Shown here: in pieces, positions 1 through 64,000 of the stretch
How positions within the stretch are numbered: the first letter of the stretch is position 1
Layout of the letters: every line of letters starts with the position of its first letter
Source of the DNA: Oscillospiraceae bacterium
Lineage (GTDB): Bacteria > Bacillota > Clostridia > Oscillospirales > Oscillospiraceae
NCBI GenBank assembly: GCA_017461445.1
Contig: JAFTXW010000030.1
Location: 1 to 64,000, forward strand
Length of the DNA stretch: 64,000 nucleotides
Reading direction: 5' to 3'
Notes under the pieces: model-generated
Told to the model about the DNA's origin: nothing
The model's database searches: none
Seen by the model: the letters and a program-made list of their open reading frames with translations, nothing else
Program-made: the position numbers and the translations under genes

Positions 1-207
1 GAACAGGATGTTGCCACCGTTAGCGGAGGTCTCACGAACGAAGTTGTAAGCCTCTTCCAGCTTCTTAACGGTCTTCTGCAGGTCGATGATGTAGATACCG
101 TTACGCTCGGTGTAGATGTAGGGAGCCATTTTGGGGTTCCAGCGACGGGTCTGGTGACCGAAGTGGACACCGGCTTCCAGCAGTTGCTTCATAGATACGA
201 CAGCCAT
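1..207 (-). CDS. rpsB: 30S ribosomal protein S2, N-terminal part (runs off the left edge)
   Basis: The reverse strand encodes [20 protein letters not shown] followed by [20 protein letters not shown], the hallmark start of bacterial S2, a small-subunit protein needed for assembly with S1. Only the first 69 codons are present. The ATG at 205-207 is preceded by a GGAGAT ribosome site at 215-220. A strong sigma-A promoter lies about 130 bases upstream. In most Firmicutes tsf follows rpsB, but that would lie outside the window. No feature of the fragment is unusual. Confidence 0.97.
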
Positions 208-337
208 TTTTATAAATCTCCTTTTGTTTTTCCTCCACCCCGATCATCCCGCGCTGCCCGTCCGAATTCGGACACATGGGTACGCGATCCCCGGGTGTGT
301 GGTTTTGAATGTCATGGGTCAAAGCCCATGCCGAAAC

Positions 338-366
338 ATTATAGCTGATTGTTCCCTGTTTTGCAA
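338..366 (-). promoter_or_regulatory. sigma-A promoter of rpsB
   Basis: On the minus strand TTGCAA (361-366), a 17-base spacer and TATAAT (338-343) form a near-consensus promoter. The transcript would carry an untranslated leader of roughly 120 bases before rpsB. The leader contains GC-rich inverted segments (about 240-300), but no known S2 leader motif was recognised. Confidence 0.8.
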
Positions 367-410
367 GCATTATTTCTATAAAATTTCAAAAAATTTGAAA
401 GGTTTTTTAG

Positions 411-500
411 TTGAAAATGGAAAGTTGAAAATTGACAATTTATGGTATCGCCTCCGGCGATGAATTTAAAACGGATTCCCAAACTTTCAATTTTCAACTT
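411..500. repeat. intergenic palindromic repeat, GAAAGTTGAAAATTG type (family B)
   Basis: AAGTTGAAAATTGA at 422-435 is the exact inverse of TCAATTTTCAACTT at 487-500. A small GC palindrome (GCCTCCGGCGATG region) sits in the middle. Related copies occur at 2795-2910 and 7919-8006. The right arm reaches the stop codon of the next gene. Confidence 0.75.
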
Positions 501-781
501 CAGAAGGGCAGCGCGCTGCCCTTCCTCGGTACCCGGCAGTCGTCGCATTTTACGTCCACAAGTACGATGTCCGGGCCGATGCGGCGGATGCAGTTCCAGG
601 GGATCACATAATCATCGTGTCTGCCTGCCACGCCCAGAATGCGGCAGGGGCCGGGCACCACGATGGCGCAGACGTTTCCCTCCGGTACCTCCACCAGCAC
701 ATCGGTAATAAATCCCAGCCGCCGCCCATCGCTGACGCAGATCACTTCCTTGCACTGCAGCTGCGTGAATTTCATAGACAT
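500..781 (-). CDS. YlmC/YmxH-family PRC-barrel protein, sporulation-associated
   Basis: The product is 93 aa, starting MSMKFTQLQCKEVICVSDGR with GFITDVLVEVPEG and YVIPWNCIRRIGPDIVLVD, which matches the small PRC-barrel family (YlmC/YmxH) usually found directly downstream of sigG. The biochemical role is unknown; family members are linked to sporulation. The ATG at 779-781 has GGGAGGT at 789-795. A longer reading upstream exists but runs through a repeat, so the start with the ribosome site was chosen. The last ten residues (after CDDCR) come from a 20-bp palindrome at 505-524, suggesting that a repeat has extended the C terminus. Confidence 0.85.
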   Translation of the reverse strand: MSMKFTQLQCKEVICVSDGRRLGFITDVLVEVPEGNVCAIVVPGPCRILGVAGRHDDYVIPWNCIRRIGPDIVLVDVKCDDCRVPRKGSALPF

Positions 782-849
782 AGCCCAGACCTCCCTGTGG
801 TTTTGGTTCAGACTATGCTGTGGAAGTGCGGATTTAGAACAGAAATATT

Positions 850-992
850 GTAGGGGAGGGTCTTGACCCTCCCGCCCAAAATCCGCCAGGATTTTGGGAT
901 TTCCCGAAGGGAAATAAATCATTATGATCGCCTGCGGCGATGTGATTTTGCCCGCGGGCAAAATCACCGGGAGGGTCAAGACCCTCCCCTAC
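850..992. repeat. palindromic repeat, GTAGGGGAGGGTCTTGACCC type (family C), long form
   Basis: The ends are inverted copies: GTAGGGGAGGGTCTTGACCC at the left and GGGTCAAGACCCTCCCCTAC at the right. Three further small palindromes lie inside (AAAATCC...GGATTTT, TTTCCCGAAGGGAAA, GATTTTGCCCGCGGGCAAAATC). The shape is that of a MITE-like or REP-like element. A 28-bp short form is at 14077-14104 and a diverged one at 10091-10119. It lies between sigG and the ylmC-like gene. Confidence 0.8.
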
Positions 993-999
993 ACACATA

Positions 1000-1779
1000 T
1001 CAGGAAATGCTTACGGATTTGCGCATGGCACCGATGGCCCCCTTCTCTAACCGGGACACCTGGGCCTGGGAAATGCCTAAGTGGTTGGCTACCTCCATCT
1101 GGGTCTTGCCGTCGTAGAAGCGCAGGGACAGGATCTCCTTTTCCCGGTCATTCAGGGCCTTAAAGGCGTTTTGCAGGGTGATGTGCTCCATCCAGCCGTC
1201 CTCGGTGTTTTTGGTGTCCCGCACCTGATCCATGACGGTGAGCGGGTCGCCGCCGTCGGAGTAGACCGGGTCGTACAGACTCACCGGGGCGCAGACCGCG
1301 TCCAGGGCCTGGCTCACGTCCTCCAAAGGGATATCCAGCTCTTTCGATATTTCTTCCAGGGTAGGCTCCCGGCCCAGGCGGAGGGTCTGGGCTTCCTTGC
1401 ATTGGAGCACCCGGTAGGCCACATCCCGGATGGAGCGGCTGACCCGGATGGCACTGTTGTCCCGGAGGTATCTTCTGACCTCCCCCGCGATCATAGGCAC
1501 GCCGTAGGTGGAAAAGCGCACCTGCTTGTCCGGGTCGAAATTGGAAATGGCCTTGATAAGGCCAATACAGCCCACCTGGAACAGGTCGTCGGGGCACTCG
1601 CCCCGCTTGTCGAACCGCTGGATAACGCTGAGCACCAGCCGCAGATTCCCTTCAATGAGCTTTTCCCGGGCGGCTTCATCTCCCTCCCGGGCCCGGCGGA
1701 GAAGGGTATCCATCTCCACCTGGGACAAAACGTTCAGCCTGGATGTGTTCACGCCGCAGATCTCTACTTTTCCCTGCAT
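1000..1779 (-). CDS. sigG: RNA polymerase sporulation sigma factor SigG
   Basis: The 259-aa product begins MQGKVEICGVNTSRLNVLSQ, the N-terminal signature of sigma-G, which drives late forespore transcription. Region 2 is recognisable as DLFQVGCIGLIKAISNFD and RFSTYGVPMIAGEVRRYLRD; region 4 ends with the helix-turn-helix GISQAQVSRLEKGAI. Length matches the family. The ATG at 1777-1779 has GGAGGTT at 1784-1790; an upstream in-frame extension lacks a ribosome site. The usual partners spoIIGA and sigE are not adjacent; the gene faces a non-coding strand-switch region. Its presence marks the organism as an endospore former. Confidence 0.96.
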   Translation of the reverse strand: MQGKVEICGVNTSRLNVLSQVEMDTLLRRAREGDEAAREKLIEGNLRLVLSVIQRFDKRGECPDDLFQVGCIGLIKAISNFDPDKQVRFSTYGVPMIAGEVRRYLRDNSAIRVSRSIRDVAYRVLQCKEAQTLRLGREPTLEEISKELDIPLEDVSQALDAVCAPVSLYDPVYSDGGDPLTVMDQVRDTKNTEDGWMEHITLQNAFKALNDREKEILSLRFYDGKTQMEVANHLGISQAQVSRLEKGAIGAMRKSVSIS

Positions 1780-2074
1780 GTGTAACCTCCTGTGTATTTC
1801 CTGCCTTCGCAGGGGCTGATGCCTACATCGCCCCCTGCAAAGCATTGTTAGGAAAAGTATTTCCAGCCCCGGCAGAAACATACAGGAAACCTTTTTGTCG
1901 GTTTTTCACAAAAATTTTTTTGTGCGCTGATTGCGTCAACGGATTTTGACAGCATTTTTTCGCAGCTTTCAAACTTTTTCATCCGAATCTGTCAGGAAGT
2001 TTCTTCCGCCGAGCGGTAACGTAACACGCTCCCTCCATCGGTTTTTGCGGAATTATGCAAACCGGGGCCGCCTT

Positions 2075-2210
2075 TTTTCCACAGGATGGCACCCCAGTGG
2101 AAAGAGGGAAAATACCTGTTGATAACTCAGAGTTTTCCACATTCTCAACAGGTTTTTCCACAAGAGTTTTCCACAGGCTGCCGGGGGGTGTGGAAAAGAC
2201 GTGTGGATTA
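2075..2210. other. cluster of DnaA-box-like nonamers; candidate replication origin
   Basis: TTTTCCACA occurs at 2075-2083, 2133-2141, 2154-2162 and 2167-2175; reverse-orientation TGTGGAAAA is at 2189-2197 and TGTGGATTA at 2202-2210. Each differs from the Firmicute DnaA box TTATCCACA by one base. A TTGATAAC segment lies at 2119-2126, and a near match, TTTACCACA, lies near 2268-2276. Genes diverge from this non-coding stretch (1780-2472), as they do at bacterial origins. dnaA and dnaN are not in the window, so a DnaA-titration or regulatory locus is equally possible. I saw no gene in 1780-2314. Confidence 0.5.
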
Positions 2211-2315
2211 ACATAAAAATCTCCGACAGCTTTCGACCAGCTTCCCACTTTTTCGCGGGTCGTGTTTTTTACCACAGGGAAAAGTTTGTGCAAAAATTAG
2301 GACTTGACAACTTCT

Positions 2316-2381
2316 TGGAGTTAGGATTTTTCTGATGCTTGCCCCTAATTCCTCACTCCTAACTCCTAATTCCTAACTGAA
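2316..2381. repeat. intergenic palindromic repeat, TAGGAATTAGGAGTTAGGAA type (family A)
   Basis: Left arm GGAGTTAGGATT, right arm CTAATTCCTCACTCCTAACT followed by CCTAATTCCTAACT. Related copies lie at 5036-5095, 11045-11132, 15944-16012, 17315-17360 and near 18580. Confidence 0.7.
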
Positions 2382-2402
2382 AAATATTTTTTCAAAAGGG
2401 GG

Positions 2403-2431
2403 TTGATTTTGTTTGGAAAAGACGCTATAAT
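2403..2431 (+). promoter_or_regulatory. sigma-A promoter of rpsT
   Basis: TTGATT (2403-2408), 17-base spacer, TATAAT (2426-2431), about 40 bases upstream of the rpsT start. Confidence 0.8.
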
Positions 2432-2472
2432 GTGAAACTGTATGAAAATAACGAGAACAGGAGGTGCCACAA

Positions 2473-2736
2473 ATGCCCAACATCAAGTCCTCTAAGAAGG
2501 ATGTCCTCTCTTCCAAGATCGCTTACGAGAAGAACAAGGCTAACAAGTCCGAGCTGAAGACCAACCTGAAGAAGTTCGACGCTGCTCTGGTCGCCGGTGA
2601 CAAGGCTGTCGCTGAGGCTGCTTACAAGCAGGCTGTCAAGGCTGTTGACCAGGCTGTCAACAAGGGTCTTCTGCACAAGAACAACGCTGCCCGCAAGAAG
2701 AGCAGCATGACTCTGAAGCTGAACAAGCTGGCCTGA
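2473..2736 (+). CDS. rpsT: 30S ribosomal protein S20
   Basis: The 87-aa lysine- and alanine-rich product starts MPNIKSSKKDVLSSKIAYEK and ends with NKGLLHKNNAARKKSSMTLK, the conserved C terminus of S20, which binds 16S rRNA near the 5' domain and helix 44. The ATG at 2473 follows AGGAGG at 2459-2464 with normal spacing; a GTG at 2464 lies inside the ribosome site and was rejected. It is monocistronic, with its own promoter and a strong terminator at 2752-2783. Codons are highly biased, as expected for a ribosomal protein. Confidence 0.96.
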   Translation: MPNIKSSKKDVLSSKIAYEKNKANKSELKTNLKKFDAALVAGDKAVAEAAYKQAVKAVDQAVNKGLLHKNNAARKKSSMTLKLNKLA

Positions 2737-2751
2737 TTTCTCTGAAAATAT

Positions 2752-2783
2752 CTCCCTCCCGACTTACCCGGAGGGAGTTTTTT
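2752..2783 (+). terminator. intrinsic terminator of rpsT
   Basis: CTCCCTCC (2752-2759) pairs with GGAGGGAG (2770-2777), followed by six T residues. Confidence 0.9.
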
Positions 2784-2794
2784 CATTTTATTAT

Positions 2795-2910
2795 AGTTGA
2801 AAGTTGAAAATTGAAAGTGGAAAGTTATTGTATTGCCTGCGGCAATGAATTATAATAGTCCCCGAAAGGGGACACCATAACTTTCAACTGTCCACTTTCC
2901 ACTTTCAACT
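2795..2910. repeat. intergenic palindromic repeat, family B
   Basis: AGTTGAAAGTTGAAAATTG at the left and CACTTTCCACTTTCAACT at the right are inverted; small hairpins TTGCCTGCGGCAA and GTCCCCGAAAGGGGAC sit inside. It fills the gap between rpsT and recG. Confidence 0.75.
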
Positions 2911-2933
2911 CTATATATGCGGAGGTGAGGTAA

Positions 2934-4982
2934 ATGGCAAAGCTTTCCGATTCCATAACCATCCTGAAGGGCGTTGGCCCGGCGAAGGCGAAGCAGTTCG
3001 CCAATCTGAATATTTTTACCCTGCGGGATCTGATCTGCCATTTCCCCCGGGGCTATGAGGACCGAACGAAGCTGGTGCCCATCGAGAAGCTGGAGGTGGA
3101 TGTGCCTGCCTGCTTCAAGGCCATGGTCATGAACACCCCCCGGACCAGCCACATCCGCAAGGGTCTGGACATCACGAAGGTCCAGGTGGCGGATCACACC
3201 GCCCGGCTGACCCTGACTTTCTTTAATTCCAAATTCGTATCCGACCAGCTGCAATACGGCAGGGAGTACATTTTTTACGGGGCTGTCAGCGGGGATTTCA
3301 TCGGCTTCAATATGACAAATCCCGCCTTTGAAAGCCTGGATTCCCAGCCCGTGACCACCCGGCGGGTGCTGCCTATCTATCCACTGACCGCTGGGCTGAA
3401 CAATGGCTCTGTCCTGCGGGCAGTGCGGCAGGCCCTTGCCATCTGTGATCCCCCGGCGGAGATCATCCCCGAGGAGGTGCGGCAAAAGTACGGCATCCTG
3501 CCCGCCGAGCGGGCCTACTATGCCATCCATGAGCCTGCTTCCATGGCGGAGGCGGAGCTGGCGAAAAAGCGGCTGATTTTTGAGGAATTTTTCGTGTTTT
3601 CCGCAGGCCTGTCTCTTATGCGGGCAGCCCGGGCGGAGAAAAGAACTGCCCCCTACACCAATTTCGAAATGCGGCCCTTCTATGCTTCCCTGCCCTTTAC
3701 CTTAACAGGTGCCCAGCAGCGGGCGGTGGAGGAGATTTTGAACGATTTCCGCCGGGGCGCACCCATGAATCGCCTGATTCAGGGCGATGTGGGCAGCGGC
3801 AAGACCATGGTGGCGGCAGCGGCAGCCTACTGCGCCGCAGGGAACCACAAGCAGACGGCCCTGATGGCTCCCACGGAAATTCTGGCGGAGCAGCATTTTG
3901 CTTCCCTCAATAAGATATTCGAGCCGCTGGGCATCACCGTGGCCCTGCTGACCGGCTCCATGACGGTCAAGCAAAAGCGCATCGTCCGGGAGCGGATCGC
4001 CTCCGGCGAGGTGCAGGTGGCGGTAGGCACCCATGCCCTCTTGACGGACGCTACCCAATTCCAGGACCTGGGGCTGGTGGTGGCGGACGAGCAGCACCGC
4101 TTCGGCGTGGCCCAGCGGGCGAAGCTCTCCGCCAAGGGCGACGACCCCCATCTGCTGGTCATGTCGGCAACCCCCATTCCCCGGACATTGGCCCTGCTGA
4201 TGTACGGCGACCTGGAGGTGTCCATTCTGGATGAGCTGCCCCCGGGGCGGGAGGCGGTGGATACCTTCCTGGTAGGAGAAAGCTACCGCCCCCGGATCAA
4301 TGCCTTTATCCGCAAGCAGGTGGCGGAGGGGCACCAGTGCTTCGTGGTCTGCCCCGCCGTGGAGGAAAACGAGGAATTGGGCATCAAAGCAGCCACCGTC
4401 TGGGCGGATACTTTGCAGCAGACGGTGTTCCCCGACCTGCGGATCGCCCTGCTTCACGGACAGATGAAGGGCGCGGAAAAGGAAGCGGCCATGGCCTCTT
4501 TTGCCCGGGGCGAGGCGGATGTAATGGTGGCGACCACCGTTATCGAAGTGGGCGTGGACGTTCCTAACGCTACCCTAATGGTCATCGAGGACGCGGACCG
4601 TTTCGGCCTGAGCCAGCTACACCAGCTGCGGGGCCGGGTAGGCCGGGGCAAGGCGAAAAGCTATTGCATTCTCACCTCTCATAACCGCAACACCGAAACC
4701 CTACAGCGTTTAAAAGCCCTGTGTAAGACCACCGACGGCTTTAAAATTGCCGAGGAGGACTTAAAGCTCCGGGGCCCCGGCGATTTCTTCGGCTCCCGGC
4801 AGTCGGGCCTGCCTGCCTTCCGGGTGGCGGATCTCAGCTTTGATATGGCGACCTTAAAGGATGCCCAGCAGGCTTCCGCGGACTGGATCGATGCCCACGG
4901 CACCTCCGACACACCCGAAGCCGCCGCCCTCCGGGAGCGCATCGGTGAACTTTTCCAGCGGGCAGAGGGAACAATGAATTAA
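2934..4982 (+). CDS. recG: ATP-dependent DNA helicase RecG
   Basis: The 682-aa product remodels stalled replication forks and branch-migrates Holliday junctions. It starts with ILKGVGPAKAKQFANLNIF and the RDLICHFPRGYEDR wedge-domain region. The helicase motifs are clear: Walker A GDVGSGKT (about residue 285), DEQH box VVADEQHRFGV, SATPIPRTLALLMYGDL, and the RecG-specific QLHQLRGRVGRGKAKSYC. Length is typical. ATG at 2934 has GGAGGTGAGG just upstream. In Bacillus recG follows the yloU-yloV pair; here those homologues lie 3 kb downstream, so the neighbourhood is partly conserved. No terminator is obvious after it. Confidence 0.96.
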   Translation: MAKLSDSITILKGVGPAKAKQFANLNIFTLRDLICHFPRGYEDRTKLVPIEKLEVDVPACFKAMVMNTPRTSHIRKGLDITKVQVADHTARLTLTFFNSKFVSDQLQYGREYIFYGAVSGDFIGFNMTNPAFESLDSQPVTTRRVLPIYPLTAGLNNGSVLRAVRQALAICDPPAEIIPEEVRQKYGILPAERAYYAIHEPASMAEAELAKKRLIFEEFFVFSAGLSLMRAARAEKRTAPYTNFEMRPFYASLPFTLTGAQQRAVEEILNDFRRGAPMNRLIQGDVGSGKTMVAAAAAYCAAGNHKQTALMAPTEILAEQHFASLNKIFEPLGITVALLTGSMTVKQKRIVRERIASGEVQVAVGTHALLTDATQFQDLGLVVADEQHRFGVAQRAKLSAKGDDPHLLVMSATPIPRTLALLMYGDLEVSILDELPPGREAVDTFLVGESYRPRINAFIRKQVAEGHQCFVVCPAVEENEELGIKAATVWADTLQQTVFPDLRIALLHGQMKGAEKEAAMASFARGEADVMVATTVIEVGVDVPNATLMVIEDADRFGLSQLHQLRGRVGRGKAKSYCILTSHNRNTETLQRLKALCKTTDGFKIAEEDLKLRGPGDFFGSRQSGLPAFRVADLSFDMATLKDAQQASADWIDAHGTSDTPEAAALRERIGELFQRAEGTMN

Positions 4983-5035
4983 ACAGACATAATTTATTCA
5001 AATATCCGTGTTAAAGTGATTTTGTACATTTGCGG

Positions 5036-5095
5036 TAATTAGGAATGCGGAATTTCGCCTGCAGCAAGGTGTATTCCTAACTCCTAATTCCTCAC
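5036..5095. repeat. intergenic palindromic repeat, family A
   Basis: TAATTAGGAATGCGGAATT at the left, ATTCCTAACTCCTAATTCCT at the right, with a CCTGCAGCAAGG centre. Confidence 0.7.
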
Positions 5096-5122
5096 TTTAC
5101 AAAAGGAAAGGAATGATACATA

Positions 5123-6124
5123 ATGAAGCGACTGTTTGCGTATTTGGCGGCTGTCTGTCTGGTATTGTCCGTGGTGCCTATGGCTTTTGCGGAGGAAACG
5201 GAGCCTGAGGGCGTCATTTCCTCCGAGGCGGCTGTGGCAGAGGAGCCTACGGAGGAGACCCGACCGGAAAACGCCTGCGGCGATGAGCTGACCTGGGAGT
5301 TCAAGGACGGCACCCTGACCATCACTGGCAGCGGCCCCATGGATGATTTTTCCGAAGGTGCTCCCTGGGAGGAGTACAAGGACAAGATCCAGGTGGTAGT
5401 CCTGTCCGGCAAGGTCAGCACCGTGGGCGCGGGGGCCTTTACGGACTACGATAACCTGATCGCTGTGGATTTCGGCACCGCCCTCCAGGAGATCGGCACC
5501 GCCGCCTTTAAAAACTGTGACGGTCTGACCACCATCTCCCTGCCCGATACCTTCCGCCGGTTCGGCGAGGAATCCTTCATGGGCTGCTCCGATCTGACGG
5601 AGATCCATTGCGACGGCGGTATGCCCTCCTTCAACCAGAACTGCCTGTGGAACACCTGGGCCAAGATCTACTTCCCCGAAGAGCGTCCCTGGCCCCTGGA
5701 GCATATCATGCAGCTGGAGGAGGCCTTCAAGGGCCGCATCGAGTTCCTGGCCTCCGACGGCTCTGACCCCTATGTGCCCACTGAGCCCACAGAGGAAACC
5801 GAGAAAGCGACAGAGCCTACGGAGACTGTTCCCCCCACGACCGTCCCTCCCACCACCGAAGCACCCACCGAACCTCCCGTGACCGAACAGGCCACCGTTC
5901 CGCCCACCTCCGAGGAACCCACAGAGGCCCCCACCGAAGCCCCCGTGGAGACGGAGCCTGTCCCCGAGACCACCGAAGTGCCGGAAACGGAGCCGGAAAT
6001 GCCCACAGAGGAAGCTGACCTGGAAAATACCGCCCGGGGCGGCTTCGGCGGCCTTGCCATCATTTCCGGCGTCATGTGCCTTCTGATCATCGGCGGTCTG
6101 GTTTTCCGCCGTCGGAAATTCTGA
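5123..6124 (+). CDS. secreted, membrane-anchored LRR_5 (BspA-like) protein with Thr/Pro/Glu-rich stalk
   Basis: The 333-aa product has a signal peptide (MKRLFAYLAAVCLVLSVVPM then AFA), a globular part with LRR_5/BspA-like strands (AFTDYDNLIAVDFGTALQEI, AAFKNCDGLTTISLP, SFMGCSDLTEIHC), and about 85 residues of PTE/PTT repeats ending in a membrane anchor (GGLAIISGVMCLLIIGGLVF) and RRRKF. There is no LPXTG motif, so it is a TM-anchored surface protein, probably adhesive or ligand-binding. The ligand cannot be inferred. ATG at 5123 follows AAAGGAAAGG. It stands alone and is followed by a terminator. The low-complexity stalk could vary in length between strains. Confidence 0.8.
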   Translation: MKRLFAYLAAVCLVLSVVPMAFAEETEPEGVISSEAAVAEEPTEETRPENACGDELTWEFKDGTLTITGSGPMDDFSEGAPWEEYKDKIQVVVLSGKVSTVGAGAFTDYDNLIAVDFGTALQEIGTAAFKNCDGLTTISLPDTFRRFGEESFMGCSDLTEIHCDGGMPSFNQNCLWNTWAKIYFPEERPWPLEHIMQLEEAFKGRIEFLASDGSDPYVPTEPTEETEKATEPTETVPPTTVPPTTEAPTEPPVTEQATVPPTSEEPTEAPTEAPVETEPVPETTEVPETEPEMPTEEADLENTARGGFGGLAIISGVMCLLIIGGLVFRRRKF

Positions 6125-6179
6125 TCCGCATGGGAAACACGTTGATTTGTGCAACGTGCCTGCGAAATTTATCCAATAT

Positions 6180-6225
6180 CTTCCGGGAAAATCACCCATT
6201 TTCGGGCTTTCCCGGAAGTTTTTTT
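6180..6225 (+). terminator. intrinsic terminator after the LRR protein gene
   Basis: CTTCCGGGAAA (6180-6190) pairs with TTTCCCGGAAG (6208-6218), followed by seven T residues. Confidence 0.9.
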
Positions 6226-6253
6226 GTATGGAAGAGAAAATTTAAAAAAATGG

Positions 6254-6282
6254 TTGTAAGTTCATAAAAAATGATGTAAAAT
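6254..6282 (+). promoter_or_regulatory. sigma-A promoter of gpmI
   Basis: TTGTAA (6254-6259), 17-base spacer, TAAAAT (6277-6282). Confidence 0.7.
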
Positions 6283-6340
6283 AATACAATCAATAGAATG
6301 CAAAATTACGCGATAAACTCGCTTTTTGGAGGTAATACTC

Positions 6341-7900
6341 ATGGAAAAACCCATTGTTCTCGTAATCATGGACGGCGTCGGCAAGGGTGACGGCGGCAGC
6401 GGCGATGCTGTCGTGGTCGCAAACACCCCCACGCTGGACAACCTGCTCGCCACCTGCCCCCATACTTACCTGAAGGCCCATGGCACCGCCGTCGGTCTGC
6501 CCAGCGATGATGATATGGGCAACTCTGAGGTGGGCCACAACGCACTGGGCTGCGGTCAGGTCTATTCCCAGGGTGCCAAGCTGGTTGGCGAATCCATCGA
6601 AAACGGATCCCTGTACGCATCCAACACCTGGAAGGAACTGGTTGCCAACGCAGAGGGCAAGGCTATGCATTTCCTGGGCCTGCTGTCCGACGGCAACGTC
6701 CACTCCAACATCAACCACCTGATTGCCCTGCTGCGTCAGGCTCACGCCGAGGGCGTGAAGAAGGCCTACTGCCACATCCTGCTGGACGGCCGTGACGTGC
6801 CCGCCACCTCCGCTCTGGAATATGTGGAGATGCTGGAAAATGTTCTGGCTGAGCTGAACACCGAGGGCTGCGACTATGCCATCGCCTCCGGCGGCGGCCG
6901 TATGCAGGTCACCATGGACCGCTACGAAGCCAACTGGGCCATGGTCGAAAAGGGCTGGCGCACCCACGTTCAGGGCCAGGGCCGCCTGTTCGCTTCCGCT
7001 AAGGAGGCCATCGAGACCTACCGGGCCGAGACCGGCTGCATTGACCAGGACCTGCCCGCCTTTGTCGTTGCTCGCAACGGCGAGCCTGTTGCGAAGATCG
7101 CAAACGGCGACAGCGTGATCCTGTTCAACTTCCGCGGCGACCGTGCTCAGGAAATTTCCCTGGCCTTCGACCGCAAGGACTTCGACAAGTTCGACCGGGG
7201 CGACTACACCGGTGTCAAGTTTGCCGGTATGCTGCAGTATGACGGCGACCTGAATATCCCCGAGAACTACCTGGTCCAGCCCCCCGTTATCACCAACACC
7301 CTGACCGAGGTTCTGTGCGCCGCCGGCATCCACGAGTATGCCCTGTCCGAGACCCAGAAGTACGGCCACGTCACCTATTTCTGGAACGGCAACCGCTCCG
7401 GCAAGGTGGATGAGAGCCTGGAAGTCTACGAGGAGATCCCCTCCGATGTCATCCCCTTCGAGCAGGCTCCCGCCATGAAGTCCAAGGAGATCACCGAGAA
7501 GATGGTGGAGAACATGGCCTCCAAGAAGTTCCAGTTCCTGCGCTGCAACTTCCCCAACGGCGACATGGTTGGCCACACCGGCGTGATGGACGCTGTGGTC
7601 TACGCTATGGAGTGTGTTGACAATGGTCTGAAGGCTATCATCGAGGCCGCTGACAAGTACGGCTACACTGTGCTGATCACCGCCGACCATGGCAACGCCG
7701 ACCAGATGACCGAAACCAAGAAGGGCAAGACCTCCGTCCGTACCGCCCACTCCCTGAACCCCGTCCCCTTCATCATCTACGACAAGGATCACGACTGGAA
7801 GATCCTGGAGGGTAGCTACGGCCTGGCAAACGTTGCCCCCACCGTCGTCAAGATGATGGGCCTGACCGCTCCCGAGTGCTGGGAAGCAAGCATGGTGTAA
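6341..7900 (+). CDS. gpmI: 2,3-bisphosphoglycerate-independent phosphoglycerate mutase
   Basis: This glycolytic enzyme interconverts 3- and 2-phosphoglycerate through a phosphoserine intermediate and needs Mn2+. The 519-aa product starts MEKPIVLVIMDGVGKGD; the catalytic serine sits in DDDMGNSEVGHNALGCGQ. Other active-site blocks are HILLDGRDVPATSALEY, FNFRGDRAQEISLAF, NFPNGDMVGHTGVMDA and ITADHGNADQM. ATG at 6341 is preceded by TTGGAGGT; an earlier in-frame start lies upstream of that site. It is not clustered with other glycolytic genes here, and codon bias suggests high expression. Confidence 0.97.
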   Translation: MEKPIVLVIMDGVGKGDGGSGDAVVVANTPTLDNLLATCPHTYLKAHGTAVGLPSDDDMGNSEVGHNALGCGQVYSQGAKLVGESIENGSLYASNTWKELVANAEGKAMHFLGLLSDGNVHSNINHLIALLRQAHAEGVKKAYCHILLDGRDVPATSALEYVEMLENVLAELNTEGCDYAIASGGGRMQVTMDRYEANWAMVEKGWRTHVQGQGRLFASAKEAIETYRAETGCIDQDLPAFVVARNGEPVAKIANGDSVILFNFRGDRAQEISLAFDRKDFDKFDRGDYTGVKFAGMLQYDGDLNIPENYLVQPPVITNTLTEVLCAAGIHEYALSETQKYGHVTYFWNGNRSGKVDESLEVYEEIPSDVIPFEQAPAMKSKEITEKMVENMASKKFQFLRCNFPNGDMVGHTGVMDAVVYAMECVDNGLKAIIEAADKYGYTVLITADHGNADQMTETKKGKTSVRTAHSLNPVPFIIYDKDHDWKILEGSYGLANVAPTVVKMMGLTAPECWEASMV

Positions 7901-7918
7901 GCGGCTGCTTCGCATCCG

Positions 7919-8006
7919 TAATTGAAAATTGAAAATGTAAAATTGAAAATTTCATCTATGAAATTCTAATTTTCAACTTTCAATTTTCAACTTTCAACTT
8001 TTAATT
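7919..8006. repeat. intergenic palindromic repeat, family B
   Basis: TAATTGAAAATTGAAAATG at the left and TTTCAATTTTCAACTTTCAA at the right, centred on TTTCATCTATGAAA. No GC-rich core. Confidence 0.75.
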
Positions 8007-8024
8007 TATTGGAGGTACTGATCT

Positions 8025-8378
8025 ATGATCCGTCACGAAAATGCAAACGGCAGCGTCAATGTCAGCACCGGCGTTTATACCGACATCGTTGGCACCGCTG
8101 CATCTAACTGCTTCGGCGTCAAGGGCATGGCTGCCCGCAGCGTAACCGATGGCCTGTACCATCTGCTGCGCAAAGAGTCCGTGGGCAAGGGCGTCCGCGT
8201 CCAGTTCCATGAGGACAATACCATTTCCATCGACCTGCACATCATTGTGGACAACGGCGTGAATCTGACCGCCGTGGGCGCGTCCATCATTTCCGAGGTG
8301 CGCTATGTTGTCACCCAGCATACTGGCACCGAAGTCCGTGCCGTAAACGTTTATATCGATTCTATGAGTATCGGTTAA
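8025..8378 (+). CDS. Asp23/Gls24-family envelope stress protein (YloU-like)
   Basis: The 117-aa product has the family core YTDIVGTAASNCFGVKGMA, ISIDLHIIVDNGVNL and EVRYVVTQHTGTEVRAVNVY. Members are small cytoplasmic proteins, some tethered at the membrane, linked to envelope stress. The gene ends 20 bases before the fakA-like gene, the same pairing as yloU-yloV in Bacillus, so the two are very likely co-transcribed. ATG at 8025 has TTGGAGGT upstream. No independent promoter was evident in the repeat-filled gap before it. Confidence 0.9.
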   Translation: MIRHENANGSVNVSTGVYTDIVGTAASNCFGVKGMAARSVTDGLYHLLRKESVGKGVRVQFHEDNTISIDLHIIVDNGVNLTAVGASIISEVRYVVTQHTGTEVRAVNVYIDSMSIG

Positions 8379-8398
8379 GTAATCGGAGGTATCACAAA

Positions 8399-10030
8399 TT
8401 GAGACAGACCATTAACGGAGCCGATCTTCGCAGAATGATCATCAGCGCGGCTGCCGCGATCGAAATCAACAAGCAGGCCCTGAACGACCTGAACGTTTTC
8501 CCTGTGCCTGATGGTGACACCGGCACCAATATGTCCATGACCATCAATTCCGCCGCCGCCGACCTGCGCAAGACTGAGGATCCCGATCTGGGCCAGGCCG
8601 CTAAGGTGGCTGCCTCCGCCATGCTGCGGGGTGCCCGGGGCAACTCCGGCGTTATCCTGTCCCTGCTGTTCCGGGGTATCTCCCGGAAGCTGAAGGGCGA
8701 GACCGAGAGCGACGGCGTGCTGTGGGCCGCTGCCCTGCAAGAGGGCGTGGACGCCGCCTACAAGGCCGTCATGAAGCCCGCCGAGGGCACCATTCTGACC
8801 GTGGCCCGCCTGGCTGCCGCCAAGGCCGCTGCCGCCGCTGCGGAGAATAACCACATTGAATTCGTCCACGAAGCCGCCATTGCCGAGGCAAAGGTGGCCT
8901 TGGCCAACACCGTCAACCAGAACCCCGTGCTCAAGAAGGCCGGCGTTGTGGACGCAGGCGGCAAAGGCTGGCTGGTAGCTCTGGAGGCTATGCTCTCCTC
9001 CCTGCAGGGCAACGATGTCATCGTGCCCGAGGGTGTGGACGCAGGCGAAACGAAGGAAGCCGCCGATTTCAGCGGCTTTGACACCGAGGACATCACCTTC
9101 ACCTACTGCACTGAGTTCATCATCGACCGGGAGAACGACAAGGATCCCGAGGAGTTCCGTGCCTTCCTCAGCGAGCTGGGCGACAGCCTGGTGCTGGTGG
9201 ACGATGACGAGATCATCAAGGTCCATGTCCATACCAACGACCCCGGCAAGGCTCTGAGCGAGGCCATCAAGTACGGTTCCTTCGTTACCGTGAAGATCGA
9301 GAACATGCGCCTGCAGCACACAGAAAAGGTCATGAGCGAGCAGGAGCTGGCTCCCCAGATCGCCGAGCCGGAAAAGCCCCTGGGCGTGGTTTCCGTCTGC
9401 GCGGGCGATGGCCTGGCTGACGTGTTCATGAACCTGGGCGTGGATGCCATCATCTCCGGCGGCCAGACCATGAACCCCAGCACCCAGGACATTCTGGAGG
9501 CTGTCAACAAGGTTCCCGCGGAAACCGTCTTCGTGCTGCCCAACAACAAGAACATTATCATGGCGGCCGAGCAGGTAGATGCCCTGACCCCCAAGAATGT
9601 GGTGGTCATTCCTTCCAAGACCGTTCCCCAGGGCGTTACCGCCATGCTGGGCTTCAACCCCGAGGGCTCCATCGAGGAGAACACCGAGGCTCTGACCGAG
9701 GCTCTGGGTACCGTGGACACCATGCAGATCACCTACGCCGCCCGGAACTCCGATTTCGACGGCTACGATATCCACGAGGGCGATTACCTGGCCCTCTACG
9801 GCAGCCAGCTCTTCGGCACCAGCCAGGACATCAAGGTGCTGCTGAAATCCCTGGCTCAGAAGATCCGTGACGACGGTAAGGAGTATGTCACCATTTACTA
9901 CGGTGCTGACGTGAAGGAAAAGGATGCCCAGAAGGCAGCCGATCTGTTCGCCGACATCTGCCCCAACGCAGACGTGAACCTGCTGAACGGCGGCCAGCCC
10001 GTGTACTACTACCTGATCTCCGCAGAATAA
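8399..10030 (+). CDS. fakA: DAK2-domain fatty acid kinase FakA / YloV family
   Basis: The 543-aa product phosphorylates, by family analogy, FakB-bound fatty acids for phospholipid synthesis. The N-terminal DhaL-like nucleotide domain (about 1-200) shows NVFPVPDGDTGTNMSMT and LRGARGNSGVILSLLFRG; the C-terminal half carries KPLGVVSVCAGDGLADVF and FVLPNNKNIIMAAEQ. It starts with TTG (8399-8401) after GGAGGT at 8386; no ATG fits the conserved N terminus MRQTINGADLRRMI. It lies directly behind the Asp23 gene. No fakB (DegV) gene is in the window. A GC-rich hairpin follows. Confidence 0.9.
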   Translation: MRQTINGADLRRMIISAAAAIEINKQALNDLNVFPVPDGDTGTNMSMTINSAAADLRKTEDPDLGQAAKVAASAMLRGARGNSGVILSLLFRGISRKLKGETESDGVLWAAALQEGVDAAYKAVMKPAEGTILTVARLAAAKAAAAAAENNHIEFVHEAAIAEAKVALANTVNQNPVLKKAGVVDAGGKGWLVALEAMLSSLQGNDVIVPEGVDAGETKEAADFSGFDTEDITFTYCTEFIIDRENDKDPEEFRAFLSELGDSLVLVDDDEIIKVHVHTNDPGKALSEAIKYGSFVTVKIENMRLQHTEKVMSEQELAPQIAEPEKPLGVVSVCAGDGLADVFMNLGVDAIISGGQTMNPSTQDILEAVNKVPAETVFVLPNNKNIIMAAEQVDALTPKNVVVIPSKTVPQGVTAMLGFNPEGSIEENTEALTEALGTVDTMQITYAARNSDFDGYDIHEGDYLALYGSQLFGTSQDIKVLLKSLAQKIRDDGKEYVTIYYGADVKEKDAQKAADLFADICPNADVNLLNGGQPVYYYLISAE

Positions 10031-10041
10031 CAAAACGGTTC

Positions 10042-10080
10042 GCCCGCTGCCCCAAAGGGCAGCGGGCTGCTTGCATTTTC
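10042..10080 (+). terminator. probable terminator after fakA
   Basis: GCCCGCTGCCC (10042-10052) pairs with GGGCAGCGGGC (10057-10067); the following TGCTTGCATTTT is only moderately T-rich. Confidence 0.65.
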
Positions 10081-10090
10081 GCCAAATTAT

Positions 10091-10119
10091 TGCAGGGAAG
10101 GTTCTTGAACCTCCCTGCA
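10091..10119. repeat. short palindromic repeat, diverged family C
   Basis: TGCAGGGAAGGTTCTTGAAC continues into CTCCCTGCA, a near-perfect 29-bp palindrome resembling the one at 14077-14104. Confidence 0.6.
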
Positions 10120-10175
10120 TCCGCGTATGGAAGTTCTATGCTTGGCATAAGCTATCCTGATAAGGGGGGAATACT

Positions 10176-11000
10176 ATGCGGGAATTTCCACGGGGCGGAC
10201 TGATTGGGAAGGCAGTGCATTTTGGCAGGACTATGGCAGGGCTGCGGGTGCCGTTGTATGCCGCCAATGCCAGCTTCTTCATCGTGCTGGCGGTGTTTCC
10301 CGCACTGCTGCTTCTGCTGGGCCTGCTGCGTTACACCCCGCTGGAGGTGGAGCGGCTGGGCGAAATGCTGGCAGGCATCCTGCCGGAGGCCTTTTTAGAG
10401 GGTGCCGAGGAGCTGATCCTCATCACATACGACAACACCTCCGCTTCCGCCATCGGATTGTCGGCAGTGACCACCCTCTGGTCTGCCAGCCGGGGTATTT
10501 TCGGCCTGATGACAGGCCTCAACGCGATCTACGGTGTATCCGAAAACCGGGGATATTTTTACACCCGGTTCCTCAGCGTCGCTTATACCTTTGCCTTTCT
10601 GGTGGTGCTGCTTCTGACCCTGGCACTGCATGTGTTCGGGACAGGTCTGCTGGGGCTGCTGGCAAAGGCGCGCCATCCTTTTCTGCGGTTTCTGCTGGAT
10701 ATCATCGACCTTCGTTTTTTCCTGCTGCTGGTGATCCAGACAGCCATTTTTACGGCCATGTTCATGGCACTGCCCAACAAGCGCAACCGGTTCTGGGACA
10801 GCCTGCCGGGAGCCCTGCTGGCCTCCTCCGGGTGGCTGATCTTCTCGGACCTTTACTCGGTCTATGTGGAGCATTTCGCCCATCTGAGCAACATCTACGG
10901 CTCCGTATATGCGGTCGCCCTCAGTATGCTGTGGCTCTACTGCTGCATGGCTATCGTCTTTTACGGCGGTGCGCTGAACCGGTATTTGATGGAACGCTGA
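10176..11000 (+). CDS. YihY/BrkB-family integral membrane protein
   Basis: The 274-aa product has about six hydrophobic segments, such as ANASFFIVLAVFPALLLLLG and YAVALSMLWLYCCMAIVFYG, and the family blocks LWSASRGIFGLMTGLNAIYG and FSDLYSVYVEHFAHLSNIYG. The YihY/BrkB family was once called ribonuclease BN in error; its true function is unsettled (virulence factor or transporter-like). ATG at 10176 follows AAGGGGGGAA. It is a single gene between repeats; a clear promoter was not found. Confidence 0.88.
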   Translation: MREFPRGGLIGKAVHFGRTMAGLRVPLYAANASFFIVLAVFPALLLLLGLLRYTPLEVERLGEMLAGILPEAFLEGAEELILITYDNTSASAIGLSAVTTLWSASRGIFGLMTGLNAIYGVSENRGYFYTRFLSVAYTFAFLVVLLLTLALHVFGTGLLGLLAKARHPFLRFLLDIIDLRFFLLLVIQTAIFTAMFMALPNKRNRFWDSLPGALLASSGWLIFSDLYSVYVEHFAHLSNIYGSVYAVALSMLWLYCCMAIVFYGGALNRYLMER

Positions 11001-11044
11001 ATTAGAAGTTAGGAATTTTTGTGTGGAGAGTGGCGTTGTGCCCG

Positions 11045-11132
11045 AGTTAGGAATTAGGAGTTAGGAATGAGGAATTGATTTTGCGCGGTGTTTCCGGAAC
11101 AATTCCTAATTCCTCACTCCTAATTCCTAATT
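11045..11132. repeat. intergenic palindromic repeat, family A (largest copy)
   Basis: GTTAGGAATTAGGAGTTAGG runs into AATGAGGAATT at the left; AATTCCTAATTCCTCACTCC then TAATTCCTAATT at the right are its inverse. A partial copy precedes it at 11001-11020. Confidence 0.8.
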
Positions 11133-11213
11133 GCAAAAATTTTGTAAATTCTTGCAGCGTTTACGTCCTGTTCACAGTTATCTTCTACCATAACAGGAAA
11201 AAGGAGTGGTGTG

Positions 11214-12038
11214 ATGTTTGGGTATGTGACCGCAAACTGGAAGGAGCTGACGAAAGAGCAGCAGGAGCGTTACGGTGCCATCTACTGCGGCATCTGCCGG
11301 GGCATCGGGCAGCAGTCGGGAGAATTGGCCCGGCTGGGGCTCAGCTATGACATGGCCTTCCTGTCCGCGCTCCTTATGAGCCTGTATGAGCCGGAGGAGA
11401 CCGGGGGGAAGGGAAGATGCCTGCCCCATCCGTTTATCAGCAGGACATGGGTGGACAGCAAATTCATCCGTTACGGTGCGGATATGAATGTGGCCCTGGC
11501 CTACTACAACTGCCTGGACGACTGGCAGGACGACGGAAAGCCCTCCGCCCGGATCATGGCAAAGCTGCTGGAGGGCCGCTGCCCCGCCATTGAGGAGCGG
11601 TATCCCCGGCAATGCGGGGCCATCCGCAGCTGCATCGCCCGGCTGTCGGAGCTGGAAAAGGCAAACTGCGCCAATCCTGACGAGCCTGCGGGCGTATTCG
11701 GCGAGCTGATGGCGGAGCTGCTTACTTACGAGGAAGACCTGTGGGCCCCGACCCTGCGGCAGATGGGCCACGCCCTGGGCCGGTTCATCTATCTGATGGA
11801 CGCGGCGGTGGACTACCGCCGGGACTTAAAAAAAGGAAAATACAATCCCTACATTGCCATGGGCCTGGGAGAGAACCGGGAGCGGTGGGAGGAATATCTG
11901 GTTCTGACCATGGGCCGCTGCGCGGATGCCTTTGAAAAGCTCCCCCTGGTGCAGGACAAGCCGCTGCTGGACAACATCCTCTACAGCGGCGTTTGGACAA
12001 ATTATCGAAGGAAACGTAAAGAGGAGGATCCGCAATGA
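11214..12038 (+). CDS. DUF5685 family protein
   Basis: The 274-aa product matches the DUF5685 pattern: [66 protein letters not shown] and [17 protein letters not shown]. The conserved Asp/Asp-rich helices recall all-alpha prenyl-synthase-like folds, but no activity is established. The ATG at 11214 follows AAGGAG (11201-11206); a GTG three bases earlier is possible. Its stop overlaps the start of the J-domain gene by four bases, so the two form an operon and probably act together. Confidence 0.75.
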
Positions 12039-12694
12039 TCGACGATCCTTATAAGGTGCTGGGGGTAAGCCCCGATGCCTCTGACGATGAAATAAAGCGG
12101 GCTTACCGGAAGCTTGCCAAAAAATATCACCCGGACCTGAACCCCGGCGACCAGGAGGCCGCCCGGAAAATGCAGGAGGTCAACGCGGCCTACGAGCAGA
12201 TCAAGAACCCGGAGAAGGCCCAGCAGGGGCCCACAGGCAGCTATGGCAACCCCTACGGCGGCGGTTACGGCGGTTATGGCTATGACCCCTTTGGCGGCTA
12301 CAGCCGCAGCTACGGTAGACAGCGGACAGGCAACCAGTACCAGCAAAGTGCTGAAATGTATATTCAGTGGGGCCGCTATCAGGAGGCCCTGAATATTCTG
12401 AGTAACAGCACGGACCGCAACGCCCGGTGGTATTACCTGTCGGCCCTGGCCAACGACGGTCTGGGCAACCAGGTGACGGCCCTGGAGCACATCCGCCGGG
12501 CCGTCAGTATGGAGCCGGATAACCAGGAATACCTGAACGCGCTGGAGGAGATCGAAAACGGCGGTGCGGCATACCGCCGCCATGCCGGCAATTTCCAGGG
12601 CTTCAGCATGGGCGGCAGCCCCTGCACCAACCTGTGCCTGTGCTACCTGCTGAACCTCTTCTGCTGCAACGGACGTTTCTTCTTCTGTTGCTAA
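12035..12694 (+). CDS. J-domain (DnaJ-like) protein with Cys-rich tail
   Basis: The 219-aa product has an N-terminal J domain (residues 1-65: [20 protein letters not shown], the KKYHPDLNP loop with HPD), a Gly/Tyr-rich linker ([16 protein letters not shown]), a helical TPR-like part ([16 protein letters not shown]) and a C terminus of [20 protein letters not shown] plus a final Cys. J domains stimulate DnaK ATPase. The Cys/Phe-rich end could be a membrane anchor or metal site. It overlaps the DUF5685 gene, suggesting a specialised co-chaperone of that protein. GAGGAGG precedes the ATG. Confidence 0.85.
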
Positions 12695-12763
12695 AGAGGC
12701 ACAGCTCGGTTCGGGACTGCGGGAAAAGCTGTAAACCGTTTAATATACAAGGATTTCCCGCTC

Positions 12764-12792
12764 TTGACATGAGTTGGGTAAGGTGCTACAAT
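12764..12792 (+). promoter_or_regulatory. sigma-A promoter of the cobalamin-riboswitch operon
   Basis: Perfect TTGACA (12764-12769), 17-base spacer, TACAAT (12787-12792). Confidence 0.88.
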
Positions 12793-12819
12793 GTTTTTGA
12801 CAATTTGATAACCCAATGC

Positions 12820-13020
12820 GTGGCATCCCTGGCGTTTGGCTGAGGGTGCTGAACAAGATAACCGGGTGCGAATCCCGGACGGTACCGCCGCTGTATGTGC
12901 TGATGGAGCGATCGATAGGCGAAAGCCGGTCACTGGGGAAACCCGGGAAGGCCGATCGCCCCGCGGGAGCAGTCCCCCGCAAGGCATAAGTCAGAAGACC
13001 TACGCACTGGATTCTCCCAT
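12820..13020 (+). promoter_or_regulatory. cobalamin (B12) riboswitch aptamer
   Basis: The segment carries the class hallmarks in order: GAATCCCGGACGGTACCGCC, the B12-box region GAAAGCCGGTCACTGGGGAA then ACCCGGGAAGGCC, and near the 3' end AAGTCAGAAGACCT. It lies between a consensus promoter and a terminator hairpin at 13060-13100, so adenosylcobalamin binding probably ends transcription before the two downstream genes. Boundaries are approximate. Confidence 0.92.
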
Positions 13021-13059
13021 TCCCGCGCGATTACGGGGATGTGCTTGTCGCAGAAAAAC

Positions 13060-13100
13060 GGCTGCGGCGTCTATTTTGGACGCCGCAGCCTATTTGTTTT
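13060..13100 (+). terminator. riboswitch-controlled intrinsic terminator
   Basis: GGCTGCGGCGTC (13060-13071) pairs perfectly with GACGCCGCAGCC (13079-13090), followed by TATTTGTTTT. It lies just before the ribosome site of the DUF4430 gene. Confidence 0.85.
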
Positions 13101-13115
13101 CAGGAGGAACAAAAC

Positions 13116-13508
13116 ATGAAAAACAAGAAGCTTATCATCGCCGTGGTGGCTCTGGTTGCCGCCGTCGCCATCCTGGCAGGCATCGCTATGGCAAACCGCC
13201 CCGAAACCACCACCGGCGCAAAGACCATCACGGTTACTGTAGTCCACCAGGACGGTGCTGAGAAGGTTTTCCAATACGAAACCACCGAGGAATACCTGGG
13301 CCCCGTGTTGATTGCGGAGGGCTTGGTGGAGGGCGAGGAAGGCCCCTACGGTCTGACCATCAACGCCGTGGACGGGGAAGCCGCCAGCTGGGATGAGAAT
13401 CAGAGCTACTGGGCCCTGTTCATTGGCGAGGAATACGCCACCACCGGCGCGGATACCACCCCCGTAAACGACGGCGATGTTTTCAAGCTGGTGTACACCA
13501 TTGGCTAA
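13116..13508 (+). CDS. DUF4430 (transcobalamin C-terminal-like) exported protein
   Basis: The 130-aa product has an N-terminal membrane segment (KKLIIAVVALVAAVAILAGI) and a DUF4430 domain (EYLGPVLIAEGLVEGEEGP, INAVDGEAASWDENQSYWAL, TPVNDGDVFKLVYTIG), the fold shared with the beta domain of transcobalamin and intrinsic factor. With a B12 riboswitch upstream, it is probably a surface cobalamin-binding protein delivering to the next gene's transporter subunit. ATG at 13116 follows AGGAGG (13102-13107); an upstream in-frame extension would start inside the riboswitch. Role in cobalamin capture is inferred from context and fold. Confidence 0.85.
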   Translation: MKNKKLIIAVVALVAAVAILAGIAMANRPETTTGAKTITVTVVHQDGAEKVFQYETTEEYLGPVLIAEGLVEGEEGPYGLTINAVDGEAASWDENQSYWALFIGEEYATTGADTTPVNDGDVFKLVYTIG

Positions 13509-14004
13509 GATCAGCGTGCGGGAGCTGGCCCTCTTCGGGGTACTGGGGGCACTGACCTTCGCCGCCAAGTACGTCATGAGCTTCCTGCCCAACATCGAGC
13601 CGGTAAGCCTGATGGTCATGCTCTTTGCGGTGGTGTTCGGGCGGAAGTGCCTGTATCCCATCTACCTGTATGTGATGATGGAGATATTATTCTACGGCAT
13701 CAGCCTGTGGAACATCAACTATCTCTACATTTGGGCGGTGCTGGCCCTGGCGGCGTATCTGCTGCGGAAAATGGAGCACCCCCTGGGCTGGGCCATCCTG
13801 TCGGGTACCTACGGACTGCTTTTTGGTGCCCTGTGCGGGATCGTGGATGTATTCATCGGCGGCTTTTCCTACGCCGTCACCAAGTGGATCTCCGGCATTC
13901 CCTTCGATATCACCCACTGCGCGGGCAATTTTGTGATCGCCCTGCTGCTGTTCAAGCCCATGCGGCAGCTGATGGAAAGGCTGTACCGAAAAATGCAGAT
14001 CTGA
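13501..14004 (+). CDS. ECF transporter S component, putative cobalamin/corrinoid specific
   Basis: The product (about 167 aa) is hydrophobic with five to six TM segments and S-component features: RELALFGVLGALTFAAKYVM, YPIYLYVMMEILFYG, GTYGLLFGALCGIVDVFIGG and GNFVIALLLFKPM. S components bind the vitamin and dock on a shared EcfAA'T module; such a module occurs at 41-44 kb. The TTG at 13501 overlaps the previous stop and gives the most family-like N terminus; an ATG at 13477 is an alternative. Substrate is inferred from the B12 riboswitch. A terminator follows at 14008. Confidence 0.85.
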   Translation: MAKISVRELALFGVLGALTFAAKYVMSFLPNIEPVSLMVMLFAVVFGRKCLYPIYLYVMMEILFYGISLWNINYLYIWAVLALAAYLLRKMEHPLGWAILSGTYGLLFGALCGIVDVFIGGFSYAVTKWISGIPFDITHCAGNFVIALLLFKPMRQLMERLYRKMQI

Positions 14005-14007
14005 CCA

Positions 14008-14037
14008 AAGCAGACCCCAACACCGGGGTCTGCTTTT
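14008..14037 (+). terminator. intrinsic terminator after the ECF S component
   Basis: AAGCAGACCCC (14008-14018) pairs with GGGGTCTGCTT (14025-14035), then TTATG. Confidence 0.75.
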
Positions 14038-14076
14038 ATGTATGGACTGATTCGTTGTTTTACAATTTCTTCCATT

Positions 14077-14104
14077 GTAGGGGAGGGTCTTGACCCTCCC
14101 CTAC
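14077..14104. repeat. 28-bp palindromic repeat, family C short form
   Basis: GTAGGGGAGGGTCTTGACCC continues to CTCCCCTAC; same ends as the 850-992 element without its interior. Confidence 0.8.
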
Positions 14105-14147
14105 TGTACATAGACAGACAAACGAGAATTTATCGATTCCAGTGGCC

Positions 14148-14176
14148 TTGACTTTCCTTCTGAATAACGGTAAACT
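14148..14176 (+). promoter_or_regulatory. sigma-A promoter of the DUF362 gene
   Basis: TTGACT (14148-14153), 17-base spacer, TAAACT (14171-14176), 29 bases before the start codon. Confidence 0.75.
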
Positions 14177-14204
14177 AAAAGAAAACGAATCAGGAGGTAT
14201 TCCC

Positions 14205-15311
14205 ATGTCGCCCAAGGTTTATTTCACCGATTTCTGCACCGGCACTTCCGAGACTCTGCCCCAGAAGCTGGCGCGGCTCATTCTGTCCGCGGGCATTGAC
14301 CAGATCGATTTTCAGGACAAGTTCGTAGCCATCAAGATCCACTTCGGCGAGCTGGGCAACATGGCCCACCTGCGGCCCGGCTATGCCCGTGTGCTGGTGG
14401 ACATCATCAAGGACCTGGGCGGTAAGCCCTTCCTGACCGATGCCAATACCCTCTACGTCGGCTCCCGGAAGAATGCCCTGGACCACATTGAGACCGCCTA
14501 TCTCAATGGCTTCAGTCCCTTCTCCACCGGCTGCCATGTGCTGATTGCCGACGGCCTGAAGGGCACCGATGAGGTGGCCGTTCCTGTCAATGGCGGCGAA
14601 TATGTAAAAGAGGCCCTTATTGGCCGGGCTATCATGGACGCGGACATCGTTATCTCCCTGAACCATTTCAAGGGCCATGAGGAAGCGGGCTTCGGCGGCG
14701 CGCTGAAAAATCTGGGCATGGGCTCCGGCTCCCGGGCCGGCAAGAAGGATATGCACGATGCCTGCCGCCCTGTGGTGGATAAGGAAAAGTGCGTAGCCTG
14801 CGGTGCCTGCGCCAACATCTGTGCCCACGGCGCGCCCAACCTGACGGAGGAGGGCGTGATGCACATCGACTGGAACAAGTGCTACGGCTGCGGCCGCTGC
14901 CTGCATGTGTGCCCCGTGGAGGCGATCGCCGCAGACGACCATGATGCCGCCCTGTACTTAAACTACAAGATCGCGGAATATGCCAAGGCGGTGGTGGACG
15001 GTCGTCCCCATTTCCACATCTCCCTGGTGCGGGACGTAAGCCCCTACTGCGACTGCCACGCGGAGAACGACATTCCCATCGTTCCCGATGTGGGCATGTT
15101 TGCCTCTTTTGACCCCGTGGCCCTGGATCTGGCCTGTGCCGAGGCCGTGCTGAAGCAGCCCGTCATGCCCGGCAGTGCCCTGGCCAAGGCCAACCGCCCC
15201 GATCTGGACAACCTGACCGGTGCCTTCCCCCACACCTCCTGGCGCAGCCAGATCGAACATGCCAAGAAGATTGGCCTGGGCGAGGACTGCTACGAGCTGG
15301 TCACCGTCTGA
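14205..15311 (+). CDS. DUF362 domain protein with 2x[4Fe-4S] ferredoxin module
   Basis: The 368-aa product has an N-terminal DUF362 domain (SPKVYFTDFCTGTSETLPQK, FVAIKIHFGELGN, DADIVISLNHFKGHEEAGFG) and a central bacterial ferredoxin module with two CxxCxxC motifs: CVACGACANICAHGAPN and CYGCGRCLHVCPVEAI. It is probably a soluble iron-sulfur redox protein; partners are unknown. ATG at 14205 follows CAGGAGG. It is a single gene with its own promoter and terminator. Family length is normal. Confidence 0.9.
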   Translation: MSPKVYFTDFCTGTSETLPQKLARLILSAGIDQIDFQDKFVAIKIHFGELGNMAHLRPGYARVLVDIIKDLGGKPFLTDANTLYVGSRKNALDHIETAYLNGFSPFSTGCHVLIADGLKGTDEVAVPVNGGEYVKEALIGRAIMDADIVISLNHFKGHEEAGFGGALKNLGMGSGSRAGKKDMHDACRPVVDKEKCVACGACANICAHGAPNLTEEGVMHIDWNKCYGCGRCLHVCPVEAIAADDHDAALYLNYKIAEYAKAVVDGRPHFHISLVRDVSPYCDCHAENDIPIVPDVGMFASFDPVALDLACAEAVLKQPVMPGSALAKANRPDLDNLTGAFPHTSWRSQIEHAKKIGLGEDCYELVTV

Positions 15312-15324
15312 TACTTCCCATTCG

Positions 15325-15358
15325 CCAGCCGCCGAACCCCGGCGGCTGGTTTCTTTTT
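15325..15358 (+). terminator. intrinsic terminator of the DUF362 gene
   Basis: CCAGCCGCC (15325-15333) pairs with GGCGGCTGG (15341-15349), followed by TTTCTTTTT. Confidence 0.88.
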
Positions 15359-15434
15359 ATAAATTATCGTCTATTGCACTGATGCGGCATAGCCGCAGGC
15401 AAAGTACGAAATGATAATTTTCCTTTCTGCTTTC

Positions 15435-15463
15435 TTGTCAATATCGGGTTCCTATGCTAAAAT
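15435..15463 (+). promoter_or_regulatory. sigma-A promoter of the C_GCAxxG_C_C gene
   Basis: TTGTCA (15435-15440), 17-base spacer, TAAAAT (15458-15463). Confidence 0.78.
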
Positions 15464-15490
15464 AGTCAAAAACCACTGGGAGGTATTCTT

Positions 15491-15943
15491 ATGGATCACA
15501 GCTATCAGGCAGCGGAATTGTTTTTAAACGGCAGCAACTGCGCCCAGGCCATTGTGGTAGCCTTCTGCGATGTGACGGGGCTGGAGCCGGAATTTGCGGC
15601 CCGGATGTCCTCCTCCTTTGGCGGCGGCATGGGACGGATGCGGGAGGTCTGCGGGGCCGTCAGTGGGATGCTGATGGTGGCAGGCCTGCTCTACGGCTAC
15701 GATGACCCCGGCGAGAAGGATATCAATAAGAAAGAACACTACAGACTGGTGCAGGAGCTGGCCGGGAAATTCCGGGAGGAGATCGGCAGCATCGTCTGCC
15801 GGGAAATTTTGAAGAATCCCCCCACCGATCCCAATCCCACCCCCCGGACGGCGGAATTCTACAAGACCCGCCCCTGCGCCAGAATGGTCATGACAGCCGC
15901 AAGAGTGCTGGATGCCTATATTGCCGAACACCCCATTCCCTAA
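15491..15943 (+). CDS. C_GCAxxG_C_C family redox-type protein
   Basis: The 150-aa product shows the defining cysteines: NGSNCAQAIVVAFC, SFGGGMGRMREVCGAVSGML (the GxCGAxxG block), EIGSIVCREIL and RPCARMVMTAARVLD. The family is thought to bind a redox cofactor and is common in strict anaerobes, but no reaction is established. ATG at 15491 follows TGGGAGG. It has its own promoter and is followed by a family-A repeat rather than a normal terminator. Confidence 0.88.
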   Translation: MDHSYQAAELFLNGSNCAQAIVVAFCDVTGLEPEFAARMSSSFGGGMGRMREVCGAVSGMLMVAGLLYGYDDPGEKDINKKEHYRLVQELAGKFREEIGSIVCREILKNPPTDPNPTPRTAEFYKTRPCARMVMTAARVLDAYIAEHPIP

Positions 15944-16012
15944 GTTAGGAATTAGGAGTTAGGCGTGAGGAATTTGGGTCAGGGTCAATTCCTAACTCCT
16001 CATCCCTAACTC
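15944..16012. repeat. intergenic palindromic repeat, family A
   Basis: GTTAGGAATTAGGAGTTAGG at the left, AATTCCTAACTCCTCATCCC at the right; begins directly at the upstream stop codon. Confidence 0.78.
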
Positions 16013-16031
16013 ACAGTACGGAGGCTTTACC

Positions 16032-16544
16032 ATGAACGACCTGATCTACAATCAGCGGAATATTCCCAAAAACCAATGGCGTTACGGTTTCCGTTCCAGT
16101 GCGGCGGTGGGGTGCGGGTGGATCGCCACCCACAATGCGCTGCGTCTCATGGGCTACCGGGTGGATATCCCAGAGCTGATCCGCTATTATGAATTACAGC
16201 TGCCCCTGATCCATGGCAATGGGGGCACCTCCATTTTTGGGCCGGCGGTACTGTTTACCCAGTGGAGCTTCCCGGTGACCCCCTGCCTGCGGCGGGAACG
16301 GTTCAACCAAGTGGCAAAGGACAGCGATGTGTGTATCCTGTTCTACCGCTGGCGGCAGGGCTGGAAGCTGGGTGCCCATTTCGTGGCCCTGCGGCACACC
16401 GACCGGGGCTTCGTGGGCTACAACACCTACCGCAGCTCCACCGGCCCCGACTTCTACGGCGAAAGTCTGGAGGCCTTTCTCGATGAAAAGAAATACTACG
16501 GAGCCGTTCTCTTCGGCATCCGGGATAGGAGAAAAACCACATGA
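16032..16544 (+). CDS. putative papain/C39-like cysteine peptidase-fold protein
   Basis: The 170-aa product has FRSSAAVGCGWIATHNALRL, resembling the Cys-helix of C39-like peptidases, and LGAHFVALRHTDRGFVGYNT, resembling the downstream His strand. No signal peptide is seen, so it would act in the cytosol. The family was not firmly recognised and catalysis is inference only. ATG at 16032 follows ACGGAGG. The next gene overlaps its stop by four bases, pointing to co-translation with the esterase. Confidence 0.6.
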   Translation: MNDLIYNQRNIPKNQWRYGFRSSAAVGCGWIATHNALRLMGYRVDIPELIRYYELQLPLIHGNGGTSIFGPAVLFTQWSFPVTPCLRRERFNQVAKDSDVCILFYRWRQGWKLGAHFVALRHTDRGFVGYNTYRSSTGPDFYGESLEAFLDEKKYYGAVLFGIRDRRKTT

Positions 16545-17320
16545 TCGTCAAACGCGATTGCATCTACCCCCCAAAAGGAACCAACCGCCCCCTGCACATC
16601 TGGCTGCCGGATAATTACGCCGAAACCAAGGAACGCTACCCCGTCATGTACTTCTTCGACGGTCATAACCTGTTCTCCGACGAGGACGCCACCTACGGCA
16701 AATCCTGGGGGCTGAAGGCCTTCCTGGAGGGCTGGGACAAGGACATCATCGTGGTGGGCATCGAATGCGGCCACGATGGTTATGAGCGGCTCAGCGAATA
16801 CCTCCCCTACCCCGCCAACAAGACCAGCCACTTCGGCAAATTCACCCCCATGGGCCACGAGACCATGGAGTGGATCGTAAATGAGATCAAGCCCGTCATC
16901 GACGCGGAGTACCGCACCATCCCCTTCCGGGAGTGCACCGCCATCGGCGGCTCCAGCATGGGCGGCCTGATGGCTATTTATGCCGCCGTTCACTACAACC
17001 GTTGGTTCTCCAAGGCCGCCTGCGTATCCAGTGCCATTGGTTTCTGTATGCGGCCCCTGATGAAGGACATGAAGGAGAATCCCATCAGTGCCGATACCCG
17101 GATATTCCTGTCCTGGGGCACCCATGAGGCCTACGGACTGGAAGACCCCTCTCAGCAAGATACTTCCAGCAAGACCTACGGCTGGAACAAAAAGGTGGCC
17201 GACTATGCCGCCGCCCAGGGTGCGGCCGTCCAGATGTTCTGCCAGGTAGGCGGCTACCACTGCGAAGCCTCCTGGGAGGCGCAGGTGCCGGAATTTATGG
17301 ACTTCCTTTGGCTGAATTAG
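16541..17320 (+). CDS. alpha/beta hydrolase, putative esterase (EstD/Fes-like)
   Basis: The 259-aa product is an esterase-D-like alpha/beta hydrolase: KRDCIYPPKGTNRPLHIWLP, YPVMYFFDGHNLFSDEDATY, nucleophile elbow IGGSSMGGLMAIYAAV (GxSxG), and a C-terminal His in VGGYHCEASWEAQVPEF. Substrate is unknown; relatives hydrolyse acyl, acetyl or siderophore esters. It is cytosolic and translationally coupled to the cysteine-peptidase-like gene upstream. Confidence 0.82.
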   Translation: MIVKRDCIYPPKGTNRPLHIWLPDNYAETKERYPVMYFFDGHNLFSDEDATYGKSWGLKAFLEGWDKDIIVVGIECGHDGYERLSEYLPYPANKTSHFGKFTPMGHETMEWIVNEIKPVIDAEYRTIPFRECTAIGGSSMGGLMAIYAAVHYNRWFSKAACVSSAIGFCMRPLMKDMKENPISADTRIFLSWGTHEAYGLEDPSQQDTSSKTYGWNKKVADYAAAQGAAVQMFCQVGGYHCEASWEAQVPEFMDFLWLN

Positions 17321-17360
17321 GAGTTAGGAATGAGGAGTTAGGAATTTTCCTGACTCCTCT
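17315..17360. repeat. intergenic repeat, family A
   Basis: GAATTAGGAGTTAGGAATGA then GGAGTTAGGAATTTTCC; overlaps the last codons of the esterase gene. Confidence 0.65.
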
Positions 17361-17415
17361 CTTTTCTTAAACAAATTGTAAAATCCATCCAGGATTGCCA
17401 GTCTAGAGGTAATAT

Positions 17416-17445
17416 TTAACAAACCGGACACAGTTTACTTATACA
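17416..17445 (+). promoter_or_regulatory. possible promoter of the micro-gene cluster
   Basis: TTAACA (17416-17421), 18-base spacer, TATACA (17440-17445). The match is moderate; transcription from here would begin just before the folded leader at 17460-17516. Confidence 0.45.
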
Positions 17446-17459
17446 CAATTCACAAACTA

Positions 17460-17516
17460 CCTGTAAGATTATCCCATCGAACATGAGGCAACGGCCTCGA
17501 AAGTTCGGTTGACAGG
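17460..17516 (+). ncRNA. predicted folded leader of the micro-gene cluster
   Basis: Three nested stems are visible: CCTGT (17460-17464) with ACAGG (17512-17516), CGAAC (17478-17482) with GTTCG (17503-17507), and GAGGC (17485-17489) with GCCTC (17494-17498). No riboswitch class was recognised. It could be a regulatory 5' leader or an RNA element in its own right. Confidence 0.4.
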
Positions 17517-17560
17517 CTAATATAAAACACGCCAGATTTTTCTGAAAAGGAGATGTACTT

Positions 17561-17641
17561 ATGAAGAAGCTGCTCAAGGCTATCGGCAAGTCCATCGCTG
17601 AATCCTGCGTGGACATTGCTTACACCTTCGGTCTTCAGTAA
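17561..17641 (+). CDS. micro-protein 1 (26 aa), unrecognised
   Basis: The frame reads MKKLLKAIGKSIAESC then VDIAYTFGLQ and a stop. AAGGAGAT at 17547-17554 gives an ideal ribosome site. The N-terminal half is basic and amphipathic. It shares GKS-A-(E/D)-x-C and a later Y/TF pattern with micro-protein 3, so the two look paralogous. No known family was recognised; it could be a signalling, toxic or regulatory peptide. Confidence 0.6.
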   Translation: MKKLLKAIGKSIAESCVDIAYTFGLQ

Positions 17642-17709
17642 CCGAAGCCACCATATCTGCCCGGAGGCCGGGCTGAGGTCTCAATCGTATGAAAGGAGAA
17701 CACGCATTT

Positions 17710-17784
17710 ATGAATAAGTTCAAGAGCTATATCCGCGAAGCCGTCCTGCTGGCCGGCCAGTATCTGGATACCCTGATCCAGTAA
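17710..17784 (+). CDS. micro-protein 2 (24 aa), unrecognised
   Basis: The frame reads MNKFKSYIREAVLLAG then QYLDTLIQ and a stop. AAAGGAG lies at 17692-17698, with spacing slightly long. An in-frame ATG at 17689 would add seven residues but sits in front of the ribosome site. The sequence forms an amphipathic helix on paper. A GCCCG/CGGGC hairpin (about 17658-17672) separates it from micro-gene 1. Confidence 0.55.
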   Translation: MNKFKSYIREAVLLAGQYLDTLIQ

Positions 17785-17819
17785 AAACGCACCCCAAATA
17801 CAGAAAGGAGATTTGCTGC

Positions 17820-17897
17820 ATGAAAAACCAGACGCAAACCGTCGGCAAGTCTTTTGCCGACATCTGTGAGTGCTACTACAAAACCTTCCGCGTATAA
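17820..17897 (+). CDS. micro-protein 3 (25 aa), unrecognised
   Basis: The frame reads MKNQTQTVGKSFADIC then ECYYKTFRV and a stop, with AAAGGAGAT at 17804-17812. The block VGKSFADIC aligns with IGKSIAESC of micro-protein 1, followed in both by a Tyr and TF. A bidirectional terminator starts seven bases after the stop. Confidence 0.58.
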   Translation: MKNQTQTVGKSFADICECYYKTFRV

Positions 17898-17903
17898 AAA
17901 ATG

Positions 17904-17931
17904 TCCCGAAGTCCTCAGGCTTCGGGATTTT
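17904..17931. terminator. bidirectional terminator between micro-genes and the YbaK-like gene
   Basis: TCCCGAAG (17904-17911) pairs with CTTCGGGA (17920-17927). T-rich tracts occur on both sides: TTTT after it on the plus strand and CATTTTTTAT after it on the minus strand. It overlaps the end of the convergent gene. Confidence 0.85.
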
Positions 17932-18463
17932 CCAATTTTACAAGGGTGGGCTCGTGGCCCATGGCGGGGATAATTTTCTCCATCAGGTCGCTGATTCTGA
18001 TTCGCAGGGAAGATGTGTTGATGCAGGGATGGCAGCCGAAATACTCCCCTTTCAGCACATCCTCGTCTATCAGCAGCTTCACATGGTTGCCCTGGTCGTT
18101 CATCAGGCCCAGCACGCTGACGGAGCCGGGGGTGATGTCCAGATATTTTTCCATATACTCCGGGGCAGCAAAGGACAGCCGGGAGGAACCAATTTTTTTC
18201 GACAGCTCGCTGGTCTTGAAATGCTTATCCCCGGGGATCATCAGCAGGTAAAAGGCCGTGCACTGACGGTTGCACAGCAGCAGGTTCTTACAGATCACCG
18301 CGTCCAGCACCTCGTCAATGGCCGCGCAGGCCTCCATGGTCATGGCCGCCTCGTGGTCAATGCGCTGGTAGAATACGCCCAAGCCGTCCAGAAAATCATA
18401 GACCCGCACCTCCTTTTCCAAACGCCCCACACAGTCCAAAGGCCGTCCGTTTACAAGTTCCAT
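17915..18463 (-). CDS. YbaK/ProX-family prolyl-tRNA deacylase-like protein
   Basis: The 182-aa product resembles ProX/PrdX stand-alone editing domains that hydrolyse mischarged Ala- or Cys-tRNA(Pro): VFYQRIDHEAAMTMEACAAI, CKNLLLCNRQCTAFYLLMIP, LSFAAPEYMEKYLDITPGSV then SVLGLMND, and VKLLIDEDVLKGEYFGCHPC. Length is typical. The ATG at 18461-18463 follows GAGGGA. It has its own promoter and converges on the micro-gene cluster. Confidence 0.88.
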   Translation of the reverse strand: MELVNGRPLDCVGRLEKEVRVYDFLDGLGVFYQRIDHEAAMTMEACAAIDEVLDAVICKNLLLCNRQCTAFYLLMIPGDKHFKTSELSKKIGSSRLSFAAPEYMEKYLDITPGSVSVLGLMNDQGNHVKLLIDEDVLKGEYFGCHPCINTSSLRIRISDLMEKIIPAMGHEPTLVKLENPEA

Positions 18464-18492
18464 GCAAATTCCCTCTTTCGTTGGTTTCCCCT

Positions 18493-18521
18493 AGTATACA
18501 CCCGAAATCTGCATTTCGCAA
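18493..18521 (-). promoter_or_regulatory. sigma-A promoter of the YbaK-like gene
   Basis: On the minus strand TTGCGA (18516-18521), 17-base spacer, TATACT (18493-18498). Confidence 0.78.
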
Positions 18522-18526
18522 GGGGG

Positions 18527-18554
18527 TTGTGTTTTCATGGGAAACTGCTATAAT
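18527..18554 (+). promoter_or_regulatory. sigma-A promoter of the TraX-like gene
   Basis: TTGTGT (18527-18532), 16-base spacer, TATAAT (18549-18554). It is back to back with the minus-strand promoter at 18493-18521. Confidence 0.7.
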
Positions 18555-18617
18555 AATTAGAAATGTCCTTTTCCCACGCATTCCTAACTCCTAACTCTGC
18601 GAAAGGGGGCAACCTTC

Positions 18618-19292
18618 ATGCCCGCCATATTGAGCGGCAACGCTTTGAAGATCATCGCGGCAATCACTATGTTCATCGACCACATGGGGATGCTGCTTTT
18701 CCCGGAAAATATGGCCTTTCGGATCGTTGGACGTCTGGCCTTTCCCATTTACGCCTACATGATTGCCGAGGGCTGCAAGTTTACCCGAAACCGCCTGCGG
18801 TATTTCCTGTCCTTATTCCTGCTGGGGGCAGTGTGCCAGATCGTCTACTTGATTGTAGATGGCAGCACCTATTTTTCCATTCTCTTTACCTTTTCCCTGT
18901 CTATCCTGATGATTTACGCGCTGGATCATGCCAAAACCGTGAAAACTCCTCTTTCCTTTCTGGTATTCACGGCAGCCGTAACAGGCGTTTGGATGCTGAA
19001 CCGGCTTTTCACCATCGACTATGGCTTCTGGGGCTGTATGGTGCCGGTTTGGGTCAGCCTGCTCCACCGTACCAAGTGCGATAAGCTCCCCGGGACTGTC
19101 GCCATGCTGGGGATCGGACTTCTGCTTCTGGCTATGGATTCCAGCCGGGTGCAGTTCTATTCCTTGCTGGCCCTTCCCCTTCTGATGCTGTACTCCGGCC
19201 AGCGGGGCAAATGGCGGATGAAATCTTTTTTCTATATCTTCTACCCCGCCCACTTGGTGCTTTTGCAGGCCATCGCCTGGCTCTGGGCATAA
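18618..19292 (+). CDS. TraX family membrane protein
   Basis: The 224-aa product is an integral membrane protein with about seven hydrophobic segments and the family start SGNALKIIAAITMFIDHMGM then LLFPEN, RIVGRLAFPIYAYMIAEGCK and, near the end, FFYIFYPAHLVLLQAIAWLW. TraX proteins acetylate pilin in conjugative plasmids, but chromosomal Firmicute homologues are acyltransferase-like proteins of unknown substrate. ATG at 18618 follows AAAGGGGG. A short family-A repeat arm (18579-18598) lies in its leader. Confidence 0.88.
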   Translation: MPAILSGNALKIIAAITMFIDHMGMLLFPENMAFRIVGRLAFPIYAYMIAEGCKFTRNRLRYFLSLFLLGAVCQIVYLIVDGSTYFSILFTFSLSILMIYALDHAKTVKTPLSFLVFTAAVTGVWMLNRLFTIDYGFWGCMVPVWVSLLHRTKCDKLPGTVAMLGIGLLLLAMDSSRVQFYSLLALPLLMLYSGQRGKWRMKSFFYIFYPAHLVLLQAIAWLWA

Positions 19293-19409
19293 AAAAACGC
19301 CCCATACGGAGCGACGTAATAAAAATGTCCCGAACCGAGCGGTACCCAGGAGGAGTAACGATCACCACCGGGCTGGCGCACGCATCAGCCGCGGGCCTTG
19401 CCCGCACAT

Positions 19410-20165
19410 GAAATGACCCTTGACTGCTGTATCTTGCCATCGATACATTTTTGTGCAGTCAAGGGTCATTTCATTTCACTCTTGGTATCTAACATCCTTG
19501 GTTAACCTCTCTTTCTACAGATTAGACACTGCCTTTTGATCCAATATCCATTCCTTATCATTTTTCGATTTTGTGATTTCCCTTGAGCGGGAAGCTCTTA
19601 AATGCGGAATTGTCTTTGGTTCTTTTGGCTATGTCTGATTTTGGCTCCTGGGATGTAAGCTTCTGTTCCGGTCTTTTTCGCTTTCAACTTCTGCTTTTGA
19701 TTTATGGTTTTGCTTTCCTTAATTCTCTGGCTTACTGTTTTCTGCTTCTGCGCTGATAAACATTTTGTCTGGCTTTTCGTTCTCTGTAAAACTTTTTTGA
19801 TATTCCTTTTTATAAAGCATTCTTACATCAAGGGTATGCTTTGAAATATCTTTTTCTTTTTACTCGATACTTATATGCCTGATTTTTTAGTTTCTTCAGC
19901 TTATGCGACCTGCATGTTTCTTCTTGACCGGTGCTTTTCATCTGTGAGCCTTGAAAGGATCGCCTTTGGATTGGCTTTTCCTTTTGTGACTATAGGATAT
20001 CACAAGTTTTTCTTTTTTTCAATATGGAATATTGTACAATTTCACAAAATTGTAATTATATAAAATACAGATTTCCGCTTGGAAAAGACATTTCCTGTTG
20101 ACAGCGGGCATTCCAATTTGCTATGATAAATATGTTGGGCGGCTGTATGGCCGCTCATACCGCGT
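19410..20165. repeat. non-coding tandem unit 1 (hairpin, pyrimidine-rich body, orphan promoter)
   Basis: The unit starts with an 18-bp perfect stem, GAAATGACCCTTGACTGC (19410-19427) with its inverse (19455-19472). It continues with TATCTAACATCCTTGGTTAA then CCTCTCTTTCT (about 19486-19516). A 560-base T/C-rich stretch on the plus strand (A/G-rich on the minus) follows. The unit ends in TTGACA-18-TATGAT (20098-20127) plus a GCGGC/GCCGC hairpin. It holds no convincing ORF. The same order recurs in unit 2, so this looks like a duplicated non-coding element, a long purine-rich minus-strand RNA or a decayed mobile element. Confidence 0.55.
20098..20127 (+). promoter_or_regulatory. orphan sigma-A-type promoter in tandem unit 1
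   Basis: TTGACA (20098-20103), 18-base spacer, TATGAT (20122-20127). The spacer begins GCGG and the downstream sequence ATATGTTGGG matches the deformylase promoter region, but no gene follows it directly. Confidence 0.6.
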
Positions 20166-20182
20166 TTACAGACCCGGACAAA

Positions 20183-20613
20183 AGAAATGACCCTTGACTG
20201 AATTTAGGAGCTTCAGCCAAGGGTCATTTCTGTTCTGTCTTGATATCTAACATCGTTGGTTAACCTCTCTTTCTGCGGATTGTCGACGCGGCTTTCTCAG
20301 ACGAAATTTGAATTACTTCCGAAACATTCATTTTTGTTGACTTTCAATTTTATTATAAACGGAAGATTTATTTATGGAAAGCTCTGCGTCATCGAAGTTT
20401 ACCTGTACATCGGTATCACCTCTTTGTGCCTATATCATAACGCCGTTTCTTTTCATTTTCAAGATGGGAAGTTTCATAAAGAAGTTCCCTCACTTTGATG
20501 CAAAACACAGAAATACCGGATTTTCCCAAAAAGAATGTTGACAGCGGACGGTTCCCTGTGGTATGCTGAATATGTTGGGGCGGTCGAAAGACCCGCCCGA
20601 TTTTGCTTTACGG
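20183..20613. repeat. non-coding tandem unit 2, shorter, ending in the deformylase promoter
   Basis: The hairpin AGAAATGACCCTTG...CAAGGGTCATTTCT (20183-20231) is followed by TATCTAACATCGTTGGTTAA then CCTCTCTTTCT, a shorter T-rich body, and TTGACA-18-TATGCT (20538-20567). A GGGCGG/CCGCCC-type hairpin comes before the def ribosome site. Both the hairpin ends and the promoter match unit 1 closely, while the bodies differ. Confidence 0.6.
20538..20567 (+). promoter_or_regulatory. promoter of the deformylase operon
   Basis: TTGACA (20538-20543), 18-base spacer, TATGCT (20562-20567), then a hairpin around 20578-20600 before the start codon. Confidence 0.72.
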
Positions 20614-20623
20614 AGAAGATCAA

Positions 20624-21037
20624 ATGGTTAGAGAATTGGTTCACGACCCCTTCCTGCTGGCCCGAAAATCCGTGCCTGCCACGAAGGATGACCTCCCCAT
20701 CGCCCATGATTTGCTGGATACTTTGGTTGCCCACTGGGATACCTGTGCGGGCATGGCCGCCAATATGATCGGGCAGACCAAACGGATCATTGTATTCAAC
20801 GACCAGGGTTCGCTGGTGACCATGCTGAATCCCGAAATTCTGAAGGCCGAGGGCGAATATAAGACCGAGGAAGGGTGCCTGTCCCTGCTGGGCGGCCCCC
20901 GGAAGACGAAGCGGTTCCAAAAAATCAAGGTGCGCTACGAAAATCTGGATTTCCAGGTGCGCATCAAAACCTTTACCGGCTGGACGGCTCAGATTATCCA
21001 GCACGAACTTGACCACTGCAACGGTATTCTGATATGA
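20624..21037 (+). CDS. def: peptide deformylase (short form)
   Basis: The 137-aa product has the three deformylase motifs in diverged form: GMAANMIGQTKRIIVF (for GxGLAAPQ), EEGCLSLLGG (EGCLS, metal Cys) and QIIQHELDHCNGILI (HExxH). It removes the formyl group from nascent peptides using Fe2+. The protein ends right after the third motif, so it is shorter than typical Def, and an altered first motif suggests a second-copy or specialised enzyme. ATG at 20624 follows CGGAGAAG. It overlaps the next gene by four bases. Confidence 0.88.
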   Translation: MVRELVHDPFLLARKSVPATKDDLPIAHDLLDTLVAHWDTCAGMAANMIGQTKRIIVFNDQGSLVTMLNPEILKAEGEYKTEEGCLSLLGGPRKTKRFQKIKVRYENLDFQVRIKTFTGWTAQIIQHELDHCNGILI

Positions 21038-21576
21038 TTATTTTAATTTCCGGGGCCTCCCATACGGGCAAGACCCTTCTGGCACAGCGTCTGCTGGAAA
21101 AATACCACTATCCTTATCTTTCCCTGGATCACCTGAAAATGGGACTGATCCGCAGCGGCAACACCTCCCTCACCCCAATGGACGACGACAAAATGACGGA
21201 CTACCTCTGGCCAATCGCCCGGGGGATGGTAAAGACTGCCATTGAAAACGGCCAGAATCTGATCATCGAGGGCTGCTATATCCCCTTTGACTGGCGGAAG
21301 GATTTTGACGAGACCTATCTTCCCCACATCCGTGCCCTCTGGCTCATCATGTCGGAGGACTATATCCGCAGCCACTTTTTCGCCATCCGGGATAACGCCA
21401 ACGCCATCGAGGCCCGGCTGGACGACAGCGGCTTGAACACCAACGAACTGATCCGGGACAACGCCCGGAATCTGGCGGGGTGCCGTACCCATGGATGCGA
21501 ATATTTCCTGATGGAGGAGCATTACCCCGCATTGGAGGAGGTAATTTCCCATGACCTATCAGCTGATCCGGTCTGA
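21034..21576 (+). CDS. P-loop ATP-binding protein (adenylate-kinase/zeta-like)
   Basis: The 180-aa product begins MIILISGASHTGKTLLAQRL, a Walker A motif, with IIEGCYIPFDWRKDFD as the likely Walker B/substrate region. It looks like a small nucleoside or small-molecule kinase; the substrate is unknown. The ATG overlaps the def stop and its own end overlaps the next gene by 26 bases, so the three form one operon. Confidence 0.72.
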   Translation: MIILISGASHTGKTLLAQRLLEKYHYPYLSLDHLKMGLIRSGNTSLTPMDDDKMTDYLWPIARGMVKTAIENGQNLIIEGCYIPFDWRKDFDETYLPHIRALWLIMSEDYIRSHFFAIRDNANAIEARLDDSGLNTNELIRDNARNLAGCRTHGCEYFLMEEHYPALEEVISHDLSADPV

Positions 21577-22087
21577 CCGGAAGACCATTTCCCTGCAATT
21601 AACGCCCCAAGGGGAGCTGATCGTCCGCTGTCCCCAGCGGATGAAGAAGGCAGAGGTGGACGCTTTTGTACAAAGCAAGGCCGATTGGGTGGCGAAACAC
21701 CGGGAGCATCTGGCACAGATTCCATCCCGGCCCCGGTTCACACCGGAGGAGGTGAACGCCCTGGCAGAGCGGGCCTTAGCCGTCATCCCGGAGCGGGTGA
21801 CACACTACGCTAAAATCGTGGGCGTTACCTATGGCCGCATTACCATCCGCAATCAGCACTCCCGCTGGGGCAGCTGCAGCGGTGCGGGAAACCTCAATTT
21901 TAACTGCCTGCTGATGCTGACACCTTCAGAGGTCATAGACTATGTGGTGGTCCACGAGCTGTGCCACCGGAAGGAAATGAACCACTCCCCCGCCTTCTGG
22001 GCCGAGGTGGAGAAGGTGCTGCCGGATTATAAGGAGCGGAAAAAGTGGCTGAAGGAGAACGGCAGTGCGTTGATCTCCCGCCTATAA
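21551..22087 (+). CDS. YgjP/SprT-like zinc metallopeptidase domain protein (DUF45)
   Basis: The 178-aa product has the DUF45/YgjP core: RITIRNQHSRWGSCSGAGNL, NFNCLLMLTPSEVIDYVVVH and the zinc motif HELCHRKEMNHSPAFW with the downstream DYKERKKWLKENG. It is presumably a cytosolic metalloprotease of unknown target. ATG at 21551 follows GGAGGAGG inside the previous gene, giving a 26-base overlap. Confidence 0.88.
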   Translation: MTYQLIRSDRKTISLQLTPQGELIVRCPQRMKKAEVDAFVQSKADWVAKHREHLAQIPSRPRFTPEEVNALAERALAVIPERVTHYAKIVGVTYGRITIRNQHSRWGSCSGAGNLNFNCLLMLTPSEVIDYVVVHELCHRKEMNHSPAFWAEVEKVLPDYKERKKWLKENGSALISRL

Positions 22088-22095
22088 ACATTCCT

Positions 22096-22204
22096 GTCAT
22101 CCCGAGCGAACGAATGTGAGTCGAGGGATCTGCGCACTTCCGATACTGCTAAGCAGATATTCGGTGCGAAGATCCCTCGGCTCGCTTTGCTCTCTCGGGA
22201 TGAC
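22096..22204. repeat. palindromic repeat, GTCATCCCGAG...CTCGGGATGAC (family D)
   Basis: Outer arms GTCATCCCGAG (22096-22106) and CTCGGGATGAC (22194-22204); inner arms CGAGGGATCT and AGATCCCTCG-type. Repeats of this shape are widespread in Firmicute intergenic regions. It is the only copy in the window. Confidence 0.8.
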
Positions 22205-22214
22205 TAGGTTGTAC

Positions 22215-22253
22215 TTGACTTTTTAATTCTCTTGAAGTATGATTATTCATACT
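22215..22253 (+). promoter_or_regulatory. promoter with overlapping palindromic operator before the AbrB-like gene
   Basis: TTGACT (22215-22220), 17-base spacer, TATGAT (22238-22243). A perfect inverted repeat AGTATGA-TTAT-TCATACT (22236-22253) covers the -10 box and the start site, as expected for autorepression by the following gene's product. Confidence 0.78.
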
Positions 22254-22278
22254 AATTACACCAAAGGAGGACACCTCT

Positions 22279-22497
22279 ATGGAATTTCCCAAGGGTAAGT
22301 ACGCCTGGATCGTAAAAATCGGCGAGAAGGGACAGTTTGTGATCCCCAAGGAGGCCCGGGATCTGTTTGATTTGCAGCCGGGCAGCAGCATCCTTGTGCT
22401 GGGAGACGTTGACCGGGGCATTGCCATTCTGCCGAAGGAGATGCAGGCCCAGTATTTTGAGCGGATCTTTGACGAGATTACCGAGGATAAGGAGTAA
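22279..22497 (+). CDS. AbrB/MazE/SpoVT-family transcriptional regulator
   Basis: The 72-aa product has the swapped-hairpin AbrB domain: VKIGEKGQFVIPKEARDLFD then LQPGSSILVLGDVDRGIAIL. Such dimers bind palindromic DNA. The only clear palindrome nearby overlaps its own promoter, so autoregulation is likely. The gene ends three bases before the glycosyltransferase frame, which it probably controls. ATG at 22279 follows AAAGGAGG. Confidence 0.88.
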   Translation: MEFPKGKYAWIVKIGEKGQFVIPKEARDLFDLQPGSSILVLGDVDRGIAILPKEMQAQYFERIFDEITEDKE

Positions 22498-22500
22498 ACC

Positions 22501-23675
22501 ATGAAAAAGATCGTATTTTTCTGCATCCCCGCCCACGGTCATACCAACCCCACATTGGGCGTTGTCCGGGAGCTGGTGGCCCGGGGGCATCAGGTCTGGT
22601 ACTATTCCTATGAGCTGATGCGGGAGAAAATCGAGGCTACAGGCGCAAATTTTGTCCCCTGTGACCAGTTTGACGCAGAAATGCGCCTGACACCCAAGGA
22701 GGCCGCACGGGTGGGCAAGGATCTGGCCCTCTCCACCAAGGTGCTGGTGGACACCACCCTGGCCCTGGACGAAGGGGTCTGCCGCCATATGGAGGAATTG
22801 CGGCCCGCTGCATTGTAGCTGATTCCATGGCTGTCTGGGGCAAAGCCGTGGCCCGGAAGCTTGGCATCCCCTTTGTGTCCTCCACCACCACCTTCGCCTT
22901 CAACCAGCATTCCGCCAAAATTATGAAACAGAGCTTGGGGCAGATGTTTGGCATGATTTTCTCCATGCCGAAGATTCAGAAGGATATCGACCGTCTGAAA
23001 GTCAAAGGCTACCCCATAAACAACATTCTGGACATCCTGCAAAACGACGACAATACCCACACCATCGTCTATACCTCTCCTCAGTTTCAGCCCTGCGGTG
23101 AGACCTTTTCCGATAAATATGCCTTTGTAGGCCCCTCCATCCGTCCTGTCACCGCGCCTATGGAAAAGAAGCGGGAGAAGCTGGTATATATTTCCATGGG
23201 CACCGTCAACAACAAGATGCTGCCCCTGTACAGGCGGTGTATCGCCGCCCTGAGAGATACCCCCTGGCAGGTGGTTTTGTCCGTAGGAAATCAAGTCAAT
23301 CCTTCGGATTTCGGGACGCTTCCGAACAATATTGAAATTTATCCCACCGTGGATCAGATCGCGGTACTGGAACAGGCGGATGCCTTTCTTACCCACTGCG
23401 GCATGAACAGCGTCAGCGAAGCCCTGTACTTCGGGGTTCCCCTTGTCATGCTGCCCCAGACCGGGGAGCAGGGCGGTGTTGCTGCCCGTGCGGCCCAGTT
23501 GGGCGCGGGCATCAAGCTGGACAAAACCAGCCCTCAGGCCATCCAGGCAGCTGTAGAGCGGGTGCTGGCGAACCCCACTTACCGCCAAAACGCCGCCGCC
23601 ATCGGGGAAGGCTTCCGCTCCTGCACCGGTGCCGCCGGGGCTGCGGACAAGATTTTGGAGGTCTGCGGCGGATAA
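22501..23675 (+). pseudogene. MGT/UDP-glycosyltransferase-family gene with a one-base frameshift
   Basis: Two frames together make one glycosyltransferase. The first (22501-22818) starts MKKIVFFCIPAHGHTNPTLG and ends after HMEELRP; the second resumes at ADSMAVWGKAVARKLGIPFV and runs to 23675 with TLPNNIEIYPTVDQIAVLEQ then ADAFLTHCGMNSVSEALYFG. At 22807-22808 one base seems lost: CCC GCTGC should read CCC GAC TGC to give RPDCIVADS. Everything else is intact, so the lesion is recent, phase-variable or a sequencing error. Family members transfer sugars to small lipophilic acceptors and are often linked to antibiotic inactivation. It is co-transcribed with the AbrB-like gene. Confidence 0.85.
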
Positions 23676-23707
23676 AGCCCGCCTTCCTTTCTGAAAAATT
23701 CTTGAGC

Positions 23708-23736
23708 TTGCCATTGCCCTAATTACGGGTTATAAT
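23708..23736 (+). promoter_or_regulatory. sigma-A promoter of the leader ORF and CD3324-like gene
   Basis: TTGCCA (23708-23713), 17-base spacer, TATAAT (23731-23736). Confidence 0.8.
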
Positions 23737-23768
23737 TTATTGGAATATACCATAAAGGGGGAAAGGGT

Positions 23769-23795
23769 ATGATCCGTTACGTAACCGCTGCATAA
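23769..23795 (+). CDS. 8-codon leader ORF (MIRYVTAA)
   Basis: ATG at 23769 follows GGGGGAAAGGG and the frame closes after eight codons with TAA at 23793-23795. A 17-bp hairpin begins at the next base. The layout fits a leader peptide that couples translation to the expression of the downstream gene. A truncated gene start is the alternative. Confidence 0.4.
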   Translation: MIRYVTAA

Positions 23796-23841
23796 GCAAA
23801 GGCTATGCAAGGAATGAAATAAGGCTTTGTATAGCCCTTGC
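23796..23841 (+). promoter_or_regulatory. leader hairpin between the 8-codon ORF and the CD3324-like gene
   Basis: GCAAAGGCTATGCAAGG (23796-23812) pairs with CTTTGTATAGCCCTTGC (23825-23841): 17 positions with one mismatch and two G-U pairs. No T-run follows, so it is probably not a simple terminator. Confidence 0.6.
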
Positions 23842-23872
23842 TTTCCGAGAAAGAAATTTTTAGGAGGCAGCT

Positions 23873-24133
23873 GTGCGCTATATAAAAGCAGAGGATATCC
23901 TGCCCCGGGAGGTCATTGCCCTGATCCAGGAGTACGCCGACGGCGTGACCATTTACATCCCCCGCAAGGCGGAAAACCGCCGGGCCTGGGGCCGGGGGAC
24001 GGCCTATCGAAAGGAACTGGACACGCGGAACGAACATATCCGCGCAGAACAGGCCGCAGGCACCCCCGTGCCTGCCCTGGCAGAAAAATACCACCTTTCC
24101 GAGAAAACCATCCGCAGGATCCTGAGAACATAA
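23873..24133 (+). CDS. CD3324-type small regulator (Mor-like helix-turn-helix)
   Basis: The 86-aa product reads MRYIKAEDILPREVIALIQE then YADGVTIYIPRKAENRRAWG, the CD3324/Mor-like family start, and ends in the HTH LAEKYHLSEKTIRRILRT. It is probably a DNA-binding regulator; targets are unknown. It starts with GTG (23873-23875) after AGGAGG (23862-23867). The leader ORF and hairpin upstream suggest translational or attenuation control. A GC-rich terminator follows. Confidence 0.82.
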   Translation: MRYIKAEDILPREVIALIQEYADGVTIYIPRKAENRRAWGRGTAYRKELDTRNEHIRAEQAAGTPVPALAEKYHLSEKTIRRILRT

Positions 24134-24137
24134 GAGC

Positions 24138-24166
24138 CGCGCCGGGAATGCTCCCGGCGCGTTCTA
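24138..24166 (+). terminator. terminator after the CD3324-like gene
   Basis: CGCGCCGGGA (24138-24147) pairs with TCCCGGCGCG (24152-24161), then TTCTATTT. Confidence 0.8.
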
Positions 24167-24433
24167 TTTGCCCTCGACCACCTCATAAGGAAGCTCCAGT
24201 TCCAGAATGTGCTGAAGCATATCCGTCGTCAGGAACTCGATAACCTGCCTTCTGTCCGGCAGGGAGAGCGGCTCCCGCCGCTCCTCGAAATGCCGGCAGG
24301 CCTTCGCATATGCTCTGCGGTGCTTCAGACCGGGATAAACACAGTGTCCGCAGTTCACAGCCATACATCGCTGTTCGTCAACGACATAGTGCTGTCGAAA
24401 ATGTACACACGATTCACAGGTTTGGCATTCCAT
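24164..24433 (-). CDS. small Cys-rich, zinc-ribbon-like protein of unknown function
   Basis: The 89-aa product begins MECQTCESCVHFRQHYVVDE and continues QRCMAVNCGHCVYPGLKHR, with Cys pairs spaced like a metal site; the rest is charged and helical. ATG at 24431-24433 is spaced well from GGAGGTG (24440-24446); the upstream ATG at 24439 sits too close. It is divergent from an XRE regulator and its promoter carries both operator palindromes, so it is the likely target of that repressor. Family not recognised. Confidence 0.7.
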   Translation of the reverse strand: MECQTCESCVHFRQHYVVDEQRCMAVNCGHCVYPGLKHRRAYAKACRHFEERREPLSLPDRRQVIEFLTTDMLQHILELELPYEVVEGK

Positions 24434-24452
24434 AATCATCACCTCCCACCCC

Positions 24453-24481
24453 ATTATAGAGTTTATAACTCTATAAGTCAA
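24453..24481 (-). promoter_or_regulatory. sigma-A promoter of the Cys-rich gene
   Basis: On the minus strand TTGACT (24476-24481), 17-base spacer, TATAAT (24453-24458). The spacer is filled by one operator palindrome. Confidence 0.85.
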
Positions 24482-24499
24482 TAGAGTTATAAACTCTAT
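24456..24499. promoter_or_regulatory. two 19-bp operator palindromes between divergent genes
   Basis: ATAGAGTT-TAT-AACTCTAT (24456-24474) and ATAGAGTT-ATA-AACTCTAT (24481-24499) are each 8-bp inverted repeats with a 3-bp centre, 25 bp apart centre to centre. They overlap the divergent promoter and are the likely binding sites of the adjacent XRE protein. Confidence 0.85.
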
Positions 24500-24525
24500 G
24501 GTATATTTTATCAAGAGGTGATTAC

Positions 24526-24756
24526 ATGAAATACGCAGAAAGAATCCGGGCCTTGCGGGAGGATCATGACAAAACACAGTCAGAAATTGCGGCTCTGCTG
24601 AATATCGGACAGCGAACCTATTGTGACTACGAACTGGGCAAAACCAGAATACCAGTGGATAGCTTGATTACCCTGGCAAAGCTGTATAATGTGAGTATGG
24701 ACTATATTTGTGGTATCAGTGACGTTTGCTGCCCATTTCCGCGCAATACCCAGTAA
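24526..24756 (+). CDS. XRE-family helix-turn-helix regulator
   Basis: The 76-aa product is almost only a Cro/C1-type HTH: MKYAERIRALREDHDKTQSE, IAALLNIGQRTYCDYELGKT, LITLAKLYNVSMDYICGISD. It lacks a sensing domain. It probably represses the divergent Cys-rich gene and perhaps itself through the two palindromes. ATG at 24526 follows AAGAGGTG. No strong promoter of its own was found in the operator region. Confidence 0.9.
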   Translation: MKYAERIRALREDHDKTQSEIAALLNIGQRTYCDYELGKTRIPVDSLITLAKLYNVSMDYICGISDVCCPFPRNTQ

Positions 24757-24905
24757 TACACTGGTGCGGGAGCATCCAACCGCTTCCCCGGGGGGAAGGA
24801 ATTGGGTGCGCCAATACGGTGGCCCATCTTTTTTTCTGAGGAAAAGTGGGGGTAGCTTTCAGACTTCCTTCGTGCTATGATGAAGGAACGAAAGGGGCTG
24901 ATTTC

Positions 24906-25769
24906 ATGTATGAGATCGTAAAAAACTACCGGAACGACGAGCATCTCCGGCGCAGCTTTAACGCGCTGGCGGAAAAGACCTTTGGCCTGAATTTTGAAAA
25001 CTGGTATCAGCTGGGCTACTGGGGAGATAACTACAATCCCTATTCCCTGGTTATGGATGGCGAAGTGGTCGCCAACGTGTCCCTGAACCGGACGGACATG
25101 GTGATAGGTGGGGAACGAAAGCGCGTTTACCAGCTGGGCACCGTTATGACGGCGGAGGAGCACCGAAACAAGGGCTTCATCCGGGCCATCATGGCAGAAA
25201 TTGAAAAGGACACCGCCGACGCTGACGGGGTTTATCTCTTCGGCAACGACAATGTGGTGGAATTCTATCCCAAATTTGGCTTTGTGCCTGACCGGGAATT
25301 TGTCTGGGAGCGGGATGTGGCTCAGAAGGGCCCCTGCACCATGGCGCGTGTCATGATGGATTCCGCCGAAAACCGGGACCGCTTCGCTGCTGCCATGGCT
25401 GAAAGCACCTTCCCCGCTGCCTGCCATATGGTGGACAACCCAGGCCTGATTTTCTTCTATGTGGCCCAGTTCATGCAGGACTGCGTGTATTACAGCGAAG
25501 CCCTGGATGCCTGGGCCATTGCGGAAATCGAAGACGGAGAAATGACCCTGCACAATGTATTCTCCACCCGGGATATTTCCCTGGACGAGGTCATTGCTGC
25601 CTTCGGCACGGAGGTCAGGCATGTGACCTTGGGTTTCTCCCCTGCCGACACCGCCGGATTTACCTGCCGGGAATGGAAGGAAGAGGACTGCAATTTCTTC
25701 ACCAAAGGCCCCGCCTTTGCGGGCTTCACCCAGAAGAAACTGAGAATTCCCACACTATCCCACGCATGA
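24906..25769 (+). CDS. GNAT family N-acetyltransferase
   Basis: The 287-aa product has a GNAT acetyl-CoA fold: VANVSLNRTDMVIGGERKRV, YQLGTVMTAEEHRNKGFIRA (motif A, although the pattern R/Q-x-x-G-x-G/A is imperfect) and VYLFGNDNVVEFYPKFGFVP. A C-terminal extension of about 140 residues may form a substrate or dimer domain. Acceptor is unknown. ATG at 24906 is preceded by GAAAGGGG; an upstream in-frame ATG has no ribosome site. A terminator follows. Confidence 0.85.
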   Translation: MYEIVKNYRNDEHLRRSFNALAEKTFGLNFENWYQLGYWGDNYNPYSLVMDGEVVANVSLNRTDMVIGGERKRVYQLGTVMTAEEHRNKGFIRAIMAEIEKDTADADGVYLFGNDNVVEFYPKFGFVPDREFVWERDVAQKGPCTMARVMMDSAENRDRFAAAMAESTFPAACHMVDNPGLIFFYVAQFMQDCVYYSEALDAWAIAEIEDGEMTLHNVFSTRDISLDEVIAAFGTEVRHVTLGFSPADTAGFTCREWKEEDCNFFTKGPAFAGFTQKKLRIPTLSHA

Positions 25770-25794
25770 TCCCCTACAATGCGCAATATGCTGC

Positions 25795-25826
25795 GTGTCC
25801 TCCTTCGGGAGGACACTTGCTTTTTT
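25795..25826 (+). terminator. terminator of the GNAT gene
   Basis: GTGTCCTCC (25795-25803), TTCG loop, GGAGGACAC (25808-25816), then TTGCTTTTTTC. Confidence 0.9.
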
Positions 25827-25844
25827 CGTCAATCCTGCTATAAT
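25817..25844 (+). promoter_or_regulatory. promoter of the MFS gene, nested in the upstream terminator tail
   Basis: TTGCTT (25817-25822), 16-base spacer, TATAAT (25839-25844). Confidence 0.6.
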
Positions 25845-25872
25845 TATGGCAAACCGTTTGGAGGATTTTCCC

Positions 25873-27030
25873 ATGATTCATCTGCTGCTTGTCATTATTT
25901 ACGCATCCTTTATCAGTCTTGGCCTGCCGGACGCGCTGCTGGGTTCTGCCTGGCCCACCATGTACTTGGAATTCGGCGTGCCTGTGTCCTACATGGGTGC
26001 CATCTCCATGATCATTGCTCTGGGCACCATCGTGTCCAGCCTTATGAGCGACCGGCTCACCTACAAGCTGGGTCCCGGCAAGGTCACCGCCATCAGTGTT
26101 GGCATGACCGCCGCCGCTCTTTTCGGCTTCTCCACCTGTGAATCCTTCTGGATGCTGTGCCTGTGGGCCATCCCCTACGGCCTGGGTGCGGGCGGTGTGG
26201 ACGCCTGTCTGAACAACTATGTGGCCCTCCACTATGCCAGCCGTCACATGAGCTGGCTCCACTGCATGTGGGGCGTGGGCGCGTCCATCGGCCCCTCCAT
26301 CATGGGCTGGGTGCTCACCGGCGGCGGCCATTGGACGGGAGGCTACCGGACCATCGCCCTGATCCAGATCGTGCTGACCTGCGCACTGATGCTCTCCCTG
26401 CCTCTGTGGAAGAAGCGGGCAGGAGCATCGGAGGACGGGACGGAGGCTGCCCCCAAGCCCCTGGGGCAGGTAATGCAGATTCCCGGCGCGAAGGAAGTGC
26501 TCGTCACCTTCTTCTGCTACTGCGCTCTGGAGACCACCGCAGGCCTGTGGGCAAGCTCCTACCTGGCCCTCTATAAGGGTGTTCCCGCCGAGACTGCCGC
26601 TTCCTTTGCCAGTATGTTCTATATCGGCATCACCATCGGCCGGGCACTGAACGGTTTTCTGACCATGAAATTCAGCGACACCCAGCTGATCCGTATGGGA
26701 CAGGCCATTATTTTGCTGGGCGTGACTGCTATGCTGCTGCCTTTGGGCGAAGCCGTATCTCTCGCCGGCCTGATTCTGATTGGCCTGGGCTGCGCCCCCA
26801 TCTATCCCTGCGTCATCCACTCCACCCCGGAACACTTCGGCGCGGAGAACTCCCAGGCCCTCATCGGCGTTCAGATGGCCAGTGCCTATGTGGGCACCTG
26901 CCTGATGCCCCCTATCTTCGGTTTGATTGCCAACCACATCACCGTAGCCCTATTTCCCTTGTACCTGCTGGCCATCCTGGCGTTGATGTTAATGATGCAC
27001 GAACGACTGATCCGCAGGGTCAGCCATTGA
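25873..27030 (+). CDS. MFS transporter
   Basis: The 385-aa product has 11-12 TM segments and MFS signatures: GLPDALLGSAWPTMYLEFGV, LMSDRLTYKLGPGKVTAISV (loop 2-3), NNYVALHYASRHMSWLHCMW and GAENSQALIGVQMASAYVGT. It resembles the FucP/YbjJ-like branch of sugar or drug transporters; substrate unknown. ATG at 25873 follows TTGGAGG. The EamA gene follows after 15 bases and is likely in the same operon. Confidence 0.87.
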   Translation: MIHLLLVIIYASFISLGLPDALLGSAWPTMYLEFGVPVSYMGAISMIIALGTIVSSLMSDRLTYKLGPGKVTAISVGMTAAALFGFSTCESFWMLCLWAIPYGLGAGGVDACLNNYVALHYASRHMSWLHCMWGVGASIGPSIMGWVLTGGGHWTGGYRTIALIQIVLTCALMLSLPLWKKRAGASEDGTEAAPKPLGQVMQIPGAKEVLVTFFCYCALETTAGLWASSYLALYKGVPAETAASFASMFYIGITIGRALNGFLTMKFSDTQLIRMGQAIILLGVTAMLLPLGEAVSLAGLILIGLGCAPIYPCVIHSTPEHFGAENSQALIGVQMASAYVGTCLMPPIFGLIANHITVALFPLYLLAILALMLMMHERLIRRVSH

Positions 27031-27045
27031 GAATGAGGTGACTGT

Positions 27046-27930
27046 ATGCGCAAATTTCAAAGTCCCCGGCTGATGCTGATCCTTTCCATGGCCGTATTCG
27101 GCACCTTGGGCCCCTTTGTCCGGTACATTCCCCTGCCCTCCGGGGAGCTGGCCTTGTACCGGGCCATCCTGGCGGCGGCACTGATCGGCGTTTTCCTTCT
27201 GGCGACCCGCCAGCGAATCCCCCTCAAGGGCATGGTGAAGGAGCTGCCCCTGCTGCTGTTTTCCGGCGTTGCCATGGGCATCAACTGGATCCTGCTGTTT
27301 GAAGCCTACAAATACACTACCGTTTCCGTGGCAACACTGAGTTACTATTTCGCTCCGGTCATCGTCACCGTGGTCTGCCCCTTCCTATTCCGGGAGAAGC
27401 TGACGGGTAAGCAGATCCTGTGCTTTCTCATGTCCACCATCGGCCTGGTGCTGATCACCGGCATCGGCGACGTGGGCAGCAGCGGTACGGATCTGATCGG
27501 CATCCTTTTCGGTCTGGGCGCGGCGGTGTTCTATGCCACAGTTATTCTGCTGAATAAATTCATCAAAAATGTGGATGGTATCCACCGCACCTTCCTGCAG
27601 TTCCTGGCCGCCATCCTGATCCTGATCCCCTATGTGGGTGCCACGGGAGGAAGCAACCTGCATTTGCTGGACTTTTCTGGCTGGTGCGCCCTGTTGGTGG
27701 TGGGTCTTGTGCACACGGGCATCACCTACTGTCTGTACTTCTCCTCCCTGAAAGAGCTGCCCGGCCAGAAGGCCGCCATCCTCAGCTATATCGACCCGCT
27801 GGTGGCTGTCGTCATTTCTGTGACCGTCCTGGGCGAGACCATGACCCTCCCCCAGCTGATCGGCGGTGTCCTGATCCTCGGATTTACCCTGTGGAATGAG
27901 ATTTCCCCCAAAGCAAAAACGCAGCCATAA
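27046..27930 (+). CDS. EamA/DMT-family transporter
   Basis: The 294-aa product has ten TM segments in two EamA repeats: LILSMAVFGTLGPFVRYIPL, YKYTTVSVATLSYYFAPVIV in repeat 1 and LKELPGQKAAILSYIDPLVA in repeat 2. DMT proteins export amino acids or metabolites or import sugars; substrate cannot be told. ATG at 27046 follows TGAGGTGA. It ends in a strong bidirectional terminator whose left arm covers the last codons. Confidence 0.9.
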   Translation: MRKFQSPRLMLILSMAVFGTLGPFVRYIPLPSGELALYRAILAAALIGVFLLATRQRIPLKGMVKELPLLLFSGVAMGINWILLFEAYKYTTVSVATLSYYFAPVIVTVVCPFLFREKLTGKQILCFLMSTIGLVLITGIGDVGSSGTDLIGILFGLGAAVFYATVILLNKFIKNVDGIHRTFLQFLAAILILIPYVGATGGSNLHLLDFSGWCALLVVGLVHTGITYCLYFSSLKELPGQKAAILSYIDPLVAVVISVTVLGETMTLPQLIGGVLILGFTLWNEISPKAKTQP

Positions 27931-27947
27931 AAATGGCTGCGTTTTTT
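27916..27947. terminator. bidirectional terminator between EamA and the convergent membrane gene
   Basis: AAAACGCAGCCAT (27916-27928), AAAA loop, ATGGCTGCGTTTT (27933-27945); T-runs form on both strands. Confidence 0.92.
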
Positions 27948-29239
27948 CACTGTTCTGTGATCTTCATGTTGGGCCAGCGGGCTTCCATCAGGCTATCGCT
28001 GTAGTGTTCATCCAGGTAGGCTTCCAGCACACTAGCAGGCTCCGGCTGGGTCTGCCGCTGGGTATAGCGCACCATCGCCCCGGCGGTCAGCAGACCGTTG
28101 CAAAGCATCACAAAGACGATGGCCCAGGTCAGAATTTTCCCCGTCAGGGGTGGGATCTTCTCGATGCTCCGATCCATGGGCGGATACAAAACCTTGATCC
28201 ACACCACCGCCAGAATGCCCCAGAAAATGCAGTACAGCACATTGGTCCGCCCGCCGATGTTCAGGGGCATCCGGCTGTAGTCCCAGAATACGGTGCCGAA
28301 AACAAGCTCCGTGAACACGCTGCAAAGGTACTCGTAAACGCCACCCACCAGGAAGCCTGCCAGGAAGACCTTCCGGTCCTCCTTGCCCGCAAGCCGCTGG
28401 AGCACAACCGTAAGCACCACCGCACCAAAGCCCCAGACAAAGCTAAAGGCCCCGTACAGCACGCTGGAGCGGCTCATCCAGGCATCTCCCATAACACGGC
28501 AGTAGACCATCTCGATCAGCGCGCCCAGGAAGGAGGACACCAGGAACACCCACACCAGCTTATCGAAGCAAATGCCCTGGGCAAACACATATTTCCCCTG
28601 CTGCTCCGGTCTCGTCCGCTCCACGCCGGGGTAGGCCTTTTCCAGACGGGCCCAGATTCGCCGGGAGAGCCGGTCGCCAATCTTCTGGGTCTGCTCCTCA
28701 AAGACCTCCGCGCCCCGGGCAATGGTGCTGGAATGGAGGGCGTAGCCCACCCCCAGGAAGTCCACCGCCAGAGCGAGCCACAGCAGGACATCCGCCGTAA
28801 GCACCAGCCACTCCGGCACCCAGGTCATAAACAGATACAAAAACGGATGGATCACCAGATACAGGCACAGATAGACCAGGGATTCGCCCACATTGATGAC
28901 GGCCTCCGCCTGCCAGGAAAGGCCCGATCCCTTTCTGTCCCCCAGCTGGCTGCGGCGGCTGATATTCCGGACAAACTGGGCTGCCAGAATGTCCACCATG
29001 TTGAGGATCAGCAGCGACGCGATGTACTGCAAAACCGTATGTCCGTCCAGAGGCGGCAGGGCCACCAGCAAGATCACCATGGTGATGCCGCTGGGCACGG
29101 AAATGGGCAGATTCAGCAGGCCCCGGTTCACGAAGTGCCCCTCCTTCAGAGCCAGACACACCACCTGAACCGCCCAGCCCAGAAAGGCGTAAATGAAAAA
29201 GTAAAGGGAAAGTTCTGCCATCGAGTAATCCTGAAGCAT
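27947..29239 (-). CDS. putative ABC transporter permease, CmpB-like type, two tandem domains
   Basis: The 430-aa product contains two copies of the CmpB-type (PF06541-like) domain: AELSLYFFIYAFLGWAVQVV...HFVNRGLLNLPISVPSG and DKLVWVFLVSSFLGALIEMV...VLYGAFSFVWGFGAVVL with YEYLCSVFTELVFGTVFWDY. Members are called type IV ABC permeases, but no ATPase partner is adjacent. ATG at 29237-29239 follows GGAGGT (29248-29253); a longer frame upstream lacks a ribosome site. Substrate unknown. Confidence 0.8.
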   Translation of the reverse strand: MLQDYSMAELSLYFFIYAFLGWAVQVVCLALKEGHFVNRGLLNLPISVPSGITMVILLVALPPLDGHTVLQYIASLLILNMVDILAAQFVRNISRRSQLGDRKGSGLSWQAEAVINVGESLVYLCLYLVIHPFLYLFMTWVPEWLVLTADVLLWLALAVDFLGVGYALHSSTIARGAEVFEEQTQKIGDRLSRRIWARLEKAYPGVERTRPEQQGKYVFAQGICFDKLVWVFLVSSFLGALIEMVYCRVMGDAWMSRSSVLYGAFSFVWGFGAVVLTVVLQRLAGKEDRKVFLAGFLVGGVYEYLCSVFTELVFGTVFWDYSRMPLNIGGRTNVLYCIFWGILAVVWIKVLYPPMDRSIEKIPPLTGKILTWAIVFVMLCNGLLTAGAMVRYTQRQTQPEPASVLEAYLDEHYSDSLMEARWPNMKITEQ

Positions 29240-29355
29240 GGGTTCATACCTCCTGTTTTCCCGGCAGTACCGGGGACCTTGTAAACAGAATATCTCCCCA
29301 ATATAAACGAAAGAAAAACGAATTATATCCAAATTGTGAATCTTTGCATAGAAAC

Positions 29356-29381
29356 GGGCCGGGTGCAAACGCACCCGGCCC
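29356..29381. terminator. hairpin terminator after the PP2C gene
   Basis: GGGCCGGGTGC (29356-29366), AAAC loop, GCACCCGGCCC (29371-29381). On the minus strand GTTTCTATG follows; the T-run is weak. Confidence 0.65.
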
Positions 29382-29391
29382 TCTTATCCGG

Positions 29392-30165
29392 TTATTCAAT
29401 TTCCAAAATGACAGCGGTGAAATTATCCTGCTGGGGCAGCTTTTTCTGCCGGATGCGCCGTTCCATGATCCGGGCGCACTTGGCTGCCGGCCTACGAAGA
29501 TAGCGGGTCAGCTCTGCCTCCGTCAGGGCCCGGTAGATTCCGTCGCTCATCAGGATGATCCTGTCGCCTCTGCGCAGGGTGATGGGCTCCGGGTTGAAGT
29601 CCACATACCGTGGAAAATCTCTGCCGATGTAGCTGGTCAGGGAGCCCTTCCGGGGATTGCTATCCGCTTCCTCGAAGGTGATCTGATCCATAATAGCCAT
29701 AACCATCAGGTCGTGGGCAAAGTCATGATCCCGATTCAGCTGGATCAGTCCGCCAGCGCGCCACAGATAGATGCGGCTGTCGCCTACAGAGATCCAGGAC
29801 AGGCCGTTGTTCTGCACCAAACCAGCCACCAGCGTGGAACCGCTCTGGTAATTTAGTCCTGCAGTCAGTGCCGCAGCCTCTCCGATGGCTCGTTTCAGCA
29901 GCAGCTGAAGATGGGTGGCAGCAGGAAGCTCCCCGCCGGGGGCGTAGGCATCCATCACGGCGGAAACGATGCCTGTGCTGATCTGGCCGCTGTTGACCAG
30001 ACCGCCCATGCCGTCCGCAACGATGGCAAGGGTACCGCCCTCGCCGCAGTCGCTGCCGCTGAAGCCAAAGGCATCCTGCTGGCTGTCCCGGGCACCTATG
30101 TTGTGGACATGACCGACGGAAACCACACCGCTGGGTACGATGCTCTTCTTTTTAAAAAAACGCAT
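29392..30165 (-). CDS. PP2C-family Ser/Thr protein phosphatase
   Basis: The 257-aa product has PP2C metal-binding motifs: VGHVHNIGARDSQQDAFGF, LAIVADGMGGLVNSGQIST, GLSWISVGDSRIYLWRAGGL, DRIILMSDGIYRALTEAEL and QQDNFTAVILEIE. It should remove phosphates placed by the kinase upstream in the same operon. ATG at 30163-30165 follows GGAAGGAG; a GTG six bases upstream is less well spaced. It is third in the FHA protein-kinase-phosphatase operon, 31 bases after the kinase stop. Confidence 0.92.
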   Translation of the reverse strand: MRFFKKKSIVPSGVVSVGHVHNIGARDSQQDAFGFSGSDCGEGGTLAIVADGMGGLVNSGQISTGIVSAVMDAYAPGGELPAATHLQLLLKRAIGEAAALTAGLNYQSGSTLVAGLVQNNGLSWISVGDSRIYLWRAGGLIQLNRDHDFAHDLMVMAIMDQITFEEADSNPRKGSLTSYIGRDFPRYVDFNPEPITLRRGDRIILMSDGIYRALTEAELTRYLRRPAAKCARIMERRIRQKKLPQQDNFTAVILEIE

Positions 30166-30196
30166 AAGCACTCCTTCCGTAACACCTTCGGTATCC

Positions 30197-32953
30197 TTAG
30201 AAACCGTAGGAGGTGCCGCCGATCAGGTTGCCGGAGGCATCGTAGAACACGATGCTGAGGGATCTGCCCTTCCACTCCGCAAAGGAGAAGGTCAGCGTGC
30301 CGCCCTGACCGCTTTGCGTGCAGTTCAGAATGCCGCTGTACACCGCGCCGTTGGGGCAGGTGGCCGTATAGCTGACGGAGGTGGAAGCACCGGGGTCGCT
30401 GCCGATCAGCGTGTAGCTGACGTAAACTGCCAGCACGCCATCGCTCTCGCCGCCGGGCGAGACGGACGCACCGACCTGCCACTTCATGGCACCGCATTTG
30501 GTGCATACATTGGAGGAATAGCTGTGTCCCGTTGCAGGAGTTGTGACCGTCTGCGCCTGGATGACGGTGCCGCAGACAGAGCAGTGGCTGCCCTCGCTCA
30601 GGCCATCAGTGGTACAGCTACCTTCCACCGCAGGGTCCGTGACAACGGTATGGGCCAGCTTATTGATGGAGATCTGCATTTCGATAATCTTGCCGCAGAC
30701 GGAGCACTTGGTTCCGTCCGTCAGGCCTTCGGCACGGCAGGTAGCCGGGTAACCGGGCACCTCTACCTCTGTATGGCCCAGTGCGGCGATAGTTTCACGG
30801 GGAGCCTCCGTATATCCGCAAGTCTCACAGCCCACGGCCTCCGTCATGCCCTCTTCCGTGCAGGTAGGCTCCACGGCAGGCAGAACTTTAATATTATGTC
30901 CCAGCGGGGCCAGGGTCTCTTGGGCTTCCAGGACTGTTCCGCAGACGGAGCAGTGGCTGCCTTCCGTCAGACCGTTTTCGGTGCAGGTTGCCGCAACAGC
31001 GGCATCCTTTGCCGTAATGTGTCCCAAGGCCGCCAGAGTTTCTGAATTGCCCGCGCCGCAGAAGCATTTCTGCTCCCGCAGGCCGGTCTCGGTACAGGTG
31101 GGTGCCTTGGTCACTTCCCATTCGCCATAGCTGTGGGGGTGGGCAAACCAGAATGCAGCCGCGCCAATCAGCAGCACTGCCGCGCAGGCAGCCGCGATAA
31201 TGGGCCCTTTCCCTTTCTTTTTGACGGGCGCGGCAGGTGCCGCAGGGGTCTCCTGCGGGACGGGTACAGCCGCGGCAGCAGGACCCATAGGAACGATCTC
31301 GTCCTCCTGCTCCTCCGCCTTTGCATCTTCCTCAGCCGTCAGAACCGCCGTTGCGGAGGCAGCTAACGGAGCAGCATCCTCCACCACGGGGGCGGGGATT
31401 GTATAGCCCACAGCGGCGGGAGCTTCCTCCACCGCAGGCGCAGGCTCCGTATAGCCCACAGTTGCGGGAGCTTCCTCCGCTACAGGTGCGGGAGTTGTAT
31501 AGCCTACAGCAGCAGGGGCTTCTTCCGCTATAGGTGCGGGAGTTGTATAGCCTACAGCTGCGGCAGCTTCCTCTACCACAGGAGCAGGTTCCGTATTTCC
31601 CACAACTGCGGGAGCTTCCTCCGCCACAGGAGCGGGTGTGGTATAGCCCACGAAGGAAGGAGCTTCTTCCACAGGAGCAGGTTCGGTATACCCTACTGGG
31701 GCGGGGGCTTTCTCGGCAGGTGTCTCAGATACCAGTGCGGTGGAGACCTGCGATTCAGGAACATCGGTCAGAACCGTTTCCTCAAGTGCGGTTTTCTGCT
31801 CCGCTGCGGGGGCAGGTGCCGGAATGGTGTAGTCAATGGGCTCTGTCTTTTCCGGCTGGGTCTGCTGGGTCTTGGCAGCAATGGCCATCTGGGCTCTCAG
31901 CAAGGCGGAGGGCCCGATGTATTCCGTTTTCCCCAGCTCCACAGTGTCCGTTGTGGTCACGGGAACCGTATAGGGCATCGGCTCTGCTACCAGGATGGGG
32001 GCATCGGTGTACAGGGCATTGAACAGCTCTGCGGTACTTCTCCACCGGTTCTCCGCGTCCAGTTCCAGGCCCTTCATCAGGGCATATTCCTGGGCAGGGC
32101 TGATATCCACCCCCAACTGGGAGGGCGGGATCACCCGGTCGCCGCCAATGCGGCGCATGGCTTCCGGGGGAATCTTGCCGGTCAGGCAGTAGTACATGGT
32201 GGCGCAGATGGCATAGACATCCGTCCAGGGGCCCTGCTCGTGGCCGGTGTACTGCTCTTTGGGGGCAAAGCCGGGCTTCAGCATGATGGTCATGGTATGG
32301 CCCGCGCCGATTTCCCGGGCGCAGCCGAAGTCCATCAGCTTCACCCGGTCATGCTTTTTCAGAAGCATCAGGTTATCAGGGCTGATATCCCGGTGGATCA
32401 GTCCGTCGTTGTGCATGGAGTTCATGCCCTTCAGCACCGGGGCCAGCATGTCAAAGAGCTCCTTGGCAGGCAGGCGGCCCCGCTGGGCCATGATATCCTT
32501 CAGGGTGGTACCCTCCAGGAATTCCATGACGATGTACGCGGAATTGTTTTCCGCGAAGAAGTCCAGAACGCGGACGATCTCCGGAACATCGTCCAGCTTC
32601 GCCAGGGTCTGGGCCTCCTGCAGGAACTGCTCGCGGCCCTTTTCAAAGTGGCCGCCGCTGCCTGCATAGCAGGTCACGTTCAGTGTCGAGGAAGCTTCCC
32701 GCCGGACCAGGGTCCGGGGGAAGTATTCCTTAATGGCAACGCGCCGTTTCAGCTTGATATCCAGTCCCAGGTAGGTAATGCCGAAACCGCCCTCACCCAG
32801 GGATCGTCCCACATAGTAGCGTCCTGCCAGGAGCTGACCAGCCGGGAAATGATGTGGTTCCGAGATGTAGGCCGCGGGTGTTTTGCCGCACCTCGGACAA
32901 GACTGTCCCGAAACCACAGGAGTCATGCAGTATGGACAGTATTTGTATAGCAA
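30197..32953 (-). CDS. transmembrane Ser/Thr protein kinase with zinc-ribbon head and extracellular Cys repeats
   Basis: The 918-aa product starts with a zinc ribbon (CPYCMTPVVSGQSCPRCGK), then a Hanks kinase (about 40-310: LGEGGFGITYLGLD, RRVAIKEYFP, HRDISPDNLMLL, MDFGCAREIG, GFAPKEQYTGHEQGPWTDVY). A 250-residue Ala/Pro linker of repeats such as VGYTTPAPVAEEAPA follows, then one TM (about 585-607, IIAAACAAVLLIGAAAFWF). The outside part has five repeats of the ATCTENGLTEGSHCSVCG kind and a C-terminal beta domain. Start is TTG (32951-32953) after AAGGAG. The extracellular CxxC repeats may sense envelope or redox state. It lies 4 bases after the protease-FHA gene. Confidence 0.9.
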   Translation of the reverse strand: MLYKYCPYCMTPVVSGQSCPRCGKTPAAYISEPHHFPAGQLLAGRYYVGRSLGEGGFGITYLGLDIKLKRRVAIKEYFPRTLVRREASSTLNVTCYAGSGGHFEKGREQFLQEAQTLAKLDDVPEIVRVLDFFAENNSAYIVMEFLEGTTLKDIMAQRGRLPAKELFDMLAPVLKGMNSMHNDGLIHRDISPDNLMLLKKHDRVKLMDFGCAREIGAGHTMTIMLKPGFAPKEQYTGHEQGPWTDVYAICATMYYCLTGKIPPEAMRRIGGDRVIPPSQLGVDISPAQEYALMKGLELDAENRWRSTAELFNALYTDAPILVAEPMPYTVPVTTTDTVELGKTEYIGPSALLRAQMAIAAKTQQTQPEKTEPIDYTIPAPAPAAEQKTALEETVLTDVPESQVSTALVSETPAEKAPAPVGYTEPAPVEEAPSFVGYTTPAPVAEEAPAVVGNTEPAPVVEEAAAAVGYTTPAPIAEEAPAAVGYTTPAPVAEEAPATVGYTEPAPAVEEAPAAVGYTIPAPVVEDAAPLAASATAVLTAEEDAKAEEQEDEIVPMGPAAAAVPVPQETPAAPAAPVKKKGKGPIIAAACAAVLLIGAAAFWFAHPHSYGEWEVTKAPTCTETGLREQKCFCGAGNSETLAALGHITAKDAAVAATCTENGLTEGSHCSVCGTVLEAQETLAPLGHNIKVLPAVEPTCTEEGMTEAVGCETCGYTEAPRETIAALGHTEVEVPGYPATCRAEGLTDGTKCSVCGKIIEMQISINKLAHTVVTDPAVEGSCTTDGLSEGSHCSVCGTVIQAQTVTTPATGHSYSSNVCTKCGAMKWQVGASVSPGGESDGVLAVYVSYTLIGSDPGASTSVSYTATCPNGAVYSGILNCTQSGQGGTLTFSFAEWKGRSLSIVFYDASGNLIGGTSYGF

Positions 32954-32956
32954 GGA

Positions 32957-34432
32957 TTATTTCTCCTTCCGCTCGATCTTGAAGAGCTGCTTCTGGCTGC
33001 CCAGGCAGAAGGTATCGCCGTCCTTTAGTACAGCACTCTTGTTGGCGGTCAGCTTGGTGCCGTCGCCCAGGAGGGTGCCGTAGGTGGAGCCCAGATCCAT
33101 GACCTCAACGCCGTCGGCCACGGGGGTCAGGACGCAGTGGGCACCGCTGACGCCGGCAGTGCCGGACTCGAAGACCAGGTCGTTCTTCTGGGGATCTCTG
33201 CCCAGACGCAGGGGGCGGTCAAGGGCAAAGCGGCGGCCTGCGAAGAAGCCTGCCTCGCCCACCAGGCGGTAGCTGACGGAGTAGGCGGGCATGGTCTTGC
33301 CAATGACATCGGCAGCGGGCATGGTCTTGGGGAAGTCGTCCGCCTTGGGCTGAGACTTGATTTCTGCCTTGGGAGCGGGTTGGGAAGCAGCGGGCTTCTT
33401 CATAGCCAGAACCACGACCACAACGACTGCCACCACCAGCAGGGCAACGACGCCAATGATAACGGGGCTGATGCCGCCGGTGGGCTCCTCCACGGGAGCG
33501 GTGGTGGGAGCAGGCTCAGTCACGGGCTCGGTAACAGGCTCAGTCTCAACGGGGGCGGGCTCGGTCTCAACGGGAGCGGGCTCAGTTTCGGTGGATTCGG
33601 GCTCCTCGCCGGTGATGATGGTAGGCTCGAAGCCAGCCAGAACACCGGTCTCACGCAGATGCTTGACACGGTCAATGATGTAGTCGATCCGCAGAGCCAG
33701 CTCCATCGTCTGGTTATCGGCGGTAACACCCCAGGTGTTCAGGCCGATAACGTAGCCGTCCTCGGTGATCAGAGGGCCGCCGGAGTTGCCGTTGTTGATA
33801 TCGGCATCAATCTGGATGACCTCGGATTCACCCATATCGGTGAAGACAGTCAGACGGTTGACGGAGCCCTTGGTAACAGTCATGGCATCGAGAGAAGCCA
33901 GGACTTCGTCCAAATCAACCTCACCTCTTGCGGTGATGGCATCACTTGCAGCAGGGAAACCCAGGGTGTAGATTGTGTCGCCGGGGGAAACCATGTCTGC
34001 GGACATCAGGGGCAGGGCCACACGCTCAGTGACCACACGCTCAGCACGCAGGATGGCATAGTCAGGGTAAACATCGGGCATATAGATGACTTCGCACTTG
34101 ACGGCGTGATCCATAGCGGTATCCAGGTTGCCGACGGTTGCGCCTTCCAACCACTCGTCATACCAATCGTCATCCAGAACGATGAACACTTCGTCATAGC
34201 CTTCCACACAGTGCTTGTTGGTGACAAAGATGGCGGAGGGCTCACCTGCGGTACCGATAGCAAAGCCGCTGCCGGTAGCACCGATGCCAGTGTCATAATC
34301 GATAGCAAAGGTACGCACGACGCCATTCATGGCCTCGGTCACAGGGTTCTTCTCTGCTGCCTGCGCGGGAATGCACAGTGCCATGGAGCACAGCAGAACC
34401 AGTGCTGTCAGGATGCTGAAAAATTTCTTCAT
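32957..34432 (-). CDS. membrane protein with extracellular trypsin-like protease and cytosolic FHA domain
   Basis: The 491-aa product has a signal peptide (KKFFSILTALVLLCSMALC), a trypsin-like domain with His74 (TNKHCV), Asp124 (DYAIL) and Ser217 (NGNSGGPLITEDG), a Thr/Pro/Glu linker with repeated PAPVETE units, one TM (about 321-343) and a cytosolic FHA domain (LRLGRDPQKNDLVFES, VSGAHCVLT, VMDLGSTYGTLLGDG) that binds phosphothreonine. It is the first gene of the kinase-phosphatase operon and likely docks on the autophosphorylated kinase. ATG at 34430-34432 follows AAGGGGA. Confidence 0.9.
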   Translation of the reverse strand: MKKFFSILTALVLLCSMALCIPAQAAEKNPVTEAMNGVVRTFAIDYDTGIGATGSGFAIGTAGEPSAIFVTNKHCVEGYDEVFIVLDDDWYDEWLEGATVGNLDTAMDHAVKCEVIYMPDVYPDYAILRAERVVTERVALPLMSADMVSPGDTIYTLGFPAASDAITARGEVDLDEVLASLDAMTVTKGSVNRLTVFTDMGESEVIQIDADINNGNSGGPLITEDGYVIGLNTWGVTADNQTMELALRIDYIIDRVKHLRETGVLAGFEPTIITGEEPESTETEPAPVETEPAPVETEPVTEPVTEPAPTTAPVEEPTGGISPVIIGVVALLVVAVVVVVVLAMKKPAASQPAPKAEIKSQPKADDFPKTMPAADVIGKTMPAYSVSYRLVGEAGFFAGRRFALDRPLRLGRDPQKNDLVFESGTAGVSGAHCVLTPVADGVEVMDLGSTYGTLLGDGTKLTANKSAVLKDGDTFCLGSQKQLFKIERKEK

Positions 34433-34512
34433 AAACGTAATCCCCTTTTCTGGAATTCTAAAATAAACACAAGCCAGCCTCATCCTTGCTTACCGACTCA
34501 TATTTTATGTAA

Positions 34513-34541
34513 ATTATAGCTTTTTTTGATTTTTTTGTCAA
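34513..34541 (-). promoter_or_regulatory. consensus sigma-A promoter of the FHA/kinase/phosphatase operon
   Basis: On the minus strand TTGACA (34536-34541), 17 A-rich bases, TATAAT (34513-34518): both hexamers perfect. Confidence 0.92.
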
Positions 34542-34592
34542 TATAAACAGGGCGTCTTTCCCAAAAAATATGAACAAAATGAAAATGGCCGT

Positions 34593-34687
34593 GTACAATT
34601 GTACTTTTCCGGCGGAATCCCCCTCTGTCCTTTCCAATCAGCCTACTCCAAACACAGCTTGCATCCCGCCGGAAAAGGGGCTATAAT
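34593..34687 (+). promoter_or_regulatory. promoter of the LytTR two-component operon with paired inverted repeats
   Basis: TTGCAT (34659-34664), 17-base spacer, TATAAT (34682-34687). CTTTTCCGGCGG (34604-34615) is the exact inverse of CCGCCGGAAAAG (34666-34677), which fills the spacer. A perfect palindrome GTACAATTGTAC (34593-34604) abuts the distal copy. These may be operator sites for the LytTR regulator or a repressor. Confidence 0.7.
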
Positions 34688-34714
34688 ATAGCCAAAATGA
34701 GAGAGGGTGAACTT

Positions 34715-35413
34715 ATGGCCTATCGGGTTGCGATCGTGGATGACAGCGCGAAGGACGCGGAATTTGTGCAGGATATTCTGAACAGCTGGGCCAAAGAGCG
34801 GCAGTTCCGCATTCAGGGGGAAGTATTTGCGTCGGCAGAGAGTTTCCTGTTCCGGTATGCCGAGGACAAGGAATGGGACATTCTGCTCCTGGACATTGAA
34901 ATGGGTGCTATGGACGGCGTGACCATGGCGAAGAAGGTGCGCCGGGACAACGAAGCGGTACAGATCGTATTCATCACCGGGTATTCCGATTACATTGCCG
35001 AGGGCTACGAGGTGGCTGCGCTGCACTATCTGATGAAGCCCGTGAACCGGGAGAAGCTGCTGACCGTCCTTGACCGGGCACTGGAAAAGCGGAAGCAGGA
35101 GGAGCGGTGCCTGAACCTGGAGCTGTCCGGGGAGATGGTGCGCATCCCCTTCTATGAGATCCGCTACCTGGATGTCCGGCAGAACTATGTGACCATCCAT
35201 GCCCGGACGGAATACACCGTCAAACGGAGCCTTGGTGACTTTGAAAAGGAGCTGGACATCCGTTTCTGCCGTGTGGGCCGGGCCATGATATTGAACCTGA
35301 AATACATCCAGCGGGTCACCAAAACGGAAGTCAGGCTGTCCGATGGCACAGTGCTGCCCCTGCCCAGAGGAGCTTATGAGCCGCTGAACCGGGCAATCAT
35401 CCAACATACATAA
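34715..35413 (+). CDS. LytTR-family response regulator
   Basis: The 232-aa product has a receiver domain with phospho-Asp60 (WDILLLDIEMGAMDG), Lys108 (LHYLMKPVN), and a C-terminal LytTR DNA-binding domain (MVRIPFYEIRYLDVRQNYVT, KRSLGDFEKELDIRFCRVGR, AMILNLKYIQRV). It is AgrA-like. The kinase gene follows after 11 bases. ATG at 34715 follows GAGAGGG; the ATG at 34697 lacks a good site. It probably controls the ABC genes downstream and possibly its own promoter. Confidence 0.92.
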   Translation: MAYRVAIVDDSAKDAEFVQDILNSWAKERQFRIQGEVFASAESFLFRYAEDKEWDILLLDIEMGAMDGVTMAKKVRRDNEAVQIVFITGYSDYIAEGYEVAALHYLMKPVNREKLLTVLDRALEKRKQEERCLNLELSGEMVRIPFYEIRYLDVRQNYVTIHARTEYTVKRSLGDFEKELDIRFCRVGRAMILNLKYIQRVTKTEVRLSDGTVLPLPRGAYEPLNRAIIQHT

Positions 35414-35424
35414 GGAGGCTCACC

Positions 35425-36087
35425 ATGTCCCTCTTTTCAAAACAGATAGACAAGCGGATCGCTGCCTACCAGCGGGAGCTGATCGAGACCCACTATCAGG
35501 AAGTGGAGAATATGTACCGCCAGATTCGCGGCTGGCGGCATGACTACCGCAACCATATCCAGATGATGAAGGTGCTGGCCGCAAACGGCGATATGGACGG
35601 CATCAAGGCCTACCTGGACGAGCTGGATACGGATTTAAACACCGTGGATACGGTGGTCAAGACCGGCAATGCCATGGCGGACGCCATTCTGAACAGTAAA
35701 ATTTCCCTGGCCCGGTCCCGGAATATCACCGTCCAGTGCGATGCCCATATCCCGGTGCAGCTGAAAATGTCCGAGCTGGACCTGTGCTGCATCATCGGCA
35801 ACCTGTTCGACAATGCCATTGAGGCCAGTTGTCAGCTGCCGGAGGAGCAGCGGATGATCCGGGTATACATGGACATGAAGGGTACCCAGCTGTATATTTC
35901 CTTTACCAATTTCACCTCCACGAAGAAGCTGGCAAAGGTGGGGAAGCGTTTCCGGACCACCAAGGGCGACGGCCACGGCTTCGGCCTGGTGCGCATCGAT
36001 AACATCATCGAGCGTCTGGACGGCTACTTAAGCCGCAACTCTGAGGACGGTGCTTTCACCACGGAAATTCTCATTCCGCAGGTGTAA
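35425..36087 (+). CDS. soluble GHKL-type histidine kinase (AgrC-like catalytic part only)
   Basis: The 220-aa product has no membrane segment. A short coiled N terminus leads to the H box YRQIRGWRHDYRNHIQMMKV (His39) and a GHKL ATPase domain (NLFDNAIEASCQLPEEQRMI, GKRFRTTKGDGHGFGLVRID). Typical AgrC-like kinases carry six TM segments that this one lacks, so the signal must reach it in the cytosol or through a partner such as the ABC transporter. ATG at 35425 follows AAGGAGG. Confidence 0.9.
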   Translation: MSLFSKQIDKRIAAYQRELIETHYQEVENMYRQIRGWRHDYRNHIQMMKVLAANGDMDGIKAYLDELDTDLNTVDTVVKTGNAMADAILNSKISLARSRNITVQCDAHIPVQLKMSELDLCCIIGNLFDNAIEASCQLPEEQRMIRVYMDMKGTQLYISFTNFTSTKKLAKVGKRFRTTKGDGHGFGLVRIDNIIERLDGYLSRNSEDGAFTTEILIPQV

Positions 36088-36116
36088 ATTTGCAATTCAT
36101 CACCCAGATTTGACGA

Positions 36117-36149
36117 TTCGTCCCCGGAATGTGCCGGGGATGAATTTTT
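36117..36149 (+). terminator. terminator between the kinase and ABC genes
   Basis: TCCCCGG (36121-36127) pairs with CCGGGGA (36134-36140), flanked by TTCG/TGAA, then five T residues. Partial read-through may link the two-component and ABC genes. Confidence 0.75.
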
Positions 36150-36179
36150 GTGATAGGATTGGGCCATGAGGTGATAAAC

Positions 36180-38003
36180 ATGAAAGAAACCAAAAAACCA
36201 AAATACAATATGTGGCAGAACACCGGGTTTATGATCCGCACTGCCTGGCAGACCCGCAGGAGTGTGCTGTGGATGTGCCTGCTGATCGCGGTGGTCAGCG
36301 CGGGGCTGACGGCGGCCCAGATGCTGATCTCCCCGGCCATCCTGAACAAGGTGGAATCCGCCGCGCCCCTGGGGGAGCTGGTGGGCACCATCGCCCTGTT
36401 CAGCGGGGTACTGCTGGTGCTGTCCGGCCTGAAAACCTATCTGGATGAAAATTCCGTATGGGGCCGGGTGGCTGTGCGTCTGGTAATTCTGCGGAAGCTG
36501 GCCGGTAAAATTGCCGGAACTGCCTACCCCAACACCCTGGACACCGAATTCATCCGCGCCGAAAACCAGAGCCTGGATGCCTGCAGCCGCAACAGTGCCT
36601 CTACAGAACAAATCTGGACCACCTGGGCCGATATTCTGACCAATGTGCTGGGATTCCTGGTGTATCTGGGGCTGCTGTCCGGGCTGAACCCGGTGCTGGC
36701 CTGCCTGGTCGCCGCCACCACCGCCGTTGGCTTTTTTGTCAACAAGTACATCAACGAATGGGGCTACCGCCACCGGGAGGAGGAGCGGGCCTATCTCACC
36801 AAAATGGGCTATGTGAAAGGCGTAGACACAAGACGTTCCGCCGCCAAGGACATCCGCATCTTCGGCCTGCGGCAGTGGCTGGACGATGTGTGGTTCGGCG
36901 CGTTGGGACTGTACCGGGCCTTTGTCGAGAGACGGGAAAAGGTCTACCTCTGGACCAGCGTGGTAGACCTGCTGCTGACCCTGCTGCGAAACGGCATCGC
37001 CTATGTCTACCTGATCCACCTGACCCTGACGGAGGGCATGAGCGCGTCGGAATTCCTGCTGTACTTCTCCACCGTCAGCGGCTTCACCGCCTGGATCACG
37101 GGCATTCTGGAAAAATTCACCCAGCTGCACAAGGAAAGCCTGGAGCTGTCCATGATCCGGGAATTCCTGGACTGGCCGGAGCCCTTCCGATTTGACGAGG
37201 GCGAACCCCTGCCCAAGGATATGACCATCGGCTATGAGATCCGGCTGGAAAATGTCTCCTTCCGCTATCCCAAGGCGGAAAAGGACACCCTGACGAACAT
37301 CGATCTGACCATCCGTCCCGGTGAAAAGCTTGCCATCGTGGGTCTGAACGGCGCGGGCAAGACCACGCTGGTGAAGCTGGTCTGCGGCTTCCTGGATCCC
37401 ACGGAGGGCCGGGTGCTCTTAAATGGCCAGGACATCCGAACCTATAACCGCCGGGACTATTACGCCCTGTTCTCCGCCGTATTTCAGGATTTCTCCATGC
37501 TGGAGGCCAGCGTTGCGGAGAATGTGGCCCAGACGCTGGATGACATTGACGAAGGAAAGGTCTGGGATTGCCTGGACAAGGCCGGCCTGACGGAAAAGGT
37601 GCATTCCCTGCCCCATGGTCTGGAAACCAAGCTTGGCCGGGAGGTCTACGAGGACGGCGTGGAGCTGTCCGGCGGACAGACCCAGCGACTGATGCTGGCC
37701 CGGGCCCTGTACAAGGACGGCCCCATCCTGACCCTGGATGAGCCTACCGCCGCCCTTGACCCCATTGCGGAAAACGATATCTACCAAAAGTACAGCGAGA
37801 TGACCAAAGGCAAGACCTCCCTGTTCATCTCCCACCGGCTGGCCTCCACCCGGTTCTGCGACCGCATCCTGTTCCTGGAAGGCGGCATCATCGCGGAGGA
37901 GGGCACCCACGAAAGCCTGATGGCCCGGGGCGGCGGCTATGCCAAGCTGTTCGACGTGCAGAGCCAGTATTACAAGGAAGGAGCGGCACACCATGGAGAA
38001 TGA
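36180..38003 (+). CDS. ABC exporter half-subunit 1 (TM domain plus ATPase)
   Basis: The 607-aa product has an N-terminal six-TM exporter domain (to about 330) and a nucleotide-binding domain with Walker A IVGLNGAGKTTLVKL, Q loop VFQDFSMLEASVAENV, signature ELSGGQTQRLMLARAL, Walker B ILTLDEPTAALDP and H loop SLFISHRLAST. ATG at 36180 follows TGAGGTGAT. Its stop overlaps the start of subunit 2 by 11 bases; the pair should form a heterodimer. The upstream regulator and kinase suggest induced efflux of a peptide or drug. Confidence 0.9.
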   Translation: MKETKKPKYNMWQNTGFMIRTAWQTRRSVLWMCLLIAVVSAGLTAAQMLISPAILNKVESAAPLGELVGTIALFSGVLLVLSGLKTYLDENSVWGRVAVRLVILRKLAGKIAGTAYPNTLDTEFIRAENQSLDACSRNSASTEQIWTTWADILTNVLGFLVYLGLLSGLNPVLACLVAATTAVGFFVNKYINEWGYRHREEERAYLTKMGYVKGVDTRRSAAKDIRIFGLRQWLDDVWFGALGLYRAFVERREKVYLWTSVVDLLLTLLRNGIAYVYLIHLTLTEGMSASEFLLYFSTVSGFTAWITGILEKFTQLHKESLELSMIREFLDWPEPFRFDEGEPLPKDMTIGYEIRLENVSFRYPKAEKDTLTNIDLTIRPGEKLAIVGLNGAGKTTLVKLVCGFLDPTEGRVLLNGQDIRTYNRRDYYALFSAVFQDFSMLEASVAENVAQTLDDIDEGKVWDCLDKAGLTEKVHSLPHGLETKLGREVYEDGVELSGGQTQRLMLARALYKDGPILTLDEPTAALDPIAENDIYQKYSEMTKGKTSLFISHRLASTRFCDRILFLEGGIIAEEGTHESLMARGGGYAKLFDVQSQYYKEGAAHHGE

Positions 38004-39870
38004 AAATAAACTGACCTATCGGGAAGCCTGGCAGCGGACGCTGCGGGCCTGGAAGATCTACTGGAAGCTGTGTCCCGGACGGTTCGTATCCGACCTGCTG
38101 CGGTGCCTGTTCCAGGCGGTGAGCCCCTATGCCACCATCTGGATCTCCGCCCAGCTGATCAACGAGTTGGCGGGAAACCGGGATCCCCAGCAGCTGATGA
38201 AGTGGGTACTGATCCAGCTGGTCGCCGGTGCAGCACTTTCCCTGGTGGGCGGGCTCCTGACCCGCTGGTATCACTTTGAACGCTCCAACGCTGCCCGGCT
38301 GGATGACCGGATCTACATGGAAAAGATGCTGCGCATGGACTATGCGGACATTGACCGCCAGCATGTGCATGACCTTTATTCTCAGATACTCCAGAATGAA
38401 AACTGGGGCGGCTTCGGCCTTTGGATGTCGCTGGATCACTTCGGCAACCTGATCTACGGTGTAGCGGCGGTGCTGGGCGGCGTAGGTCTGACGGTGAGCC
38501 TGTTCCTGAACCGGGTGCCCGGAGGAAGTGCCCTGGCAGTGCTGAACCATCCCCTGTTTGCCGTAGGCATCGTGGCACTGATGCTCCTGATCGCTTTCGC
38601 GGGTCCCGCCTGCACCAACCAGTCGCAAAAATACTGGTCGGTGATCGCGGAGGATTCCCGGATGGGCAACCGCTATTTCAGCTTCTTCGGTTTCATGGCA
38701 CACCAGCGCAAGCGGGCGGTGGATCTGCGGATGTACCGACAGCAGGAGAATATCTGCGACGTTTATATGGCCCGGGACGATCTGACCTCTCCCGATTCCC
38801 TGAGAGTTCGGCTCTGCCGGGGCCCCCAGGGCCTGTGGCTGGCAGCGGGCCAGTGCGTCAGCGTGGTGCTGACGGGTGTTGTGTACCTGTTCGTCTGCCT
38901 GAAGGCCTGGGGCGGTGCGTTCGGTGTGGGCTCCGTCACCCAGTATGTGGGTGCCATCACCAACCTGTTCCTGGGCATCAGCCGTCTGTTGGAAACCATG
39001 GGAAACATCCGCACCAACGCTGGCTTCCTGGAAACCAGCTACGAATTTCTGGATGTGCCCAACAACATGTACCAGGGCAGCCTGACCACCGAAAAGCGGA
39101 GCGACCGGCAGTACGAGGTGGAGTTCCGGGATGTTTCCTTTAAGTATCCCGGCAGTGACACCTGGGCATTGCGGCATGTGAACATGAAGTTCCGGGTCGG
39201 CAGCCGTCTGGCAGTGGTGGGCATGAACGGCAGCGGCAAGACCACCTTTATCAAGCTGCTGTGCAGGCTCTACGACCCCACCGAGGGCCAGATTTTGCTC
39301 AATGGCATCGACATCCGCAAGTACCGCTATGACGATTACATTGGTATTTTCTCCGTCGTCTTCCAGGATTTCCAGCTGTTCGCCATGCCTCTGGGCGAAA
39401 ATGTGGCAGGCGCGGCAAGCTACGACCGGGAGCGGGCACTGGACTGCCTGAACAAGGCGGGCTTTGCCGAGCGGATGGCTTCCATGCCCCACGGGCTGGA
39501 CACCATGCTCTACAAGGATCTGGACGAGGAGGGTGTGGAGGTCTCCGGCGGCGAGGCCCAAAAGATCGCCATTGCCCGGGCCCTCTATAAGGACGCGCCC
39601 TTCATCATCCTGGATGAACCCACCGCCGCTCTCGACCCCATCGCCGAGGCAGAAATTTACAGCAAGTTTAACGACATCGCCGGTGACAAGACCGCCATCT
39701 ACATCAGCCACCGCCTGTCCAGCTGCAAGTTCTGCGACGAGATCGCCGTGTTCCACGAAGGATCCGTCATCCAGCAGGGCACCCACACCGACCTCGTAGC
39801 GGACGAGAACGGCAAGTACCATGAGCTTTGGTACGCCCAGGCCCAGTATTACACCGAAAAAACCGCATAA
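37993..39870 (+). CDS. ABC exporter half-subunit 2 (TM domain plus ATPase)
   Basis: The 625-aa product is homologous to subunit 1: TM domain, then Walker A VVGMNGSGKTTFIKL, signature EVSGGEAQKIAIARALYKDA, Walker B FIILDEPTAALDP and H loop AIYISHRLSSCKF. Both ATP sites look catalytically complete, unlike many heterodimers. ATG at 37993 follows AAGGAGCGG; an earlier in-frame start lies deep inside subunit 1. A terminator follows at 39921. Confidence 0.9.
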   Translation: MENENKLTYREAWQRTLRAWKIYWKLCPGRFVSDLLRCLFQAVSPYATIWISAQLINELAGNRDPQQLMKWVLIQLVAGAALSLVGGLLTRWYHFERSNAARLDDRIYMEKMLRMDYADIDRQHVHDLYSQILQNENWGGFGLWMSLDHFGNLIYGVAAVLGGVGLTVSLFLNRVPGGSALAVLNHPLFAVGIVALMLLIAFAGPACTNQSQKYWSVIAEDSRMGNRYFSFFGFMAHQRKRAVDLRMYRQQENICDVYMARDDLTSPDSLRVRLCRGPQGLWLAAGQCVSVVLTGVVYLFVCLKAWGGAFGVGSVTQYVGAITNLFLGISRLLETMGNIRTNAGFLETSYEFLDVPNNMYQGSLTTEKRSDRQYEVEFRDVSFKYPGSDTWALRHVNMKFRVGSRLAVVGMNGSGKTTFIKLLCRLYDPTEGQILLNGIDIRKYRYDDYIGIFSVVFQDFQLFAMPLGENVAGAASYDRERALDCLNKAGFAERMASMPHGLDTMLYKDLDEEGVEVSGGEAQKIAIARALYKDAPFIILDEPTAALDPIAEAEIYSKFNDIAGDKTAIYISHRLSSCKFCDEIAVFHEGSVIQQGTHTDLVADENGKYHELWYAQAQYYTEKTA

Positions 39871-39920
39871 CGGCCCCCAACCAACAGCCGTACATTCAAA
39901 TTGTCTCAAATTACGCTACA

Positions 39921-39955
39921 AAACTCCCGGAACTTCGTGTGTTCCGGGAGTTTTT
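39921..39955 (+). terminator. terminator of the ABC exporter operon
   Basis: AAACTCCCGGAAC (39921-39933), 7-base loop, GTTCCGGGAG (39941-39950), then five T residues. Confidence 0.92.
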
Positions 39956-40071
39956 CAATATACCTTGGGTATCCTGCAGCAAATTCGCGGCAGACCCGGC
40001 TGTTGAACGGATCTGCCGCTTCATAGGGAGGAAAATCCGAGAATCGGACATTGCCTTATTCGAAACGCAGG

Positions 40072-40956
40072 TCAAAACCTTGCGTATTCAAAGCTGCCGC
40101 GGGGATCTGTGTGTTCAAACAGGAGCTTCTCTCCGATCCAAAACCGGTAACGCATTTTCGCACAAATACTTTCATGGATCGTTCGTGTCATAGCTCCGCC
40201 TGCCGGTGCCCGAAGGGGATGGGCCTGCTGCTCCAGCAGCTCCACCTCCAGCCGGTATTTCCCTTGCGTGATTCGCGCGCCGCAAGCAGACCAGCTCTCA
40301 ATTTTTACACCCCGGTAGGTCGCCAAGCGGTATTCCCGCCCGCTATAGGCGATCGCGCAGATACAGCCGGTAAAGCGCAGACCTCCCAGCGGAATTGCCG
40401 CGACAGACAGCATCAGGCCGCCCTGCGGCAAGAAGCACTGTGTCCAGAGGTAGGCACAGGGAAAAGAACGCCCCCGGTCCGTCTCGATATAGCCCGTGCC
40501 GCCATCAAAATCCAGCACGGTTTCATTGAGAACAAGCACTCCATGCAGCGGGTGCGCCATGCTGACCACACCGTGCGCGCATTCCATATTGCCAAGAAAA
40601 CGGAACGGCCCCATAATGTCCGATCTTAAAGGCAGGAACGCACCTGATTTCAGGTGCCCGTGCAGCGAGATACCATCCCGGTCAATATTCAGAAACAATC
40701 CCTCTGCCGAAAAGAGATTGTCAGCAATTTGAATATGGAGCCGGTCTGCCGCCGCATGGAATTCTGTTCCCGGAAATTCCAGCCACCAGCTGCCGCTGTC
40801 CGCAATAACCTGAACGGAGGCACTGCGCCGGCCATTTTCGTCGATATGGATTGCGGGAATCAGTGCAAGGGATTTCCCATCCCGCGTCTGGCATTTAAAA
40901 TACCAGCCCTCAAAATACGGCCCGCGCTTATTCTCCCCGTGGAAATACTTACCCAT
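40072..40956 (-). CDS. tocopherol-cyclase-like family protein
   Basis: The 294-aa product matches the tocopherol-cyclase-like family (PF14249 type): MGKYFHGENKRGPYFEGWYF then KCQTRDGKSLALIPAI, FSAEGLFLNIDRDGISLHGH, MECAHGVVSMAHPLHGVL and YIETDRGRSFPCAYLWTQCF. Bacterial members are lipocalin-like beta proteins of unknown role; tocopherol synthesis is not implied. It is a lone gene, with the region 40957-41019 empty. Its base composition is slightly less GC-rich than its plus-strand neighbours. Confidence 0.8.
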   Translation of the reverse strand: MGKYFHGENKRGPYFEGWYFKCQTRDGKSLALIPAIHIDENGRRSASVQVIADSGSWWLEFPGTEFHAAADRLHIQIADNLFSAEGLFLNIDRDGISLHGHLKSGAFLPLRSDIMGPFRFLGNMECAHGVVSMAHPLHGVLVLNETVLDFDGGTGYIETDRGRSFPCAYLWTQCFLPQGGLMLSVAAIPLGGLRFTGCICAIAYSGREYRLATYRGVKIESWSACGARITQGKYRLEVELLEQQAHPLRAPAGGAMTRTIHESICAKMRYRFWIGEKLLFEHTDPRGSFEYARF

Positions 40957-41019
40957 AAGCTCACCCGAAACAGTATTCCCACATGGAAGGAAATCATTCT
41001 CTTATACCAGGGCACCTCT

Positions 41020-41160
41020 AATACTCATTTTTATTTGAAATCTTTAATTTCAATAAAAAGACACCGCCTATCGGCGTTGTCGATTCCGTCTCATAATGAT
41101 CTTCATATAAAAAACTTCAATCCTACGGATTAAAGTTTTTATTGAATATCAGTATAATAG
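41020..41160 (+). repeat. intergenic element E, copy 1
   Basis: Order: AATACTCATTTTTATTT, hairpin GAAATCTTTAATTTC, AATAAAAAG, hairpin GACACCGCC-TATC-GGCGTTGTC, CCGTCTCATA, hairpin AAACTT-AATCC...GGATT-AAGTTT, and ATCAGTATAATAG. The same order recurs on the opposite strand at 61005-61170, and the first module alone at 47229-47275. Confidence 0.65.
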
Positions 41161-41209
41161 GTTGCCACTACTTCTTGATAGAAATGGTATGAGAATCCGT
41201 ATCAAACAA

Positions 41210-41238
41210 CATCGGCGGTTCCTGGGGAACCGCCGATG
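41210..41238 (-). terminator. terminator of the SAM hydrolase/ECF operon
   Basis: CATCGGCGGTTCC (41210-41222) pairs with GGAACCGCCGATG (41226-41238); TTGTTTGAT follows on the minus strand. Confidence 0.75.
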
Positions 41239-41240
41239 GG

Positions 41241-42068
41241 TCAAATGAAAGGATTAAAATATCTTCCGCCATTCCGGTATGTGAGCAGCAAAGAAATAAC
41301 CATCAGCACAGCGGAGATTACGATGAACACAATATCCATCCCGCTGAACTTCCGGGCAGAATACCAGCTGCGCTTTTTGCCCTTGCCGAAGCCGCGAAGC
41401 TCCATGGCGTTGGATATGGTCTCAATACGCTCCACGGAGGACAGCACCAGGGGAACCAGAATGGTACTGACTGCCTTCAAACGGTCGATCAGGCTGGCTT
41501 TCTTGCTCATTTCCGTGCCTCTGGCCTGCTGGGCAAGGCTGATGTCCCGGTATTCCCGCTGAATATCAGGGATGTACCGCAGTGCCAAAGCCACCGCATA
41601 GCTGATGCGATAGCTGACGCCGATGCGGTTCAGGGAAGCGGCAAATTCCGAGGGATTGGTGGTACAGATAAACAGCAGGATCACGGGAATGGAAGCCGCG
41701 TATTTCAGGATCACATTCAGATGATAGAACAGCTGCTCAGCGGTGACGGTATAGGGGCCTGCGATCTTAAAAAGAATCGTCCGGGTACCGTAAATGGTGG
41801 TGCCATGCTCCGGGCTGAAAAGGTAGATCATCACATTGTTCAGCACCATAAAGGCAATGGTCGCCGCCAGCATGAACCAGATGTCGCTGAATTTGATCTT
41901 GGACAGCTTAAAGAGCAGCAGTCCCGCAACAGACAGGCCGATCAGCAGGGGCGTATAGAAGGAGGTCATAGCCGCCAGACACCATAAAAGCATACACACC
42001 AGCTTCGTTGCACCGGTGAGCTTGTGGATCACGGAGGGGCGGTCGATGTAGTTGAACAGATTGATCAT
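41241..42068 (-). CDS. ecfT: ECF transporter T component (EcfT)
   Basis: The 275-aa membrane protein has EcfT features: VIHKLTGATKLVCMLLWCLA near the start, LRYIPDIQREYRDISLAQQA, and the coupling-helix motif ETISNAMELRGFGKGKKRSW (x-R-G type). It couples ATP hydrolysis to S components. Its start overlaps the ATPase gene stop by four bases. Besides the local S component it may also serve the B12-regulated S component at 13.5 kb. Confidence 0.92.
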   Translation of the reverse strand: MINLFNYIDRPSVIHKLTGATKLVCMLLWCLAAMTSFYTPLLIGLSVAGLLLFKLSKIKFSDIWFMLAATIAFMVLNNVMIYLFSPEHGTTIYGTRTILFKIAGPYTVTAEQLFYHLNVILKYAASIPVILLFICTTNPSEFAASLNRIGVSYRISYAVALALRYIPDIQREYRDISLAQQARGTEMSKKASLIDRLKAVSTILVPLVLSSVERIETISNAMELRGFGKGKKRSWYSARKFSGMDIVFIVISAVLMVISLLLTYRNGGRYFNPFI

Positions 42069-43777
42069 GCCTTGCGCACCTCCCGATCCCGTGCGATAAA
42101 GCGGCGGGTGAATTCTTCTGGGCTGTCAATGCCGCAGGCCTGGGACAGATGATAGAGGGAAGTCTCCTTCAAATGGGCCGCTTCCACGATCTGCGGCGTA
42201 TTCAGCACCTCGGCGGCAGGCTTGTCATCAATGACGGTGCCCGCGTTGAACACGATGGCCCGGGGGGTGTATTCCAGCATCAGGTGCATGTCGTGGGTAA
42301 TGAGAACCACGGTAACGCCCTGACGGTTCAGTTCGCTAAGGAAGTCCATGATTTCTGTGTAATGCTTCAGATCCTGCCCGGCAGTAGGCTCGTCCAGCAG
42401 GATCATCTCGGGGCGAAGCACCAGAATGGAGGCGATGGTAACACGCTTCTTCTGACCGTAGCTGAGGGCGGAAACGGGCCAGTTCCGGAAGGGGTACAGG
42501 CCGCAGATTTTCAACGTTTCCTCCACGCGCGATCTGATTTCCTCCTCGGAAACGCCCCGGTTGCGCAGACCCAGGGCCACCTCGTCGAAGATCTGGGTCT
42601 TTGAAATCATCTGGTTGGGGTTCTGCATCACATAACCGATGTGGTCGGCCCGCTCCTTGATGGAGAGGGTGTTCAGGTCGGTGCCGTCCAGCTCCAGAAC
42701 GCCCCGCTGTGCCTTTTCAAAGCCGCAGACCACCTTGGAGAAGGTGGATTTGCCCGCGCCGTTGGTACCCACGATGCTGAGCATTTCGCCTTTGTGGATC
42801 AGGGCACTGATATCATGTAAGGCGTGGTGTCCTGTCTCATAGGTAAAGTCCAGGTTTTCCACCCGGAGCAGAACGGGTGTCTGCGCTGCCTTTTTCGGTG
42901 CGGGCTGGGTCTCAAACCAGGCCTTTACCTTTTCCTTCTGTGCCTGATCCAGCTTCAATTCAGGCAGGTACGAGGGCCGCATATCGGGGGTCAGCTCCAC
43001 CCCCGCGTATTTCAGGGCAGTCACATACAGAGGCTCCCGGATGCCGCTTTCTTGCAGCAGGCCGCCGCAGAGGACGCTGTCAGGATCGCCGTCATACAGA
43101 ATGCGGCCGTCCCCCATGACGACCATACGGTCAACAGGCCGGTACAGCACATCCTCCACCCGGTGCTCAATAATGATGACGGCGCAGCCGGTACGCTTCT
43201 GAATTTCGTCGATCAGCACGATGGCCTGCTTGCCGGTAGCCGGGTCCAGGTTCGCCAGAGGTTCGTCAAACAACAGCACATCCAGGTCATTGACCATAAC
43301 GCCGCCCAGGCTGACACGCTGCTTCTGGCCGCCGGAAATTTCGTGAGGAGCGTGCTTTAGCACCCGTTTGATGTCCACTAACTCCGCGATCCGCTCCACC
43401 GCCGCGTGCATTTCCACCGTTGGGATACAGTCGTTTTCCAGAGCGAAGGCGATGTCCTCCGCAACGGTCAGTCCGATAAACTGGCCGTCGGAATCCTGCA
43501 GCACCGTACCCACCATTTTGGACAGGCCAAACAAATCCAGCTTTAGCGCATCCTTGCCGCCCACCGTCAGCTTGCCGGTGGCCTTTCCGGGATAGGAGTT
43601 GGGCACCAGACCGTTGATGCAGTGGGCCAGGGTGGATTTTCCGCAGCCGGAGGGCCCGGCAATAAGGATCTTCTCTCCCCGGTGGATTTTCAAGTCGATA
43701 TGATAGAGGGTAGGCTCCGCCTGGGCGGTATACTTGAAACCAAAATCTTCGAAGGAAATGACAACTTCGTTTTCCAA
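42065..43777 (-). CDS. fused double ECF ATPase (EcfA1-EcfA2)
   Basis: The 570-aa product holds two ABC ATPase domains. Domain 1: Walker A IAGPSGCGKSTLAHC, signature EISGGQKQRVSLGGVM, Walker B VLLFDEPLANLDP. Domain 2: Walker A IVGTNGAGKSTFSKV, signature ALSYGQKKRVTIASIL, Walker B MILLDEPTAGQD. In many bacteria these are two genes; here a linker near residue 290 joins them. ATG at 43775-43777 follows GGAGG. Confidence 0.92.
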   Translation of the reverse strand: MENEVVISFEDFGFKYTAQAEPTLYHIDLKIHRGEKILIAGPSGCGKSTLAHCINGLVPNSYPGKATGKLTVGGKDALKLDLFGLSKMVGTVLQDSDGQFIGLTVAEDIAFALENDCIPTVEMHAAVERIAELVDIKRVLKHAPHEISGGQKQRVSLGGVMVNDLDVLLFDEPLANLDPATGKQAIVLIDEIQKRTGCAVIIIEHRVEDVLYRPVDRMVVMGDGRILYDGDPDSVLCGGLLQESGIREPLYVTALKYAGVELTPDMRPSYLPELKLDQAQKEKVKAWFETQPAPKKAAQTPVLLRVENLDFTYETGHHALHDISALIHKGEMLSIVGTNGAGKSTFSKVVCGFEKAQRGVLELDGTDLNTLSIKERADHIGYVMQNPNQMISKTQIFDEVALGLRNRGVSEEEIRSRVEETLKICGLYPFRNWPVSALSYGQKKRVTIASILVLRPEMILLDEPTAGQDLKHYTEIMDFLSELNRQGVTVVLITHDMHLMLEYTPRAIVFNAGTVIDDKPAAEVLNTPQIVEAAHLKETSLYHLSQACGIDSPEEFTRRFIARDREVRKA

Positions 43778-43796
43778 TGGAAAGACCTCCTACGAA

Positions 43797-43823
43797 CAAA
43801 GGCAGGCACGGGGCCTGCCTTTG
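43797..43823 (-). terminator. intra-operon hairpin between S component and ATPase
   Basis: CAAAGGCAGGC (43797-43807) pairs with GCCTGCCTTTG (43813-43823). No T-run follows on the minus strand; it may trim transcripts so that the S component is made in excess. Confidence 0.55.
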
Positions 43824-43836
43824 TAAAAGTCCATAT

Positions 43837-44382
43837 TTATTCCTTATTCAGACTGCCGGCCTTGGGCTTGCTTGCTGCGTAAGCAACACACAAGATGCTG
43901 CCGACGATGGCGGTGGTGACGGAGTTGGAGATGCCTGCAAACAGGCCCTGAGCAAACAGCTTCTCGATGGGCTCATTATAAATCAGGATATCCAGAACAG
44001 GGGCAACGACACCCCAGCAGATGACGTGGGCCACGACCTGAGAAATATTGAACTTAATCAGGCCCTTCTTGCCGATCTCACCCTCGTCCAGCTTCAGAGC
44101 CTTCAGTGCAATACCCATCAGCAGGCCGAAAACGCCGGAAGCAATGATCCAGCTCCACCAGGGACTGCCCCAGCTCAGGTCGATGAGGGTATGGCCAATG
44201 AGACCCACCAGCAGTCCGGCTGTGGGACCGAAAACGGCGGCAACAAATGCCAGAAGCGCATATTGGATAGAAATGTTGGTATTAGGTACGGGGCTGGGGA
44301 TGATGACGAAGCGGCCCAGAACAAAGAACAGGGCAGCACCGATGCCGATGGCAACGATTGTCTTTACGGAAAACTTTTTCAT
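43837..44382 (-). CDS. ECF transporter S component, UPF0397 family
   Basis: The 181-aa product is strongly UPF0397-like: VKTIVAIGIGAALFFVLGRF, IPSPVPNTNISIQYALLAFV, FGPTAGLLVGLIGHTLIDLS and GSPWWSWIIASGVFGLLMGI. Five to six TM segments. UPF0397 proteins are substrate-binding subunits; because SAM hydrolase genes often sit beside them, an adenosine/methionine-derived or thiamine-like substrate has been suggested, but it is open. GGAGG-type site precedes the ATG at 44380-44382. Confidence 0.9.
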   Translation of the reverse strand: MKKFSVKTIVAIGIGAALFFVLGRFVIIPSPVPNTNISIQYALLAFVAAVFGPTAGLLVGLIGHTLIDLSWGSPWWSWIIASGVFGLLMGIALKALKLDEGEIGKKGLIKFNISQVVAHVICWGVVAPVLDILIYNEPIEKLFAQGLFAGISNSVTTAIVGSILCVAYAASKPKAGSLNKE

Positions 44383-44432
44383 TGAATTCTACCTCCATAA
44401 TTTCTTCTATTTTAAGCACAAGGCTAAAACAG

Positions 44433-45281
44433 TCAGGAAAAGCCCTTGAACGGCTCGATGCGGATTCGCCAGGAATTACCTGTGCCGATGTTGTAGGCCC
44501 GGGCGAAGGAACCCTGATTGATGGCCACGGCAACGCAGTCCAGGCTGTTTACATAGGCCAGTGCTTCACCCACATACACCTCCGCAAAACTCTTGGCATA
44601 CAGAATGATGTTTCGATAAACACAGCGGGTGTCATTTTCAATCGTGATACTGACACGGTCACCGTATTGGACCCCGGTTTCTAAGAACAGGGTACGGGGG
44701 ATGTTTGTCCACAGGCTGCCGAAGCGGACATCCAGAACATCGATCGTGCCGCAAACCGCATTGCCTTCGATCCTGGGTTCCACAATGGGCAAGCTCACCA
44801 GAGAATCCACAGGAAGCTCCGGCCCGACACCCCCGAAGTCAATGATGCCGCTGGCAAGTCTGGCACCGGTAAACGCGTACACATCACGGCCGTGGAAGGT
44901 ATAGCTTTCACCGGAACGGGGCAGGCGGTTGATATGCTCGTCGATCTCCCTTACGGTCTCAATGCCTTCCAGCCGAATTACATGGGTCAGCGTTCCGTTG
45001 TCGGGAGTCACGATATACCGTCCCGATTTGGTTTTCGCAACTACACTTTTTCGGTCGGAGCCCACACCGGGATCGACCACGGAAACGAATACCGTGTTCT
45101 GAGGCCAGTAATTGATGGTCTGGATCAGGCGGTAGCTTGCTTCCCAGATATTGTAGGGAGTAATGTCGTGGGTCAGATCATGGATCTTCAGTTCAGGATT
45201 CACAGTGTACGCAACACCATACATGGCACTGACCGCGCCATCCACAAGGCCAAAATCTGTTTGAAATACCAAAGGATTCAT
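44433..45281 (-). CDS. SAM hydroxide adenosyltransferase (DUF62, SAM hydrolase)
   Basis: The 282-aa product matches the SAM hydroxide adenosyltransferase/fluorinase superfamily: PLVFQTDFGLVDGAVSAMYG, IHDLTHDITPYNIWEASYRL, VFVSVVDPGVGSDRKSVVAK, YIVTPDNGTLTHVI and a C-terminal domain with NSLDCVAVAINQGSFARAYN. It converts SAM and water to adenosine and methionine. It leads the ECF operon, so the products or SAM itself may be linked to the transported substrate. ATG at 45279-45281 follows GGGGAGGT. Confidence 0.92.
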   Translation of the reverse strand: MNPLVFQTDFGLVDGAVSAMYGVAYTVNPELKIHDLTHDITPYNIWEASYRLIQTINYWPQNTVFVSVVDPGVGSDRKSVVAKTKSGRYIVTPDNGTLTHVIRLEGIETVREIDEHINRLPRSGESYTFHGRDVYAFTGARLASGIIDFGGVGPELPVDSLVSLPIVEPRIEGNAVCGTIDVLDVRFGSLWTNIPRTLFLETGVQYGDRVSITIENDTRCVYRNIILYAKSFAEVYVGEALAYVNSLDCVAVAINQGSFARAYNIGTGNSWRIRIEPFKGFS

Positions 45282-45312
45282 AGAACTAACCTCCCCAGTA
45301 TGGTTTATGTTT

Positions 45313-45340
45313 ATTATAGAATATATTGGCAAAAAGTCAA
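45313..45340 (-). promoter_or_regulatory. promoter of the SAM hydrolase/ECF operon with direct repeats
   Basis: On the minus strand TTGACT (45335-45340), 16-base spacer, TATAAT (45313-45318). ATTGGCAA (plus-strand sense) occurs at 45325-45332 and again at 45340-45347, one copy inside the spacer: possible regulator sites. Confidence 0.72.
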
Positions 45341-45437
45341 TTGGCAATTACTCGGGCCGCACCATGAGAATTTTATTGGTACCTGTTTTTCCTTTAGCGT
45401 CAGCATGAAAAGGCACTTCTTTCCGCGAAATGAAATT

Positions 45438-45481
45438 CCGCCTGTGCAGCGGTTCCATGAACACCTGCACAGGCGGTTTTT
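45438..45481. terminator. strong hairpin after the DUF6774-like gene
   Basis: CCGCCTGTGCAG (45438-45449) pairs with CTGCACAGGCGG (45465-45476). The T-run (45477-45481) is on the plus strand; on the minus strand AATTTCATTTC follows. Confidence 0.65.
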
Positions 45482-45646
45482 CTATTTGGTACTCTGGCAA
45501 ATACTTTTCTGTGCCGCTATCGTTGCCAGCGTATCTCCCAGCTGCATGAAGATGGCACCCAGCAAACTGATTTCCTCTACCGTCAGATCACAGGCAATCG
45601 TATTCGCGATCGCCGTGATGGACGCCGTTAACTCACAGGGACTCAT
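45482..45646 (-). CDS. DUF6774-type small protein (54 aa)
   Basis: The frame reads MSPCELTASITAIANTIACD, LTVEEISLLGAIFMQLGDTL, ATIAAQKSIC and QSTK. This pattern (CEL, IANxIACDL, QLGDTLATIAA) matches the small DUF6774 family of Clostridia, of unknown function. ATG at 45644-45646 has GAGGTGA at 45654-45660. A strong hairpin follows. The adjacent 500 bases upstream contain only a decayed gene. Confidence 0.8.
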   Translation of the reverse strand: MSPCELTASITAIANTIACDLTVEEISLLGAIFMQLGDTLATIAAQKSICQSTK

Positions 45647-45727
45647 AGCTTTCTCACCTCAAATTTATACTATGCTCCGCTGCCGGATTTTGTTGGAACA
45701 GCAGATACGGGTAACCGCAGGATGGCG

Positions 45728-45935
45728 GAGACTCTTCCCTATACATCCGGGACGGCTTACTCCACCCCGGATGATTTTGATGTGTCCGGGCCAACCTTTC
45801 CCGGGAGACGGCTGATATGGACCGACGGGGTATTACGGGTCACGATACACCGTTCTGAAATGCGCTTGTCCAGAATTTTGTATTCCGTCAAGGTCAGGAG
45901 TAAGGCTTCCCCGTCGCGGGCAACTTGCAGCTCCC
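45728..45935 (-). pseudogene. remnant of an OmpR-type response regulator (DNA-binding domain)
   Basis: The minus strand still reads ELQVARDGEALLLTLTEYKI and then VHISRLPGKGWPGHIKIIRG, matching the start of the OmpR winged helix (LT-x-TEYKLL) and its end (VHISRLRGK...HIKTIRGVGY). The middle of the domain is missing, GYR became GGVSR, and no receiver domain or start remains. It is a deleted, non-functional fragment. The rest of 45661-46140 shows nothing else recognisable. Confidence 0.6.
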
Positions 45936-46144
45936 TCCGCTTTTACGGAACGGTCATCAGGACTGCGCTCTGCTGTTTGCTATGCTGTGCATCCATGACA
46001 CTGATCTCGAACCTGATAGGAGCCAGCAAGAACCCACCGGGCTTTGCCTGTGATTATGTATTTGGGGTCGTTGGCGGTATCCCCAAATCTCTCTGCATTA
46101 TCGGACGGATATCATAATCAAAATCGAAAGGATAGAAACTATTT

Positions 46145-46185
46145 ACTCCGGATGCGTAATAATTCGCATCCGGAGTGATTCTTTT
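46145..46185. terminator. hairpin downstream of the MBL-fold gene
   Basis: ACTCCGGATGCG (46145-46156) pairs with CGCATCCGGAGT (46165-46176). CTTTTT follows on the plus strand; on the minus strand it ends the MBL-gene transcript. Confidence 0.75.
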
Positions 46186-46198
46186 TCATGCAAGCATA

Positions 46199-47059
46199 TC
46201 AAAGTGTATTTGCGTTATAAACAAGGATGACGCGACCATGGGTATGCTCCATCATTTTGGTTCCCTGGGCCTCCAAACGCTTGCTGAAGGGACTGTTGCT
46301 GGGAACATCGTTTTCTGTTTTACCGTCCAGCACATTATTGCATGCATGAAGCATATCCAGAGGAATCTCATGCTCCATTGGAGCCTCATGATGTCCCCAA
46401 TAAATTTTCGTGTTCTCATCGATCATACTCATGAAACGAGCCAAGCCGTCACGGTAAAGCGTAAGTCCCAGCCGTTTCTCTGGGGGCATTTTCACGAGAG
46501 CAGTCCGAACGCTGAAGCAGTCGCTGGTCAGTGCATAGTTTTCCGCACGGTTCATAATGGCAACAGAACCGGGGGTATGGCCAGGGATTGCAACCACTTC
46601 CAACTGCTTTCCGCCCAGGTCAAAGACATCACCGTCCTTCATGGGCTTATAATATAGTTTTTCCGTGAGTACGATATGCTTCTCACAATATTCCTTCAGC
46701 CCTTCACCGTAAAGACCACGACCGCCAAAAACATCGTCCATGCGACGCTGGTATGACAGAGAAACGGGCAGCAGCACCTCATCCTTAGGGTTCATGTAGA
46801 TTTCATCAAAAAGCGCAGCTGCGCCGGCGTGATCCGGATGACCATGGGCAATAAGGCAGACAATAGGCTTATCCGTGAGCTTCTCCACAAAAGTTCTCAG
46901 AGAATCTACAACGCCGAAGCCACAGTCAATTAGGGCCGCTTTTTTCTCGCCGATGACCAAATACATCATCACATAATGATGATTGTCCGGATGATGTTTT
47001 TCGGCAATAGCGTACAAACCATCGCCCAGATATTTGGCATAATATACAGATTCCATCAT
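46199..47059 (-). CDS. MBL-fold metallo-hydrolase 1
   Basis: The 286-aa product has the metal-binding motif AHGHPDHAGA (about residues 72-81), a second His in VVAIPGHTPGSVAI, the Asp in LTSDCFS and a late His in YWGHHEAPM. It is a soluble metallo-beta-lactamase-fold hydrolase; substrate unknown. It is one of three MBL proteins in this island. Two ATGs (47059, 47056) follow GAGAGGTT. Confidence 0.85.
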   Translation of the reverse strand: MMESVYYAKYLGDGLYAIAEKHHPDNHHYVMMYLVIGEKKAALIDCGFGVVDSLRTFVEKLTDKPIVCLIAHGHPDHAGAAALFDEIYMNPKDEVLLPVSLSYQRRMDDVFGGRGLYGEGLKEYCEKHIVLTEKLYYKPMKDGDVFDLGGKQLEVVAIPGHTPGSVAIMNRAENYALTSDCFSVRTALVKMPPEKRLGLTLYRDGLARFMSMIDENTKIYWGHHEAPMEHEIPLDMLHACNNVLDGKTENDVPSNSPFSKRLEAQGTKMMEHTHGRVILVYNANTL

Positions 47060-47228
47060 TGTAACCTCTCAATCTGGTTATACCGAAGGGTGCGACAAGC
47101 CGCGCCTCTGATCAAAACCGCAAAATATTTCCCTGATATCTCAGCCCTGGATCATTGGCGAAGCTCATACCGATATCAGCAGGAGCGGTCAAAAATCGTA
47201 CTCACACTTTATCGCTGAATATTCAAAA

Positions 47229-47275
47229 TACTACTTCTGGAAATCTTTAATTTCTAATAAAAGTAGTATTAAACA
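47229..47275 (+). repeat. intergenic element E, first module only
   Basis: AATACTACTT...AAGTAGTATT form outer arms around GGAAATCTTTAATTTCTAAT. The inner hairpin matches 41036-41050 and the inverse of 61132-61155. Confidence 0.65.
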
Positions 47276-47315
47276 ATATAGATACGCCAGATAAATGAAA
47301 CCGAGAATACTATCT

Positions 47316-47654
47316 TCAAATTCTCAAAACTGCAACCAGTTCCTGCAGCATTTCGTCACATTCTGCGATAATCGCCGACAGTTGCTCCTTTGTTGCGCTG
47401 TCATAATGGATCCCGCATCGAACACATACCGGTTCCTGCGTCAGCCTGGACATTTCCTCTGCCCAGCGGACGGATACAAAGCTATCCTTATGGTGGAGCC
47501 TCTCAATCGTCTCAACATCACCACTTGGTTCTGCCATCGACACCGCGCCAACATGGGTGCAGCAGCCGCCATAGATGCCGATATCCCAACCGGAATCCAG
47601 CCTGTTGATTTCCGCCCAAATGGGATAGCCCAAAACCGTTCTTTCCAGTTTCAA
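47316..47654 (-). CDS. lpdD: LpdD-like prenylated-flavin chaperone of a UbiD decarboxylase
   Basis: The 112-aa product matches the LpdD-like family seen with UbiX/UbiD gallate-type decarboxylases: GYPIWAEINRLDSGWDIGIY then GGCCTHVGAVSMAEP, and PVCVRCGIHYDSATKEQLSA. LpdD is thought to help load prenylated FMN into the UbiD enzyme. It overlaps ubiX by four bases and is the last gene of the decarboxylase set. Confidence 0.8.
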   Translation of the reverse strand: MKLERTVLGYPIWAEINRLDSGWDIGIYGGCCTHVGAVSMAEPSGDVETIERLHHKDSFVSVRWAEEMSRLTQEPVCVRCGIHYDSATKEQLSAIIAECDEMLQELVAVLRI

Positions 47655-48211
47655 GTCATTCCCTCCCAGCGGTGAAACTTCGGCACTTCAATATCAAACT
47701 GATCCAACACCTTGCAGACAATGTGATGGGTCATTTCTTCCAGGGACTCCGGCTTCTGGTAATAGCTGAGCATCGGTGGAATGATGACCGCGCCCATTTG
47801 GCTCAGTTCGTAGAGATTGCGCAGATGAATGGTTGAAAAGGGCGTTTCCCTTGCCACCAGAACCAGCTTCCGCCGTTCCTTCAATGTCACATCCGCCGCC
47901 CGAAGCAGCAGATTATCGGAGTAACCGCTATGAATCCCGGCAACGGTTTTCATGCTGCACGGGATGACGATCATTCCCATGGTCTTGAAGCTGCCGGAGG
48001 CGGGACCTGCGCCGATATCATGGATATCATAGACCACATCCGCCAGCTCCGCAATGGGATCGCTGCCGCATTCCTGCCGCAGGGTCAGCTGGCCGCCATT
48101 GGTGATCATCACATGCGTCTCAATATCCGTTTCTTTCAGAGCCTTCAGCAGCGCAACCGCCAAAGGCGCACCGCTTGCGCCGCTGATACCGATTACCAGT
48201 CGCTGCTTCAT
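47651..48211 (-). CDS. ubiX: UbiX-family flavin prenyltransferase
   Basis: The 186-aa product makes prenylated FMN for UbiD from FMN and dimethylallyl phosphate. Signatures: LVIGISGASGAPLAVALLKA, PASGSFKTMGMIVIPCSMKT then VAGIHSGYSDNLLLRAADV, and RRKLVLVARETPFSTIHLRN then LYELSQMGAVIIPP. ATG lies 9 bases after the ubiD stop on the same strand, supporting one operon. Confidence 0.95.
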   Translation of the reverse strand: MKQRLVIGISGASGAPLAVALLKALKETDIETHVMITNGGQLTLRQECGSDPIAELADVVYDIHDIGAGPASGSFKTMGMIVIPCSMKTVAGIHSGYSDNLLLRAADVTLKERRKLVLVARETPFSTIHLRNLYELSQMGAVIIPPMLSYYQKPESLEEMTHHIVCKVLDQFDIEVPKFHRWEGMT

Positions 48212-48220
48212 GTTTTCACC

Positions 48221-49693
48221 TCAAAACAGTTCCGGCAGCCAGTGGGCCGGATCCACATCCATAAACTTTGCACGCTTGAACTTTTCTTTGAGATGGAAAG
48301 GCACGGTGCAGTCGAAGATTGTCTTGCAGGAAATGCCCCGATCCAGAATGGAGGGTGCATACTCCGGGTTGGAACTGGGGTCAAGGGGATGGCAGCGAAC
48401 ACCGGGAATGGTCACGATATCCCGGTCACCCTGGAAGCGGGTATTCATCGCCCACAGCACATCATCTGTATCAAAGATATCCACATCCTCATCCACCAGA
48501 ATGACGTGCTTCAGTTCCGGGAATGCGGAGAAGGCAAGCAGGGCAGCCTGACGCTGCTTGCCTTCGTCCGTGGGAACAGTCTTTTTACACTGCAAAATTG
48601 CCATGTACTTGCCGCCGCCTGCGGGATGGGAATGGACATTCAGCACCTTTCCGGGCAGGGCCTTTTCCACCATACGGTAGATGCTTGCTTCGGTAGGGAT
48701 ACCAGCCATGGAAACATGCTCGGCAGAGGGGCCGATACAGGTCTGCATAATGGGATGCTCCCGATGGGTCACGGCTTTCACCTTGATCAGCCAGCACTCC
48801 TTGGATGCTGCGCCATTGTAGCCGGGGAATTCGGGCATGGCGTAGCCGGTGTGACTGTTCTGGTCTTCCACTACCTTGATGCCGGGCTGGATCTCACCTT
48901 CAATGACATACTCCGCATTGGCAATACAGTTTTCGTTGATAGCAACGCACTTGCGCAGCTCCACAGGCTTCCCCCGCAGGGCACCGGCGATGGACAGCTC
49001 GTTGAAGCCCAGCGGGGTTGTAGGCGGCTCAAAGCAGGAGGTGACCTCAATCGCCGGATCAACACCAATCGAGATGGAGATTGGCAAAGGCTGTCCCAGT
49101 TCGGTCGCCCGCTCGGCCATAGCTCCGATGTGACGGGAGCCGGGCTGCAGGAAAATGGACAGCTCGTCCTTACTCTGAATGCACATCCGATGGATCGTCA
49201 CATCGGACAGTCCAGTGTCGGGATGGGTAGCATAGCACATACCCAGCGTGATATAGGGGCCAGCATCCACAGGGGTATTGGTGGGTGCGGGAATCAGCTT
49301 ATGCAGGTCAAAATCCGCATCCGTTGCCAGATGGACAACCTCCTGACAGGGGGCATCCCCTTCCACGACAACAGGATCGATGGGATTCTCGGCACACTTG
49401 CACAGCAGCTTGCCCAGATCCTCAGGTCTGCAGTCGAACAAAGCAGCAACACGCTTTCGGCTGCCAACGACACCGATGGCAACACGGGCATCGGCAAAGC
49501 CTTTGATGTTGTGGAAGATCATAGCGGGACCGTCTACTTTGGTAGGACGCTGAACAGTTCCGCCCGCACCAACATGCCGGTAAACACCGGACAATTCCGC
49601 TTCCGGATCGACCTCAATATGGGTCTCCACCAGCTGCCCAGGCATACTGCGAAGCAGTTCCAGCGCGCTGCGCAGATCATTTACTTGGTTCAT
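48221..49693 (-). CDS. ubiD: UbiD-family (de)carboxylase, gallate/hydroxybenzoate-type
   Basis: The 490-aa product uses prenylated FMN for reversible decarboxylation of unsaturated or aromatic acids. Recognisable blocks: GPAMIFHNIKGFADARVAIG, AGPYITLGMCYATHPDTGLS then DVTIHRMCIQSKDELSIFLQ, EYVIEGEIQPGIKVVEDQNS, AILQCKKTVPTDEGKQRQAA and HVILVDEDVDIFDTDDVLWA with MNTRFQGDRDI. The UbiX and LpdD partners point to the gallate/protocatechuate type (LpdC-like). The exact acid cannot be told from sequence. Confidence 0.93.
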   Translation of the reverse strand: MNQVNDLRSALELLRSMPGQLVETHIEVDPEAELSGVYRHVGAGGTVQRPTKVDGPAMIFHNIKGFADARVAIGVVGSRKRVAALFDCRPEDLGKLLCKCAENPIDPVVVEGDAPCQEVVHLATDADFDLHKLIPAPTNTPVDAGPYITLGMCYATHPDTGLSDVTIHRMCIQSKDELSIFLQPGSRHIGAMAERATELGQPLPISISIGVDPAIEVTSCFEPPTTPLGFNELSIAGALRGKPVELRKCVAINENCIANAEYVIEGEIQPGIKVVEDQNSHTGYAMPEFPGYNGAASKECWLIKVKAVTHREHPIMQTCIGPSAEHVSMAGIPTEASIYRMVEKALPGKVLNVHSHPAGGGKYMAILQCKKTVPTDEGKQRQAALLAFSAFPELKHVILVDEDVDIFDTDDVLWAMNTRFQGDRDIVTIPGVRCHPLDPSSNPEYAPSILDRGISCKTIFDCTVPFHLKEKFKRAKFMDVDPAHWLPELF

Positions 49694-49728
49694 ATGCTTT
49701 CCCTCATCTGTTGGAACTGATCGGTTGC

Positions 49729-50220
49729 TTACGCTTTTGCCAATTCCTTAGCAAAGATTTTAGAGAACAGGAATCTGTTAACAGGTCCCAGCACCCAAAT
49801 CTGAACACCAAACGCGAAAATCCAGTTGATGGGCATCTTGGAGATCCATGCTTCCAGCAGCTCCCAAACCGTCCAGTGGAACTGAATCATATTGATGATA
49901 TTGCTGTAAAAGCACATAATGGGACACATGACCAGCACCGTAAAGCCGGTACGGATGCACTGATAGAGGATTTTGTTATCCGTAGGATATTTCGCTGCCT
50001 GCTTTCCTGCGAACTTCTGAACAACGAAGAACTGCAGCAGGAAGGCCACCGGTGCTTTCTGCAGGAACGCAATGCCTACCTGCCGGAACAGATTCACAGA
50101 AAATTCACCGTACACTAAGTACTTGTTATAGGTTGCCATGGTTGTTGCCATCAGCAAAACGCCTAATGCTGTAAATACGATTCTTTGGGGAACGGTCTTG
50201 GGTGCTACGTTTCCTTTCAT
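49729..50220 (-). CDS. DUF2798-like four-TM membrane protein
   Basis: The 163-aa product has four hydrophobic segments: PQRIVFTALGVLLMATTMAT, AFLQKAPVAFLLQFFVVQKF, TGFTVLVMCPIMCFYSNIIN and INWIFAFGVQIWVLGPVNRF. The pattern resembles DUF2798 proteins, which are uncharacterised. It lies 35 bases upstream of ubiD and may act as transporter or accessory for its substrate. An empty 260-base stretch (50221-50481) lies upstream; only a 16-codon ORF of doubtful value was seen there. Confidence 0.65.
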   Translation of the reverse strand: MKGNVAPKTVPQRIVFTALGVLLMATTMATYNKYLVYGEFSVNLFRQVGIAFLQKAPVAFLLQFFVVQKFAGKQAAKYPTDNKILYQCIRTGFTVLVMCPIMCFYSNIINMIQFHWTVWELLEAWISKMPINWIFAFGVQIWVLGPVNRFLFSKIFAKELAKA

Positions 50221-50481
50221 TTTTTCTTTCTCCTTTCAGATTAAACGGACAATATGTCATACGATTTTCAATGGGCATCCTCTAAGGAAACAATGATTAA
50301 ATCGGCAAGAGCGGATGGCAAGAGATTTTGTTCCAAATTATAGTTTGGAAAACACAGGAATGCTGTATGTATTTCAAGTTTTACAAACTGCAAAGTTGGG
50401 ATAAAAGATCCGCCAGCCGCCGCAGACGATTTGATCAGTGTTTCCCTAATGCTACTTTTAAGAGGTGCCCAATTCTCTATC

Positions 50482-51882
50482 CTAGGATTGGGGTGCTTTT
50501 GTCTTAACCAGCAGCTTCCTCGTCCGCCATTTTCCGCTGAGGAAGTAGACCATACTGATGGTACCCGGTGCAACACGGGCCAGCGCATTGCCAAGGAAGA
50601 AGCTGACTGCCCCCAAATCAAATACATGCAGGAACAGCAAACTGAAGCCTACACGGAACACCACGCCGTCCATAATTCCCAGCGCGAAGCTCATGGACGC
50701 AAACCCGGAACCGGTGACCATACTTGCAAAAGGCGTCATATAAGCCGCAGAGAAGAAGGTGATCACCAGAACCCGCAGATAAATCACACCATACTCCAAA
50801 ACATCTGGCTCCGAGGTAAACAGACGGAACAGCTGCTTGGGAAACAGCAGTGCCAGTGCGGAACCGACCGTCGCCACCACCAGCGCACAGCGCATGCTGG
50901 TCCAGACCGTTTTCCGTGCCCGCTCCTGGTTTCCCGCGCCCAGGCTCTGACCGATCATGGAAGAGGCCGCAGTTTCCAGGCTGATGGTAAACATGATGAC
51001 CATTTTCTGCAGCTTGTTGCCAATGCCGTTGGTTGCGGATACGGTAATGCCGTAGGAATTGATGTTGGAGTTGCACCACAGCAGTGTAAACTGGATACAG
51101 ACCGTCTGAATCAGCTTGGGAATCCCCAGCTTCAGAATCACCTTCAGGCAGTCCCAGCGAATACGGAAATAGGACAGCTTCCATTCAAAACCGAAGTACT
51201 CCCTGTTGCGGTACAGAAACAGGAAAGATGCTGCGAACGCGCCGATTTGAGAAATCACCGTTGCAATTGCCGTACCGGCAGCTTCCAGCTTAAATACTGC
51301 CACCAGCAGGATATCCAGCACGATATTCACTACCGCCGCCACCATGATGAAGTACATAGGCTGCTTGCTCTCACCCATACCGCGCAGAATGCCGCAGATG
51401 GCATTGTACCCGCAAATAAAGGGCAGGCCCAGGGCTGTGATCATCAGGTAGGCTCTTGCCTGGGTATAAGCCTCTTCGGGGCAGTTCAGCCACTGCAGCA
51501 GCACATGGTGGAAGCCGATCGCTGCTGCACACATGCAAGCTGACATCAGGAACATCCAGCTAAGCAAGGTTCCGATGGTCTGCTTCAGCGTCTTGCGGTC
51601 ACCTGCGCCCACCAGCTGAGCTATGTAGATCTGACCGCCGGCACCGAAAGCCGTTGCCATCATGGTACCGATGTCCGCCAGCTCACCGCCAATGGATACG
51701 CCTACAGTACCTTCATTGCCCACAAACTGACCGATAACTGCCAGATCCACCATAGAATACACCTGCTGGATCAGGTTCGTCAGCACGATGGGCAACGCAA
51801 AATTCAACAGCGTCGGCAATATACTGCCGGAAGTCAGGTCCTTGCCCACCCGGTTTCCTCTTGTCATTCTGGTATCCACCAC
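50482..51882 (-). CDS. MATE-family efflux transporter
   Basis: The 466-aa product has 12 TM segments and two MATE repeats: LPTLLNFALPIVLTNLIQQV then YSMVDLAVIGQFVGNEGTVG, and KLGIPKLIQTVCIQFTLLWC. It exports cationic drugs or metabolites using Na+ or H+. The start is uncertain: tandem GTG codons (51882, 51879) lie just after GGAGGT, and an ATG (MTRGNR) is 15 bases further in. Its place in the redox operon suggests export of a pathway product. Confidence 0.9.
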   Translation of the reverse strand: MVDTRMTRGNRVGKDLTSGSILPTLLNFALPIVLTNLIQQVYSMVDLAVIGQFVGNEGTVGVSIGGELADIGTMMATAFGAGGQIYIAQLVGAGDRKTLKQTIGTLLSWMFLMSACMCAAAIGFHHVLLQWLNCPEEAYTQARAYLMITALGLPFICGYNAICGILRGMGESKQPMYFIMVAAVVNIVLDILLVAVFKLEAAGTAIATVISQIGAFAASFLFLYRNREYFGFEWKLSYFRIRWDCLKVILKLGIPKLIQTVCIQFTLLWCNSNINSYGITVSATNGIGNKLQKMVIMFTISLETAASSMIGQSLGAGNQERARKTVWTSMRCALVVATVGSALALLFPKQLFRLFTSEPDVLEYGVIYLRVLVITFFSAAYMTPFASMVTGSGFASMSFALGIMDGVVFRVGFSLLFLHVFDLGAVSFFLGNALARVAPGTISMVYFLSGKWRTRKLLVKTKAPQS

Positions 51883-51920
51883 GTTACCTCCTTCTTACAT
51901 TCGGACAAATCCGCTTATTT

Positions 51921-52223
51921 TCACGGAAGCTTTCCCTTGGTAAACTCCGTCACCATACCGGACTCCGTGATGATTACCCGGTTCATGGGTGCCATGCTGA
52001 CACCACGATAGGCGGTGATAGGGTAGCCGAAGGTGTCATTGGATATTCCCAGTGCCCGGCCCTGGCAGTTCAGGTAGCACTGACCGCAGCTTTGGCAGTT
52101 CTCCGGGTAAGCAAGCACGGACTTGTGCGCCTCATAGTCAAAGTAGAACACATCCAGAGGGCAGATGTTCACACAGTTCTCGCAGCCTATGCATTTGTTT
52201 AAATCCACTCGCACAACACTCAT
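51921..52223 (-). CDS. 2x[4Fe-4S] ferredoxin, partner subunit of the FAD oxidoreductase
   Basis: The 100-aa product carries two Cys clusters, CIGCENCVNICPLDVFYFD and CQSCGQCYLNCQGRALGIS, in the spacing of the AprB-like small subunit of adenylylsulfate reductase relatives. It should pass electrons to the flavoprotein encoded 4 bases upstream. Start ATG (52221-52223) follows GAGAGGG; a longer frame upstream overlaps the flavoprotein gene. Confidence 0.9.
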   Translation of the reverse strand: MSVVRVDLNKCIGCENCVNICPLDVFYFDYEAHKSVLAYPENCQSCGQCYLNCQGRALGISNDTFGYPITAYRGVSMAPMNRVIITESGMVTEFTKGKLP

Positions 52224-52227
52224 TCTC

Positions 52228-54075
52228 TTACCCTCTCTTTCCGCCGAATTTGGGCTTGGGCGGCGTGAAGCCCTTGGCTTCCGGCTCGCCGGGGAAATAG
52301 TAATGATATCGCTTGTCATAGGGCATGGCAGTATTGCCTGCCCAAGCTGCCGGAATCGGCACCTGCTCGGTCATCATACCGTTTTCGCCCTTCTTTACCG
52401 TGATATAGCACAGGAATTTCTCATCATCCCGGTAAGGGATATCGGAACGGTAGTGGTTGCCCCGGCTCTCCTTCCGGGCAAGGCTGGCCCGGAGCTTCAT
52501 TTCCGCAGACAGAACCTTGTGCTTCATCTCGATGCACAGCCGCAGATCGTGGCTGGTTTTTGCCGCCAGTTTGGGAATCACATGATCCCGCATATATTCC
52601 ACCTGGGTCAGCGCGGCACAGAGCGTTGGCTCCGTCTTTGCTACAGTCACCCAATAGGGTGCCATGATGGAATGGAGCACATCCCTTGCCCAGTTGGGAT
52701 CAAAACCCTGTTCCACCCGCAGGGGGGCCGTGATTTCCTCCGTCTTCTTGGCGATCGTTTCGGCACTGACCGCCGCAGGCGCAGGCGCAGCCGTCTCGGC
52801 ATACTCGGCAGCTGCCTTGCCTGCATGCATACCGTCAATGGAGCAGAAGCAGGAGGTGAAACCAACACCGCAGGGATAGGCCGCACCGGAGGGAGATGTG
52901 GCATGGATACCGTCACCCGCCGTGTACAGTCCCGGAATCCCGGCAGCACCGTCCAGTTCCTCCAGTCCGCAGAACACACCGGAAGTCAAATGGCAGCACA
53001 TACCCACAGCCGCGCCAGCCAGTGCGCTTGCCGCCACGGGGGTACTCATCTTACCGGAGCGTACTTCCTCCGGATCGGTTTCATAGACCCGAGAGCCGCC
53101 GCGGCGGGTATATTGGGCGGTCGCCACATCCTGAATTTCAGAACCATCTGCCGCAGGCACACCATAAACCGCCTTCTTGACACGGCCCAGCACCATCACA
53201 TTGCCCTTTGCCGCGCCGTAGCCGGAGGCATTCTCCATCGCCACATCACCGCCGCAGAGCCATATATTTTCCAGATACTGCCAGTGATTATCAAAAAATA
53301 CATTGCCTGGTGCGGTTGCGGGAGTCTGGTGGAAATCCTCGAACTCCTTACCGGCAATGGGCAGGCCCAGATTGTATGCGATGTACTCGCCATCGAAGGT
53401 ATCGCCGCCGGTGGGATAGCCGGTGGGCTTATAGCTGCCGCCGCCGGTTGCCAAAATGACTGCCTTGCCGCTGACCGCGATGACCTGTCCACTGGGGACA
53501 TGGAAGCCCATCACACCGTTGACCGCTCCCTGCTCCAGCAGTACATCCGTAACCATGGTGTGCTCCAGGAAAGGAATTTCATAGCGGTTCAGAACCTCGA
53601 TCCACTTCTTATGCCGGTCAAAACGGTCAAATGTCTCCCGATATCCGACAAAGTCTTCCCGTTCATAGTAATCCCCTGCCTCGGCCGCCTTGGGATATTG
53701 GGCAAGGATCCCCCACTCAGTCAAGCGATGGTATACATCCTTGGACTCCCGGATCCACTGCTCATACCAGTTGAGATTGCTTAAATAGTCGCCGCCCTCC
53801 TGAATGGCTTTCCGGTAGGCCTCCGCCACATCTCCCCGCTCCGGGTCGAACCAGCGGAAGCTGGAGGGCCAGGGAGACAAACCGGAATAACCGGGACGGC
53901 CTTTATCGATCACCAGAACCGATTGACCTGCTTCCTTTGCCGTTACTGCCGCATTCAGTCCCGCGAAGCCGCAGCCAACAACAATTACATCTGCCTGATA
54001 GGCACTCTCGTAAGGACATGCCACCTTCAAAGGCCGGGGCAGTTCCATGGTTCTGGGCATTTTCGTCGTTGTCAT
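52228..54075 (-). CDS. FAD-dependent oxidoreductase, fumarate-reductase/AprA-like
   Basis: The 615-aa product has an FAD-binding start, ADVIVVGCGFAGLNAAVTAK, with VLVIDKGRPGYSGLSPWP, VILATGGGSYKPTGYPTGGD and the late FAD motif AGIPGLYTAGDGIHATSPSG then AAYPCGVGF. It resembles AprA, fumarate reductase and aspartate oxidase flavoproteins; no heme or FMN domain is present. With its ferredoxin it probably reduces or oxidises an organic substrate in the cytosol. The AprA assignment is not secure; no sulfate-reduction genes are nearby. Confidence 0.87.
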   Translation of the reverse strand: MTTTKMPRTMELPRPLKVACPYESAYQADVIVVGCGFAGLNAAVTAKEAGQSVLVIDKGRPGYSGLSPWPSSFRWFDPERGDVAEAYRKAIQEGGDYLSNLNWYEQWIRESKDVYHRLTEWGILAQYPKAAEAGDYYEREDFVGYRETFDRFDRHKKWIEVLNRYEIPFLEHTMVTDVLLEQGAVNGVMGFHVPSGQVIAVSGKAVILATGGGSYKPTGYPTGGDTFDGEYIAYNLGLPIAGKEFEDFHQTPATAPGNVFFDNHWQYLENIWLCGGDVAMENASGYGAAKGNVMVLGRVKKAVYGVPAADGSEIQDVATAQYTRRGGSRVYETDPEEVRSGKMSTPVAASALAGAAVGMCCHLTSGVFCGLEELDGAAGIPGLYTAGDGIHATSPSGAAYPCGVGFTSCFCSIDGMHAGKAAAEYAETAAPAPAAVSAETIAKKTEEITAPLRVEQGFDPNWARDVLHSIMAPYWVTVAKTEPTLCAALTQVEYMRDHVIPKLAAKTSHDLRLCIEMKHKVLSAEMKLRASLARKESRGNHYRSDIPYRDDEKFLCYITVKKGENGMMTEQVPIPAAWAGNTAMPYDKRYHYYFPGEPEAKGFTPPKPKFGGKRG

Positions 54076-54090
54076 ATCGTATCACACTCC

Positions 54091-56595
54091 TTAAAAGAGC
54101 TCACTATATCGTGCGTGGGTAGAGACAGCCTGAGAAATGTCAGCCGTCTTTTCCGGGGCACCGATGATTACCGCACCCTCCAGCCGTTCGCCGAAGAACC
54201 AGTATTTTTCCGCCCGGTTTCGCACGCCGTCAACTGTTTCCACCATTTTATAGGGCACATCCGGTTTCTTACCGGGGTCTCCCATGGCAAAGAGTGCCGT
54301 TCCGAAGCCCTCCAAACTCAGCCCCAGCAGCTGATTGGCATAGGTCACTGTCTCACCGGCGGCATTGGCTCCCGCCACCCGGCCCTGATTGGAGGCCTCC
54401 TGCCACAGCTGGAAGTTGACTCCTTCAAACTGGCAGCAGTCACCACAGGCATATACATCTCCCGCGCTGGTTTCCATCCGCTGATTGACCACAATGGAGC
54501 GATCCACCGTGATACCGGCTTCTTTGGCGACCTGTACATTGCCCCGGTTGCCGCAGGATACAACGACAAAGTCCGCCGGGAACACTCTTCCGTCTGCCAA
54601 GCGGACACCGCTCACCTGTCCCTCACCTTCAATGGCTGCAATGGACACGCCCTCATAACAGGCAACACCCAGCCTTTCCATACTTGCCTTCAAACGGGCG
54701 GCGGAATCGGCGTCCACCTGCCGTCCGATGATCTGAGGTGTCGCCTCCAAAACCGTGGTCTGAACACCGGAGCGCATCAGCTCGCTGGCTGCTTCCAGGC
54801 CCAGTACACCGCCGCCGATGACCACCGCCTTCTTTGCGGTTTTCAGGCAGCTTTGCAGCTTCTGGCTGTCCCAAAGGTGACGGATGGTAAGCACACCGGG
54901 CTTATCATACCCCGCAAAGGGAGGAAGGAAGCACTCCGCGCCGGTGGCATAAATCAGCTTGTCATAGGAATAGGTCCCACCATCGCTTGCTGTAACCGTT
55001 TTTGATTCCGTATTCAGTGTCAGCGCACGAACTCCCAACTTCAGATCGATCTTCCGTTCATCATACCACTGCCGGGCGTGAATCTGAATGGAATCGGGAT
55101 CTTTGGCAACCGTCTCCAAATCCTTCGTCAGCATAGGACGGTTAATAGGCAGATAGTTTTCTGCCGACAGCATTGTAATATTGCCCGTGTCATCCCGGCT
55201 TCGGATCGCTTCCGCCGCCGTGACTGCCGCAATGCCGCCGCCCAGAATCAGATAGCTTCTGTTGGTATCATTTTTATAAGTCACTGCCTCTTCATCGGCA
55301 GGAACACACTGATCCAGCCCCACACCGCACACCGGACAGGTTCCCAGAGATGCGTCAAAATACTCGCCGCAGACCAGGCACTTCACCAGCTTGGGCTTGT
55401 GAGGATTGGGAATCTTCTGAACCATGCAACCAAATCCGAAGCCGTATTCATAAGCGTTTTTCAGTTCCTGCGTTCCCGGTTTTCCCTGCACCAGATAATC
55501 CTGCCCATTCAGGTCGCAGCCCAGCTGTGCCAGCCGCTGCCGCAGCTTGTCTGCTGCCCCAGAAATGGAATTCGTGGAAGTAAATACTGCGGCCAGCTTT
55601 CCCATGCAGTCGCGGCTACGCAGGCTGGTTACAACGTCCCAAATCGCCTTGGCAGCATCGCCGTCAATCTCAGAAGTACCAAAGAGATACGCATCCATTT
55701 TCGGAAGGTCTTTCAGCACATCATCCCGGTTGATCGCACTCAGGTTAAAGGCACTTACCTCCACATTGCCGGATTCCTTCAAACCGGATGCAATGGACTC
55801 CGCCAATTCCGCAACATAATTTCCGGGTGCGTATATCACGCCAACCGTCAAGGCATCCGTTTTTTCCTTCTGCTCTGCCTCATATAACGCCAGCAGCTGT
55901 TCCAACTCCGCATCCATTACAGGACCAAGAGCCGGGCAGATCCGCTGCACGTTATTCTCCCGTACAAGGACAGCTGCCTGCTTCATCGTCTTCTCGCGAT
56001 TGGCGGCAGAAATATCGGCAAGATAATGCTCCACGCCTTTCCAGTAAACCGCTTTATTATCAAGTGCACTGACCAGGGAGGCACCGGCTGCGCAAACCGC
56101 GCCAAAGGCATCCGCTGTAAACAGCGTTCCGCTCTGGGTGTCCAAGACATAGAGCGACGGTGTTGCGAACTTGTCCTGAAGCACCCGGAAAACCAGCTTC
56201 TTTGTGCCCAGCGTCAGGGTACGGTTGGTTCGGATCTCGATCTTACGGAAGTCTTCCAGAAAGCCAGACATCTTATAAAGACTGTTTGTTCCGGAGACAA
56301 TCACAGCCTCAGGGTATCTGTGCAGCACGGCTTTCGCCGCTTCCCTATCGTCGTCTGTTCCGAAGAAAAACGCCCACTTGAGATTTTCCCCCGCAAGCTT
56401 CTGTACTTCCGTCATGCAGCTGTTCATAAATTTGTGGGGCATTGCTCCAAGCAGGAGATAACCTTCCTCCGTATCCATCAAATAAGCATTGTAGCTTCTT
56501 CCGGATTCGGTAAAGCTGGCACTGCCAAAGACGCGAAGGTTTTCTTCACTTTCCTGAATGCACCAAAGACGGGAATAAATCTGTTTACAAACCAT
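54091..56595 (-). CDS. fused flavoprotein: degenerate flavodiiron MBL, flavodoxin, rubredoxin, NADH:rubredoxin reductase
   Basis: The 834-aa product joins four modules: an MBL-like part (1-245), a flavodoxin-like part (250-395, LTVGVIYAPGNYVAELAESI), a rubredoxin (406-430, CLVCGEYFDASLGTCPVCG) and a pyridine-nucleotide reductase (447-834, YLILGGGIAAVTAAEAIRSR; AVVIGGGVLGLEAASELM; DVYACGDCCQFEG). The diiron ligands HxExDH are missing: at the expected place it reads FFFGTDDDREAAK. Oxygen or NO reduction at a diiron centre is therefore unlikely; it may feed electrons from NADH to the neighbouring FAD enzyme. Confidence 0.85.
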   Translation of the reverse strand: MVCKQIYSRLWCIQESEENLRVFGSASFTESGRSYNAYLMDTEEGYLLLGAMPHKFMNSCMTEVQKLAGENLKWAFFFGTDDDREAAKAVLHRYPEAVIVSGTNSLYKMSGFLEDFRKIEIRTNRTLTLGTKKLVFRVLQDKFATPSLYVLDTQSGTLFTADAFGAVCAAGASLVSALDNKAVYWKGVEHYLADISAANREKTMKQAAVLVRENNVQRICPALGPVMDAELEQLLALYEAEQKEKTDALTVGVIYAPGNYVAELAESIASGLKESGNVEVSAFNLSAINRDDVLKDLPKMDAYLFGTSEIDGDAAKAIWDVVTSLRSRDCMGKLAAVFTSTNSISGAADKLRQRLAQLGCDLNGQDYLVQGKPGTQELKNAYEYGFGFGCMVQKIPNPHKPKLVKCLVCGEYFDASLGTCPVCGVGLDQCVPADEEAVTYKNDTNRSYLILGGGIAAVTAAEAIRSRDDTGNITMLSAENYLPINRPMLTKDLETVAKDPDSIQIHARQWYDERKIDLKLGVRALTLNTESKTVTASDGGTYSYDKLIYATGAECFLPPFAGYDKPGVLTIRHLWDSQKLQSCLKTAKKAVVIGGGVLGLEAASELMRSGVQTTVLEATPQIIGRQVDADSAARLKASMERLGVACYEGVSIAAIEGEGQVSGVRLADGRVFPADFVVVSCGNRGNVQVAKEAGITVDRSIVVNQRMETSAGDVYACGDCCQFEGVNFQLWQEASNQGRVAGANAAGETVTYANQLLGLSLEGFGTALFAMGDPGKKPDVPYKMVETVDGVRNRAEKYWFFGERLEGAVIIGAPEKTADISQAVSTHARYSELF

Positions 56596-56655
56596 GGACT
56601 CCCTCTTTTCTTTTTGGGAGATGGTCTTTGACCATCTCCCACTCGCTTATGAACG

Positions 56656-57951
56656 TTAGGATTCTCTGACCTGCTTCAAAAAATCCGTCAAGTAATCGCA
56701 CAGACGCTCGGCACTGCCAGCTACCACGCCGGAATTCATCGCCTGGAATGTGATCTTTTCATACATATCCTTTTCGCCCATGTATTTGCCCATACCCTTG
56801 CCGGCACGGTTGCCCATCTGAGAGAAGGTCATAACAGCCGTAAAGGGGAAGGCAGACTGCTGCTTGATCTGCATTTCGGTTTTGGCGCAGATTTCCGCAA
56901 GCACGCCCACCAGGGCAATGTCCTTGCCGATTGCCAGCAGCGCAGGCTCCATGGTGTTGGTAGAACCGTTGCCGCTTAAATCGAAGGAGCGGGTAGGCGC
57001 GATCTCATGGAGCTTCACCCGGGGACGTCCTTCAAAATCTACACTGCCGGAGACAGCCTTGATTTCGGCCACATCCTGACAGGCAATCTTCTCCGCACAC
57101 TGGACAACTACGCTGCCCAGCCGCTCGCCCAGCAGCTCCACCAGCACAAATCCGGTTTCATGCAAATCCACCGACCACATTTTTCCGCCTGCACCCAATA
57201 CATTGCGCTTGGCCTGGAAGGAAGGACAGCCGTCGCCGCCCGCACCTGTGCAGTACAGCGCAATGCAGTCTTCAAACTGGCTTTCCACAAACGCCGCGCT
57301 GGCACCGGCAAGATCTGCCGTCACATAGCGGCTGCCGTCCACGCCTCTGGACTGATCCATGATGCTGGACTGAGAATTGTAGTTAAACAGGATCGCAATA
57401 GGCTTGCCATCCAGTGTTTCAAAACGAACCACCGCAACCGCCTTATCGCTGAGACCGTCCTCGCCGCTGCCGAGCCACCAGCCGTTTTCCGTCAGGATGT
57501 TCCGGTTGGTATTGCAGGTTGCGCAAACGGCATAATCCGCACCTACCCGGGCAGGGCGCACGTTATTTACCGCCTGACGGCACGCCTCACGCATTGCCTG
57601 CTCCACAGCACCGAAGAAAATGCCGTTGTAACGCTCTGCGTCAGGGCCCTTCTTCATGGGAGGCTCCGGATGGGGCGTTTCCAGCACATGCAGGCAATGG
57701 AAGAACACATGGTCTTCCACAACGCCGGTTTCCTGATGAATGGCTTTCAAAACCTGCGCAGTGCCCGTCTCAAAAATATTGTTCAGTTCCAGATGGGCAA
57801 AGGCATACCATTCTTCGCCAGACTTCATCAGCACGATTCTGGCATGGGGATTATCGTGGATCTTGTTATAGCCTTCTGCGGTGGGGAACATTTCCTCCGG
57901 GAACAGGATCTCGCCTTTACCGGCACCCACATACAGATTATGTTCAGACAT
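56656..57951 (-). CDS. neutral/alkaline ceramidase-like hydrolase A
   Basis: The 431-aa product resembles the neutral/alkaline non-lysosomal ceramidase N-terminal domain (PF04734-like): LYVGAGKGEILFPEEMFPTA, FFHCLHVLETPHPEPPMKKG, ILFNYNSQSSIMDQSRGVDG then SRYVTADLAGASAAFVE and ALYCTGAGGDGCPSF. It has no signal peptide, unlike secreted ceramidases, so it acts in the cytosol on an unknown amide or ester. It is paralogous to hydrolase B at 59590-60894. ATG at 57949-57951 follows GGAGG. Confidence 0.75.
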   Translation of the reverse strand: MSEHNLYVGAGKGEILFPEEMFPTAEGYNKIHDNPHARIVLMKSGEEWYAFAHLELNNIFETGTAQVLKAIHQETGVVEDHVFFHCLHVLETPHPEPPMKKGPDAERYNGIFFGAVEQAMREACRQAVNNVRPARVGADYAVCATCNTNRNILTENGWWLGSGEDGLSDKAVAVVRFETLDGKPIAILFNYNSQSSIMDQSRGVDGSRYVTADLAGASAAFVESQFEDCIALYCTGAGGDGCPSFQAKRNVLGAGGKMWSVDLHETGFVLVELLGERLGSVVVQCAEKIACQDVAEIKAVSGSVDFEGRPRVKLHEIAPTRSFDLSGNGSTNTMEPALLAIGKDIALVGVLAEICAKTEMQIKQQSAFPFTAVMTFSQMGNRAGKGMGKYMGEKDMYEKITFQAMNSGVVAGSAERLCDYLTDFLKQVRES

Positions 57952-57982
57952 GAGACGACTCCTCCTTTATTAGGACTCCAAA

Positions 57983-58855
57983 TCAACGGATCTTCTTTTC
58001 ATCATAGCAGATGCATACGCCCTCGGCTTCATAAGCAAGAGCCACAGCACCGCCGCGCACCTTCTGGGGCACGCCAACAGCACCGTCCAAGAGCTGCGCA
58101 GCGCAGCGGATCTCCCGTTCCAGAATTTCCGGTTCCAGTACATTGGGTCGATGGCCGCTGTACAGCTTGGAAGGCTCCAGTGCCTTCATGCGCAGCAGGG
58201 AACGGTGCAGGTCTTCGATGGTTCCGGAGTTCCACTCGTACACAGAAACCCGCTCGCCCATGACATTGTCTCCCACGAACAGAGAGCCGGTCAGCTTATC
58301 AAAAATGCAGATACTGCCATGGGTATGGCCAGGGGTATACAGCACCTCTACCACACGGCCGCCCAGATCAATCTGTGCGCCATCTTCCACGGGAACAGGC
58401 GCAGGGCCGGTGGGCTGCAGCTCGGGGCGTTTGCCGTGTTCCTCCATGGGGCGACCGCCCTTGGGGCCTTCGCCGGGATGACCACCAGGGCCACCGGGAC
58501 CGCCAGGCTTGGGACCGGAGTCCTTTTGGCGGTATTCCAGCGTCGCCATCTTCTCGTAAACGTCAAATTCCGCAGGACACATCAGCGCAGGGGCAAACTC
58601 CGCATTGCCGCCGCAATGATCCGGATGACCATGGGTGTTGATGAGAACGATGGGCAGCTTGGTCACTTTTTCGATCTCCTTTTTCAGGGAGCCAATGCCC
58701 ATGCCGCTGTCGATCAGCAGGGCCTTCTCCTGACCCAGGATCAGATACTGCTGGAAGCCCACAGGGGGTGTCGCAAAATTATAAATACCGCTGCCCAGAT
58801 CCTTGCAGGTAATTTCCTTCTGCATTGGGGGACGGGGGGGACGCTTTTCATCCAT
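57983..58855 (-). CDS. MBL-fold metallo-hydrolase 2 with Gly/Pro-rich insert
   Basis: The 290-aa product has NTHGHPDHCGGNAEF (metal site), LYTPGHTHGSICIF, FVGDNVMGERV and SGHRPNV. A low-complexity insert (GPKPGGPGGPGGHPGEGPKG, about residues 115-134) interrupts the domain, and the N terminus is also Pro/Arg rich. Substrate unknown. ATG at 58853-58855 follows GGAGATT. It lies between the four-TM gene and hydrolase A. Confidence 0.82.
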   Translation of the reverse strand: MDEKRPPRPPMQKEITCKDLGSGIYNFATPPVGFQQYLILGQEKALLIDSGMGIGSLKKEIEKVTKLPIVLINTHGHPDHCGGNAEFAPALMCPAEFDVYEKMATLEYRQKDSGPKPGGPGGPGGHPGEGPKGGRPMEEHGKRPELQPTGPAPVPVEDGAQIDLGGRVVEVLYTPGHTHGSICIFDKLTGSLFVGDNVMGERVSVYEWNSGTIEDLHRSLLRMKALEPSKLYSGHRPNVLEPEILEREIRCAAQLLDGAVGVPQKVRGGAVALAYEAEGVCICYDEKKIR

Positions 58856-58877
58856 AATAGAATCTCCTTTCACGCAC

Positions 58878-59564
58878 TCACCAAATTTGGTAACGTTCTT
58901 CCTCTGTCACAAGCGTTTCGTTTTCGATTTCCTGATATTGCATGTTGTGTTCTTTCAGATACATCAGTGCCAGGGGTATCGCTGAGGCCACCAGTGCCAA
59001 TAGTCCGGGAATCTCCTCTCCCCAGAAGGGCCTTGCCCAGACGCACAGATAAATAACCTTCATAACAGCTGTCAGCAGAATTCCCACGGTAGTCAGCCGT
59101 GTAAACAGTTCGACCTTCTTTTTTCCGGACTGATACTGCCACCGTGTCATCTTCCGCGGAGCTGTAACATAAGCACACACAGACATCCACATAAGCAGCA
59201 CCAGCATCGCAGTCAGCATTCCGGGTGCTGCCACAATACTGGCAATGTTGCTGGGAACCCGCTGCACCATCGCCACCAGGAACAGAACCGTACTGAGCAA
59301 AACACCCAGCACATAAGCTGCCTTTGTCAGTACCCACTGCTTAGTATCCAACTGATGCTGCAGCCAGGGGGCGGTATAGCGTCGCTCAATGTGGATGGAA
59401 CCGTTCTTCCTGACCGTACGGATTTCCGTATAGCCCTGAAAATACTTGTGGTAGTAATTGCTGTGCCGGAACCCTGTCTCCAGATCTCCAAGCTCTGTTC
59501 GGGGATCCTGACCAAAGGTCATCATTTTCTCCAGAAATTTCTTTGTGCGGTCACTCAATTGCAT
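58878..59564 (-). CDS. four-TM membrane protein, unrecognised
   Basis: The 228-aa product has a soluble N terminus (MQLSDRTKKFLEKMMTFGQD, GFRHSNYYHKYFQGYTEIRT) and four TM segments (KAAYVLGVLLSTVLFLVAMV; PGMLTAMLVLLMWMSVCAYV; TTVGILLTAVMKVIYLCVWA; IPGLLALVASAIPLALMYL). No family was recognised. ATG at 59562-59564 after AAAGGGG was preferred to one at 59582. Its position between hydrolase B and MBL 2 suggests a membrane function of the same pathway. Confidence 0.65.
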   Translation of the reverse strand: MQLSDRTKKFLEKMMTFGQDPRTELGDLETGFRHSNYYHKYFQGYTEIRTVRKNGSIHIERRYTAPWLQHQLDTKQWVLTKAAYVLGVLLSTVLFLVAMVQRVPSNIASIVAAPGMLTAMLVLLMWMSVCAYVTAPRKMTRWQYQSGKKKVELFTRLTTVGILLTAVMKVIYLCVWARPFWGEEIPGLLALVASAIPLALMYLKEHNMQYQEIENETLVTEEERYQIW

Positions 59565-59589
59565 GCGATTGGCCCCTTTCATGTCCGTA

Positions 59590-60894
59590 TCAGCATTTGA
59601 TCGATTTGAGGAAGTCCACAACATCCTCCAGCATTTTTTCAGCAGAGCCTGCAGCGAATTCGGAGTTTCTCGCCTGGAATGTGAATTTGCGGTATAGTGC
59701 TTCCTCTGCCATATATTTTTGTCCATCCGTCGGCAGCCGCTTTGCGCCGCCGCTCAGGCTGGAAAGAAGGATCGTATTCTTAAAAGGCGATTGGGTCTTG
59801 ATCTTCAGGGCCGTTTCAACACCGATACCGCCCACAGCCACAATCGCCGTATCGTCCAAAACCATGACTTCCACAGCTCTGGTCCGATCCTGATCCGGAA
59901 CGTACTGCCACTGCAGAACAGGTCCCGCATCCGGACGGGGCAGGCCCCGCATTTTCTGACCCTTGAACCAGAAGGTGCGGTTCTCCAGATGGATCGGATG
60001 GGACAGTGCCTTGCAGCATGCCCGTTCTGCCGCCAGCAGAACCTGCTCGCCCAGCCGTTCGCCTTCCAGCTCCAGCAGAATCCATCCTTTTTCTTTTATA
60101 TCTACACTGCGGTAGCCGCCATTTCTGCCGCGTACCGTGCGGACAGCTCTGTACGCCGGTCCCTGGTCCGTGGAGATGCCGGGCAGGAACAGTGCAACTA
60201 CCTCGTTATTATATTCTTCTTCAATAAAGCGGGAGGCCATGCCTGCCAGATCCGCAGTCACATGCCGTCCCCCATCGGACATTACTGATTTATCCATAAC
60301 CGCAAGTTCGCAGTTGTAATTGTATAGAATCGCAATGGGCTTTGCGTTTTTATTGTCAATTCTGATTACCGGAACCGAGTGGTCAGCCGTCCACTCTTCT
60401 CCGCTGCCCAGCCACCAGCCAGCCTTCGTCTCGATGATCCGGTTGACATTTGCCCGGCAGGTACCGGAGTCGAATCCCACGGCAGCATCCTCTACCCTGC
60501 TTGCCGCCTGGGAAGCTGCTGCCTCTGCCGAATTTAGAATGTTCTTGCGCATCCGGAATGCAACCGCATTTTCCTCAGGAGAATTATGCTCCCGCACAAA
60601 AAAATGCGGTGTAGAGACCGTGTGTGTCGCGGAGATCCAAATCCGATCCTCCGGGATTCCCGTCAGTCCGGCAACAGCCGTCCTTACTTCACTTTCCAAT
60701 TCCCGATCCAGCAGAACCACTTCCAGGGAAAGGAAAATCATCCGCAGTCCGCATTCCAAAATCACGGCGCGGGCGCAGGGAACATCATGGATACCAGTCC
60801 AAATATCCGGACCATCCCGAAACGGAAACAAATCTGCGGGATAGGAAATTTCACTTTTTCCCGCACCGGCACGAAATTTGATCTGTTCTTCCAT
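59590..60894 (-). CDS. neutral/alkaline ceramidase-like hydrolase B
   Basis: The 434-aa product is a diverged paralogue of hydrolase A: GAGKSEISYPADLFPFRDG, WISATHTVSTPHFFVREH, ETKAGWWLGSGEEW, ILYNYNCELAVMDKSVMSDG then GRHVTADLAGMASRFIE and KFTFQARNSEFAAGSAEKML. Both share GWWLGSGE and the YN-x-x-MD-x-S...VTADLAG core, but hydrolase B keeps THTVSTPH where A has LHVLETPH. No signal peptide. ATG at 60892-60894 follows GAGGTG with a 6-base gap; an earlier in-frame ATG lacks a site. Confidence 0.75.
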   Translation of the reverse strand: MEEQIKFRAGAGKSEISYPADLFPFRDGPDIWTGIHDVPCARAVILECGLRMIFLSLEVVLLDRELESEVRTAVAGLTGIPEDRIWISATHTVSTPHFFVREHNSPEENAVAFRMRKNILNSAEAAASQAASRVEDAAVGFDSGTCRANVNRIIETKAGWWLGSGEEWTADHSVPVIRIDNKNAKPIAILYNYNCELAVMDKSVMSDGGRHVTADLAGMASRFIEEEYNNEVVALFLPGISTDQGPAYRAVRTVRGRNGGYRSVDIKEKGWILLELEGERLGEQVLLAAERACCKALSHPIHLENRTFWFKGQKMRGLPRPDAGPVLQWQYVPDQDRTRAVEVMVLDDTAIVAVGGIGVETALKIKTQSPFKNTILLSSLSGGAKRLPTDGQKYMAEEALYRKFTFQARNSEFAAGSAEKMLEDVVDFLKSIKC

Positions 60895-60950
60895 ATCTGC
60901 CACCTCTTCCGAAAGTCTCTTTACAGTTATTTCAGCCATATGCCATTCTA

Positions 60951-60977
60951 CCAGTGGCAGCGAAATGCTGCCACTGG
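60951..60977 (-). promoter_or_regulatory. leader hairpin before hydrolase B
   Basis: CCAGTGGCAGC (60951-60961), GAAAT, GCTGCCACTGG (60967-60977): perfect 11-bp stem about 55 bases upstream of the start, without a T-run on the minus strand. Confidence 0.6.
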
Positions 60978-61004
60978 CCGAACGAACAATCCATTATTTG
61001 TTTG

Positions 61005-61170
61005 CTGTTATACTGATTCTCAATTACAAACTTTAATTCGACAGAATTAAAGTTTTTGATATGAGACGGGATTTTGCTATTTTCTTTCCGAAAACAGCAA
61101 AACCGGCAATGCCGTCAGGCAGTGCCCTTTTTATTAGAAATGAAAGATTTCTAATAATAAAGTAGTATTA
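61005..61170 (-). repeat. intergenic element E, copy 2 (inverted relative to copy 1)
   Basis: Read on the minus strand it starts AATACTACTTTATTATTAG, then hairpin GAAATCTTTCATTTC, TAATAAAAAGGGCAC, CCCGTCTCATA, hairpin AACTTTAATTC-TGTC-GAATTAAAGTT (61029-61054) and ATCAGTATAACAG: the same order as 41020-41160. It separates MBL 3 from the hydrolase B gene and also serves as terminator region. Confidence 0.65.
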
Positions 61171-61172
61171 GA

Positions 61173-62075
61173 TCAGCGCACCTTGCGCATGTCGTAGGTA
61201 ATGCTGACACCGGCATACTCCATTGTGCGCAGATACTGATCCCGCTCACCTGCAGGGCCGCCGACGGTGCCGCGGTCAGTGGGACGGGGCTTTTTGCGGT
61301 CGTAAATGACGGGGCCGCCCTCCGCTTTGGGACCCTTGTCTTTGGGCTTACGCCGCTCGAAGGGCTTACCCTCAGCACCGGACAGGATCTGCTTGCAGGC
61401 TTCCAGATATCTGTCCACATAGTCAGCCTCGATCATAGCATCGGAACCACCGCACAGATGGTCAAATTCGCCTCTGTGCTGCATCAGCCGCTCCAGCTGG
61501 TCCGCAAAATTCTGAACGGTACCGCTCAGATCCTTGCCGTGATTGCTCAGCTCATCGCCAACATACAGGATGCGGGCCTTTCTGTCCAGATAAACCAGAC
61601 TGCTGATGGCATGATCCGGCATTGCAAAAACTTCCAGATCCCGGTTGCCCAGATGAAGAACATCGCCGTCCTTGATCACTTCCACATGATAGTCTCTGGG
61701 GAACGTGATGCCCTCAAAGCTCTTGAAGGGAATCGTTGCCAGATCTACGCCTTCGCGTGCCATGTAAACGGTATCAAAGTACCAGTTGTTTGCAGTGTGA
61801 TCGAAATGGTGATGGGTATTGGCAATCTTATTGACAGGCTTATCGGTCAGGGTCTGCATATACTGCTGCAGATTGCCAGCACCGGCACCGGAATCAATGA
61901 CCAAACCTTCTTCGTCGCCGACTACCAGGTAGGAGAAATCACCGTCGCTGAGCACACACCAGGTGTTGGGAGCGATCTGCGTTGCTTCATAGTAGGGTTC
62001 GTCCATGGGGCGGAGAGAACCGTCCTTGTTCCGCAGAAGCACATCATGCAAAGGAGAAAAGTCAATTAATTTCAT
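61173..62075 (-). CDS. MBL-fold metallo-hydrolase 3
   Basis: The 300-aa product has the metal motif NTHHHFDHTANNWYF, a residue pattern AMPDHAISSLVYLD (Asp-His instead of Gly-His), and ILYVGDELSNHGKDL. A charged C-terminal tail (FERRKPKDKGPKAEGGPV) follows. Substrate unknown. ATG at 62073-62075 follows GGAGATT. It is separated from the rest of the island by element E. Confidence 0.82.
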   Translation of the reverse strand: MKLIDFSPLHDVLLRNKDGSLRPMDEPYYEATQIAPNTWCVLSDGDFSYLVVGDEEGLVIDSGAGAGNLQQYMQTLTDKPVNKIANTHHHFDHTANNWYFDTVYMAREGVDLATIPFKSFEGITFPRDYHVEVIKDGDVLHLGNRDLEVFAMPDHAISSLVYLDRKARILYVGDELSNHGKDLSGTVQNFADQLERLMQHRGEFDHLCGGSDAMIEADYVDRYLEACKQILSGAEGKPFERRKPKDKGPKAEGGPVIYDRKKPRPTDRGTVGGPAGERDQYLRTMEYAGVSITYDMRKVR

Positions 62076-62102
62076 TCTGGTAGAATCTCCATTTTTAATG
62101 AG

Positions 62103-62136
62103 GGTCCTCTAAAAACCCTCCGGTTTTTAGAGGACC
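62103..62136 (-). terminator. terminator between the lipoprotein and MBL 3 genes
   Basis: GGTCCTCTAAAAACC (62103-62117), CTCC loop, GGTTTTTAGAGGACC (62122-62136): a perfect 15-bp stem; CTCATTAAAAA follows on the minus strand. Confidence 0.75.
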
Positions 62137-62158
62137 TAAGGTTGCTATGCGTCAGAGA

Positions 62159-62845
62159 TTACTCAGCACGAGTGACAGTGCCGTCCTCGTTGACGATCCA
62201 GGTGCCGGAGCCGTCGCCAGCGAATTCAGGTGCTGCGCTGGGATCATCCAGAGCACTGGTGGTAACGGTGCCATCACCATTGTCAGTCCAGGAAGCACCG
62301 TTGAGAGCCTCGTTCTCGCCCTCCTGCAGGCCGTACTGGCCATTGCCCTTGAGCATCAGATACCAGCCGGTGTCGCCGATGGCGTACTTGCCGGGCTTAA
62401 TGCCGCCCTCGTCCTCGCCGCTGGATTCGCCGGCATTAACAGGCTCGAAGGTGTCTTCACCGGTGATGACCCAGGTGCAGATGCCGTTGGGTGCGAAGAA
62501 TTCGGACTTGTTGGAATCAGCATCGGACCAGGGGCCGGTGGTGATGGTGCCGTCGCCGTTGTCGGTAACCTCGTCGATACCGTGGGTCACGGTCTCGCCG
62601 CTCAGGCCGTTGCTCTCGTCCAGGGAGTAGACATCGCCGATGATGGTCAGAACCCATCTGACTTCGAAGTCGCCACGATCCTCAATGTAGGTGTACTGAT
62701 GGAACTCGGGAACAGCAATCTCCTCAGTAGAAGCCTCAGTAGGAGCCTCAGTGGGAGCTTCGGTTTCCTTGGCTGCGTTGCCGCCGCAGGCGACAAGTGC
62801 GAATACCATAGTCAGGGCCAGGAGCAGTGCAAACAGTTTCTTCAT
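62159..62845 (-). CDS. lipoprotein with duplicated beta-type motif
   Basis: The 228-aa product has a lipobox signal (FALLLALTMVFALVACGG, Cys acylated), a short Thr/Glu/Ala linker (KETEAPTEAPTEASTEE) and an acidic extracellular part. TDNGDGTITTGPWSD and TDNGDGTVTTSALDD mark an internal duplication. It is not a classical peptide-binding protein. It lies directly downstream of the peptide ABC ATPase genes on the same strand, so it may be an accessory surface protein. ATG at 62843-62845. Confidence 0.75.
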   Translation of the reverse strand: MKKLFALLLALTMVFALVACGGNAAKETEAPTEAPTEASTEEIAVPEFHQYTYIEDRGDFEVRWVLTIIGDVYSLDESNGLSGETVTHGIDEVTDNGDGTITTGPWSDADSNKSEFFAPNGICTWVITGEDTFEPVNAGESSGEDEGGIKPGKYAIGDTGWYLMLKGNGQYGLQEGENEALNGASWTDNGDGTVTTSALDDPSAAPEFAGDGSGTWIVNEDGTVTRAE

Positions 62846-62890
62846 TTTAATTTCCTTCCTTTTTTTAATATTTTCTCAAAACTACAGCAA

Positions 62891-63835
62891 TCAGATCTTC
62901 TGAATGTTGCAGCAGGAGACAAAGTGATTCGGAGCGACCTCTGTAAGCGTCTGGGGCTGAGAGCAAGCTTCCGTTGCGTAGGGACAACGGGGCGCAAACC
63001 GGCAGCCGGGCTTCGGGTTAATTGCGGAAGTAATTTCGCCCTTCAGCTGAACACGCTGCATGGGCTTGCTGATATCAATGGAGGGAATGGCGGACAGCAG
63101 AGCCTTGGTATAGGGGTGCAAAGGCTGCTTGAACAGCTCCTTAGCGGGAGCAGTTTCCACCAGCTGACCCAAGTACATAACGCTGATGTCATCAGCAATG
63201 TGCCGGACAACCGACAGGTCATGGGTCACGAACATATACGCCAGGCCGAAATCCTGCTGCAGATCCATCAGCAGGTTCAAAACCTGTGCCTGGATAGAAA
63301 CGTCCAGCGCGGAAACAGGCTCGTCGCACATGATGAAATCCGGCTGTAGTGCGATGGCGCGGGCAATACCCACACGCTGACGGCGGCCGCCGTCCAGTTC
63401 ATGGGGGTAGGCAAGACGCAGACGCTTTTCAATGCCTACCAGGTCCATCAATTCCCTCGCCTTCTCCTCGACCTCTTTCCGGTTGTAGCGGCGGGATTCC
63501 ATCAAAGGCTCCCGGATGGTCTGTTCAACGGTCATACGGGGGTTCAGGCTGGAATAGGGATCCTGGAAGATGATGCTCATTCGCTCGCGAACCTCACGCA
63601 GCTTGCGGCCGCTTACATTGGTAATATCCTCACCATTCAGGCGGATAACACCATCGGTAGGATCCTGCAGGCGGATAATGGTACGACCCAGAGTGGACTT
63701 GCCGCAGCCGGACTCGCCGACGACACCCATCGTGCGGCCCTTTTCGATCTTCATCGTGATATCATCCACCGCATGGTTGGTGCCGGAGGCAACATTAAAA
63801 TACTTTTTCAGGTGTTCAACCTCAATCAGTGCCAT
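62891..63835 (-). CDS. oligopeptide/dipeptide ABC transporter ATP-binding protein (OppF/DppF-like)
   Basis: The 314-aa product has Walker A VVGESGCGKSTLGRTI, Q-loop IFQDPYSSLNPRMTVEQTI, signature region ELDGGRRQRVGIARAI (normally LSGGQ; here LDGGR), Walker B FIMCDEPVSALDVS and the C-terminal oligo_HPY region PGCRFAPRCPYATEAC. It energises peptide or nickel uptake with the upstream ATPase. ATG overlaps the region of the upstream stop (spacing 0). Confidence 0.93.
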   Translation of the reverse strand: MALIEVEHLKKYFNVASGTNHAVDDITMKIEKGRTMGVVGESGCGKSTLGRTIIRLQDPTDGVIRLNGEDITNVSGRKLREVRERMSIIFQDPYSSLNPRMTVEQTIREPLMESRRYNRKEVEEKARELMDLVGIEKRLRLAYPHELDGGRRQRVGIARAIALQPDFIMCDEPVSALDVSIQAQVLNLLMDLQQDFGLAYMFVTHDLSVVRHIADDISVMYLGQLVETAPAKELFKQPLHPYTKALLSAIPSIDISKPMQRVQLKGEITSAINPKPGCRFAPRCPYATEACSQPQTLTEVAPNHFVSCCNIQKI

Positions 63836-64000
63836 TTAGTTCGCCTCCTTTGCAAATTTGATGCAGCGTACGAAATGATCCTTGCTGACCTCCACATTCG
63901 GCATAACGCCGTGGTGGCAAGCCTTGGTTGCCTGAGAGCAGCGGTCCGCGAAGGGGCAGCCGTGCCGGTCCAGCGTAGGATCCAGGGGCATGCCGCGGAT
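63836..64000 (-). CDS. oligopeptide/dipeptide ABC transporter ATPase (OppD/DppD-like), C-terminal end
   Basis: Only the last 54 codons are inside the window. They read IRGMPLDPTLDRHGCPFADR then CSQATKACHHGVMPN and end in KFAKEAN, the oligo_HPY C terminus of OppD/DppD proteins with its conserved cysteines. The stop (63836-63838) is immediately before the ATG of the OppF-like gene, so both belong to one operon. Confidence 0.9.
   Translation of the reverse strand: MRGMPLDPTLDRHGCPFADRCSQATKACHHGVMPNVEVSKDHFVRCIKFAKEAN

What the first reader, a model, noticed from the sequence alone, without database searches (positions are those of the whole stretch)
17416..17931. Three consecutive unannotated micro-genes (24-26 codons) behind a folded leader
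Three short frames lie in a row, each with a good AAAGGAG-type ribosome site and its own stop, ending at a strong terminator. Proteins 1 and 3 share GKS-A-(E/D)-x-C followed by Tyr and TF, so they look like diverged copies; protein 2 is an amphipathic 24-mer. A three-tier stem-loop (17460-17516) lies between a plausible promoter and the first gene. The group could be a secreted peptide signal, a small membrane toxin set or regulatory peptides. Ribosome sites, stops and the paralogy are seen; function is unknown.
Basis: partly seen in the sequence, partly recalled or inferred. Interest (0 to 1): 0.85.

Follow-up and report, generated by a model that had tools for sequence, protein, structure and literature searches.

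The report
Micro-peptide operon with pseudoknot start modules
A gut bacterium carries a small stand-alone operon for three 24-26-residue peptides; relatives indicate that such peptides are real and that a knotted RNA fold stands before many of their start sites, a combination that matched no family in the databases searched.

Summary
17439-17926 is a self-contained unit: promoter-like boxes, folded leader, three 24-26-codon frames with AAAGGAG-type sites, closing hairpin. The same unit occurs in 6 of 136 genomes of the genus (own included) at four different chromosomal sites, with one to five micro-ORFs; a close relative has the site empty. It was not found in 400 sampled family genomes (own excepted), nor in viral contigs, phages or plasmids.

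Paralogous micro-ORFs within G011 and G061 show protein-level constraint (dN/dS 0.05-0.14); orthologues of ORF1 between genomes do not (0.50-1.17). Pooled, the 17 micro-ORFs use rpoB-like codons. ORF1 and ORF3 are paralogues; ORF2 is not demonstrably related.

Its 6-bp stem covaries; its 4-bp stem is nearly invariant, so the knot itself is inferred. No Rfam, Pfam, NCBIfam, PHROG, PADLOC family matches convincingly.

Best reading: an activator-dependent mRNA for leaderless, mostly amphipathic, membrane-active peptides (functional analogues of PSM-alpha or multi-peptide leaderless bacteriocins), each later cistron carrying a pseudoknot initiation module. Peptide function is inferred, not shown; AgrB is absent from all six genomes.

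The parts
17412..17463 (+). conserved upstream promoter boxes (TTTAAC, GTTTAC, TTATAC as a -35-like hexamer at 17439-17444, ATTCAC), 19-nt spacer to the -10
   Evidence: aligned in six clusters; five promoters without G034 have mean majority fraction 0.70 against a shuffled maximum of 0.56 in 1000; box naming by eye
17464..17469 (+). -10-like TAAGAT
   Evidence: TAAGAT/TAGAAT/TAGTAT at the same place in six clusters; start of the RNA inferred a few bases downstream
17476..17509 (+). leader stem-loop P1 (17476-17482 with 17503-17509) with inner hairpin
   Evidence: fold; P1 kept in five leaders; in four leaders the inner arm is larger and partly covarying
17509..17533 (+). near-invariant leader core TTGACAGGCTAATATAAAACACGCC
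   Evidence: near-identical in 5 of 6 clusters, replaced in G070
17545..17552 (+). ribosome site of ORF1, AAAAGGAG
17561..17641 (+). ORF1, 26 aa, GKSIAESC type
   Evidence: homologues in G025, G011, G061 (0 of 5000 shuffles each)
17659..17682 (+). H-type pseudoknot-like element: S1 17659-17662/17670-17673, S2 17664-17669/17677-17682
   Evidence: 10 such elements in six clusters, S2 covarying; only match of this geometry plus AAAGGAG on either strand of the window
17692..17698 (+). ribosome site of ORF2, AAAGGAG
17710..17784 (+). ORF2, 24 aa
   Evidence: no significant similarity to the peptides it was tested against
17804..17810 (+). ribosome site of ORF3, AAAGGAG (no pseudoknot before it)
17820..17897 (+). 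ORF3, 25 aa, GKSFADIC...YYKTF
   Evidence: paralogue of ORF1 (0 of 5000) and similar to G025 ORF2 (27 of 5000)
17905..17926 (.). closing hairpin shared with the convergent YbaK-like gene; weak U-tract on the plus strand

Best explanation
A stand-alone, probably activator-dependent transcription unit that makes several leaderless micro-peptides from one mRNA. The RNA starts near 17474 with a stem-loop at its 5' end and a conserved 25-nt core. ORF1 is started from the leader; ORF2 (and in relatives most later cistrons) is started from a module made of a compact pseudoknot, about 9 nt, AAAGGAG and about 10 nt to AUG. I think the pseudoknot keeps the ribosome site free and acts as a ribosome or regulator landing site, so that each peptide is made independently and in proportion. 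The peptides, mostly amphipathic and neutral to weakly cationic, most likely act on membranes, as PSM-alpha or multi-peptide leaderless bacteriocins do. The unit is gained and lost as a block. Shown: unit, homologues, S2 covariation, constraint on some paralogues. Inferred: activator, pseudoknot formation and role, membrane action.
For: Six clusters in 136 genus genomes. Micro-ORF excess over shuffles in W, G011, G061: 0 of 1000 each; G070 2, G034 25, G025 28 of 1000. dN/dS 0.050, 0.062, 0.059, 0.143 for four paralogue pairs. Pooled codon usage of 17 ORFs nearer to rpoB (-0.005) than any of 12 window genes (-0.28 to -0.07); 0 of 2000 synonymous redraws. S2 pairing: 9 of 10 elements 6/6, one 5/6; 0 of 20000 re-pairings as good; covariation score 0.354 against 0.194, 0 of 500. 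Amphipathic moment: Fisher p 4e-7 over 17 related peptides, 1e-5 over a subset of 11. Promoter footprint. Different sites and an empty site.
Against: ORF1 orthologues show no synonymous excess in 6 of 6 comparisons, and two further paralogue comparisons are saturated. ORF3 codons are ordinary (-0.305) and the window's three together reach only 283 of 5000. Six of 17 peptides are not amphipathic (p above 0.3). The 4-bp stem never varies in the 8 aligned elements, so it has no covariation support; two pair measures are weak (18 and 61 of 500). Element boundaries for one search were set by hand. Seven of 17 ORFs lack the element. AgrB in 0 of 6 cluster genomes. No exporter or immunity gene lies inside the unit.
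Confidence: 0.5

Rival explanations
1. Peptide signal or intracellular regulatory peptides: the short peptides bind a protein partner (sensor, transcription factor or enzyme) rather than membranes, and differ between species because the signal code differs.
For: ORF1 is diverged between genomes (dN/dS 0.50-1.17) while a core remains; patchy occurrence; in G070 a response regulator with an AraC-type domain follows the cluster.
Against: No receptor gene is shared by the clusters' surroundings that were looked at; AgrB absent in 0 of 6; paralogous copies kept nearly identical in G011 look like dosage rather than distinct signals.
Confidence: 0.25
2. Multi-peptide leaderless bacteriocin proper: antibacterial peptides secreted against neighbours.
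For: Several 19-33-aa leaderless peptides per operon, within-operon paralogy, patchy presence.
Against: Net charges 0 to +4, partly below the +2 to +5 of listed multi-peptide members and with acidic residues; no immunity or transporter gene in the unit; no bacteriocin family match in NCBIfam or Pfam.
Confidence: 0.15
3. A regulatory RNA first: the folded leader and repeated elements are the function (for example a riboswitch-like or sRNA sponge), and the frames are translated mainly to control RNA fate.
For: Leader core more conserved than ORF1; repeated structured elements; no larger gene downstream on the same strand in the window.
Against: Low dN/dS among paralogues and rpoB-like codons mean that the peptide sequences matter; no Rfam match above gathering score.
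Confidence: 0.1
4. Simple hairpin, no pseudoknot: only the 6-bp stem forms before the ribosome site and GCCC/GGGC is conserved for another reason.
For: RNAalifold predicts the 6-bp hairpin alone; the 4-bp stem never varies.
Against: The 4-bp complementarity is kept in 8 of 10 elements with loop lengths that suit an H-type knot.
Confidence: 0.2

Closest known systems
Alpha-type phenol-soluble modulin (psm-alpha) operon of Staphylococcus aureus
   Same: Several 20-25-aa peptides on one polycistronic transcript, amphipathic, without secretion signal, narrow species range (PMC6428751, passages).
   Different: No sequence match in the libraries searched; no pseudoknot elements known to me; regulated by AgrA there, whereas AgrB is absent here (0 of 6); no Pmt-type exporter identified here.
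Multi-peptide leaderless bacteriocins (aureocin A70, garvicin KS, cereucins)
   Same: Three or four short paralogous leaderless peptides (30-34 aa in the passages seen) from adjacent genes (PMC6131525, passages).
   Different: Peptides here are shorter and less cationic on the whole; no immunity or transport gene in the unit; no family match.
Translational-operator pseudoknots (T4-type gene 32, rpsO/S15 incl. mycobacteria, alpha operon/S4)
   Same: A pseudoknot 5' of or at a bacterial or phage start site that sets initiation (PMC3014915 and PMC10931766, passages); S1 protein binds pseudoknots (same passages).
   Different: Here the element is repeated, once before each of several tiny cistrons of one mRNA, close to the ribosome site; no r-protein or gp32 gene follows.

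Membership tests
PSM-alpha peptides | 20-25-aa amphipathic helix peptides, several per transcript | tested here: inconclusive
   Lengths 19-33 aa, one to five per cluster; amphipathic as a set, but 6 of 17 not
PSM-alpha peptides | agr control | tested here: not met
   AgrB PF04647 in 0 of 6 cluster genomes and 15 of 130 others; genomes are incomplete
PSM-alpha peptides | sequence relationship to a PSM family model | tested here: not met
   No NCBIfam match up to E 1; in Pfam one member matched one family (SpdB, E 0.049); 16 of 17 peptides scanned
PSM-alpha peptides | export by Pmt ABC transporter, membrane lysis | not testable with these tools
   needs expression and assay
Multi-peptide leaderless bacteriocins | adjacent immunity/transport genes | tested here: not met
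   none inside the unit; window neighbours are an esterase, a YbaK-like gene and a TraX-like gene; relatives' flanks only partly examined
Multi-peptide leaderless bacteriocins | antibacterial activity | not testable with these tools
   needs bioassay
AgrD / cyclic lactone autoinducer peptides | AgrB partner next to a peptide with a conserved Cys | tested here: not met
   no AgrB in the six genomes; G011 ORF2-4 and G061 ORF2-5 lack Cys
H-type pseudoknot translational operators | two stems in pseudoknot topology with compensatory change | tested here: inconclusive
   S2 covaries; S1 complementarity kept but invariant in the 8 aligned elements
Known Rfam RNA families | score above gathering threshold | tested here: not met
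   only a cobalamin riboswitch elsewhere in the window; 19 sub-threshold matches up to E 10 in four loci

The most novel reading that the evidence does not exclude
A new kind of modular micro-peptide array: each later cistron is a cassette of pseudoknot, ribosome site and roughly 25-codon gene, duplicated and diversified in tandem behind a dedicated structured leader, and the whole unit moves between chromosomal sites. The leader and the pseudoknot would be two new RNA classes, the pseudoknot being the first intercistronic start module repeated gene by gene that I know of.
Probability: 0.35. Interest if true: 0.85.

Novelty: new variant of a known kind. Interest (0 to 1): 0.68.

Why it matters
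Genes of 25 codons are usually missed by annotation. Here comparative evidence for translation (paralogue constraint, codon bias) comes together with covarying RNA structure at the start sites, so the system offers a test of how bacteria start many tiny cistrons on one mRNA, and it gives a defined peptide set from uncultured gut Oscillospiraceae that can be synthesised and assayed. If the cassette reading holds, it is a new architecture for diversifying short peptides.

Tried and rejected
Weak model hits were read by eye and rejected: R1 hit in G039 lies in a coding stretch; R2 hits in G039, G069, G081, G117 and in family genomes G161, G251, G406 (two), G469 lack the second stem. Thirty-nine viral contigs with the arm pattern gave R3 E 0.36 at best: not members. 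Sigma-70 promoter with TTGACA of the leader core as -35: rejected, no -10 at the right distance in all members and the core lies inside a stem. Agr control: tested, not supported. The heptamer repeats at 17320 and 18576 were considered as ends of a mobile element; they occur all over the window (19 matches), and were not seen by eye in the G025 cluster stretch that was read, so they were set aside. Weak profile matches (PHROG E 0.037, Pfam SpdB E 0.049, PDB chain 6ner E 0.0091 without a stretch passing on its own) were treated as chance. First rpoB tree used wrong reading frames and a second script failed; only one search is used.

Full report
Observation. The three frames lie at 17561-17641, 17710-17784 and 17820-17897 with AAAGGAG-type sites. 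In dinucleotide shuffles of the stretch, 0 of 1000 give three frames of 20-60 aa with AGGAG 4-13 nt upstream; the mean is 0.034. ORF1 and ORF3 are paralogues (0 of 5000 shuffles reach their score); ORF2 shows no similarity to either (3865 and 4281 of 5000) nor to the two relatives' peptides it was tested against. The leader fold is modest by energy (z -2.1). The end hairpin is a better terminator for the convergent minus-strand gene than for this unit.

Relatives. A DNA search of all 136 held genus genomes, own included, gave 15 genomes at E up to 0.01, of which G025, G011, G061 and G034 proved to be members on reading. A leader model (R1) gave 7 of 136 and a start-element model (R2) 10 of 136; reading removed one and four. 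Both pointed to the same new locus in G070, which was in neither model. A third model (R3), built with G070, gave exactly the six at E up to 0.05. Five of the six helped to build R1 and R2, and four of them R3, so those re-finds are not independent. In 400 family genomes R3 hit only the own genome and R2 hit five, four of them false on reading; the exact core with two mismatches hit 1 of 300, the own genome. Plasmid and phage records gave no match; viral contigs gave none for the core and no convincing one for the arm pattern.

Anatomy across clusters. Counts of micro-ORFs with AGGAG-type sites: window 3, G025 2, G011 4, G061 5, G034 1, G070 2, in all 17; a further 35-aa frame in G070 has a weaker site and is left out of all counts. 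Each cluster ends in a hairpin, seen by eye in the five relatives. Four sites are seen: esterase/YbaK-like (window, G025), S4-like/HU-like (G061, G034; names recalled, the Pfam scan of the S4 gene was out of frame), 1.3 kb after FeoB (G011), and before a response regulator with an AraC-type domain (G070). In G011, G061 and G070 the esterase lies on another contig than the cluster, and in the window's genome, G011, G056 and G070 the S4-like gene is not on the contig of a cluster. G056 has esterase and YbaK-like genes about 55 nt apart with no cluster, where the window has 594 nt. In an rpoB tree of 27 rows, four of the five cluster genomes with rpoB fall in a clade of nine (support 99) that also holds five without; G061 lies elsewhere on a long branch, G034 has no rpoB row. 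The label is not significantly clustered (4 changes; 142 of 500 shuffles as low). Genomes are incomplete, so absences are soft.

Coding evidence. Of 12 comparisons, four paralogue pairs show constraint (dN/dS 0.050, 0.062, 0.059, 0.143; binomial p 0.0037, 0.00075, 0.0002, 0.017); six ORF1 comparisons between genomes do not (0.50-1.17); two are saturated. Pooled over 17 ORFs, codons lie nearer to rpoB usage than in any of 12 window genes that I took as background (0 of 2000 redraws). Tables of the window's genome were applied to all six genomes. The window's three alone reach 283 of 5000, ORF1 70, ORF2 382 and ORF3 3788 of 5000. So translation is well supported for the family and for ORF1, less directly for ORF2 and ORF3.

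RNA elements. Ten elements of the form GCCC-n-(6)-GGGC-(2-4)-(6) stand before AAAGGAG in the six clusters. The second stem pairs 6 of 6 in nine and 5 of 6 in one, and 0 of 20000 re-pairings between elements do as well; boundaries were set by hand and three elements of G011 are near-copies. On the MAFFT alignment of eight, 95% of cells pair (86% shuffled, 0 of 500), covariation 0.354 against 0.194 (0 of 500), pairs with two-sided change 4 (18 of 500), extra pair types 9 (61 of 500); the first stem never varies. In the two G070 elements the first stem pairs 3 of 4. R2 independently picks both G070 elements. Loop lengths of about 1 and 2-4 nt fit an H-type pseudoknot, by general knowledge; simultaneous formation is inferred. 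The leader arm in four clusters has 5 of 21 pairs with two-sided change (9 of 500). The window and G034 have a shortened arm.

Promoter. Five clusters share boxes at fixed distances from a TAAGAT-like -10 and a TTATAC-like hexamer 19 nt from it. A long spacer suggests an activator (inference). Window and G025 are orthologous sites, so part of that conservation is ancestry; G034 fits poorly.

Peptides. Lengths 19-33, charge 0 to +4. Helical moment is above shuffles as a set (Fisher p 4e-7; 1e-5 for a subset of 11 chosen to reduce relatedness), with W1 0.027, W2 0.09, W3 0.003 and six of 17 above 0.3. No convincing family in Pfam, NCBIfam, PHROGs, PADLOC or PDB sequences (16 of 17 peptides scanned in the first four).

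Literature. Nine searches listed no operon of this architecture; most of those papers were seen as listings only. Passages were read in PMC6428751, PMC6131525, PMC3014915, PMC10931766 and PMC8040213. The library lacks most subscription papers, so 'not in print' cannot be claimed.

Verdict. A real, patchily distributed micro-peptide operon family with its own leader and a repeated start element. Its working resembles PSM-alpha or multi-peptide leaderless bacteriocin operons, but membership in either is not supported.

Noticed in passing
window 2344-2380, 5035-5091, 11043-11134, 15941-16013, 17320-17335, 18576-18598: Heptamer-built repeats (GGAGTTA/GGAATTA/GGAGTGA), several in inverted pairs: 19 matches with up to 3 mismatches against 0.5 expected. 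They may be a small dispersed repeat family.
   Followed up: partly
window 12802-13020: Cobalamin riboswitch on the plus strand (60.1 bits), followed by small frames that look like a vitamin-uptake module.
   Followed up: no
L083 2231-2417 (G011): A small 61-aa-like frame follows the cluster's hairpin in G011, unrelated by eye to the micro-ORFs.
   Followed up: no
G021 (L145, L164): Two different full rpoB matches in one genome bin, perhaps a mixed bin.
   Followed up: no
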